From a bacterium (lineage in GTDB: Bacteria; Armatimonadota; Chthonomonadetes; Chthonomonadales; JAMCWF01), in assembly GCA_021842405.1 (NCBI GenBank), contig JAKBZR010000022.1, forward strand, positions 1 through 39,119: a stretch of DNA of 39,119 nt. Direction: 5' to 3'. A program made the position numbers and the translations under genes. Of the stretch, positions 1 through 39,119 are shown piece by piece. Under the pieces are notes generated by a model. The model saw only the letters and a list, made by a program, of their open reading frames with translations, made no database searches and had not been told where the DNA came from. Position 1 is the first letter of the stretch. Each line of letters starts with the position of its first letter.

Positions 1-118
1 CCGTTCAACGAATGTTGCATCATCTCTCCAATCAAAACGCTGGCTTACTAAAAATTCAGTTGGAATATTATAACGGATAAATTCTCAGGGTTAAATCAAT
101 TTGGCTTTAATTTCGAAT

Positions 119-247
119 GAGTTCAGTTCTCTGGGTAATTTAGGCAGCAGGCTCTTACCCTCACCGCAATTATCAACTCCCTCCCCCGTTGACGGGGGAG
201 GGCCGGGATGGGGGTCGAACGAAAATCACTCCCGCAAAATTGAACTC
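119..247. repeat. MITE-like element copy 1 with inverted ends
   Basis: The left end reads GAGTTCAGTT followed by a CTGGG block. The right end is its inverse, CCCGCAAAATTGAACTC. Inside is an 8-bp stem, CTCCCCCG/CGGGGGAG, with a TTGA loop (181-200). The right half recurs in inverted orientation at 27306-27374. The element has no coding capacity, which fits a non-autonomous mobile or REP-like intergenic repeat. The mobility is inferred; the inverted ends and the second copy are seen directly. Confidence 0.6.
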
Positions 248-316
248 TTTCTTAATTCCAATTGGCACACGGTATCCATACTGGATGCGGTATTATAGAG
301 CTATCACAGATTGAAT

Positions 317-487
317 GAGTTCAGTTCGGTGGGACACTAAGACGAAACCCTAGAGGTTTTCAAAACCTTTAGGGTTTTGGGGATTGGTGCGCTGTTGGCG
401 ACGGCGACAGGCAGGAGCAGCTAGGTTAGGATAATTACGCTATAACATTGCCGGAGCAATATAAAACAATCCCATAAAATTGAACTC
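317..487. repeat. MITE-like element copy 2 with inverted ends
   Basis: It begins with the same GAGTTCAGTT followed by GGTGGGA, and ends with TCCCATAAAATTGAACTC. The interior differs from copy 1 and carries a long hairpin at 345-377. Two adjacent elements with matching ends and unrelated interiors suggest that the ends are the conserved, possibly recognised, part. Confidence 0.55.
345..377. terminator. Long A/T-flanked hairpin, possible bidirectional terminator
   Basis: A 16-bp arm starting AAACCCTAGAGG is followed, after a single C, by a near-perfect complement AAAACCTTTAGGGTTT with one mismatch. T-rich stretches occur in the arms on both strands. It lies inside repeat element 2 and upstream of the protease gene, so it may insulate that gene from upstream transcription. 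Confidence 0.45.
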
Positions 488-693
488 TTTCCAAAGATTA
501 CGTGTTTTAATGGGTGTTGAAAAATACGGTAACGCCTACTTACACGTAAAGTGAGCCGTATCGAATATCGCCGTCTTCACCTAAGCTGCCGTGGAGAGGG
601 ATTTCGCTCGCATCTTCACGGTTAGACGCTTCACAACTTGCAATCCGTTCGGCTTTATAACTTTATACGGATACAGCAAAAGGAGGACCGGGA

Positions 694-3600
694 GTGCTGC
701 TACGCCATCATATTATCGCGCTTGCTATCCTTTTATCTTTTCCTGCAATCGCAACGGCGCAGGGAAAACTCTTGCCTCTTCCAACCAACAAACCGATCGT
801 CGGCATCGAATACCCGGCCCTCTCACCGGACGGTAAAACCCTCTGCTTCACCTATCTGGGCGATCTCTGGACGGTGCCGGTGACCGGCGGTGTGGCGACA
901 CGCTTAACCGTCAATATGGCTCAGGATGGATATCCACGATGGTCTCCCGATGGGCATTGGATTGCCTTCTCGACGGTAAGAACCGGGAATTACGATATCT
1001 TTATCATTCCGGCCACCGGTGGAAAACCCCGGCAAATGACTTTTAACAGCGCACCCGATTTTATCGGCGGCTGGTCTCCCGACGGATCGAAGCTGATCTT
1101 CACTTCGATCCGTCATGAGCCTACCCTGGAACAGTACTCCATCAATGTGGCGACCGGCCATCTCCGAACCCTCACCCACGATCTGGAGCCCTGCCGCTAT
1201 GGAGTCTACTCACCGGATGGCAAGAGCATCGCCTATATGCGCAGCGGAATGGCGGTGCCGTGGTGGCGCCCCCGGTATATCGGCTCGATGCACGCCGATA
1301 TCTACACCAAAAACCTGATTACCGACAAGATAACCCGCATCACCCACTACGATGGTATGAATATGTGGCCACTCTACTCGTCGGGCGAGAAATACCTTTA
1401 CTTCACCAGCAATCGGGCTTACGACACACCAAACCTATTTCGTAAGCCGGTGGATGGCGGTAAAGCGGTAGCAATCACCCATTATAAAACCGGAACGGTC
1501 CGGTATCCCGATATCGCGGCGAACGGCTCGCTGATCGCTTACGAGTACGGCGGCGGCATCTCGGTGATTAATCCAAGCGGCGGCAATCCACATCCGGTAA
1601 CCATCTACGCCCCATCCGATGAGAAAGTCAATAATCACCAGCGAATCACTTTAACCGGGAATGCCACCGAATTGGCAATCTCACCCGATGGAAAAACGAT
1701 CGCGATGGTCATTCGTGGCAACATCTGGACAATCAAGGCCGATAAGGGCGGCGAAGCAACTCGATTGACGAAAAACTCCTTCAACAACGATCAGATAGAT
1801 TGGTCGCCCGACAGCACTAAAATCGCCTTCGTCTCCGACCGTAGCGGAACGGACAATATCTACGTGAAAGATGTGAAGACAAAGGTAACGACCCGGATAA
1901 CCAACGATATAACGGAGGATACCGGGCCGACCTGGTCACCTGATGGCAAGAAAATCGCCTTCTTGCGCAGCGGAGCACAGGGTGGCCTGTATGTGGCCCC
2001 TGCAACCGGTGGTGGGGCAATCAAGCTGGCCGATTCGGCCGGCAACAACCTGTTCGGGGTCGGCATCAACAGCTTCAACTGGTCGCCCGACAGCCAGTGG
2101 ATCGCTTATTCGCGCCGCGATCCGCTGAATAACACCGACATCTGGATCGCTCCCAGCGTAGGCGGCACCTCGGTCAATATCACCCGCTACCCGGGTGAAA
2201 ATGTCAACCCAACCTGGAGCCAAGATGGGAAATTTCTGGTATTTCAATCGGATCGCCACAGCCAGCATCAACCTCCTTATGACGACCTTTACGTACTCCC
2301 CTTGTTGAAGCATGAGCCTAAACCCTCCACCGCGGCGAAACCGGGCGGGACCGCCGCTAAGAAGCCGGTGGTGGTTAAGATTGACTTTGACGGCATCCAA
2401 GACCGGGCTAGGCAGGTCACCTACACCACCAATGGCGTGGCAGGCTACGCCCTTTCACCCGATGGAACGACGCTGATCTATTCCACCAAATATGGAGGCG
2501 AGTTCGATTTCTGGTCGGTTCCCACTGCACCGGGCGGCGCGCCAACCCGTATCAGTACCGGCAATCAGGGATCAGCCACCCTCTTTTTTGCGCCGGATGG
2601 CTCCAAATTTTACTATCTGGCAGCCGGTGGGACCATTCGCTCGATGCCGAAAGGCGGAGGATCCCCCTCCTTCTTGCCCTTCGTAGCCAACCTGGAGCTT
2701 AACCGCCGAGCCGAACTGCATGAGGCGTTTAATCAGTTCTGGCGGATGATTGATGTCGGCTTTTACGACCCCAAAATGCACGGCGTAAATTGGGCGGCGG
2801 TCAAAGCGAAGTATAAACCGCGCCTCTCGTCCATTGCAACGCCGGAGGATTTTGCCAACCTGCTGAGCGAGATGATCGGCGAGCTCAACACCTCGCACAG
2901 CGAAATCGGCACGGCGCCCAGTGGACCGCCCGGACCGCAGACCGCGACGTTGGCGATGGCCTTCGATGAGAGCTATCCCGGACCCGGTCTGAAGGTGTTA
3001 TCGGTAATGCCTAAAAGCCCCGGCGATGAGAACGAGCATCGGGTGAAGCCGGGCGAATACATCTTGAGCATAGATGGCACCGACGTCTCCTATAACGAAA
3101 GCTACTACAAGACATTGCAGAATAAGGCCGGTAAGGAAATTACACTGCTGGTCAACAGCAAGCCTACCAAAACCGGCGCCCATGATGTAAAATTGAAACC
3201 AATTACGCAAGCGGCATGGGAGAACCTATGGCGTGACCAATATGTGAAAAACGAGCGAAAAGAGGTTGAAAAGCTGTCGGACGACCGCCTTGCTTACATT
3301 AATGTGAAGGCGATGGACGACAGCTCCCTGCGGAAGTTTGAGCGCCAGCTTTTTGGTGATGCTCAGAGCAAGCAGGGCCTCGTACTTGATATGCGCTTCA
3401 ACGGCGGCGGCTACACGCACGATAAAATTATTAACATATTGACCCGTGATGTTTACGGTTATACCCAACCCCGCGACGCTTATCGGTCAACCCAACCTTT
3501 CCAGCACTGGAACCGGCCGGTGGTGTTATTAGTGAACCAGGATTCGGCCAGCGATACCGAAATATTCGCCAACGCCTTTAAAACGCTGAAGATCGGCAAG

Positions 3601-3846
3601 GTCGTGGGAGTGCCGACGCCGGGATACGTCATCGGCACGTATGACACGCACCTCATTGATGGAACCGCTTATCGCATTCCGATGTGGGGCTGGTATACTT
3701 TGAGCGGTCAAGATATGGAAAATCACGGGGTAAAGCCGGATGTGGACATACCCGAAACACCGCAAGATATCCAGGAACATAAAGATGTGCAACTTGACGG
3801 TGCGGTGAAGATACTGTTGGACGAGCTTAAGGCGAACCAGAAGTAG
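694..3846 (+). CDS. Tricorn-type S41 protease, exported
   Basis: The 1050-aa protein matches the tricorn protease plan and usual length. A signal peptide (about residues 1-22, ending ATAQG) is followed by repeated TolB/WD40-like blades of the pattern SPDGK-I-F to about residue 650. A helical segment, a PDZ-like region (about 765-830) and a C-terminal S41 serine protease core follow. Likely catalytic residues are His735 in GELNTSHSEIG and a Ser of the SASD motif at 951-954. The ENHGVKPDVDIPE block that ends this family is present. The role is degradation of peptides, here probably outside the cytoplasm because of the signal sequence. The start is GTG, chosen because AGGAGG lies at 681-686, 7 bases upstream. 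A CDF transporter follows 35 bases downstream. Confidence 0.92.
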   Translation: MLLRHHIIALAILLSFPAIATAQGKLLPLPTNKPIVGIEYPALSPDGKTLCFTYLGDLWTVPVTGGVATRLTVNMAQDGYPRWSPDGHWIAFSTVRTGNYDIFIIPATGGKPRQMTFNSAPDFIGGWSPDGSKLIFTSIRHEPTLEQYSINVATGHLRTLTHDLEPCRYGVYSPDGKSIAYMRSGMAVPWWRPRYIGSMHADIYTKNLITDKITRITHYDGMNMWPLYSSGEKYLYFTSNRAYDTPNLFRKPVDGGKAVAITHYKTGTVRYPDIAANGSLIAYEYGGGISVINPSGGNPHPVTIYAPSDEKVNNHQRITLTGNATELAISPDGKTIAMVIRGNIWTIKADKGGEATRLTKNSFNNDQIDWSPDSTKIAFVSDRSGTDNIYVKDVKTKVTTRITNDITEDTGPTWSPDGKKIAFLRSGAQGGLYVAPATGGGAIKLADSAGNNLFGVGINSFNWSPDSQWIAYSRRDPLNNTDIWIAPSVGGTSVNITRYPGENVNPTWSQDGKFLVFQSDRHSQHQPPYDDLYVLPLLKHEPKPSTAAKPGGTAAKKPVVVKIDFDGIQDRARQVTYTTNGVAGYALSPDGTTLIYSTKYGGEFDFWSVPTAPGGAPTRISTGNQGSATLFFAPDGSKFYYLAAGGTIRSMPKGGGSPSFLPFVANLELNRRAELHEAFNQFWRMIDVGFYDPKMHGVNWAAVKAKYKPRLSSIATPEDFANLLSEMIGELNTSHSEIGTAPSGPPGPQTATLAMAFDESYPGPGLKVLSVMPKSPGDENEHRVKPGEYILSIDGTDVSYNESYYKTLQNKAGKEITLLVNSKPTKTGAHDVKLKPITQAAWENLWRDQYVKNERKEVEKLSDDRLAYINVKAMDDSSLRKFERQLFGDAQSKQGLVLDMRFNGGGYTHDKIINILTRDVYGYTQPRDAYRSTQPFQHWNRPVVLLVNQDSASDTEIFANAFKTLKIGKVVGVPTPGYVIGTYDTHLIDGTAYRIPMWGWYTLSGQDMENHGVKPDVDIPETPQDIQEHKDVQLDGAVKILLDELKANQK

Positions 3847-3881
3847 AGGCTGGCCTTCCGAATCGCGAAGGTAACTCGCTT

Positions 3882-4913
3882 ATGTGGCTTATGAATTGCA
3901 CCCATCTTATGGAATACGATGAGGGGGGGCGCCATCCGGCACATCCGGACGAAGCCCATGGCCATTCGCACGTGCCCTCCTCTATACTGGATACAGCCCT
4001 TATCTCCAGTGCGGAGGGCATCCGGGCAGTCAAGTGGTCGCTGGTGGTGCTGTTTGTCGCCGCCATAGCGCAGGGAATTATCGTTTGGCTAACCGGCAGC
4101 GCCGGCTTGCTGGCCGACACCATTCATAACTTTGCCGACGCGCTGACGGCGGTGCCGCTCTGGATCGCGTTTCGCCTCTCCTCTCGCACGCCCACTCGCC
4201 ATTTTCCTTATGGACTTAACCGAACCGAAGACCTGGCCGGATTGATGATACTGGCGATCATCATGGGAACGGGTCTGGCCGCGGCGTACCAGTCGTTCAC
4301 CCGCTTAATTCATCCGGTTATACCTCAATATTTGTGGGTCGGCATTGCAGGCGGTGTGATCGGGTTTCTGGGCAACGAATTGGTCGCAGTATATCGGATA
4401 CGTATCGGCCGCATGATCGGGAGCGCCGCGCTGGTTGTGGACGGGCAGCATGCTCGTATGGACGGCCTAACTTCGTTGGCGGCCGTTGCCGGTCTGATCG
4501 GCGTATTGATCGGTTACCCCATTTTAGATTCGATTGCCGGCCTGGTGATCAGCGTCGCTATTATGTGGCTGACCTACGAGGCCGGCCGCGAGGTGGTATC
4601 TCACGCGGTTGATGGCATTGAGCCGGATGTTCTCGACCATATCGAGCACTTAGCGCTTCATGTGGAGGGAGTGCATGGCGTCGCGCATACTCGGGCACGG
4701 TGGTGCGGTCATGTCATTCAGGCGGAGACCACCCTATTAGTAGACCCATCTGTATCGGTGATGGAGGGACACCGAATCGCCGAGCGCGTCCGTCATGCGC
4801 TTTTGGAAGAGATTCCACAGCTTGCTGATGCGCTCATCCACTGTGACCCGGCCGGCGTGGCCGACGCGCACGCCGAGACGTCCCATCATTTCCAGCGGTC
4901 AGGCCACACTTAA
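3882..4913 (+). CDS. Cation diffusion facilitator (Zn2+/Cd2+-type efflux protein)
   Basis: The 343-aa membrane protein has a His-rich N-terminal loop (residues 18-30) and about six hydrophobic segments. The two metal-site motifs of the CDF family are His82-x3-Asp86 (HNFAD) and His190-x3-Asp194 (HARMD). Both being HxxxD points to zinc-like ions rather than manganese. A cytoplasmic C-terminal domain (about 250-343) resembles the dimerising CDF tail. It exports divalent metal in exchange for protons. The start is uncertain: in-frame ATG codons at 3882, 3891 and 3909 all lack a strong ribosome site. It is 35 bases after the protease gene and may be co-transcribed with it. Confidence 0.93.
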   Translation: MWLMNCTHLMEYDEGGRHPAHPDEAHGHSHVPSSILDTALISSAEGIRAVKWSLVVLFVAAIAQGIIVWLTGSAGLLADTIHNFADALTAVPLWIAFRLSSRTPTRHFPYGLNRTEDLAGLMILAIIMGTGLAAAYQSFTRLIHPVIPQYLWVGIAGGVIGFLGNELVAVYRIRIGRMIGSAALVVDGQHARMDGLTSLAAVAGLIGVLIGYPILDSIAGLVISVAIMWLTYEAGREVVSHAVDGIEPDVLDHIEHLALHVEGVHGVAHTRARWCGHVIQAETTLLVDPSVSVMEGHRIAERVRHALLEEIPQLADALIHCDPAGVADAHAETSHHFQRSGHT

Positions 4914-5014
4914 AGAAAAACGGTCGTACTCTCACTCAAAAATCATTCAGGTCTGTCTGATCCCAAACAAAATCCACGTTGCAAGAAGCGCCTGCTTTCG
5001 CGTTTCGCACCATC

Positions 5015-5034
5015 GTGGCATTTCATTTTGCCAC
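5015..5034. terminator. Weak hairpin between convergent genes
   Basis: GTGGCA and TGCCAC form a 6-bp stem around a T-rich loop, followed by TTTATTT-like sequence. It lies in the 264-base gap between the CDF gene (plus) and the small membrane protein gene (minus). Its place fits a terminator for the plus-strand unit, but the stem is short. I see no gene in the gap. Confidence 0.3.
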
Positions 5035-5177
5035 CGCGATTTATTTGGAATATACACACGGAACGGCGCCCGCATCCTACCCACACCCGCGTATCTTTTG
5101 CGAAAACTGAGTTGTCTACCGTGCAAACCCTTGGTACGTCACAAGGCGGATGGATTGCTTTCTTGAAATGACTACAA

Positions 5178-5447
5178 CTACATCACCGTATTCTGCTCGG
5201 AGAGGCGATACAGGCCGATCAGCGAAGGAATGAGGACAATCAGGGCTGCCGCAGCGCACTCAATGGATGATGTGATAAGGTTGAGTATCCAGAATATGCA
5301 CGCTGCTGAGATGAGCGACGCGGCCAGCCCCAAACCGGCGTGAATCCACCGCATGGAGTTCGCTTCGCGGGAAAAGAGCGCTCCGATCAACAGCCAGGCT
5401 CCTATCACGAAAAACAGCGCCGCCATCCCACCTAGAAACCACCTCAT
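5178..5447 (-). CDS. Small membrane protein, unknown function
   Basis: This 89-aa protein is almost entirely hydrophobic, with about three membrane-spanning segments (roughly residues 4-25, 33-55 and 62-80). I recognise no family motif. Its ATG lies 6 bases after the stop of the CE7 esterase gene, so the two are almost certainly translated from one transcript. The function is unknown; a coupled or structural role with the esterase is only a guess. Confidence 0.6.
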   Translation of the reverse strand: MRWFLGGMAALFFVIGAWLLIGALFSREANSMRWIHAGLGLAASLISAACIFWILNLITSSIECAAAALIVLIPSLIGLYRLSEQNTVM

Positions 5448-5453
5448 CGGCGC

Positions 5454-6377
5454 TCACTCCCGCGCGTACATGCCCAGCCAGCGGCGATACGATTCGTTCA
5501 TCTCGGCAATGACCCCATGACTGATATCGTATGAAATCCACTCTTTGGTGGCGGGAATGCGATCGTATACCGCCTGGATGGTGGGCAGTGGACAGACGTT
5601 GTCGTTGGTGCCGGCGCTCACTAAAATCGGGCAGCGGATGTTCGGAGCGTGATTGATCGGATCAAAATAGGCGTAAGTGCGCATCACCGTGTCATGCATA
5701 TCGGGACGGCCTCGCAGATAATCGTTGACCTCCTGAAACGGGTAAGCGTCAGAGAGATGCAGGGCGAGGGGCAGATCGCAAAGGTAGGCGATATCGGAAA
5801 CCGCACAACGAATTCGATGGTCAAGGCCGGCGGTGATGAACGTCAACCCGCCACCCTGGCTGATGCCTAATACCGACAGCCGGTTTGGATCCGCTTCCGG
5901 TAGTTCGGCTAAAACGTCAATTGCACGGACGCAGTTTGCCACGATCGCTCGATAGCGATAAGTTTCCGGCGATTCGATGCCGCGCACCATATAGCCATCG
6001 AACCGTGGGTCGAAATCGGGTGGAAGGTAGTCAGGAGTGAAGTTATGAACGTTGATTGCGAGCGTAATATAACCGGGAACGGTGGTAACCGCGTCAATCG
6101 CCGGCGTGACCAGGCCGTATCCGGGCAGCCAGAGAATTGCGCCGCACCGCTGTTGCTTTGCCTCTGGAGGGATGGCCAGCCAGCCAAATACTCTGCCGCC
6201 CCCAAATCCGGTGTAAGAAAGAACCTCAACCCGGAAGTCATGATAATTGAGAGCCCGCCGGGTGTCATGCACGATGTCCAGCGGATATCGGCGTACTTCC
6301 TCCAGTGTAGATTGCCAGAATTGATTAAAATCGGCCGGCGTAGCCAGTGATTCCACGTCGTGTTGAATTTGTGACAC
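5454..6377 (-). CDS. CE7-family acetyl xylan / cephalosporin C-type esterase
   Basis: The 307-aa alpha/beta hydrolase has the CE7 signature order: an N-terminal FNQFWQ segment, a GYG oxyanion region near 86-88, an RG motif at 132-133, the nucleophile elbow GISQGG with Ser173, and the acid and base Asp259 (in AGTNDN) and His287 (in SHG). Such enzymes remove acetyl groups from xylo-oligosaccharides and related esters in the cytoplasm; no signal peptide is seen. The start is GTG, because AAGGAG lies about 8 bases upstream; the nearby ATG is out of frame. The neighbouring glycan enzymes fit a role in hemicellulose use. Confidence 0.85.
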   Translation of the reverse strand: MSQIQHDVESLATPADFNQFWQSTLEEVRRYPLDIVHDTRRALNYHDFRVEVLSYTGFGGGRVFGWLAIPPEAKQQRCGAILWLPGYGLVTPAIDAVTTVPGYITLAINVHNFTPDYLPPDFDPRFDGYMVRGIESPETYRYRAIVANCVRAIDVLAELPEADPNRLSVLGISQGGGLTFITAGLDHRIRCAVSDIAYLCDLPLALHLSDAYPFQEVNDYLRGRPDMHDTVMRTYAYFDPINHAPNIRCPILVSAGTNDNVCPLPTIQAVYDRIPATKEWISYDISHGVIAEMNESYRRWLGMYARE

Positions 6378-6408
6378 TCATTATCTCCTTAAATTTTCCT
6401 TAGGGCAT

Positions 6409-6414
6409 AGTATA
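6409..6414 (-). promoter_or_regulatory. Possible -10 box of the CE7 esterase gene
   Basis: On the minus strand TATACT stands about 30 bases before the GTG start of the esterase gene. A -35 element at the right distance is poor, so this is a partial promoter call. The 145-base gap between the esterase and ApbE genes holds nothing else that I can identify. Confidence 0.35.
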
Positions 6415-6522
6415 TTTGACGTAACGAATGGATTTCATTCTCTGGATAATTAAGGTGGAGGGGCTGATGCTGCCAAAATCATCCCATTTCAAAGGACGGG
6501 TGAATTCGCCTCCTATCTGCTA

Positions 6523-7467
6523 TCAATGCAAGGTTGATGAGATTTCCTGTTCAATCCCCTGCGTCTCCACCTGTAATTTACCCCCATTTTCGACCGCAAC
6601 CAAAGCGCGCACCGATGGGAATTTTTCTTTAAGCAGCGCTAAACCGGGCGGCCCCAGCGCCAGCAGCGCGGTTGAGAGGGCGTCGCCGTCGGTTGCGGAT
6701 GGCAAAATGACGGCCGCCAACAAGCTATTTTCAACCGGGCGGCCGGTTCGCGGATCAATGACGTGCCCGAACCGGCGCCCCTCTGCGTAAAAGCTTTTGC
6801 CGTGCACCGCCGATATGGAAAGGGTTTCATTCATCAATATAACGGATGTCAACAACCGATTCGGAGCAAGAGGGTGCTGAATGCCAACCCGCCAGCCCTC
6901 ATGGCCGCTGGATGATCCCATCGCAGCCACGCTGCTTAAGCCGCCGTTGAGCAGCGCCGATTGAACACCGTTTTCCCGCATCAGCGCGCACGCCCGATCA
7001 ACCGCATATCCTTTCCCGATCGCCCCCAAATCCACCTGCACACCGGTCTGCTTAAACTGCACCGTGCAAACCCGATCGTCAAACTGGAGATGATCAGCGC
7101 CAACCAGTTGGAGGCAACGCTCGATTTCATCAGGTGGCGGCACCCCACTGCTGCCCGCCAATCCCCAGCACCGAAGCAGCGGCAATACGGTGATATCGAA
7201 GGCGCCGCCGGTTAATTGAGAGAGCTCAATTGCCCTCCTCAATAGGTGAAACGTTCGCGGATCCAGCTTCACCGGCTCCCGATGAGCTCCCAAGTTCAGA
7301 TCACTGATCTCCGAATCGGTTCGGTAGATGCTCAATTGAGCATCCAACCGAGCTATTTCAGACAGAGCCTCTTCCCCGGCCGCCCTCAATCGTGGTGAAT
7401 CGTCACCTTCGATCACCAGCTCAAACCGGGTTGCCATCGCGTGCAGCGCAAGGCGGCAATTTAGCAT
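6523..7467 (-). CDS. apbE: FAD:protein FMN transferase (ApbE family)
   Basis: ApbE proteins attach FMN covalently to threonine in target flavoproteins such as NqrB/RnfG-type subunits, using Mg2+. The family blocks are all visible: the N-terminal MATRFELV motif, GAFDITVLPL, the nucleotide-binding VDLGAIGKGYAVD, LLNGGLSS, HVIDPRTGRPV, and the metal-binding end ATDGDALSTAL. No lipobox or clear signal peptide is present, so it may act in the cytoplasm. I start at ATG 7467: the longer TTG reading at 7494 falls inside the terminator hairpin of the upstream gene. Neither start has a good ribosome site. No flavoprotein target is encoded nearby. Confidence 0.9.
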   Translation of the reverse strand: MLNCRLALHAMATRFELVIEGDDSPRLRAAGEEALSEIARLDAQLSIYRTDSEISDLNLGAHREPVKLDPRTFHLLRRAIELSQLTGGAFDITVLPLLRCWGLAGSSGVPPPDEIERCLQLVGADHLQFDDRVCTVQFKQTGVQVDLGAIGKGYAVDRACALMRENGVQSALLNGGLSSVAAMGSSSGHEGWRVGIQHPLAPNRLLTSVILMNETLSISAVHGKSFYAEGRRFGHVIDPRTGRPVENSLLAAVILPSATDGDALSTALLALGPPGLALLKEKFPSVRALVAVENGGKLQVETQGIEQEISSTLH

Positions 7468-7480
7468 TTCAGTAACGATT

Positions 7481-7521
7481 AAAACGACCGGCAATTCGCA
7501 AGCCGATGAAATGCCGGTCGT
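7481..7521 (-). terminator. Rho-independent-type terminator after the first Gfo/Idh gene
   Basis: A perfect 10-bp stem, ACGACCGGCA/TGCCGGTCGT, with an 18-base loop is followed on the minus strand by TTTT (7481-7484). It sits just after the stop of the Gfo/Idh/MocA gene at 7549 and covers the apparent TTG start of the ApbE frame. This argues for separate transcription of apbE. Confidence 0.65.
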
Positions 7522-7548
7522 AATGATTGGCTATCGAACGAACTTGAA

Positions 7549-8898
7549 TTATGCCTTTGCCGATTCTTTCAAGGGGTGCCACGGCATAACCTGTCCCTTT
7601 GGCTTCTCCTCTTTGCCCTGAATAAGATGAACCCGTACCGGATCAAACAGCATCGTCTTGCTCTGCCGATATGACATCTCAGCCATTGCAATAACGGCGT
7701 GCGCCCGCACGGCGAGATCTACATCGCAGTTTGGAACGCCTCGGCTGCGTACGCAATCCAAGAAATTCTTCTCGTGGGCGGCGATGTCTTCGCCCGGTCC
7801 CGTAACCTGTAAGGTGACCGCATCAATCTGATCCGACCAATCGCGCTCCGGCCTGAGGTCAATGCTATTGCCTCCAAGGTAGAGTGTGGCGTGGTGGCCT
7901 CGAATCTCATCCGGTAAGCCTTGCTCATTGGCGGTGGAACCCACTACCACAATCGTCTGCTTGCTGGGGAAATCGGCCATTAAATGAAAGGTATCGGGCA
8001 CCTGCCGGTCGGTTTCACTCAGCCATTTTCCGCCGACCGCCACCACTCGCTCCGGAAACTCAGCGCCGCCGATGCCGATCATCAGGGGAGTTACGCGATG
8101 CGGGAAAAGATCCGAATCGATTCCGGCCGAATAGTCCCAAAATTTACGCCACCGGAAGTAGCGCTCACGACTGAATTCATGCCAAGGAGCGGGACCGAGC
8201 CAGCGCTTCCAGTCCAGCGTTTGTGGCGTGCATTGCGGCTCGATCGTGTAGTAATTCCATTCACCGTCTTTGCTGTTACGACAATAGCTGCCTTGACTCC
8301 AAATGATCTTGCCGATTCGGTTCGCCTTAACCGCATCGCCGGCCACATGCCATCGCTGATCGGTGCAAGCCTGCACGCCCAATTGGAAGATCCGGTCGCT
8401 GCCTTTGACCGTTCTCCATAGGCTGAGCGCCTCATCCAGGTAGCGGGTCATCGGCTTCTCAAGGTAGATGTCCTTGCCGGAATGAATGGCATCCATCGCC
8501 ATTCGGTAGTGCCAGTGTTCCGGGGAGGCGATCCAAACCACGTCCACGTCCGGGTTTTCGAGTAGTTTCTGGTAATCCTGGTACACATGGGCATCATCCA
8601 GGCCGAGGAACTCCTTGGCAGCCTGCTTTCTCGGCTCGTAAATGTCAGAAATGGCAATGGACTGCGTGTTGTTGGCCGCCGAATTTTCTTTAAGCAGGCG
8701 CACATGCGTCATTCCCTGTCCGCCCACACCGATATGGCCGATGTTGATGCGGTCATTGGCGCCGATCACACGGCTTGGCGCCAGCGCGTAGACGCTGCTC
8801 TTTGCTGCAGCCGTCATCGCAACGCTTCCGGCAACCACCGATGCCGTCTTTAAGAATTCACGGCGAGTCGGCTTTTTGTTCGGTTCTTGTTGATCCAT
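7549..8898 (-). CDS. Tat-signalled Gfo/Idh/MocA-family oxidoreductase
   Basis: With the start used here the protein is 449 aa. A twin-arginine signal (RREFLKTA, residues 12-19, then a small hydrophobic run) suggests export in folded form with its NAD(P) cofactor. The Rossmann loop GVGGQG lies near residues 57-62 and the family motif EKP at 147-149, whose lysine is part of the active site. The C-terminal half has the usual alpha/beta sheet domain. The substrate cannot be told from sequence; sugars or inositols are typical. ATG 8898 is preferred over TTG 8922 because GGAG and AAGG lie just upstream of the ATG. A terminator follows. Confidence 0.9.
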   Translation of the reverse strand: MDQQEPNKKPTRREFLKTASVVAGSVAMTAAAKSSVYALAPSRVIGANDRINIGHIGVGGQGMTHVRLLKENSAANNTQSIAISDIYEPRKQAAKEFLGLDDAHVYQDYQKLLENPDVDVVWIASPEHWHYRMAMDAIHSGKDIYLEKPMTRYLDEALSLWRTVKGSDRIFQLGVQACTDQRWHVAGDAVKANRIGKIIWSQGSYCRNSKDGEWNYYTIEPQCTPQTLDWKRWLGPAPWHEFSRERYFRWRKFWDYSAGIDSDLFPHRVTPLMIGIGGAEFPERVVAVGGKWLSETDRQVPDTFHLMADFPSKQTIVVVGSTANEQGLPDEIRGHHATLYLGGNSIDLRPERDWSDQIDAVTLQVTGPGEDIAAHEKNFLDCVRSRGVPNCDVDLAVRAHAVIAMAEMSYRQSKTMLFDPVRVHLIQGKEEKPKGQVMPWHPLKESAKA

Positions 8899-9049
8899 TG
8901 ACCTTAATTGCTCCTTTTCCAATTTTATCTGACAGATGATAGTTGATCACTTGATGGGTTTTGTTTAGGATCGGCACTCAGTCCAACTAATCGTTCACTG
9001 GAGCCGCTTAACTTGAGCGCGAACGGACGGAATCCACCGCCTCATCAAG

Positions 9050-10306
9050 CTAGCTCAATTGGAACCAGGCCGGCTGGTATACGATTTTAGTGCCGCTGGT
9101 TGCCGCATCATTAGCCTTGATGGCGGCAACGGTCGCTTGATAACCTTCCAGCGCCCCGGCGAGCGGCTTTGAGCTGGTGCGCACGCTGTTCAGAAAAGCC
9201 TCCACCGCGTAGTAGAGCGGGCCTTTTCCGGTCGCCGCCTGCGATTCAGTGCTCGGCTCCTTCCCCTGCGCCAGCAACTTGGTGGCATCGGCGATCAGCT
9301 CAATTCCGGTCTCATCGCCGAATTGATCTTTCTTGGCGTACACCTCCCAGCCCAGCATCGGCGCATCCGCCTCCTTAAACATCCAGGCGCGCTCGCCCCG
9401 CATCATCACGGTGCTGGCCGATCCCAGAAAAAGATCGTAAACCGCGTCATAAGAGCTGACCAGCGTGGCATCATAAATGAGATGGGTGTTGCCGGGGTAC
9501 TCCACCATACACTGAACGGTATCGAACACGGTACGGTCGTCCTTCCAGCCCATGATTCCCCCGTAGGCGCGGGCCGAGATCGGTAAGGAGTTGAGGAACC
9601 AGCTCGCCACGTCCACCTGATGGATGCCCACCTCACCCAGCAGGCCGGTTGAGGTCGCTTGATAAAGCCTCCAATTCAGCTCCTTTTCGCGCTCGTTGGT
9701 GGGGGCCGCCCGGCGCCAGCTATCCCGGTTATGCCATTGCGCGCGCGCCTCCGCGATAATCCCTAAAACACCGGTTCGGATGAATTTAACCACATGGAGA
9801 TGCTGGGGGTTGGAGCGGTTTTGCAGGCCGGTTTGAAAAATCTGCTTCGAAGATTGGCCGGCCAGCGCGATCGTCTTTGCATCCTCCACCGTGCCGGCGA
9901 TCGGCGCATCACAATAGACGTGCTTTCCCGCTTGGACGGCGGCCAGCGCGATCTCTTTATGGGCGAAGGTCGGCGTTTCAACGAAAACCGCCTCCATCTC
10001 TTTTTGATCGAGAAGCTGGCGATAGTCCGAAAATCCGGCCGCCTTCGGGGCGATCTCTTGGCCCCGTTTGACAAAAGGAGCATAGGTGTCGCACACGGCG
10101 CTCACATTGGCGGCCGGAAGCCGAGACAAAATGGTTAAAATCTTGCGGCCCTGTTCGCCGCACCCAATGACGCCGCAGTTTACCGGTGGGCCGGCCGGTT
10201 GAGGGGCAGCGGCGTTGGTCGTCTGATCGGCTTTGATCTCTTCCGCGCCCAGCATCACCATTAGAGTAGCCAGCGCGGTGTCTTTCAAAAAATCCCTTCG
10301 GTTCAT
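9050..10306 (-). CDS. Gfo/Idh/MocA-like protein lacking the EKP lysine
   Basis: The 418-aa protein has an RR-type signal (NRRDFLKDT at residues 2-10) and a Rossmann loop GVIGCGEQG near 45-53. The usual EKP motif reads CDAP (132-135), so the conserved lysine is replaced by alanine. The rest of the fold is kept, including the GLQNR and GEVGIHQVD regions. The lysine loss makes ordinary sugar dehydrogenation doubtful; it could be a hydrolase-like, binding or otherwise divergent member. It is transcribed towards the other Gfo/Idh gene with about 150 bases between them. The ribosome site is weak. Confidence 0.85.
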   Translation of the reverse strand: MNRRDFLKDTALATLMVMLGAEEIKADQTTNAAAPQPAGPPVNCGVIGCGEQGRKILTILSRLPAANVSAVCDTYAPFVKRGQEIAPKAAGFSDYRQLLDQKEMEAVFVETPTFAHKEIALAAVQAGKHVYCDAPIAGTVEDAKTIALAGQSSKQIFQTGLQNRSNPQHLHVVKFIRTGVLGIIAEARAQWHNRDSWRRAAPTNEREKELNWRLYQATSTGLLGEVGIHQVDVASWFLNSLPISARAYGGIMGWKDDRTVFDTVQCMVEYPGNTHLIYDATLVSSYDAVYDLFLGSASTVMMRGERAWMFKEADAPMLGWEVYAKKDQFGDETGIELIADATKLLAQGKEPSTESQAATGKGPLYYAVEAFLNSVRTSSKPLAGALEGYQATVAAIKANDAATSGTKIVYQPAWFQLS

Positions 10307-10460
10307 CAGGAAATGCTCAACTCTCCACTTTCATCAGCATTATTCAACGTTTCTTATCAATCACAAAATTCGACACCGTAGCGTCGTGTTCCTGCTTTAA
10401 TTCATTAATTTGTGGTTGTCATTGGGGATTGAGCGAATTATCACAACTCAAGCCATTGGG

Positions 10461-10489
10461 ATCTTATCAAAAATTCGCGTTTTGGTCAA
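10461..10489 (-). promoter_or_regulatory. Sigma70-type promoter for the second Gfo/Idh gene
   Basis: On the minus strand TTGACC (10484-10489) and TAAGAT (10461-10466) are separated by exactly 17 bases. This gives an untranslated leader of about 150 bases before the ATG at 10306. The match is good and it lies in the only gap upstream of that gene. Confidence 0.65.
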
Positions 10490-10553
10490 GATTTACTTTG
10501 TGATTTTTGCTAAGCTGGGCCGGTGGAGACCACCCAAGGAGAGGAAATTTAGG

Positions 10554-10588
10554 CCGGCGAAATAGGTGGATTTTAAGCCGGCGTTGAA
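10554..10588 (-). terminator. Possible terminator at the end of the radical SAM cluster
   Basis: GCCGGC occurs twice as an inverted pair about 20 bases apart, just after the stop of the glycosyltransferase gene at 10591. There is no strong T run, so this may be only a stabilising hairpin at the 3' end of the cluster transcript. Confidence 0.3.
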
Positions 10589-10590
10589 AG

Positions 10591-11550
10591 TCACGTAGTC
10601 TCTTTTTGAAAAGTTTCTCTTGCCCCCAGCGATTGGGCTTCCAAAAGCGCCTGAGTCCACTCTTTGCAAAGCTCGTTATAGCCGATCTGGAATTCCTCGC
10701 TATCCTCCGGCAATCTCTTCAACTGCACTTCCGCTTCCTCCAGTCGGGCGATCTTTTTCTGAAACTCGGCTTCATCCACCGGCATCCTTAACCGCTCCCA
10801 AAGCCCAGTCAGCGTCGCGCTTTTCGGGTGCTTCTGATACAATCGGACGGACATACGACCTACCATTCGCGTCCGCTCACAGTACGAAGTGAACGTGTAT
10901 GGGTGGTCGTGGAAAGCCTGCGCTCGCGCCTCATAGACCAGCCGAAATCCTGATTTACGATACCGAAACTCCATCTCTATGTCGTCGAAGGCCGGCATAG
11001 TAAAATATTCATCAAAACCGCCATGCTGCTCGAAAAAGCAACGCTTCACCGAGTGGTGGCTGCCGTAAAGCCTTCCCACCGGCACGTTCTCTGGATCAAA
11101 TCCCGTAAAGCTGCTTTGATGAGCGCAATCGGGCTCCGCCAGAAACCTTAGAAATGGCTGGTGCAGCAGGCTTGGCAGCCAGGTGATGCGCCCCAGCACG
11201 CCGACGCTAACGTGGGATCGTGCGGCATGAGCTTCAAGATGCGCTTCAACCACTTCGGGAGCGGCCAGTGTATCGTCTCCGAGAAAGAGCAATAATTCAC
11301 TTTGGGCCAGCGCCGCGCCACGATTTCGAGCCGCATTTGCGCATTGATGATGAAGAGATAAAAATCGAAGAGAGAGGTTATATGGCTCACGCAGGACATG
11401 AGGCGTTTCGTCATCCGATCCATCATCCACCACGATAACTTCAAACCGATCATGAGGCGCCATCTGCTTTTCCAAGGCGCGGAGACATCGGCGCAGGATG
11501 GCGGCTCGGTTGCGCGTCGGGATTATAATGCTGATCTCCGGAGCCGGCAT
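10591..11550 (-). CDS. Family 2 glycosyltransferase (last gene of the radical SAM cluster)
   Basis: The 319-aa protein opens with the GT-A fold of family GT2: ISIIIPTRNR at residues 6-15, the nucleotide-binding DDGSDDETP at 42-50 and the metal-binding FLGDDT at 89-94. An acceptor-side FDDIEMEFRYRKSG block follows. The C-terminal 60 residues are charged and helical, with no membrane segment. It should transfer a sugar from a nucleotide-sugar in the cytoplasm. Its ATG lies 4 bases after the stop of the larger radical SAM gene, so the two are translationally linked. That suggests glycosylation of the cluster's peptide or pilin product, though the acceptor is not shown by sequence. Confidence 0.88.
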   Translation of the reverse strand: MPAPEISIIIPTRNRAAILRRCLRALEKQMAPHDRFEVIVVDDGSDDETPHVLREPYNLSLRFLSLHHQCANAARNRGAALAQSELLLFLGDDTLAAPEVVEAHLEAHAARSHVSVGVLGRITWLPSLLHQPFLRFLAEPDCAHQSSFTGFDPENVPVGRLYGSHHSVKRCFFEQHGGFDEYFTMPAFDDIEMEFRYRKSGFRLVYEARAQAFHDHPYTFTSYCERTRMVGRMSVRLYQKHPKSATLTGLWERLRMPVDEAEFQKKIARLEEAEVQLKRLPEDSEEFQIGYNELCKEWTQALLEAQSLGARETFQKETT

Positions 11551-11554
11551 CGTC

Positions 11555-13183
11555 TCAACTCATTGATGGTTGAGCGGCAACGGTTTGAAATTCTTCCGGT
11601 TCCATCGGAATGACGGCGGGTGAGGATGCCTTCGAAACGGAATAACAGAGCCGTTTTAATGCCTGCGGATTGCGCTGCCTCAATTCAATAATTATCCAAA
11701 TGGAGAGCTCTACCAAATGGCGCACCAATTCGCATTTAACGGCGTTGGGGATCCGATGATCTCCGTTTGCAAGTACCGCCGAGAAATAGCAACCGCCCCC
11801 GCACAGGTAACGCGCCCAACAATCCTTACACACCGGCTTTTGGTCTATCATCGTGTCTTGGAGAAATTCCGATCGTTTTGTCTCATCTATTCCTTGATGA
11901 ACGTCTCCCAGGCAGTACGCATCCCAACCGATAAAGTTATCGCAAGGGTACAATCTGCCGTCAATGCCGACGCCGAAGGTGTTTCGGCCCGCCTCGCATC
12001 GAATGGCCTGCTTGTTGCCTCGAATCACCCGCATCAGAAACCGGGCAAAGAAATCGAACTCGACGAGGGTAGCGTAGATGCGATCATCACCATTCACCAG
12101 GCATTCCAGCATCCACTCGGCGTATTCGGTGTACCCACTCTTGAAGGCATTCAGGGTTTCTGCGCGCAAAGACCATTCATACTTTTCGAAGTCGCGCACC
12201 GGCGTGACCACGATATGCCGGAACCCCAGCTCAATCAGATGTTGGTACACCTGTTTGGGAAATGGGTATAACGCGGTCAACACCGCGCCGGCGGCCGCGT
12301 CCCGTAATCCCGCCCACGAGCTGTTCAGCATCCGAGGCAGGTTTTTTACAATGGCATCGTAGGAGCCTCGACCGGAGGAGAAGGGACGCATGGCATCGTG
12401 AATCTCCTTCGGGCCGTCTATGGAAACCGCCATCGTGACTTCGTTCTCTTCGCAATAACGGATGCACTCTTCATGGAGGGCGGTTCCGTTCGTGTTCATG
12501 TTCAAGATGATGGATAGCCCCAGGTCCTTGGAAAGCTGCGTGCAGTAATTTTTAAGGTTCCGGTAGCGCTCCAAGGAGAGCAGCGGCTCTCCGCCTAATG
12601 TGAAGTTGATATAAACCACCGGCACTTTTCCGGCCATCCGCTCGGTGATGAAGCGAATGCTCCGCTGGGCCGTTTCAAGCGGCATTACATTCGGCGCCCT
12701 TCCTTCGGCAGCCTCCACCCGCCTTCGCCGCGAGTTACAGTAGCGGCAGGCAAGGTTGCAGGTAAGGGTGCCGTCCATCAGCAGCTCCCCCTTCTGCGGT
12801 TTAGGCTCCTGGACGGAGGGCGGCGGGGTGGCAACCTGCCGAAGGTAATGGGTAAGTTTCGCATGGTTCTCAATTCCGTCGAACAGTCGGTTGAGGGGAG
12901 TCGTTGCCGCGATTTGGGAGATGTGGAACGCCATTTGCTCTTCCGGCAGCGCCGCTAATTTAATCAGGTCTCTCAGAAGTGGACTCACTAGTAAATGCTG
13001 GCCGGACTGGGCGTCGAAAAGATGGTGCTGATCAGGCTGGTTCTCCGGGTCGGAATTTGGAGGCGCGAACAGATGTAAATTCCTAGCAGTTTCCTCCCGA
13101 CACACCGCCATAGAGCGATGCCAAGCCCGAAGAACGCTAACGGGACGGGATATTTGCCTGAGATTGGAACTAATAATTCCCAT
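11555..13183 (-). CDS. Radical SAM/SPASM peptide maturase with RRE-like N-terminus
   Basis: The 542-aa protein carries the radical SAM cluster motif C142-x3-C146-x2-C149 and a GGEP motif near 197-200. The SPASM domain has Cys396, 414, 452, 455, 461, 465 and 484, which bind auxiliary iron-sulfur clusters. Residues about 50-115, starting HHLFDAQSGQHLLVS, resemble the leader-binding RRE region at the front of SCIFF/ranthipeptide-type maturases. Such enzymes form thioether or carbon crosslinks in ribosomal peptides. It lies in the same minus-strand unit as a Cys-rich precursor-like protein and a second SPASM enzyme. The ribosome site before its ATG is weak. The substrate assignment is inferred from context. 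Confidence 0.9.
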   Translation of the reverse strand: MGIISSNLRQISRPVSVLRAWHRSMAVCREETARNLHLFAPPNSDPENQPDQHHLFDAQSGQHLLVSPLLRDLIKLAALPEEQMAFHISQIAATTPLNRLFDGIENHAKLTHYLRQVATPPPSVQEPKPQKGELLMDGTLTCNLACRYCNSRRRRVEAAEGRAPNVMPLETAQRSIRFITERMAGKVPVVYINFTLGGEPLLSLERYRNLKNYCTQLSKDLGLSIILNMNTNGTALHEECIRYCEENEVTMAVSIDGPKEIHDAMRPFSSGRGSYDAIVKNLPRMLNSSWAGLRDAAAGAVLTALYPFPKQVYQHLIELGFRHIVVTPVRDFEKYEWSLRAETLNAFKSGYTEYAEWMLECLVNGDDRIYATLVEFDFFARFLMRVIRGNKQAIRCEAGRNTFGVGIDGRLYPCDNFIGWDAYCLGDVHQGIDETKRSEFLQDTMIDQKPVCKDCWARYLCGGGCYFSAVLANGDHRIPNAVKCELVRHLVELSIWIIIELRQRNPQALKRLCYSVSKASSPAVIPMEPEEFQTVAAQPSMS

Positions 13184-13218
13184 AAGTTACTCTCAAATGT
13201 CCTGCCACCTCCGTTGCG

Positions 13219-13242
13219 GTCGGCTCCCTTTAGTCAGCCGAC
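13219..13242 (-). promoter_or_regulatory. Small hairpin between the two radical SAM genes
   Basis: GTCGGCT and AGCCGAC form a 7-bp stem with a 10-base loop in the 60-base gap between the two SPASM genes. There is no T run after it on the minus strand. It may tune relative expression or protect transcript ends. Confidence 0.3.
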
Positions 13243-13243
13243 G

Positions 13244-14392
13244 CTAAATGGCCTGTTCCCCAAGGCGTTCCGCTCGAAAGCGCGTGTAGAGACAATTGAT
13301 CGGCAGAGGGGCGTGGATATCGCCCTTCATGTGGAAACTGCATGCAGGACACGGACCTTGGCACAAGTCCTTATAACCGCAGACCCGACATAAGGGACGG
13401 CGCTCATCACTACTATCCATAAGATCGGCATGGGCGATGTGATTTGTGATGCCCTCGAATACGTTGCCCAGGCGGAAGCGGTCTGACATGCCCGGAAATG
13501 GACTCACAAATCGGGAGCACGGGTATAGATCCCCCGAACATGAAACCGCCACTCGTGTCCTGCCAGCGTCGCAGCCCCAATATCCAGCCGACCGATTTCG
13601 GATATCCTCCAAAGTCTCATCCATCTCGGTGATTCGGATCGGAGAGCCTTTCTTCTTCTCAGCCGCATAGAAGCACGCAACCTCGCGCATCTCATCCCCC
13701 CACATTTTCAGTTCCTCTTTGCTCCACTCTACGTCCATATTTGTCCCAATAATGAATTGATTTACGCCATGATTATGCAGGAAACGTATGCCAGTCGAAA
13801 GCCGATCCACCGTATCAGGGTTTACCGTAACACGAGCACCTACCCACTGCTGGATGGATTTGAGTAGGTTGAAATTGGCACCCATAACGGTTTCCCATGA
13901 ACCCCTTCCGCTCGTGGTTATTCTATGACGGTCATGTGCGTCCCGCTCTCCATCTACGCTTAACAGGTAATTGAACCCGTGTTCCTGCCCGAAGAGCGCA
14001 ATCTCACGGGTCATGCGGGTACCGTTGATTGTGGCCGCGTAACACACTTTTTTACCGAGTTGTCCGGCCCTATTTTCCGCATACTCGGCGATCCTCTTCA
14101 TCAAAAGAAATTCCAAAAGTGGTTCTCCGCCAAAGAAAGTAATGCTCACGGTAGTAACATCCCGTGACAGCCTTAGTAACATATTGACAGACGCACAGGC
14201 GACATTCCACGGCATCCGCCTCGATGTCTTCTTGTTTGCCACGAAGCAATAGTCACAGTTTAGAGTGCAGCTCTCGGTCAGAAACAACTCAATTTTGGTG
14301 ATCGGTGGTGCAGTCCGGTGCATCAGTCTGCTAGTGATTGCCCGGCGCAGGCGCTCCTCGCGCTGCGCATTCATTAGCGAAATGGTTAGCAT
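13244..14392 (-). CDS. Second radical SAM/SPASM maturase
   Basis: This 382-aa protein has the radical SAM motif C42-x3-C46-x2-C49 (ESCTLNCDYC), FFGGEP at 86-91 and a SPASM set: Cys274, 285, 292, 335, 338, 344, 348, 351 and 367. It has no long N-terminal extension, unlike its neighbour, so it may rely on the larger enzyme or on a separate partner to find its substrate. The family installs crosslinks or other radical modifications in peptides, or matures enzymes such as sulfatases; no sulfatase is nearby. The start is well supported: AGGAGG is 5 bases before the ATG. It is followed at 60 bases by the other SPASM gene. Confidence 0.9.
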   Translation of the reverse strand: MLTISLMNAQREERLRRAITSRLMHRTAPPITKIELFLTESCTLNCDYCFVANKKTSRRMPWNVACASVNMLLRLSRDVTTVSITFFGGEPLLEFLLMKRIAEYAENRAGQLGKKVCYAATINGTRMTREIALFGQEHGFNYLLSVDGERDAHDRHRITTSGRGSWETVMGANFNLLKSIQQWVGARVTVNPDTVDRLSTGIRFLHNHGVNQFIIGTNMDVEWSKEELKMWGDEMREVACFYAAEKKKGSPIRITEMDETLEDIRNRSAGYWGCDAGRTRVAVSCSGDLYPCSRFVSPFPGMSDRFRLGNVFEGITNHIAHADLMDSSDERRPLCRVCGYKDLCQGPCPACSFHMKGDIHAPLPINCLYTRFRAERLGEQAI

Positions 14393-14424
14393 TATCTCCT
14401 CCTACCCGCAGAACCACAACCTGT

Positions 14425-14449
14425 GAGTGTGCCACAGGGCGGCACACTC
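14425..14449 (-). promoter_or_regulatory. Intercistronic hairpin between pseudopilin and maturase genes
   Basis: A perfect 9-bp stem, GAGTGTGCC/GGCACACTC, with a 7-base loop lies in the 85-base gap. There is no T tract, so full termination is unlikely. It could be a 3' stability element that keeps the precursor and pilin part of the transcript more abundant than the maturase part. Confidence 0.4.
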
Positions 14450-14477
14450 CGGTCTCCTGTGACGTTTCTAGTATTGC

Positions 14478-15119
14478 TTATTTGTCTGGTGGATTCCACT
14501 TCGCGTGGCCGTCGACGTATACAGCGTTCCATCCGCCGAAATGATCATCACCCGGCGGGTCGGAAGGACCGCAGCAAGCCGTATTGGCGTCGTTAATCAG
14601 AAGGCATCGACTGGGCGGAATAATGATATCCAGTATATTTGGATGGCCCGGATGTATCGCTACCAATCCCATCACGGACAGATTAGCTTCATAGCTAAAG
14701 AAGCTACCATCAAATCGGTAGCTGGAAAATTGATGATTCACCAGCCACCTATTAACGTTTTGCCCTGCCACCGGGTCGTCCGGGCAAAACCAGATACGGT
14801 TGTTACGAATATACGGCATAAGCGCTTCGTGCAACAGCCCTGGCGCGCAGCGCCCGGGCCGGTAGGATGAGTCACTGGTACTAAGGCAGTCCCTGCCAGG
14901 AGATGTGTTGGCGAAAGGCGGGAAATAGTCGCCGTAATCTTGGGCGTACATCAGGTCTGCCATGCCGAGTTGGCGCAGGTTCGAAAGGCAGGTAATCTGC
15001 CTTGCCTTTTCACGCGCCCAGAAGAACACCGGAAAGATAATCCCGGCTATTACCGCGATGATGCCGATCACCACAAGCAACTCTATGAGCGTAAATGCTT
15101 TATCTCTGGTGCGTCTCAT
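14478..15119 (-). CDS. Type II/IV pseudopilin-like protein with H-x9-DG end
   Basis: The protein (213 aa from this start) begins with a short basic leader and the prepilin cleavage and methylation region [19 protein letters not shown], then the [16 protein letters not shown] helix. The C-terminus has [12 protein letters not shown], the H-x9-DG signature of the many pilin-like proteins in Planctomycetes and Armatimonadota. It should be cut by a prepilin peptidase and anchored or assembled at the membrane. ATG 15119 is chosen over the longer 15173 reading because GGAG lies 7 bases upstream and the leader then has the right length. It lies between the Cys-rich protein gene and the radical SAM genes in the same orientation. 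Confidence 0.88.
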
Positions 15120-15255
15120 AACGTATCTCCATCTACTCTGACCAGCGGTGCAAAAGCTCCTGGCCACTAGCAAAACGGCCCTCCAGACTGCATACGGTGG
15201 GGCACTTTTTGGCGGCGAACAAGACGAATTACTGCACTTCTATACCAGTCGTCTT

Positions 15256-15729
15256 TCAGCAATAATTAGTATTGTATGTGGCGCCAGAAGCGCAAGATGG
15301 TTCCTGATCGCAATAGTAATCGCCACTCTTGCAATTAAACGTAGACTCGCAGGTGAAGGTATTGACGCACTCGAAAGTTCGTATGGTACAGCCATACGTA
15401 TCGTAACAATCGAATGTATTGTAACAGGTAGCCGTACTGCCACTCCCACCACAACTATAGTCAGTACACACATATTGGCTGCATTGCGGCGACACGCCTG
15501 CCGCATGTAGATCATCTGCGGCACCATATCCCACACGGCGAATGGATTGCACCTCGTTCACCCGATCCATTGCCCGCGCCATCACCGAATCGAACGTGAC
15601 CGCGCCAAACAGAGCCGCCACCGCCGCCTTAATCGCGACATCGCTGATGAATTGCCGCCGAGAAAGATCATCTTTCTCAACACCCTGATTGCCCTGCGGA
15701 ATCCGCTTCTCTTCCTCATGGTTCGACAT
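15256..15729 (-). CDS. Tat-signalled Cys-rich repeat protein, candidate RiPP precursor
   Basis: The 157-aa protein has a polar N-terminus, a twin-arginine motif SRRQFI (23-28) and a hydrophobic stretch (about 32-46) ending near an AxA-type site. Residues 83-157 hold 12 cysteines (83, 88, 93, 102, 108, 114, 121, 127, 133, 140, 146, 157). Between 102 and 133 they form a near-regular ladder C-x-x-T-[F/Y]-x-C, for example C102-YNTFD-C108 and C127-ESTFN-C133. I recognise no known family. Two SPASM enzymes nearby suggest Cys-Thr or aromatic crosslinking before Tat export of the folded product. AAGGAGG sits before the ATG, and the gene overlaps the preceding one by 14 bases. The alternative is an ordinary disulfide-rich surface protein. 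Confidence 0.75.
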   Translation of the reverse strand: MSNHEEEKRIPQGNQGVEKDDLSRRQFISDVAIKAAVAALFGAVTFDSVMARAMDRVNEVQSIRRVGYGAADDLHAAGVSPQCSQYVCTDYSCGGSGSTATCYNTFDCYDTYGCTIRTFECVNTFTCESTFNCKSGDYYCDQEPSCASGATYNTNYC

Positions 15730-16045
15730 TCTCTCTTCCTCCTTTTTGAGCCGTCGGCTCCTTCAAACCGTCGTTCGCTTTCGCATCGGGTGCATTTGAT
15801 CCGTTTTCACTTCCACCCGCCAGAGCATTGCCGTTCAGTTCACGCATTCGTTCCAGCACCGCCTCCGCCAACAGATTGATCTTTTCCCGCTCATCAATCT
15901 TCCGTACAACCGCCTCCGCGATCCGCTCCACGATGAACGCATCCGCATCATCCATTCCATGATCGGCGCCGGCAGCCGGAGCTTCGCCCTCCCTGAGGCC
16001 GCTCTCGCCGGGTGGATATTCCGTGTTTAGCACTGTCTTATCCAT
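15716..16045 (-). CDS. Small acidic helical protein, first gene of the radical SAM cluster
   Basis: This 109-aa protein is hydrophilic and acidic, with a predicted amphipathic helix at about residues 32-70 (VERIAEAVVRKIDE...LLAEAVLERM) flanked by low-complexity Gly/Ala/Asn-rich tails. There is no cysteine, signal peptide or known motif. Its stop codon lies inside the start region of the Cys-rich gene (14-base overlap), so translation of the two is coupled. GGAG stands 10 bases before the ATG. It could be a chaperone, a scaffold or a discrete leader-binding partner for the precursor; none of these can be shown from sequence. Confidence 0.6.
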   Translation of the reverse strand: MDKTVLNTEYPPGESGLREGEAPAAGADHGMDDADAFIVERIAEAVVRKIDEREKINLLAEAVLERMRELNGNALAGGSENGSNAPDAKANDGLKEPTAQKGGRENVEP

Positions 16046-16113
16046 GTGCCATCGTCTCCACTATTATTTTGTGCGCTCAGATTGAAAAATGAAGAACCGT
16101 TTCGCTCGTCAAC

Positions 16114-16265
16114 CGCTTGCGCGGGACAAGCGAATCAAGACAGGTGTAGGAGGCCTGAACAACAGGGAGCAGCTTAACGGCCTCCGGGTTCAGCGCTTAT
16201 CTTGCATATCGCCGAACTTTGGAGTTAGTCAAATCCGATCAGGCTGATCGGTGCGGCCTGATCGG
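16114..16265 (-). ncRNA. Candidate structured leader RNA of the radical SAM cluster
   Basis: On the minus strand, between the presumed promoter and the first gene, there are three inverted repeats: CCGATCAGGC/GCCTGATCGG (16235-16265), an interlocked pair, and CGCTTG/CAAGCG (16114-16132). The interlocked pair is CTGAAC and GGAGGCC followed by GTTCAG and GGCCTCC in the same order, with the last two overlapping by two bases. The pairings are mutually exclusive or form a pseudoknot, as in a switch. I do not recognise it as a known riboswitch class. Confidence 0.4.
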
Positions 16266-16354
16266 AACCATTTGATATTATCGTCTGGTAGCAGCTTGTG
16301 GGAATTCCAGCGCCGGTTTCCGCTGTTCGCCCGCCTGCCCCAGCGATCGTTTAA

Positions 16355-16381
16355 ATGATAATACGGGGGGGCGTTTGTCAA
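16355..16381 (-). promoter_or_regulatory. Possible promoter of the radical SAM cluster
   Basis: The minus strand has a consensus TTGACA (16376-16381) and TATCAT (16355-16360) with a short 15-base spacer that includes seven C residues. The short spacer makes it a weak or regulated promoter at best. A plus-strand TTGTCA overlaps the same -35 site (16375-16380) with TATTAT 15 bases on, which could serve the GH3 gene. Confidence 0.35.
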
Positions 16382-16390
16382 TAGTTAATT

Positions 16391-16424
16391 AGTACTATTA
16401 TATGGTACGAAAGTACTATAATAG
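16391..16424. promoter_or_regulatory. Operator-like inverted repeat with three GTAC cores
   Basis: CTATTATA (16395-16402) and TATAATAG (16417-16424) form an inverted repeat. GTAC recurs at 16392, 16405 and 16413. It lies next to the overlapping divergent -35 boxes, so it is well placed as a regulator site for both directions. The regulator is not identifiable here. Confidence 0.35.
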
Positions 16425-16668
16425 ATTCAATTAATATGCAAAATAATTAATAAATAGCTTCGGGATTATTGCGACGCGATTTTCATTCCTTCACGATAGT
16501 CCTATGTGCTCGCCTCCGCTTCAGCCGGTTGCTTCGGGCGACCGGTTACCGGAGGTCGGCCACGCTTGCGGCGGTTCCACCGACACCGCACAAATATCGC
16601 AAAGCAGCAGGAAAAAAGCGTTCCAAAATTGAAACAAAGATAAAGAATGAAATGAAAGGAGCTATTGA

Positions 16669-19293
16669 TTGAGAGCTACCACGGTCTCATTTCGCTCTCC
16701 TACCCAAAATCGTAGCGGTTTCACCGCTCAAAGCGCCCAGATTAAGCCCCCCCAAGGCCGATGGCGCGGGTGGTGGATATTCTTCGGGCTGGCGGCCTTG
16801 CTGGCCATGCCTGCGCTTGCATTGGGCCAATCACGCCCCTGGCTCAACCGCTCCCTGCCCATCGAACGGCGCGTCAGCCTGCTTCTCCGCCGGATGACGC
16901 TGCCGGAAAAGATCAACATGCTGCACGGCTGGGGCGGGTCGCCCTACGCCGGATATGTGCCGGCCAACCCCCGCCTCGGCACACCGGCCTTGAAGCTGGA
17001 GGACGGGCCATGCGGCGTCGCCGACGGCATGCGCGACGTCACCGCCTTCCCAGCCGCCATCGCCATCTCGGCAAGCTGGGACCCCTCGCTGATGAAGCAG
17101 TACGGCGCCGACATCGCAACCGAGGAGTGGGGCAAAGGCGTCAACGTGATGCTGGGTCCAACCATCAACATCCTGCGGAATCCGGTCTGGGGACGCAGCT
17201 TCGAGAGCTTGGGCGAAGACCCCTACCTCAACGCTCAAATGGGGGTCGCCTCTGTCGAGGGGATACAGAGCGCCGGCGTGATCGCCACTTCCAAGCACTA
17301 CGACGCCTACAATCAAGAGTTTGACCGCGGCAACGGCAGCGCCAACGTCAACGAGCGCGCCTTGCATGAGATCTACATGCCCGCTTTCGAGGCGGTGGTG
17401 AAAGAGGCGAAGACCGGCGCCGTAATGACCGCCTACAACCGCATCAACGGCACCTTCTGCAGTGAGAACCGCTACATTTTAACCGACGTGCTAAATCGCC
17501 GATGGCACTTCCAGGGATTTACGATGTCGGACTGGGGTGGCACTCACAGCACGGTGCCGGCCGCCAACAACGGCCTCGATATGCAGATGCCGGACGGCTC
17601 CTTCTTCGGCGATCCCTTAATGGCGGCCGTGAAGAATGGCCAGGTGAGCCAGGCGATTATTAACGCTAAAATCAGGCACATCCTCTACCAGATGTTTCGG
17701 TTTCACCTCTTCTCGCGGAAGCAGACCGGAACCGCCCAATCCATCGTGACGACGCTGGCTCACGCCCGGTTTTCCCGAATTGCCGCCGAAGAGGGAACGG
17801 TGCTGTTGAAAAACAGCGGCGGGATATTGCCGCTCTCCTCCGCACGGGTACACTCCATCGCCGTCATCGGTTACGCCGCGTCCACCGATCCGAAACCGGT
17901 CGGCGGCGGCAGCGCGTCGGTGGTTCCGCCCTACGTGATCACCCCGCTGCAGGGAATTCAAAATCTGGTCGGCCGAAAAATCGCCGTCCACTATGCGGAA
18001 GGAGTGACCAGCAGCGCGGGCGCGCTGCCTCCTATCCCGTCGAGCTACCTTTCACCCTCAGCGGACCGCTCTCAGCATGGCCTGAGCGCCGAGTACTTCA
18101 ACAATATGAGTCTGAGCGGGCAGCCTGTTCTATCCCGAATTGATAATCGGACGACTTTCAACTGGCATGGCGGCTCACCGGTTGCGGGCGTGCCGGGCTC
18201 AAATTGGTCGGCGGAGTGGAGCGGCGTCTTAACGCCCCCCAAGACCGGTCTTTACACCTTCTCATTAACCAGCGACGACGGCAGCCGGCTCTTCATTAAC
18301 GGAAAGGTGATTATCAACGATTGGAGCGATCACGCCGCTCAAACCGAGAGCGGAACCATTTCACTCACCGCCGGGCAGCCGACGAATATCAGGGTCGAAT
18401 ACTATCAAGATACCGGTGACAGCCTGATCGCATTAGGCTGGCGCGCTCCGGGAGGGCATTCCCTGCTGAATCAGGCGGTGGCAGCAGCCCGCAAGTCGGA
18501 TGTGGCGATCGTTTTCGCCAGCGATAATGAATCGGAGGGCAGCGACCGTCCTGACCTCATCCTGCCGAACAACCAAGATCAGCTCATCGAGGCGGTGGCG
18601 CAGGCCAACCCGCACACCATCGTGGTGCTGAATACGGGCGCGCCGGTGCTGATGCCGTGGGTCAATCATGTAGCCGGTATTGTGGAGGCGTGGTATCCGG
18701 GCCAGGAGGACGGCAATGCGATATCGGCGGTGCTGTTCGGCGATATTGACCCGGGCGGAAAGCTCCCCATGACGTTTCCGCGCCGCGCCGCCGATATCCC
18801 GGCCCACACGATCGCGCAGTACCCCGGGATCAACGGCGTCTCCAAATACACGGAGGGTATCTTCGTGGGGTACCGTTACTATGACGAGCACCACATCCAG
18901 CCCCTGTTTCCGTTCGGATTCGGGCTCTCTTATACGACATTTGCCTACCGGAACTTGCATATCAGCCCCAGCCAGGTGAATGGCAGACGGGATGTGGCGG
19001 TTTCCCTCGATGTGGAAAACACCGGTCGTCGCGCTGGATCGGAGGTGGTGCAGATTTATGTGGGTGACACCGCCTCCACCGGTGAACCACCCAAGCAGCT
19101 TGCCGGCTTTCAAAAGGTCACCCTGAAGCCGGGTCAAACCAAGCGGGTTAGGATCGTGTTGAGCCCGCGGGCATTCTCATACTGGGACACCGCTCGGCAC
19201 ATGCGGGTTATCGCCAGTGGAGCTTACCGCGTTATGGCCGCCAGCTCATCCCGTGACATCCGCCTGGAGGGAACGGTGCATCTGTCCGAGTAA
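16669..19293 (+). CDS. GH3 beta-glucosidase with PA14 insert, secreted
   Basis: The 874-aa enzyme has a basic N-terminus and one hydrophobic segment (about residues 33-53) ending ALALGQS, a Sec-type signal. The GH3 N-terminal barrel follows, with SKHY near 210 and the nucleophile Asp288 in TMSDWGG. The second alpha/beta domain is interrupted by a PA14 carbohydrate-binding domain (about 465-595, SAEYFNN to LGWRAPGG), and a fibronectin III-like domain ends the protein. It releases glucose or xylose from the non-reducing ends of beta-glycosides outside the cytoplasm. The start is TTG, supported by AAAGGAG 7 bases upstream. It is convergent with the GH116 gene across a 16-bp palindrome. Confidence 0.93.
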   Translation: MRATTVSFRSPTQNRSGFTAQSAQIKPPQGRWRGWWIFFGLAALLAMPALALGQSRPWLNRSLPIERRVSLLLRRMTLPEKINMLHGWGGSPYAGYVPANPRLGTPALKLEDGPCGVADGMRDVTAFPAAIAISASWDPSLMKQYGADIATEEWGKGVNVMLGPTINILRNPVWGRSFESLGEDPYLNAQMGVASVEGIQSAGVIATSKHYDAYNQEFDRGNGSANVNERALHEIYMPAFEAVVKEAKTGAVMTAYNRINGTFCSENRYILTDVLNRRWHFQGFTMSDWGGTHSTVPAANNGLDMQMPDGSFFGDPLMAAVKNGQVSQAIINAKIRHILYQMFRFHLFSRKQTGTAQSIVTTLAHARFSRIAAEEGTVLLKNSGGILPLSSARVHSIAVIGYAASTDPKPVGGGSASVVPPYVITPLQGIQNLVGRKIAVHYAEGVTSSAGALPPIPSSYLSPSADRSQHGLSAEYFNNMSLSGQPVLSRIDNRTTFNWHGGSPVAGVPGSNWSAEWSGVLTPPKTGLYTFSLTSDDGSRLFINGKVIINDWSDHAAQTESGTISLTAGQPTNIRVEYYQDTGDSLIALGWRAPGGHSLLNQAVAAARKSDVAIVFASDNESEGSDRPDLILPNNQDQLIEAVAQANPHTIVVLNTGAPVLMPWVNHVAGIVEAWYPGQEDGNAISAVLFGDIDPGGKLPMTFPRRAADIPAHTIAQYPGINGVSKYTEGIFVGYRYYDEHHIQPLFPFGFGLSYTTFAYRNLHISPSQVNGRRDVAVSLDVENTGRRAGSEVVQIYVGDTASTGEPPKQLAGFQKVTLKPGQTKRVRIVLSPRAFSYWDTARHMRVIASGAYRVMAASSSRDIRLEGTVHLSE

Positions 19294-19299
19294 AGTTAA

Positions 19300-19331
19300 G
19301 ATCAGGGGCACGGCATGCCGTGCCCCTGATC
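19300..19331. terminator. Perfect palindrome, bidirectional terminator
   Basis: The two 16-base arms (GATCAGGGGCACGGCA and its exact complement) have no loop bases. It stands between the stop of the GH3 gene and the stop of the convergent GH116-type gene. T tracts are weak, so termination may be partial. Confidence 0.65.
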
Positions 19332-19332
19332 C

Positions 19333-22300
19333 TCAATCTCGAGCCACCGCTTCGAGGGCGCTGCCAGCCGCTATCACGACCGGACTTTGCAGCTCAATCC
19401 GTAGCGCATCATTCTCCGTAACGGAATATCCCGACTGGATCACCTCTTTATCCAGCCTTACGACAACCGATGCCGGATGCTTACCGGGGCCCGGAAGGGT
19501 CAGCCGAACCTCACTTAGCTCCAGCCGACCCCAACGAACCTCGATTCGACTGACTTGGTTTCCCCCGCGCCGCCGCTGGCTGAATAGGCCCCAGCCCTCA
19601 GCGGTGGTAAAGAAGGAGCGATGGTTGTTGGGCCGCCACATCGGGCGGAAGCCGATTCGGCGATCCAATGCGTGATAAATGAATCCGGAGCAGGCCAACA
19701 ACAGCGACCAGGAAGACATCGCGCGGGCATAAAATTTGCCGCACTCGTCGTCTCCGAAGGGGTTGCCGCTGTATCCCCAGGAGGCCCAATCCGCTTTTGT
19801 CAAGCCGGTGCGAAGCCGGCCATTATACCGGTCGGAGATGGCCAGCGACACCACCAACCCCTCCTTCAGCAGCCCGTACTGAATCATGGCGGCTGCAGCC
19901 GCGTATTCAAAGCCAGTCATTACCTCATCGGCATAGAGGATGCAATTCGAGGGACGGCCGCCGTTCGGCCAGGTCACCATCTGCATCCCCGCATCATCGG
20001 GCGCCACGAATTGGCGCGGCCGCTGCACGATGCCGTGAAAATCGGGCTGGAAATTGCGGCGAAAGAGCGATAAGAGGGCGGTTTTTACCCGCTCCGGTGG
20101 ATAGGCCGGCTCCAATCCGACCTGATGCGTCCACCATTCGCCCAAAACCTGATCAATCTCACAACCGGTGTCATAATCGCCGTATGGCTTCGCATCGGGA
20201 AGCTGGATGTAGTACTGGCCGTTCCAGAGCGTTTGATTTTGCTTTACCGCCCCGGAAGCGCGGATTTTTGCGAATCGGCGCGCCGCGCCATCATCGCCGT
20301 AATGCTCGGCCATAATCCGGCACGCCTCCAGCGCAGCCAGATAGAGGGTACCCATCCAGGAGGTGCTGCCGCCCAGGTAGCCGTCCAGCGTATTCCACTG
20401 CGGGCCGGAGAGCACGCCGATCTCATGCGGATCGTTTTCCCGGATCAGATAGTCCATTGCGGCCGAAACCTTACGCCAGAGCGGGTCGAGCCACTGGGCA
20501 TCGGTTTGGCCGATCCATTCGCGGTAGGTCTCCAAAATTTCACCGCACTGGCCATCAAAGGCGGGCGGATTGACATCGGGCTGCCGCATCGGAACGCCGC
20601 CGTCCTTTTCCTCGCAGCCGAAGCTCTCCTGCCGCATCCGGCGCGCGATATCGGGAAAAAGCCTCGCATGAGCCTGGGCATAATGCCAGACATGAGTGCA
20701 GTTTCCGGCACAGCATCCCGCTTCCGGCGCGCACCCCTCCCATCCGCCGAAATAGCCGTCCTTGCTCCAGAAACAGGTCTTGCTGCGTAAAATGGCAACC
20801 TGCGAGCTGATGCGGTCGAGCAGCCAGTGCGGCAGGTTTGATTCATAAAAGGTGCGATGGTAAAGACGGGTATCCCGCTCTAGATCATCGAGATTGTCGG
20901 CGAGGTATCGCGCAACCTCGAGCGAGCTGCTCCACCAGTTCGTGTACTGGTTGCCGGTATGCTCCCAACCGGCGATCTGTCCACCGTTGGCGGCATTGGG
21001 GAAATACCAGGTCAGGATGAAGGTGGTTTCAGCGGTTTGATGCGGGGCCACATCCAGTGAGGCGGCCAACGCCCCGTCTATCGTCTCGCCTTGCGGCGAT
21101 GGTCCGGCCTCAGCCGATCCTGAGATAGAGCCACTTTCATTCAATTCAGCAAGCAGCGTGGCCAAATCTTTCCACTCGCAGGCGCCTCCCGCCCCTTCAG
21201 CGGTTGACCATAAGGTCATATCGCCCGCAGTGGGGACGGCGGTCATATAGAGATAGGAACCGCGCGCTTCGATGCCGATGCGGTTCCTATTTCCGCCGTA
21301 ACCTTTGAAAAACCGCTCAAAAACAAGGCCGTTGCCGCTGTATCCAACCGCGTTTTGCTGGGCTCCTAGTATCGTTACGCGGATCGGTTGTGAAGTTGGG
21401 TTGGTCACCGAAATGCGATGAATCGCGCAGGGAATGGCGGAAGATTTCGAGTCCAGCGGGATGAGCGGGTTATAGACCTCCATCTCGACGTTCACTGGCA
21501 GCGCACTGTCTTCAAAGCGATATCGGGCAAACGGATATTCCCCTTGGAAGGAGAGGTCGGCCATCGCTTGGAAGGGACCGACCGACGCCGTCTGCAGCGC
21601 CCGGATAATCGGCGGATCAGCGCCGCTTTGCGCTCTAATGGCGAAGAAGCTGTGAGGTACGGTGACCCCCTCGAAATTATTGAAGATTTGCCATGCCGAG
21701 CGCTCCGCCTTACCGTTCATCTGGATCGTGCCGGCGCCGATTCCACCAATTCCGATACTGATGGCGGTCAGGTAGTTACCTCGATAGGTCCGCGTTTCGC
21801 CGGCCTCCATCAGCCGCTTATCTTGAAGCCAGCCGGCCACTTTTTGACGTTTTATCCGCGACTGCTCTTCCTGTTTGCGCCGCATTTCCTGAACGATCTG
21901 GTTTCGGCGGGCGGTCCAGCCGGCCGCCCGGATATGCCGCTCGATGTCGGCGGAATCCAGCACCGACCGGTAAATGGCGACGTCGGCTAGTGCGCAGCCG
22001 GCAATCTCGGTGCCTTCCGGTGAGGAGGAGCCGAAATCGAGAGGGAGATCTCTCTGCGCGAGGTTAAACGAGGCGTTTCCGCCAATCACGATGCAGCGCA
22101 CCCCGTCCAAATAGGCATCCAGCCGCCCCGGTTCGCTGGTTACAGCCAGGTAGTGCCAGACCCCGATCTGGATCGAAGGGACGGGTGGCTGGATGATCGC
22201 CAGCGCCTGGCCGTTCCATACCGCTAGGGCGGAGCGGTCGCGCAGCACGTGGATGCTGAACCGGGTATCGGGTGAACTGGATCGCTTCGCAATAAGGCAT

Positions 22301-22665
22301 GGGTCGTAACCGGCGGGCGGAGGGGTAAGGAGCTTGAAGAAAAATTCAACGGTTGATTTATCGGTATCGAGCGAAGGCGCATTGCCAAGCGCCACATAAC
22401 GGCCGTTCGTGAGTATCAGCGAGGGTCGGCCGATCGGGCCTTCACCGAACTCCGGTTGCCCACCTTTCACGGCACCTGGGATATTACCGGACGAGTCGGT
22501 GATATCGTGCGTCAGCGGCCAAAAAGCCAGCAGTGCGGGCTCCTGCAGAACGGCCTTTTCGTAGTGATCCATTGAACTTTCAGCCTCCAGCCTAGGAGCA
22601 GCCACAACCGATACGACGGCGGCGCTCATCTCTTTAATGAACTCTCGACGGCTTTTACTGGTCAT
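19333..22665 (-). CDS. Tat-signalled GH116-type glycosidase with LamG-like N-terminal domain
   Basis: The 1110-aa protein starts with a Tat signal (SRREFIKEM at residues 5-13). A LamG/concanavalin-like domain follows (about 40-245). After a charged linker comes a GH116/DUF608 enzyme, with GIGGIGAGTI near 305 and the YPFARYRFED block. Likely catalytic residues by analogy with GH116 are Glu643 in GGWEG (nucleophile) and Asp761 in NTLDG (acid/base), in the (alpha/alpha)6 barrel. These enzymes cleave beta-glucosides or xylosides. The LamG domain probably binds substrate. The gene follows the methyltransferase gene by 21 bases and faces GH3, fitting extracellular glycan breakdown. The exact substrate is unknown. 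Confidence 0.85.
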   Translation of the reverse strand: MTSKSRREFIKEMSAAVVSVVAAPRLEAESSMDHYEKAVLQEPALLAFWPLTHDITDSSGNIPGAVKGGQPEFGEGPIGRPSLILTNGRYVALGNAPSLDTDKSTVEFFFKLLTPPPAGYDPCLIAKRSSSPDTRFSIHVLRDRSALAVWNGQALAIIQPPVPSIQIGVWHYLAVTSEPGRLDAYLDGVRCIVIGGNASFNLAQRDLPLDFGSSSPEGTEIAGCALADVAIYRSVLDSADIERHIRAAGWTARRNQIVQEMRRKQEEQSRIKRQKVAGWLQDKRLMEAGETRTYRGNYLTAISIGIGGIGAGTIQMNGKAERSAWQIFNNFEGVTVPHSFFAIRAQSGADPPIIRALQTASVGPFQAMADLSFQGEYPFARYRFEDSALPVNVEMEVYNPLIPLDSKSSAIPCAIHRISVTNPTSQPIRVTILGAQQNAVGYSGNGLVFERFFKGYGGNRNRIGIEARGSYLYMTAVPTAGDMTLWSTAEGAGGACEWKDLATLLAELNESGSISGSAEAGPSPQGETIDGALAASLDVAPHQTAETTFILTWYFPNAANGGQIAGWEHTGNQYTNWWSSSLEVARYLADNLDDLERDTRLYHRTFYESNLPHWLLDRISSQVAILRSKTCFWSKDGYFGGWEGCAPEAGCCAGNCTHVWHYAQAHARLFPDIARRMRQESFGCEEKDGGVPMRQPDVNPPAFDGQCGEILETYREWIGQTDAQWLDPLWRKVSAAMDYLIRENDPHEIGVLSGPQWNTLDGYLGGSTSWMGTLYLAALEACRIMAEHYGDDGAARRFAKIRASGAVKQNQTLWNGQYYIQLPDAKPYGDYDTGCEIDQVLGEWWTHQVGLEPAYPPERVKTALLSLFRRNFQPDFHGIVQRPRQFVAPDDAGMQMVTWPNGGRPSNCILYADEVMTGFEYAAAAAMIQYGLLKEGLVVSLAISDRYNGRLRTGLTKADWASWGYSGNPFGDDECGKFYARAMSSWSLLLACSGFIYHALDRRIGFRPMWRPNNHRSFFTTAEGWGLFSQRRRGGNQVSRIEVRWGRLELSEVRLTLPGPGKHPASVVVRLDKEVIQSGYSVTENDALRIELQSPVVIAAGSALEAVARD

Positions 22666-22686
22666 TGGAATTCGGTCGTCTTGGAT

Positions 22687-23505
22687 CTACTTGCGGGCCA
22701 CGTTGAGGATATGTTCCCGCTTTCCAAGGGGAACTTTAATACTTTCCAGGGATGAGAAGCCGGCCTCCCGGCAAATCGCGGCGTAGTCGGCCCAAGTCCA
22801 GAGCATTAGATTGCAAATTGAGGCCGTTTCAAGGCGAACCCGCTGATCCGTGGCATGCTCTTCTCGGATGACGAACTGGTAGTTTTCCACAATACCGTCC
22901 ACGGTTTTGTCTCGAGCCACCACCACCGTGCAAGCCACGCCGCTATGCTCAAAATGGGAGCGTATTTGAAAGCGGGGAGCGGCCTCCCAGGCTATGTCCA
23001 CATGATGTGCCTTGTCTTCCGGGCGCGACCATTGGTCGGCGCCTTGAAAGATGAAAATCCCGCCCGGTCTGAGGATTGCGGCAAAATTGTGAGCGGCAAA
23101 TCGCAGATCGGTGCGGGTCGTGGTCCAGGAAAAAGCATCATTGAGGATGGCATCGAACTCCGAACCAAACTTTTCGGCCAAATTTTGCCAAGGAACATCG
23201 TAAAATGGAATATCAAGATTCCGTGAGTCGGCCAGCTCGCGGGCATAGCCAACGGCGGCCGGGCACAAATCGGTGCCGGCGACATCGAAGCCGTGTTCCT
23301 TCAGCAGGATCGCGCGCTGCCCGAGCCCGCTCGAGCAGTCCAATACTCGTGCAACGCTGTTTTCGCGGAGAATCCACTCCCAAATTGGGGTGGAGCGAGC
23401 CGGCCGCCCTTCCGGATGTAGCGGGTCACGAAAGTAGGGTTGCCAAGCTGGCCGGCGAAACCATTGCCATCGCCAGATGACTTCCCAATCGGCTATCGAA
23501 TTCAT
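22687..23505 (-). CDS. Class I SAM-dependent methyltransferase
   Basis: The 272-aa protein has the class I methyltransferase fold: motif I VLDCSSGLGQ near residues 53-62, the acidic end of strand 2 (VAGTDLCP) and the LRPGGIFIFQG block of motif III/IV. An N-terminal WRWQWFRRPAWQPYF segment and a C-terminal beta extension are outside the common core. The substrate is not evident; it could be a small molecule or a sugar. ATG 23505 is chosen over 23511 because AAAGGAG directly abuts the upstream ATG and is 6 bases from this one. It is the first gene of a pair with the GH116 enzyme. Confidence 0.85.
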   Translation of the reverse strand: MNSIADWEVIWRWQWFRRPAWQPYFRDPLHPEGRPARSTPIWEWILRENSVARVLDCSSGLGQRAILLKEHGFDVAGTDLCPAAVGYARELADSRNLDIPFYDVPWQNLAEKFGSEFDAILNDAFSWTTTRTDLRFAAHNFAAILRPGGIFIFQGADQWSRPEDKAHHVDIAWEAAPRFQIRSHFEHSGVACTVVVARDKTVDGIVENYQFVIREEHATDQRVRLETASICNLMLWTWADYAAICREAGFSSLESIKVPLGKREHILNVARK

Positions 23506-23714
23506 CGCCATCTCCTTTAAATCCCACCTTCACTCTCTAGAAAACGCGGCGGATGGGTAAAATCAACTTATCGTGAACAAACAAAAGACACTGATTAACT
23601 CATAATCCATTATTTATCTATTTTTTAGTCATTTTCAACTTTTAATATCAAGATTCCTGCACCAAACCGCCAATATGGTAACGTTAGGTATCGGATCATT
23701 ATGAGCAGCCATTC

Positions 23715-25508
23715 ATGAATTCGCAAAGTATCCACCGTTCAGTTGAACAGCCCTGGCGCGACCATATTGTTCTTTGTGGGCTGGGGCACGTCGGTTTTCG
23801 CATTCTGGAGACGCTCAGCGCGCTTGGCGAGGATGTGGTCGTCATCACCGCCTCCACCAAGCCGGACTGGCTCCGTCGCGCCGAACATCTCAGCCGGCTC
23901 ACCATCATCGCTGACGCTCGGTCCGAAGATATCTTGATCGAGGCGGGCGTCTCATACGCGCGAATCATCCTGGCGGTAACCAACGACGACCTCACCAATA
24001 TCGAGATCACGCTGGACGCCAAGCGCATCAACCCCCACATAGAAGTCGTTATGCGGCTGCTGGATGAACAGTTAGCCGAAAGCATCGAGCATGACCTGGG
24101 CGTGCGGAAGGTGCTGAATCCGCCGGCCTTGGCGGCGCCGGCGATCGTGGCGGCGGCGCTGGGCGATCGAGTACACCGAACCTTCCGAGTTGAAGGCTGC
24201 CCGGTGCAGATTGAATCGCTGATCATTGAAAAAGGGAGCACTCTCGACGGCCTCTCGCTCTCGGATTTCGCCACCGAGGTGAAAGCGATCCCCATCGCCC
24301 TAAAACGGCCTGGCAGCGACCTTGAATTTCACCCCCCAGCCGACTCGATGGTTGAAGCGGGCGATGAGGTTTTGGTCACCGGTGAGCCGGGCATATTGAG
24401 CATAGGTCAGTCGTCCGATAATCGCACCCGAAGCTATCGGAACCCGTTACACCGCCGGGGATGGTGGCGCCCGATGGAGATTCGTCCAGTAGCATTGGTC
24501 AAAAATATTTGGCTTAACAGCCCGGCAATTCTCCGTAACGTCTTTGTGGGTCTCAATATACTGGCGATATTAAGCATCATCACTTTTCACCTTGCCTTAA
24601 AGATGAATTGGGTGGATTCCATCTATTTCGTGGCCACCATCATGTCCACCGTCGGTTTCGGTGACGTAACGCTGCTGCATGCCTCTCCATTTTTAAAGCT
24701 CTACGGCGTCTTTTTAATGCTCTCCGGGGCTGCGATCATCGCTATTTTATTTAGTATGATCACCGATTTTCTGGTGACTTCGCGGGTGGAACATCTGCTC
24801 GGCCACCGAAAAACGGTCCTCAGCAACCATATTATCATCGCCGGCCTGGGACGAATTGGATTTCGGGTCGCTAGCGATCTGGCTGATATGGGGGAGGCAG
24901 TTCTAGGCATTGAAAAAAACGCCGACAGCGAATACGTGAGATCACTGGAAGATCGAATCCCGGTTCTAATTGTGGAGGCGGGACTAGGCAACTTGGCGGA
25001 GCAGCTCAATGCAGAAAAGGCAAGAACGGTGGTTATCGTAACCGGTGACGACCTGGTTAATCTTCGTATCGCTCAGCGGGTGAAGAAGCTGAATCCAAAA
25101 TTGCGGACGGTGGTGAGGTTATTCGATTCTACTCTGGCCCATAAGATCGGAAAGAACCTGGGCGTAGATCGGGCCATCAATCCGGCCGCTATTGCAGCCG
25201 AGACTTTTGTGGCGGCGGTATTGATGCCCAATGCCCTGCAGGGCTTTCACATTGGAAACGATCTCATCATCATGCGATGGCTTCCGGCTGACGATTGTGC
25301 GGCGTGCGCGAATCATAAGGTCATGGATCTTCAGCGAACGGGCGGGCCGGTTGTTATTCTGAGAAAGCCGGCCGATGGAAAGATTATGGCGGCAAAACCG
25401 GAAGATATCATCCAAAAGGGTGAAACGGTGGTGGTGCTAGAGAAATATCAAACCAGCAAGGCGGCGGGTATCACCTTTGCGAATGAGGACGATTATGATG
25501 AAATGTAG
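23715..25508 (+). CDS. Potassium channel with RCK domains on both sides of the pore
   Basis: The 597-aa protein has an N-terminal RCK/TrkA-N Rossmann domain (GLGHVG at 22-27) plus an RCK-C part up to about residue 235. A two-helix ion channel module follows, with the K+ selectivity filter TVGFGD at 312-317 between hydrophobic helices near 272-294 and 328-350. A second RCK/TrkA-N unit (GLGRIG at 377-382) with RCK-C ends the protein. Ligand or nucleotide binding to RCK rings gates K+ flow across the inner membrane. Most bacterial channels have RCK only after the pore, so the extra N-terminal unit is unusual. Its end overlaps the convergent dciA-like gene by about 38 bases. Confidence 0.9.
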   Translation: MNSQSIHRSVEQPWRDHIVLCGLGHVGFRILETLSALGEDVVVITASTKPDWLRRAEHLSRLTIIADARSEDILIEAGVSYARIILAVTNDDLTNIEITLDAKRINPHIEVVMRLLDEQLAESIEHDLGVRKVLNPPALAAPAIVAAALGDRVHRTFRVEGCPVQIESLIIEKGSTLDGLSLSDFATEVKAIPIALKRPGSDLEFHPPADSMVEAGDEVLVTGEPGILSIGQSSDNRTRSYRNPLHRRGWWRPMEIRPVALVKNIWLNSPAILRNVFVGLNILAILSIITFHLALKMNWVDSIYFVATIMSTVGFGDVTLLHASPFLKLYGVFLMLSGAAIIAILFSMITDFLVTSRVEHLLGHRKTVLSNHIIIAGLGRIGFRVASDLADMGEAVLGIEKNADSEYVRSLEDRIPVLIVEAGLGNLAEQLNAEKARTVVIVTGDDLVNLRIAQRVKKLNPKLRTVVRLFDSTLAHKIGKNLGVDRAINPAAIAAETFVAAVLMPNALQGFHIGNDLIIMRWLPADDCAACANHKVMDLQRTGGPVVILRKPADGKIMAAKPEDIIQKGETVVVLEKYQTSKAAGITFANEDDYDEM

Positions 25509-26091
25509 GCCGTTGACTCAGATACCGGCAAAATTCGCAACGATCACCTTGACGAAAGAGCACGCCGCATTCCGGACAAATGCGCCAACCATTTGCCAGA
25601 CGCCAGGCTTTCAGCTTGATTTGACGCTCAATCCCTTTTCCCAGTTTATCCCGGAGCTCCGACCCGACAGGCAAGTTCAGGCCGGCTATCTCTTGTTCAA
25701 GCTGACTGCGCTCCTCGAATGTGAGGGATAAATTCGCTAGTTCCTCCTCGGTCGGCTCCGACTCAACATTTTCAGATTGGTTGCGCTTAATCCCCTTCGC
25801 CCGAAAGATGATATCCTGGATGAAATGCCCTCCCAGTCTTTTATTGAGATCCTCCAGTATGTGAGATTTATGCAGGCTCAGCTCATGCGACCAGACCGAA
25901 CTTTTCGTACGGATGAATAAAATTCCGTCCCGCACATTTTCAGCTTCAGTGGCAGCGGCCGCTTCCGGACCAACAACCTGGCTCCAACAGTGAACGGCCG
26001 TCAGCGCCCTAATTCGATTTCCATTGGGCAGATCGCGAAACAGGTTGGAGAAGGCTTGCTGTATACCTGGCAGATCACGATTATTTCGCAT
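25471..26091 (-). CDS. dciA: DUF721 / DciA-like protein with C-terminal zinc ribbon
   Basis: This protein of about 206 aa has an N-terminal DUF721 domain: WSQVVGPEAAAATEAENVRDGILFI and the WSHELSLHKSHIL block. DUF721 includes DciA, which helps load the replicative helicase in bacteria lacking DnaC/DnaI. A helical linker leads to a C-terminal CPECG...CEFC zinc ribbon (four cysteines), an addition seen in some DUF721 proteins. Its ATG overlaps the end of recF, as often found for dciA-like genes. I use ATG 26091 rather than GTG 26109. The symbol is by family and neighbourhood; the function was not tested. Confidence 0.75.
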   Translation of the reverse strand: MRNNRDLPGIQQAFSNLFRDLPNGNRIRALTAVHCWSQVVGPEAAAATEAENVRDGILFIRTKSSVWSHELSLHKSHILEDLNKRLGGHFIQDIIFRAKGIKRNQSENVESEPTEEELANLSLTFEERSQLEQEIAGLNLPVGSELRDKLGKGIERQIKLKAWRLANGWRICPECGVLFRQGDRCEFCRYLSQRPTFHHNRPHSQR

Positions 26092-27253
26092 TTTGTGTGA
26101 CGGCACCACCCTTCACTTCGTAGATGTTTGATTGCTCCAGCAGCGTTTCAGGGAACCCTTTTATTGTGGTGGTGGACAAGAAGGTCTGCCCGAAACCATT
26201 CGTTTTCTCAAGCAGAATTCGCTGCCGCTGCGGATCCAGGTCCGAAAGCACATCATCAAGCAGCAGAACGGGGTTTTCACCAAGTCTCCCCATTGCCACC
26301 TCAAATTCGGCCATTTTAAGGCTGAGCGCGGCCGTTCGCTGCTGGCCTTGTGATGCGAAAACCCGCGCCTCAGAACCGTTGATCAAGATTGAGAGGTCAT
26401 CCCGCTGCGGTCCGGAAAGGGTCATCCCGCGCCGTAGCTCATCGGAGGCTACCCGCTCCAAGTCGCTACGAAATGCCTGCCCCCAATCCATTTCAGGGCG
26501 ATCAGTGGGCTGAGCCGTCCCATTCTGCAGCGCACTACAAAGGTATCGGATATCAAGCTTCTCCTCGCCGTTAGTCAGCTCGGAATGAATGGTTTGAGCC
26601 AGTGGCGAGATTTCTTTCACAAATAAATCTCGGCGCTCAAAGAGGTGAGCTCCATACTCCACAATTTGGTCGGTCCAAGCATCCAACCCGTTATCTCCGG
26701 AACCATATTCTGCCATATCGTGTAAGAGACGGTTTCGTTGCTCCAGCGCTCGGCGGTACCGAAGAAGGTAGTGGTTGTAAATCGGGTTGAGCTGCGATAT
26801 TTCTAGATTGAGAAATCGGCGGCGGTCCTGCGGCTCACCTGCGATAATGTCCAGGTCGAACGAGTTAAAACAAACTGCGGTCAGATGCCCTAAATAATCG
26901 GATAACCGGCTGCGACGGGCACCATTCACCTGTAGGTTTTTTTTGCCGAGAGAGGATATCCGCACCTCCATTAAAACTGTGCCGGCATCCTCTCTCTCTA
27001 CCTCCGCTGAAATTACGGCAACCTTTTCGAACCGAGTCATTTCCGATACTTGGCCATTTTGGCATAATTGAATGATATCGGCATCTCTAGCGGATCGAAA
27101 TGAATGGGTGGAGGCTAAGATTTGAATTGCCTCCAGCAGGTTGGTCTTGCCTTGTGCGTTGTCACCGACGAAGATATTCAGTCTCGGCCCAACGTCTAAG
27201 GTGAGCTGGTCATAATTCCGAAATGAGGACAGATGAAGGTGATTGATCCGCAT
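26081..27253 (-). CDS. recF: DNA replication and repair protein RecF
   Basis: The 390-aa SMC-like ATPase has the RecF start INHLHLSSFRNY, Walker A GDNAQGKT (30-37), the ABC signature LSGPQRDDL and Walker B VLLLDDVLSDLD. It helps load RecA at gaps in single-stranded DNA together with RecO and RecR. It precedes the dciA-like gene with an 11-base overlap. The dnaN gene that often lies upstream is absent: a 519-base gene-free region and a divergent GAF gene are there instead. Confidence 0.95.
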   Translation of the reverse strand: MRINHLHLSSFRNYDQLTLDVGPRLNIFVGDNAQGKTNLLEAIQILASTHSFRSARDADIIQLCQNGQVSEMTRFEKVAVISAEVEREDAGTVLMEVRISSLGKKNLQVNGARRSRLSDYLGHLTAVCFNSFDLDIIAGEPQDRRRFLNLEISQLNPIYNHYLLRYRRALEQRNRLLHDMAEYGSGDNGLDAWTDQIVEYGAHLFERRDLFVKEISPLAQTIHSELTNGEEKLDIRYLCSALQNGTAQPTDRPEMDWGQAFRSDLERVASDELRRGMTLSGPQRDDLSILINGSEARVFASQGQQRTAALSLKMAEFEVAMGRLGENPVLLLDDVLSDLDPQRQRILLEKTNGFGQTFLSTTTIKGFPETLLEQSNIYEVKGGAVTQNAK

Positions 27254-27305
27254 ACTTCAGATTATGCAACATTGCTCGTGAAAATGTAACCGTAGGCTTG
27301 GACTG

Positions 27306-27380
27306 AAAGAGTTCAGTTTTGTGGGAATGATTTTCGTTCGACCCCACCCCATCCCTCCCCGCAAGCGGGGAGGGTTCCAC
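27306..27380 (-). repeat. Third copy of the GAGTTCAGTT element (one end)
   Basis: The outer sequence GAAAGAGTTCAGTTTTGTGG and the following GATTTTCGTTCGACCCC match, in reverse complement, the right end of the copy at 119-247. It includes an internal hairpin, here CCCTCCCCGC/GCGGGGAGGG (27353-27374). The opposite end is not recognisable, so this looks like a solo or decayed copy. Confidence 0.6.
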
Positions 27381-27694
27381 CCATTCATTGGTAGAGATGG
27401 GCTTGAACCCGAAACAGGGCATTTGGGGGTAACTATCCGGAATCCGATAAGTTATTCTTAATTCGGTAGTTGTATTAGTACGGTGGAAACGGTTGATTTC
27501 GTGCCTGATCCTGAATGGAATCGTGGTGGAAAGAGACGCTCTTAAATACACCACCTTTAACATCGTGATCGGCGATAAGATAATAAATAGCAGATTTACA
27601 CTCAATTTCAACATGGAGGTGGATAAAATGTGGAATTTGCGTCGATTCCATAGAGCTAAGATATGGCAAAATTACCCTAAACGGCAATTTTTGC

Positions 27695-27723
27695 TTGACA
27701 GCCGGATGAATGTGTGCTTAAAT
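27695..27723 (+). promoter_or_regulatory. Promoter of the GAF-domain gene
   Basis: A consensus TTGACA (27695-27700) is followed after 17 bases by TTAAAT (27718-27723). Transcription would begin about 40 bases before the ATG at 27773. No strong ribosome binding site follows. Confidence 0.6.
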
Positions 27724-27772
27724 CAGTCGTTAACCCTGAATTCAATTTAGATATGTTTTTCCTATTTAGTTG

Positions 27773-29758
27773 ATGATCACCGATACTCAATCATCAAAAT
27801 CGCGTAGCGCACTGCATCGGTTGTTAAATGCGGTCGCGGATCGAAACGACACAACCACTACTTTAAACGTAATTGCACACGAAGCGATGGATCTGACGCA
27901 GGCTTCAAGTGCGGTGATTGGTGTCTTATCCCCAGATGGAGACTTTCTGGACATCATCTCAGCGACCGGTGAAAACGCGGCCGAGCTAATGGGGCTGAGG
28001 CTCATCACCTCATCATCACAATTTTCACCTGCTTTGTCGCAGGGCGCCCCGGTCGCAATTCGCGTCACCGATGATGAGCCATCCAATCAGCTCAATTTAC
28101 CGATCGGTTTTATCTGTGTCTGCCCAATCCAGCAAAGCGGCCGCAATATTGGTGCCATAGCAGTGACGCGAGCGAGCGAAAGCCAGCCATTTATCGGCGA
28201 GGATGAGGAGCGGCTTTCGCTGTTGGCCGATATTGTCGCTATACTATTGCAGAGGGACAAAGACTCAAAAGAGGCTTCTTCGAAGGCTCGAGAGCTGCGG
28301 GCGCTCTATCAACTGACGGAAACGGTGGGAACGAACCCCAATCTATCGGCGGTGCTCGGCACTGCATTGCGAGCGGCGAGTGACGGTTTGGAGCACCACT
28401 CCGCCACCATATTCCTATTGAACGATGAAAAGACACACCTTTTCATTGCGGCCGACGTAGGCTTGAGTGAAGAAGAGCGCGAGGTGATGCTCTCCGCAAC
28501 CGACCCGCACGTAATCCGTCTTTTGAAAAGCAATGATGCAACCATGCTGACCGGTGACGAGCTGCTGAGCAGCTTTCCTGAACTTTCAGGGCCTCGTCAA
28601 GCGACGATATTATCGGCCCCAATCAGAACCCATGTTGAGCCAGTTGGTCTTCTGCTGGTGACCAGCTCGCAGCGGGACGCCTATGATGAGCGGGACGCGA
28701 TGCTGGTGGCGGCCGTTGCGCGGCAGGCGGGGTTGGCGATCGAGAACGCGCGCTTGTATGAGGATGCCACCCTTCGTGAGCGCGAGGCGAGAGCGCTGTA
28801 CGAAATATCGTTGGAGCTGAGCACCTCGTTGGATGCGTCCGTAGTTAGCCGGGTTGCAGCGGAGCGAGCTTGCGACCTGCTGCAGACCGACTGCGTGGCG
28901 CTTTACCGCTGCCGTTCGCACACCGAAAAGGAAGTGCTGACCGCGATAGCCAGTTCCTCCTCAAATCTTGAATTGCCCAACTCCATTGAGCCGGGAAATG
29001 GAATCGTGGGTTGGGTCTCTTTGTGGCAAACGCCGGCATCGGTTGCCGATGTGGCGGCTGACAGCCGAAACGCAACGATGCCCCTTGATCTCAACGCCAG
29101 ATCCGCCCTTTGCGTGCCCATCACATTCGGTGAGACAACCATCGGAGCGATACTGGCCATTTCCGAAAGAAGGCGGCTGTTTACGGTCGCTGATCTGGAG
29201 CTGCTTTATACGATTGCCAACCAGACTGCAATCGCCCTCGCCAATGCGAGTCGGTTTGAAGCGGTGCGCATCCGAAAATCCGAAATGGCCAACGCCCTGA
29301 AACGGACGGCGCGCGGGCTGGGCTTAGCCATTGCTGAAAATGAAATCCCGCGCCTTTTTGCCCATCTGGCAGTGAGCATTATGCAGGCGGACAAGGCGAT
29401 GCTTTACCGAGTGGGCGGATCCGGGCTTTTCTGTACAGCGACGGTTAACCTTGCAACCGGGCCGGGCACTAAAATGGACCCGGGAGAAGGACTGGCCGGT
29501 GCGGTGATGCGGTCCGGCAGGCCGCTCGCCATCCACCAGTTGGGTGAATACGACCCAAATTACCTCTATCGCTGGATTCAGGATGAGGAGGTGTGCGGCT
29601 ATCTGGGCTTACCGATTAAAAGCGGTCGGCGTCTGGTTGGAATTTTGGAAATCTACACGCGCGAGCCACGCACCTTTTCGATTGAAGAGATCAGAACATT
29701 GACCACTTTTGCACGCCGCGCCCGTGTGGCCGATTCGCTGCTGAATCCCACCGATTAG
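27773..29758 (+). CDS. Four-GAF-domain sensory protein without output domain
   Basis: The 661-aa soluble protein consists of four consecutive GAF-type domains, at about residues 15-160, 175-330, 340-495 and 505-655. Each has the GAF features of a central beta sheet, an IGxIxV/GAIL-type strand and a closing A-I-A-N-A helix, with linking helices such as ELRALYQLTE and EARALYEISLE. No kinase, GGDEF, HTH or phosphatase module follows. It may bind small molecules or redox cofactors and signal through a partner. The start is taken as ATG 27773 directly after a TTG in frame. It is divergent from recF and precedes a glycosidase gene by 114 bases. Confidence 0.82.
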   Translation: MITDTQSSKSRSALHRLLNAVADRNDTTTTLNVIAHEAMDLTQASSAVIGVLSPDGDFLDIISATGENAAELMGLRLITSSSQFSPALSQGAPVAIRVTDDEPSNQLNLPIGFICVCPIQQSGRNIGAIAVTRASESQPFIGEDEERLSLLADIVAILLQRDKDSKEASSKARELRALYQLTETVGTNPNLSAVLGTALRAASDGLEHHSATIFLLNDEKTHLFIAADVGLSEEEREVMLSATDPHVIRLLKSNDATMLTGDELLSSFPELSGPRQATILSAPIRTHVEPVGLLLVTSSQRDAYDERDAMLVAAVARQAGLAIENARLYEDATLREREARALYEISLELSTSLDASVVSRVAAERACDLLQTDCVALYRCRSHTEKEVLTAIASSSSNLELPNSIEPGNGIVGWVSLWQTPASVADVAADSRNATMPLDLNARSALCVPITFGETTIGAILAISERRRLFTVADLELLYTIANQTAIALANASRFEAVRIRKSEMANALKRTARGLGLAIAENEIPRLFAHLAVSIMQADKAMLYRVGGSGLFCTATVNLATGPGTKMDPGEGLAGAVMRSGRPLAIHQLGEYDPNYLYRWIQDEEVCGYLGLPIKSGRRLVGILEIYTREPRTFSIEEIRTLTTFARRARVADSLLNPTD

Positions 29759-29776
29759 CCCTTTTATTCAAAGTGA

Positions 29777-29792
29777 CGGCGATAGGTCGCCG
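29777..29792. terminator. Short GC hairpin after the GAF gene
   Basis: CGGCGA/TCGCCG with a 4-base loop lies just after the GAF gene stop. The T run is weak (GCAGCTTTAAA). This is a modest candidate terminator in the 114-base gap. Confidence 0.3.
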
Positions 29793-29872
29793 CAGCTTTA
29801 AATGACCAATAGGGAGACGCAGACCAATCCTCTATAAATTCCCAGCATCGGCCTGACTGGTGGAGATGACGG

Positions 29873-32227
29873 ATGGTTCATACAAGAATAAAAGCAATAT
29901 CGCGCCGAAAGTTTTTGCAGTTGGTCGCAGGAGGCTATGGAGTGAGCGCTATGAATCCTAATGCAATTGCCGACGAGGTGAAAAAGGCTTTGAATCCCAA
30001 TGACCCGTTTACGGTCCTCTGGGAGACGCCCAGCCGAGATGCAGCCGGCTCCTTGCCGATGGGAAACGGCGAGGTCGGGATCAATCTTTGGGTGGACGAA
30101 GGGGGAAGCCTGTTTTTCTACATCAGCCGGAGCGATTCGCTCAGCGAGGTGTCCAGACTGGTCAAAGTTGGCGGGGTGCAAATCCAATTCACCCCCAATC
30201 CCTTGAATAACGCGGCGCTATTCAAACAACTGCTTCTCCTGCGAGAAGGGATTTGCCAGATCACGATGGGGCGAGGTGGGAAGAAGCTCACCCTTAAAGT
30301 GTTTGTGGATGTGGATCAGCCGGTTATCCATATCGTTGGAAGCTCAACATCTCCAATTTCGGTGAAGGCGACGCCGATCTGCTGGCGAAAAGAGTCGCGC
30401 ACCATCCAGCCGGGAGAAGATCAGTTATCCGCCTGGGCAATGCATGAGGCGCCCTTTCCACTGATCGAAGCGGCCGATGTATTCCCTAGCACAACCGAGG
30501 ACGCATTGGTCTGGTATCACCGGAATGAAAAAAGGATGGAGATCGCTTATCCCTCCACGATCGAAATCCAATCGCTGGAGTCCATAGCCGATCTGGAGCA
30601 TGATCCGCTGCTGAATCGCACCTTTGGCGGTTGGATGGTGGGAGCCGGCTTCAAGAAGGCGGAAGGGCATACAATCCAGTCTGAAGAGCATGTCAAATCC
30701 TTTGCGTTGAGGGTGGCAGCTCCCTGCTTCCAAGCCGTATCAGCTCAAGAATGGATGGAGGAGGCTCAACGGATCGCCGCCGCATCGGCCGATTTTCAGC
30801 GACCCATGCGAAAAACGAGGTCATGGTGGAAGGCGTACTGGGAGCGCTCATGGGTATTGGTAAGCCGTGCTTCTATAGCTGCCCAATCACCCTCAGACGC
30901 CGAAGCAGAATCCCTAACTCGCGGGTATATCCTGCAAAATTATATGCAAGCCTGTGGAGGTAAGGGAACCTATCCGATCAAGTTCAATGGGGGCGTCTTC
31001 ACGGTTGAGCCGAAAGCGATGAACAAGCCGTACAGCCCGGATTGGCGGGCATGGGGAGAGTGCTACTGGTGGCAAAACACACGCCACATGTATCACCCGA
31101 TGCCGGCAGCCGGCTCGACCGAGATGATGAGCCCGCTATTCAAGATGTACCGGGATGTGCTGCCCATCTGTGAGGGACGTGCAAAGCTCTACTATCAATC
31201 CATCGGCAGCTATTTTCCGGAGACGATGACGATTTGGGGCACCTATTCAAACTGCGATTACGGCTGGAATCGGGAGGGGCATCCGGCCAATGATGTGATG
31301 AGCCCGTGGTGGCGATACGCCTGGAATCAGGGGCCGGAGCTGGTTGCCCTGATGTTGGACAACTGGGATTACACCCAACACGCCGGCTTCCTGAAGCAGC
31401 AGCTTTTGCCGATGGCGTTATCGGTCTTGAGGTACTTTGACACCCGCTTTAAGAAGGATTCCGATGGCAAAATTGTGCTGAACCCGGACCAATCGGTGGA
31501 AACCTACTGGTACGATGTGATCAACGATACGCCTACGGTTGCCGGCCTGAACGATATCACGGCTCGCTTGTGCGACCTCCCCTCTCACCTTCTCACCACC
31601 AAGGAGCGGCGATTTTTTGAAAGAATGAGGGAGGCTTGCCCAGCGGTAGCGACCGAGGAGGCGGTGGTAGATGGAAAACCGCAGCGCATCATTGCGCCGG
31701 CGAAACGGTATGAGAAGCGCCTATCGAATTGCGAAAATCCGGAGCTCTATGCGATCTGGCCGTTCAGGCTGTATGGTATCGGCAGGCCAGGGTTGGAGAT
31801 GGCGCGGGCGACCTACGCCCACCGGATAAACCATCTGGATGTGGGCTGGGGTTATGATGGAAATTGCGCCGCCTTGCTGGGGTTGCGCGAGGAGGCGGCG
31901 CGCATCATGAAAGTAAAATGCGCGAACTCCAATCCGGCTTATCGCTGGCCCGCGACCTGGGGTCCGAACTTTGACTGGCTTCCCGATCAAAACCATGGCG
32001 GCAATTTGCTGGAGACCACTCAACTGATGCTGCTCCAGTATGTGGGCCGGAAGATATGGCTGTTGCCGGCCTGGCCGGAGGACTGGGATGTTCATTTCAA
32101 GCTGCATGCCCCCTACCGAACCGTGGTGGAGTGCAACTACCGCCGCGGAAAAATCGTTGATCTAAAGGTGACGCCCGATTCACGGGCGAAGGATGTGGTG
32201 GATATGAGCCATCAATCCAGCTTGTGA
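29873..32227 (+). CDS. Tat-signalled DUF5703-type glycoside hydrolase
   Basis: The 784-aa protein has a twin-arginine signal (SRRKFLQLV, residues 10-18). A DUF5703-type beta-sandwich domain follows (about 40-290; GSLPMGNGEVGINLWVDEGG). An (alpha/alpha)6 six-hairpin glycosidase-like domain comes next, and the protein ends in a small beta domain with the LLPAWPEDWDVHFKLHAPY motif. That ending is typical of GH95-like and related enzymes. It probably hydrolyses a glycosidic bond in the exported fraction, but the linkage is unknown. GGAG lies 7 bases before the ATG. It stands apart from the GH3/GH116 pair but adds to the same polysaccharide theme. Confidence 0.78.
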   Translation: MVHTRIKAISRRKFLQLVAGGYGVSAMNPNAIADEVKKALNPNDPFTVLWETPSRDAAGSLPMGNGEVGINLWVDEGGSLFFYISRSDSLSEVSRLVKVGGVQIQFTPNPLNNAALFKQLLLLREGICQITMGRGGKKLTLKVFVDVDQPVIHIVGSSTSPISVKATPICWRKESRTIQPGEDQLSAWAMHEAPFPLIEAADVFPSTTEDALVWYHRNEKRMEIAYPSTIEIQSLESIADLEHDPLLNRTFGGWMVGAGFKKAEGHTIQSEEHVKSFALRVAAPCFQAVSAQEWMEEAQRIAAASADFQRPMRKTRSWWKAYWERSWVLVSRASIAAQSPSDAEAESLTRGYILQNYMQACGGKGTYPIKFNGGVFTVEPKAMNKPYSPDWRAWGECYWWQNTRHMYHPMPAAGSTEMMSPLFKMYRDVLPICEGRAKLYYQSIGSYFPETMTIWGTYSNCDYGWNREGHPANDVMSPWWRYAWNQGPELVALMLDNWDYTQHAGFLKQQLLPMALSVLRYFDTRFKKDSDGKIVLNPDQSVETYWYDVINDTPTVAGLNDITARLCDLPSHLLTTKERRFFERMREACPAVATEEAVVDGKPQRIIAPAKRYEKRLSNCENPELYAIWPFRLYGIGRPGLEMARATYAHRINHLDVGWGYDGNCAALLGLREEAARIMKVKCANSNPAYRWPATWGPNFDWLPDQNHGGNLLETTQLMLLQYVGRKIWLLPAWPEDWDVHFKLHAPYRTVVECNYRRGKIVDLKVTPDSRAKDVVDMSHQSSL

Positions 32228-32390
32228 GTATCGCATAATTTCACCTATCGTCTGAACCACGATTTACATGGTTAAAGGATGGCAGATTTAAACAGGTCAG
32301 ATAAATCGCCAGAAATACCACTTCTTAAGTCCGCATCAAGGCGCATGAGATTATAGATCATCGAATTCGATTTGAGATGAGCGCTCTCCC

Positions 32391-32420
32391 TTGACAGTGG
32401 CCGCCCCATTCTGTCATATT
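32391..32420 (+). promoter_or_regulatory. Promoter of the tRNA-Asn gene
   Basis: A consensus TTGACA (32391-32396) and CATATT (32415-32420) with an 18-base spacer lie about 25 bases before the mature tRNA start. Confidence 0.6.
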
Positions 32421-32444
32421 ATGGATGCTAAGAAGCCGCGATTT

Positions 32445-32519
32445 TCCCCGCTAGCTCAACGGCAGAGCATCCGGCTGTTAACCGGAGGGTTGGTGGTTCG
32501 AATCCACCGCGGGGAGCCA
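32445..32519 (+). tRNA. tRNA-Asn (GTT)
   Basis: The full cloverleaf is visible: acceptor TCCCCGC/GCGGGGA, D arm GCTC/GAGC, anticodon stem TCCGG/CCGGA with loop CTGTTAA and anticodon GTT at 32477-32479, and T arm GGTGG-TTCGAAT-CCACC. The discriminator is G, and CCA is encoded at 32517-32519. The Rhs array begins about 180 bases beyond its 3' end, a common insertion point for acquired DNA. Confidence 0.96.
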
Positions 32520-32696
32520 GAATATTCAAAAGGTAAAGCTTCTCTCGTGATTAGCCCGCCCTCTTGGTGCAAGCTGGAGTTTGACCAGCGCGGCCACCCC
32601 CTTCTTCCTCGCGCTGGAACCATGGAGCTACAATCAAAAGGGTGTAAACTGCCGAGTTGAAAAGGCGGCCTGCAGCAGGCAGGGGGTATCCTTTAG

Positions 32697-32960
32697 TGCC
32701 TGGCCCTCACATAAAGCCGATCCGCCAAATCCCGCCAGTACCCGACCTGACCGCCGAAGCGCAGCGGGTTGGCCGTCGTGCCCGATACAGCCAACTCCTC
32801 ATCGAACGCCTTGTACAGGCAACTGTCGGTGATATTACCACCGATTGAGACCAATATTCTACTGTTGCTCTGCGGGTCAAACCCGTAGAAGCTGCTGGTT
32901 GAGCCCCTTCGCTCAGCGGACAGTTCGCTCCGCCTCGGTAATCCAGTCCTTAATATTGGG
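32697..32960 (-). pseudogene. Truncated Rhs core end without a tip (array member 4)
   Basis: Reading on the minus strand, SAERRGSTSSFYGFD to RLYVRARH matches the core end in the three complete array members, then stops at a TAA just where the others continue with LRxDLGRW. The region before SAERRG corresponds to the D-Y-P-G-E-W-G-G stretch but is frameshifted. There is no proper start, no variable tip and no companion. This is a broken remnant at the tRNA-proximal end of the array. Confidence 0.8.
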
Positions 32961-33125
32961 TGGAAGCAGGAAGAGTTAATCTTGATCGGTCTCGATGAAG
33001 TTATATGCAATTTGCTTAACCTCTATCTATTGGGAATGCCTGAACCTTTACGCAAAGATATGTTGGTATATTTTGTATCTCCTGCTATAATTCCTTCAAC
33101 AGGTTTTTGCAACAGGCTCAAAGGG

Positions 33126-33797
33126 TTATTTGCCTTTACTTTGTTGATCAAATTCTTTTATTATCCCATTCCATGTTTTTAGCCCTACAGATTTGAGAAT
33201 AGGGTCTTGTTTTACAATTGGCCCGGCTATAGTTAAATATATATCATATTCTGCTCGAGACGTGGCAAACACTAGATCACTAACCTCCTTAAATTTAAAC
33301 TTTCGTGAACTGGAATCAACAATTTCATATCTCGCTAAATAGCCGGGGTATTTATGAATCCATTCAGGTTTGGCAAAAATTAAATGGAAATTAGTATTAT
33401 CAACTTTACGAGTGATCTCACTAAAATGCCTCGCCCCCATTTGTGTAAACGTATTCATTCCCTTTAAAAAATCACTCGGTTTAGTCGGCTTATATTTACT
33501 GGTCAATCCGGGTGGAAAAACGGTTCTAGTTATATGTATATCCGTTTCTGAATTTTTCGTTTTCCTAGAAAAAGTGATATCATCGAAAGTTTTAGAAATG
33601 AAATTGTGATACGTCCAACCATTAGGTACTTTAATTCGATATTTTCCAATAGTAACCAAACGATTGATTCCTGCCAAATGTTTGCGCGCTACAGGATGTG
33701 TAGAAGTTTCAATCTTCTTTACACATTTATTACAGCCTGTCAAAACTAAGCAGCAAATTGAACCTATAATTACTTGTTTAATATTAATCATACCCAT
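33126..33797 (-). CDS. Lipoprotein companion of the third Rhs tip
   Basis: The 223-aa protein has a lipoprotein signal (IIGSICCLVLTGC, lipobox LTGC with Cys22), so it is anchored in a membrane outside the cytoplasm. The rest, with KVPNGWTYHNFISKTFDDITF and RAEYDIYLTIAGPIV, looks like a compact alpha/beta domain; I recognise no family. It is visibly AT-richer than the chromosomal genes. It follows the third Rhs tip by 145 bases, the place where immunity genes follow Rhs toxins, so an immunity or partner role is plausible. AGGAG stands 9 bases before the ATG. Confidence 0.65.
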   Translation of the reverse strand: MGMINIKQVIIGSICCLVLTGCNKCVKKIETSTHPVARKHLAGINRLVTIGKYRIKVPNGWTYHNFISKTFDDITFSRKTKNSETDIHITRTVFPPGLTSKYKPTKPSDFLKGMNTFTQMGARHFSEITRKVDNTNFHLIFAKPEWIHKYPGYLARYEIVDSSSRKFKFKEVSDLVFATSRAEYDIYLTIAGPIVKQDPILKSVGLKTWNGIIKEFDQQSKGK

Positions 33798-33942
33798 TTC
33801 TTTCTACTCCTATTATCTGATTTACAATCAGAAATATACATTATCCTCCACTTTTGAAAATGCATTTGTGTACGACAAATAGATTTATAAAACCGGTTAC
33901 CTGCAATATCAAAACAAATTGGCTCCGATATTATTCCATATC

Positions 33943-34803
33943 TTATCTTAGTTCCGGAAAATGGATCTTTATCTTTGTGCACTGCGAGAAACACTCTTTA
34001 AATTTAAAAGCCGCATAGTGCCCCTGATCTGGTGAACAAAAAGCTTTATAACAAGCTAGTTCGCAACTATAGCACACCCAATATTTTACATCCGGATCAT
34101 CGAGGCAATCACTATATAATGCTTCCCGACATGCATCACAATTTGCATTCCACCCATCACATGGATCATTACATCCACTGGATGGTGGCGGCGGGGGAGA
34201 TGGTGCTTTTGGAGGACAAGAAGGCGGACACTGCTTAATTCTAAATTCACTGCAACCTTTCTTTGCCATTACGCAAGCAGCAGTAGATGTCATACCCCAT
34301 TCACACCACGCTTGAAAACAACACTCAAAACAATAACCAATGGGTGAAAAAGGGCATATCCGGTTACCGCAATCAACCCCGCGCCAATCCTTACCCAGAG
34401 GATCTATAAATACTCCCGGTCTATTCCCTACATACCGGTACAAATTCCAATCACCCTCGAACCCGATCGGATCCCGGCTCATCCATCTCCCCAAATCCGT
34501 CCGCAGGTGCCTCGTCCTTACGTACAACCTGCTCGCGATGTCCCGCCAGTAGCCGACCTGCCCGACAAACCGCAGCGGATTGACCGTCGTTCCCGATACC
34601 AGAAGCTCCTCTCCGAACGCCTTGTATAGGTAGCTGTCGGTAATATTTCCGCCGATTGAGACCAATATTCTAGTATTGCTCTGCTGGTCAAACCCGTAAA
34701 AGCTGCTGGTTGAGCCCCTTCGCTCCGAAGCCAATCCGCCCCACATTCCTGGATAGTCGGTGTAGTGCGCCTGTGTCACCAGATTGGCGTCCGTCTCGAT
34801 CAA
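33943..34803 (-). CDS. Rhs core end with 21-cysteine tip (array member 3)
   Basis: The first 125 residues or so are the end of an Rhs/YD-repeat core: SERRGSTSSFYGFDQQ, the YLYKAFGEEL block, FVGQVGYWRD and the LGRWMSRDPIGF border motif, then YRYVGNRPGVFIDPLG. After it comes a unique tip of about 150 residues with 21 cysteines and a proline-rich PSPPPPPSSG spacer. The tip is unlike any toxin that I recognise. There is no ATG or ribosome site: the frame opens after a stop and the first usable codon is TTG, so it may be a silent cassette that needs recombination into a full rhs gene. Heavy Cys content suggests disulfides outside the cytoplasm. Confidence 0.72.
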   Translation of the reverse strand: MIETDANLVTQAHYTDYPGMWGGLASERRGSTSSFYGFDQQSNTRILVSIGGNITDSYLYKAFGEELLVSGTTVNPLRFVGQVGYWRDIASRLYVRTRHLRTDLGRWMSRDPIGFEGDWNLYRYVGNRPGVFIDPLGKDWRGVDCGNRICPFSPIGYCFECCFQAWCEWGMTSTAACVMAKKGCSEFRIKQCPPSCPPKAPSPPPPPSSGCNDPCDGWNANCDACREALYSDCLDDPDVKYWVCYSCELACYKAFCSPDQGHYAAFKFKECFSQCTKIKIHFPELR

Positions 34804-34866
34804 AACGTTCTGGCCGTCACGAACGAAGAGCCTTCATTTTTAAATTTTTTTCAACGGCCAACTAGA

Positions 34867-35916
34867 TCAATGGGAGATTACGCATTCATAAACACGGGGA
34901 AGGATCGTGTGGACTTTATGTGTGCTCATCTGAATTTCCACAAGTGCTCCCGGTCCAACCGCAGCATAAGGGCGGATTAATAATAGATAGCTCCCCCCCT
35001 CTGCTAAGCCCACTGGGTCATATTGGCCATTGAGTTTGAATAGCAACCGTTGGACAAAAGTTCGTACATCAAGTGAAAATATCTCTGTAGCTGAAATATT
35101 TAAAGATGCTGAATTATTGGAAATATGATGTTTATAGATATATTTTGCAATAATAAGTTCACCATAGCGATTACCTGAACAGAAAATAGGATATGGCGTA
35201 TAGCTGCGTGTAATCCGTTCACGTTTCAGTTGGGTGTCAACAATCCAGATATATGACGTCATATCTATTACCAAGAAACGATTATCCAAGATTAGACAAC
35301 CATTACCATCATCATATGCTCGCCACGCTGCTAGTTGTTTACCTGATGGAGATCGCAGCGTAAGAAACGTCCAGTGCTTTCCTCCCATAATCTCGAACCA
35401 ACCATTAGAGAGGCTTCCGACAGCGTCGACATTGGAAGGTAGATTAATGAATTTTTTTACTCCGGATAGAGGGTTAATTCTATAACAATAATGATTCCAG
35501 CCGTCAAAAGCAACTGTATTTTGTTTTATCCCCATTTTACGCTTTTGGCTTTGGGTTAACAACTTATCTTCTCGATAAATAATACTCCGCCCTAACCATC
35601 CAATGATGTCTCCTCGTATTACTGGTATGCCTAGAATATATCTCCCATGCTGATATATCCGAATCGTCTGTTGCCCTTCGACCGCCAAATAACCATCAGG
35701 TCCAGTGAACATACCATTGATGATTATAGAATGAAGCCATCGTTTAGAGCCTGTCCTCAGGTTCAGGTAGACAAGCCCGTTCGGTTCCGAGGTATGGCAA
35801 TATATGGATGTAGACTTGGTTGAGATGGCATGAATCTTTCCCTTTGCATAATGAGATGCAAGTCCTAGGATAAGGAATGCCAATATTAATCCGGTTATTT
35901 GATTGTTCCGCCGCAT
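34867..35916 (-). CDS. Exported beta-propeller-like companion of the second Rhs tip
   Basis: The protein is about 349 aa from this start. An N-terminal hydrophobic segment (NNQITGLILAFLILGLASHY) acts as a signal or anchor. The remainder is a string of short beta repeats such as PNGLVYLNLRTGSKRW, GPDGYLAVEG and NRFLVIDMTSYIWIVD, which suggests a propeller fold. No family match is recalled. ATG 35916 is preferred because GAGG lies 7 bases upstream; it overlaps the end of the preceding Rhs tip gene by 22 bases. Position and export suggest an immunity or tip-binding partner. Confidence 0.6.
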   Translation of the reverse strand: MRRNNQITGLILAFLILGLASHYAKGKIHAISTKSTSIYCHTSEPNGLVYLNLRTGSKRWLHSIIINGMFTGPDGYLAVEGQQTIRIYQHGRYILGIPVIRGDIIGWLGRSIIYREDKLLTQSQKRKMGIKQNTVAFDGWNHYCYRINPLSGVKKFINLPSNVDAVGSLSNGWFEIMGGKHWTFLTLRSPSGKQLAAWRAYDDGNGCLILDNRFLVIDMTSYIWIVDTQLKRERITRSYTPYPIFCSGNRYGELIIAKYIYKHHISNNSASLNISATEIFSLDVRTFVQRLLFKLNGQYDPVGLAEGGSYLLLIRPYAAVGPGALVEIQMSTHKVHTILPRVYECVISH

Positions 35917-36809
35917 TCGACGCCTCTCTGGGAGCGCTTCTTCGCGCAATCGCATGCATTTTTACATCCGTGGGGAACAGCACTGCTACCAATTGTGGCG
36001 CATTTTACAGATCGCACTGTAGCATCAGGAAAGAATCCGGTATTAATTGCGTAGCAACAGCCGAAATCAATGAGACGACCGCTTTCGCTTCCTGTATCAG
36101 TTATTGTGACCGTTATACACTTCAAATGACCCTTAATGTGACGACAGCACTTTACAACATCGCCACACTGCCATCCAGGTCCCTTAGGAGGTTTGAGCCG
36201 TCCTAGTGGTAGAGCGGCTGCAGTAGCAGCACAAGGGTTGAAACATGTTTGGCAAGCTGTGCAACAATTTTTAAAGTCATTCCCATAACAGGATGCTGTT
36301 CCCCAAAACCATTGGAGACGATGGTTTTGCTTTGTTGGGCATTGATAATTACCACAATCCCCTGTCACCTCCGATAGCGGATTATTGCCAGCATAGGTGA
36401 AAATAGATACATAAATATGAGGATAGGTGAAGGATAATTCTTCATTCCAAATTTGGCCCTTACCTATCCATCTACCTAAATCAACACGCAGCACCCTCGC
36501 CTCCACGTAAAGCCTGCTCGCGACGTCGCGGTAATACCCGACCTGCCCGCCAAACCGCAGCGGATTGACCGTCGTTCCCGATACCAGAAGCTCCTCGCCG
36601 AAGGCTTTGTACAGGTAGCTATCGGTGATATTACCACCGATTGAGACCAATATTCTAGTGTTGCTCTGCTGGTCGAACCCGTAGAAGCTGGAGGTTGAAC
36701 CCCTCCGCTCAGAGGCTAATCCGCCCCACTCACCGGGAAGGTCGGTGTAGTGAGCCTGGGTCACCAGATTGGCGTCGGTCTCGATCAGCACGTTCTGGCC
36801 GTCCCGCAC
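35895..36809 (-). CDS. Rhs core end with 19-cysteine DPBB-like tip (array member 2)
   Basis: The core part starts with RDGQNVLIETDANLVTQAHY, and homology extends a little upstream (YFV) to an in-frame stop, so no ATG exists; GTG 36809 is nominal. The core ends at DLGRW, then diverges from the other members (IGKGQIWNEEL). The tip has 19 cysteines, and one stretch, ITVTITDTGSESGRLIDFG, resembles the double-psi beta-barrel pattern of RlpA or expansin-like domains. If real, the tip could act on cell wall or glycans. The stop overlaps the companion gene start, so the pair is coupled. Confidence 0.7.
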   Translation of the reverse strand: MRDGQNVLIETDANLVTQAHYTDLPGEWGGLASERRGSTSSFYGFDQQSNTRILVSIGGNITDSYLYKAFGEELLVSGTTVNPLRFGGQVGYYRDVASRLYVEARVLRVDLGRWIGKGQIWNEELSFTYPHIYVSIFTYAGNNPLSEVTGDCGNYQCPTKQNHRLQWFWGTASCYGNDFKNCCTACQTCFNPCAATAAALPLGRLKPPKGPGWQCGDVVKCCRHIKGHLKCITVTITDTGSESGRLIDFGCCYAINTGFFPDATVRSVKCATIGSSAVPHGCKNACDCAKKRSQRGVECGGTIK

Positions 36810-36905
36810 AAAGTAGACGGCATCTAAAATGGTATCCCTTGCTCATGGTGGTTTGTTCCTCTTCTTAGTGAGAGCAACACCCATATCCCAGCAAAAAGCA
36901 AAATT

Positions 36906-36929
36906 GAGCGGAATCGAACCACCAACCTT
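36906..36929 (-). other. tRNA T-arm-like fragment at a cassette border
   Basis: The minus strand carries GGTTGGTGGTTCGATTCC, which matches the T arm of the tRNA-Asn gene at 32489 onward in 17 of 18 positions. It lies between the end of the first companion gene and the start of Rhs member 2. No acceptor or anticodon arm accompanies it. It may be a relic of a tRNA-targeted insertion. Confidence 0.45.
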
Positions 36930-36938
36930 ATCTTTCGA

Positions 36939-37529
36939 CTATGGGTAACGCTTGTCGATTGTAAGTGTATTTTTTATTAATGTAAATAATGAATTAATTG
37001 TTGACATCTTCTTCTCTGCATCTATCACATTATATGCAGATATGCTATAAGAAAAGTCAAGCTCGACTAATTTTCTTGTCGCAAATAGTTGTTTCGTTTC
37101 AACAACAGAAGGTGAGAGACTTGGCATCACTGATACAATGTCTTCACTGGACATATTAATTCCTCTAAGGCGGAAAGAACGAATTAATCCATATTTACCC
37201 TGATGATATAGTCGGCCTAGTACTAGCTTGTGTTTGATTTTCAATGGCCCTCCATAAATCTTTTTTTGTGCTACACAATAATGCGGATCATATATATTAG
37301 CCCAGATCACTAATATCTTATGCTTATTTTGAAACCAAAAGCCACATCCCCTTGGTGCTGGTGGCCTAACATTTGGATTGTTATAAATCGGAGGCGAATA
37401 CTCTTTCTTTATTAACCGCCAACAGCACGGCAATGAAAAGCTCACCCTCGGCGTCTTTAACAATATTCGCTGACTATTTCCAAGAGTAGCAAGACCAATT
37501 ATAGTGTAAATACAAATGAATCTGAACAT
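36939..37529 (-). CDS. Exported companion of the first Rhs tip
   Basis: The 196-aa protein has an N-terminal signal-like segment (FICIYTIIGLATLGNS) and a small AT-rich domain with the PRVSFSLPCCWRLIKK and APRGCGFWFQN motifs. It is not recognisable as a known family. An opening of VSFSLPCCW style loosely echoes IKVPNGWTY in the lipoprotein companion at 33126, which may mean a common fold; this is a weak observation. AAAGGG lies about 6 bases before the ATG. It starts 54 bases after the first Rhs tip, as expected for a paired immunity gene. Confidence 0.6.
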   Translation of the reverse strand: MFRFICIYTIIGLATLGNSQRILLKTPRVSFSLPCCWRLIKKEYSPPIYNNPNVRPPAPRGCGFWFQNKHKILVIWANIYDPHYCVAQKKIYGGPLKIKHKLVLGRLYHQGKYGLIRSFRLRGINMSSEDIVSVMPSLSPSVVETKQLFATRKLVELDFSYSISAYNVIDAEKKMSTINSLFTLIKNTLTIDKRYP

Positions 37530-37583
37530 AGTATCCCTTTCAATCTGAACTATTATGTTGCTATCTCTATCTCGTCATTCAGT

Positions 37584-38525
37584 TCAGTAAGTTCCATAAT
37601 ACTGCTGACATAAATTACCCAAAGTGCTCCCTACATCGGGAAGACCGTGTTGATGCGCAAGCCAATTAACACAATTTTTCCTAAGACAATCTTCATTACC
37701 ATAGCATCCCCAAGGATCATTATTATTATCCCACGTTCCTTCTTGAATCAATTGGTTGCATATTCTTCCGAAATGCATATATTTGCCACCATTCCTCATG
37801 TCTACCCATACATTCTGACACATATCTCCGATTTGATGGTATTTCTCGTACCGCTCGTATTCTTCACCGTAGCCATAAGTTCCACATGTGCCTTTTACTT
37901 TCCACATGATTCCTTTTTTAATGAACCTTCCTATCGGAATTGGAACGGACGGCCTTTGCCATGGATGAGGATTGAGTTTATGCATTCCTTTCACCCAGTC
38001 CCAACATGAACCATTCCGTCTTCCGGGAATAAATGCTAAGCAGTTACCTGATGCTTTCTCACATGCAGTAATAGGGCTCCACCCGATGCCAGAGAAGCGT
38101 TCAAACCAGCACATAAAACAGGCACTTGATGGCAATTGTGGACACTTTAATCCTGATGGGTCGACATTCTTCAAAGGGTCGTTATTCCCATACCGATAGA
38201 TGTTAATACCGCCACTAAACCCGATCGGGTCCCGGCTCATCCACCTCCCCAAATCCGCCCGCAGATGCCTCGCCCGCACGTAAAGCCTACTCGCGATGTC
38301 ACGGTAATACCCCACCTGCCCGCCGAACCGCATCGGGTTGACCGTCGTCCCCGATGCCGCCAACTCCTCACCGAACGCCTTGTACAGGTAGCTGTCGGTA
38401 ATATTACCGCCGATTGAGACTAATATTCTTGAGTTTGCCTGCTGGTCGAACCCGTAAAAGTTCGAGGTCGAACCTCTACGCTCCGAGCTCAATCCACCCC
38501 ACTCGCCGGGGAAGTCAATAAACAC
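37584..38525 (-). CDS. Rhs core end with 13-cysteine tip (array member 1)
   Basis: The protein is 313 aa. Core homology begins abruptly at DFPGEWGG and runs through SERRGSTSNFYGFDQQ, YLYKAFGEEL and LGRWMSRDPIGF to NNDPLKNVDPSGL. The tip (about residues 128-313) has 13 cysteines and a SSACFMCWFERFSGIGWSP block that resembles GYCFECCFQAWCEWGMTST in member 3. No toxin family is recognised. There is no signal peptide and no ribosome site; GTG 38525 lies 8 bases after a strong promoter, so it may be read from a leaderless message. It is the first member in the direction of transcription. Confidence 0.72.
   Translation of the reverse strand: MFIDFPGEWGGLSSERRGSTSNFYGFDQQANSRILVSIGGNITDSYLYKAFGEELAASGTTVNPMRFGGQVGYYRDIASRLYVRARHLRADLGRWMSRDPIGFSGGINIYRYGNNDPLKNVDPSGLKCPQLPSSACFMCWFERFSGIGWSPITACEKASGNCLAFIPGRRNGSCWDWVKGMHKLNPHPWQRPSVPIPIGRFIKKGIMWKVKGTCGTYGYGEEYERYEKYHQIGDMCQNVWVDMRNGGKYMHFGRICNQLIQEGTWDNNNDPWGCYGNEDCLRKNCVNWLAHQHGLPDVGSTLGNLCQQYYGTY
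38218..38517 (-). repeat. Rhs core-end direct repeat (four copies on the minus strand)
   Basis: About 270-350 bases encoding the same core end recur at 38218-38517, 36470-36825, 34458-34825 and 32697-32960, with high nucleotide similarity. They provide recombination substrate between cassettes or with a full-length rhs gene elsewhere. The entry gives the first copy. Confidence 0.8.
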
Positions 38526-38533
38526 CGATTATG

Positions 38534-38562
38534 ATATTACGCCGCATTGGAATTTTTGTCAA
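38534..38562 (-). promoter_or_regulatory. Strong promoter at the head of the Rhs array
   Basis: The minus strand has a perfect TTGACA (38557-38562), a 17-base spacer and TAATAT (38534-38539). Only 8 bases separate the -10 box from the GTG codon of Rhs member 1, so the transcript would begin at or next to the start codon. Confidence 0.65.
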
Positions 38563-38572
38563 CTTTTCGTAA

Positions 38573-38605
38573 GAGTTCAGTTTTACGGGAATAATTTTCG
38601 ACCGC
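38573..38605 (+). repeat. Fourth GAGTTCAGTT element end
   Basis: GAGTTCAGTTTTACGGGAAT and the following AATTTTCGACC match the outer part of the copy at 27309 onward. No opposite end is visible before the window ends. It lies just outside the Rhs array. Confidence 0.55.
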
Positions 38606-38859
38606 GTTGTTTTTCGGCGGCCGTCTATAGGTGATTGGTGAAAAATACGCTAAGCGTCAGTGCATCGTCGCTCCGGGGCTGTAAAGCGGGAATGACAACG
38701 CGGAAGACTCCGCCGAGCTTTTCAACAATCTCGTAGGGGGCGAGAATTTTATAGAAATAGATGTAGGCTCAGCACTCCTACCCATCAATGACGTCCGACA
38801 ACTGATTGAGGTAAAATTTATCCAGACTAAATATGATGAGATTTGGAAGGGTGCCACCC

Positions 38860-39119
38860 ATGCTCGAAATAAAAAAATATCACCCGAACCGCAGCTTCCT
38901 GATCGTTTTAGGAATCATTCCTCTACTATCCATCACGGGATGCCTTCGGAGCGACGCCACCACTTCGCAGCCGATGACCGCCGCGCACGATCTTCTATCC
39001 TACCCTTCGCTGAAGGCGCCCAACTTTATCGGTTCCGCCCGGGACTGGATCAACACTCCTCCCCTCACGATGGCTGGTTTGCGCGGCAAAGTGGTTTTGG
39101 TTGATTTCGAAATCAACCA
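38860..39119 (+). CDS. Thioredoxin-like lipoprotein, 3' end cut by the window
   Basis: The visible 86 codons begin with a lipoprotein signal (LIVLGIIPLLSITGC, lipobox with Cys at about residue 28). They continue into SLKAPNFIGSARDWINTPPL and LRGKVVLVDFEIN, the start of a TlpA/redoxin-type thioredoxin fold; the active-site cysteines expected next lie beyond the window. Such proteins handle disulfides outside the cytoplasm. GGAAGG stands 9 bases before the ATG. Its location beside a Cys-rich Rhs array is suggestive but may be coincidence. Confidence 0.75.
   Translation, partial: MLEIKKYHPNRSFLIVLGIIPLLSITGCLRSDATTSQPMTAAHDLLSYPSLKAPNFIGSARDWINTPPLTMAGLRGKVVLVDFEIN

Follow-up and report, generated by a model that had tools for sequence, protein, structure and literature searches.

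The window analysed here is a 39,119-nucleotide stretch of an Armatimonadota contig (JAKBZR010000022.1). Its minus strand carries a cassette in the order helper, precursor, DUF1559 pseudopilin, rSAM1 and rSAM2 (Table 1). The ATG of the precursor ORF is preceded by AAGGAGG, and the helper gene overlaps the precursor start by 14 nt. The segment 15256-15486, to which the earlier note had drawn attention, is the C-terminal half of this ORF. A second precursor, 58% identical, is encoded on another contig of the host genome. The GT2 glycosyltransferase gene adjoining rSAM2 had no counterpart in the other cassettes fetched. Elsewhere in the window (33943-38525, minus strand), Rhs-like C-terminal fragments are repeated, which have in common an ERRGST-x-x-FYGFDQQ stretch and carry a different tail each; this region looks like a polymorphic (Rhs) cassette.

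Table 1. Features of the precursor cassette, in positions of the window
Feature	Positions	Strand	Basis
Helper, 109 aa, conserved helix IAEAVVRKIDERxKIxLLAEAVLERL	15716..16045	-	Conserved upstream of precursors
Precursor, 157 aa, Tat-like leader and Cys-rich core	15256..15729	-	ORF with Shine-Dalgarno; one paralogue; homologues in 7 other Armatimonadota genomes
Leader, residues 22-60: SRRQF twin-arginine-like motif, Ala-rich hydrophobic stretch, charged helix	15550..15666	-	TIGR01409 15.4 bits (just under cut-off 16.7); kept in homologues; genome encodes TatC
Core, residues 82-157, 12 Cys, 8 aromatic-x-Cys units	15259..15486	-	
DUF1559-type pseudopilin	14478..15119	-	PF07596, PF07963
rSAM1, PapB-like radical SAM/SPASM, candidate aromatic-x-Cys crosslinking enzyme	13244..14392	-	NF047865 231.9 bits (cut-off 340)
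rSAM2, radical SAM/SPASM near QhpD/ScfB	11555..13183	-	TIGR03906 213.5 bits (cut-off 453)
RRE-like N-terminal domain of rSAM2, about residues 36-118	12830..13078	-	Model: three strands then three helices; profile aligns from CteB N-terminus
GT2 glycosyltransferase adjoining rSAM2, cassette membership uncertain	10591..11550	-	PF00535

In Armatimonadota, most cassettes with shorter cores have a DUF1559-type gene immediately 3' of the precursor. The chance of such adjacency in 7 of 8 cassettes (our own cassette count) was estimated as about 4e-14, on the basis of about 30 DUF1559-type genes in the host genome, a gene total assumed to be about 3300 and an assumed equal density in the relatives. 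In the cassettes with giant precursors, the pseudopilin is replaced at this place by a propeller-like protein (PF07494). Some cassettes have no rSAM2. Since those without rSAM2 nearby (genomes G007, G245, G260 and G065) retain the aromatic-x-Cys motif, rSAM1 is the better candidate for acting on it. Outside the phylum, the minimal unit consists of the precursor and rSAM1. The rSAM2 model (pLDDT 77) was placed on CteB by Foldseek, and its profile alignment begins near the CteB N-terminus and spans the RRE-like domain, with an E-value inflated by the two SCIFF maturases included in the profile. The radical SAM core of rSAM1 begins almost at the N-terminus, and this enzyme has no RRE-like domain.

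Cys residues are found at positions 83, 88, 93, 102, 108, 114, 121, 127, 133, 140, 146 and 157 of the precursor. Those from 102 to 133 form the ladder described in the earlier note: Thr stands three residues before each of the six Cys, and Phe or Tyr two residues before five of them, C102 having Ala instead. Further Y-x-C units flank this ladder, QYVC and DYSC upstream and DYYC downstream. In the whole core, 8 of the 12 Cys have an aromatic residue at -2 and 7 have Thr at -3, with 2.2 expected in both cases; when Cys were fixed and the other core residues shuffled, these counts were reached in 0 and 2 of 1000 shuffles, respectively. Both arrangements are non-random within the window protein, but the homologues keep only the aromatic residue. 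An AlphaFold model of the precursor (pLDDT 39.7; 4 sequences) was not informative for the core.

Among 291 Armatimonadota genomes, 8 encoded precursors with aromatic-x-Cys cores. The closest homologous core (locus L012, 8066-8374) belongs to G005, a Chthonomonadales MAG related to the host genome. Compared with the window core, it keeps all nine Cys corresponding to C102-C157 and all six aromatic residues at -2, with exchange of F and Y, whereas only one of seven Thr at -3 is kept. The precursor, rSAM1 and rSAM2 of the G005 cassette have broken reading frames, reflecting decay or assembly error; the family-wide result given below is independent of this cassette.

The family statistics cover 18 precursor cores with 360 Cys, among which are paralogues of common ancestry, so that the cells are not independent. 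Phe, Tyr, Trp or His occupied position -2 at 275 of the 360 Cys (61 expected from shuffles; z 31.5), made up of 209 F, 49 Y, 14 H and 3 W, and 209 of the 256 core Phe were located there. Each of the 18 precursors exceeded its own shuffles, no more than 1 in 1000 of which were as high, and about 24% of the core Cys have no aromatic residue at -2. Thr at -3 was not enriched across the same cores (26 observed, 27 expected). It was also near expectation from +2 to +7, and a weak excess was seen only at -6, -1 and +1 (z 3.0, 3.4 and 2.5). Asp and Glu were in excess at -3 (z 5.6) and at -1 (z 6.0), but no candidate acceptor position was enriched comparably to the aromatic residue at -2.

These facts divide the earlier reading. 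The aromatic-x-Cys unit recurs across the homologues, and this part is strengthened and extended to a multi-phylum family. The homologues that keep Cys without Thr, which the earlier note had named as evidence against its ladder, do exist, but the equivalent loss of the aromatic residue was not found. The near-regular Cys spacing holds for the window protein but not for the homologues, in which the gaps are mostly 5-12 with a mode of 6; the regular geometry of the proposed rod-like strand is not general. Even Cys counts, which the earlier note would have attributed to disulfides, do not prevail either, 11 of the 18 cores having odd counts.

Some homologues are giant precursors, with 36 Cys each in L060 (428 aa) and L061 (449 aa). 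The largest, L064, has 596 aa and 60 Cys, 49 of which have F, Y, W or H at -2 (all lengths being those of stop-to-stop frames). A conserved break between two arrays, approximately CN-x-PGTG-x-Y ... PGDF-x-C, was observed in L060, L061, L062, L064, L066 and L082, and is looser in L066 and L082.

The rSAM1 alignment was scanned against named genomes, giving 80 loci. In the tree, the rSAM1 enzymes encoded beside FxC, ArC and Sm-like precursors formed one clade (24 rows; support 100/97), apart from the SCIFF enzymes, from enzymes beside SGxCxxDxC and CExxC arrays, and from rSAM2. One SCIFF enzyme outside the clade, L109, passes the TIGR03974 cut-off. Enzymes outside the clade adjoin Cys arrays with almost no aromatic residue at -2. 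The seven SPASM Cys are invariant among 13 rSAM1 sequences. FxC is spread over more than one branch of the clade (3 changes), and the register of the motif may therefore have shifted or been lost.

Beside clade enzymes, aromatic-x-Cys cores were also found in Sumerlaeia (L082), a MAG labelled Chlorobiota (L085), Poribacteria (L087) and Sporomusa malonica (L091). In the cultured strain S. malonica DSM 5090, the pair consists of a 160-aa precursor at L091 7329-7808 and a 406-aa enzyme at L091 7815-9032. The leaders differ across the family: they are Tat-like, lack the RR motif in Sumerlaeia, or are Sm-like in Sporomusa. That the motif recurs on leaders unrelated to one another is the strongest reason to regard it as the substrate of rSAM1. 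In the phylum (291 genomes), precursor and rSAM1 occurred together in 7, the precursor alone in 1, the enzyme alone in 3 and neither in 280 (p = 3e-11). Two of the three enzyme-only genomes have adjacent ArC precursors (L068/L086 and L071), and in the third the contig ends beside the pilin (L069). In the precursor-only genome, G015, no rSAM1 was found; its locus (L015, 6994-8837) holds the precursor and a pilin beside a transposase-like fragment.

Several other Cys-rich proteins were encountered near these enzymes. Armatimonad precursors with the aromatic residue directly before Cys (ArC) lie beside rSAM1 of the same clade at L071 4882-5496, L095 835-1368 and L086 7525-7833. The Desulfotomaculaceae precursors (L092 4885-5829, L093 and L096) have an Sm-like N-terminus and QYMQPC repeats and are located just upstream of a radical SAM ORF; these relatives within the clade show a weaker aromatic pattern. 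A Phycisphaerales protein (L097 3127-5109) with a Tat-like leader carries 144 Cys, arranged in CETGCEVSC repeats; its gene and that of a PapB-like radical SAM enzyme are about 3 kb apart. In Desulfobulbaceae, Brocadiaceae and Thermodesulfovibrionales, large proteins with SGxCxxDxC repeats are encoded next to SCIFF/PapB-like radical SAM enzymes (L099 9315-10860, L104 2039-2890 and L134 4611-6935), and are possibly Asp-acceptor ranthipeptide arrays. A phage origin was rejected, the precursor being encoded in no phage record, and plasmid relatives of rSAM1 were rejected as the same system, being about 31% identical or below and including annotated QhpD homologues (PeaB).

Both in the window and at related loci, a leader-bearing precursor is encoded beside a radical SAM maturase, as in RiPP biosynthesis. 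The host genome carries TatC (PF00902, 197 bits), and a Tat-type leader would suit a protein that is modified in the cytoplasm and then exported. No protease gene for leader removal was identified in the cassette. Leader-only proteins without an aromatic-Cys core were seen at L078 4322-4606 and L031 360-767, the latter with a helper before it and a secreted Cys-rich protein after it.

From the motif, its conservation, the enzyme clade and the gene linkage, we lean towards the interpretation that the cassette makes a Cys-rich structural protein of RiPP-like type, modified at many sites by rSAM1, which links Cys to the aromatic residue at -2, and exported by Tat for a surface role. The precursor would be recognised through its leader, perhaps aided by the RRE-like domain of rSAM2 and by the helper. 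On the unfolded core, rSAM1 would then act at many sites, creating one small ring per [F/Y/H]-x-C unit. One crosslink per rung, as the earlier note proposed, is still the best reading of a precursor beside radical SAM genes with a retained aromatic-x-Cys motif, but not with Thr as the partner. The most likely bond would be a thioether between the sulfur of Cys and the benzylic beta carbon of Phe or Tyr, which is ranthipeptide chemistry with a new acceptor; an activated beta carbon is common to Phe, Tyr, His and Trp, and may fit such a bond. After export, the product would act on the cell surface, probably together with the pseudopilin encoded next to it. Several facts speak against this interpretation, namely the scores of rSAM1 below the cut-offs, the opposite order of Cys and acceptor in known PapB substrates, the Cys without an aromatic residue at -2, the ArC and Desulfotomaculaceae relatives in the clade, the genome G015, in which a precursor but no rSAM1 was found, and the Tat score just below its cut-off.

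The bond could be of another type. In a triceptide-like cyclophane, the second most likely bond, a ring carbon of the aromatic residue would be bonded to the beta carbon of Cys in i,i+2 spacing, and each ring would retain a free thiol. Geometry favours this alternative, since i,i+2 aromatic-x-X3 with Phe, Tyr, His or Trp as ring partner is the triceptide pattern (PMC11002830), whereas enzyme kinship favours the thioether: rSAM1 scores far better against the thioether families (PapB, 231.9 bits) than against AmcB (70 bits), FxsB (56) or GrrM (57). Cys as X3 is missing from the examples listed in PMC11002830. We regard the cyclophane as unlikely. Less likely still, the aromatic residue may serve only for recognition or packing while rSAM1 links Cys elsewhere, to another Cys, a nearby Asp or Glu, or an alpha carbon of the backbone. 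PapB and QhpD use Asp/Glu as acceptors (PMC11002830, PMC9413430), and these two residues are enriched here as described above, but they stand at -1 or -3 of just 140 of 359 Cys, and the aromatic residue is the sole near-universal neighbour.

It is improbable that the core is an unmodified exported protein held by disulfides or metal, with the radical SAM genes acting on another substrate. Secreted Cys-rich proteins are common, and the uninformative AlphaFold model of the core would be compatible with one; the occurrence of the motif in several phyla, on leaders that are unrelated but always beside one enzyme clade, the minimal pair of precursor and rSAM1, and the odd Cys counts argue against it, and a disulfide ladder was rejected on the last of these together with the enzyme linkage. 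A SCIFF-type Cys-Thr gamma-thioether at each rung, suggested by Thr at -3 in the window protein, is hardly credible, as Thr was rejected as the partner on the family-wide statistics and the closest homologue, and neither radical SAM enzyme reaches half of the SCIFF maturase cut-off.

If Cys is indeed linked to the aromatic residue at -2, one enzyme would form tens of covalent rings within a substrate of protein size by a two-letter rule, and a new crosslink would be added to a known enzyme family. More tentatively, these proteins may represent a new class of radical SAM products, structural polymers rather than small natural products, which are exported by Tat, reach about 600 residues and bear dozens of i,i+2 crosslinks between Cys and aromatic residues. 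Their enzymes would be a distinct SPASM clade that uses aromatic acceptors where its relatives use Asp or Thr. Within the literature searched, the protein would also be the first RiPP of the radical SAM type to carry a Tat-type leader. No prior description of this type of crosslinked protein was found in the literature searched; most subscription papers lay outside the search, and an earlier description is possible. As the substrate motif is tied to an enzyme clade, a comparison of sister clades can test how SPASM thioether enzymes choose their acceptors, and the Sporomusa pair offers a directly testable system.

Among known systems, the Cys-every-fifth and CXXX-repeat radical SAM peptides (NCBIfam) likewise combine periodic Cys with a radical SAM maturase; their spacing, judged by family name, differs, and the enzymes here score low against them. 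QhpD, which acts in quinohemoprotein amine dehydrogenase maturation, forms thioethers and is the best curated match of rSAM2, but rSAM2 is below its cut-off and no amine dehydrogenase genes were recognised within the window. Triceptides (XncB, OscB, YhhB, FxsB) share the aromatic residue at i with its partner at i+2, a spacing seen at 275 of 360 Cys, and allow the same Phe, Tyr, His and Trp. Here, in contrast, the partner is Cys, and rSAM1 is not close to the cyclophane families (FxsB 56 of 370, YhhB 56 of 445 and AmcB 70 of 425 bits). The SCIFF system also has a Cys-dense core, and CteB (5wgg) is the solved structure nearest to rSAM1; the precursors here, unlike SCIFF, follow no Thr rule and are not short six-Cys peptides, and the enzyme belongs to another clade, with TIGR03974 scores (cut-off 425 bits) of 151 for rSAM1 and 189 for rSAM2. 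PapB, QhpD and CteB, the known enzymes nearest to rSAM1, make S-C thioethers (PMC11002830, PMC9413430). The chemistry of rSAM1 is inferred, because it scores below every curated equivalog cut-off shown; for PapB (NF047865), the other clade members tested reach 228-269 bits. The nearest curated family is that of the PapA/PapB ranthipeptide freyrasin, also made by a SPASM radical SAM enzyme at many crosslink sites per core. PapB substrates have Cys before an acidic residue, CX3D (PMC9413430). This rule was rejected for the present cores, which lack the acidic acceptor and belong to much longer precursors: D/E at +4 is depleted (30 observed, 46 expected), and the order, with the aromatic residue before Cys, is opposite to that of PapB.
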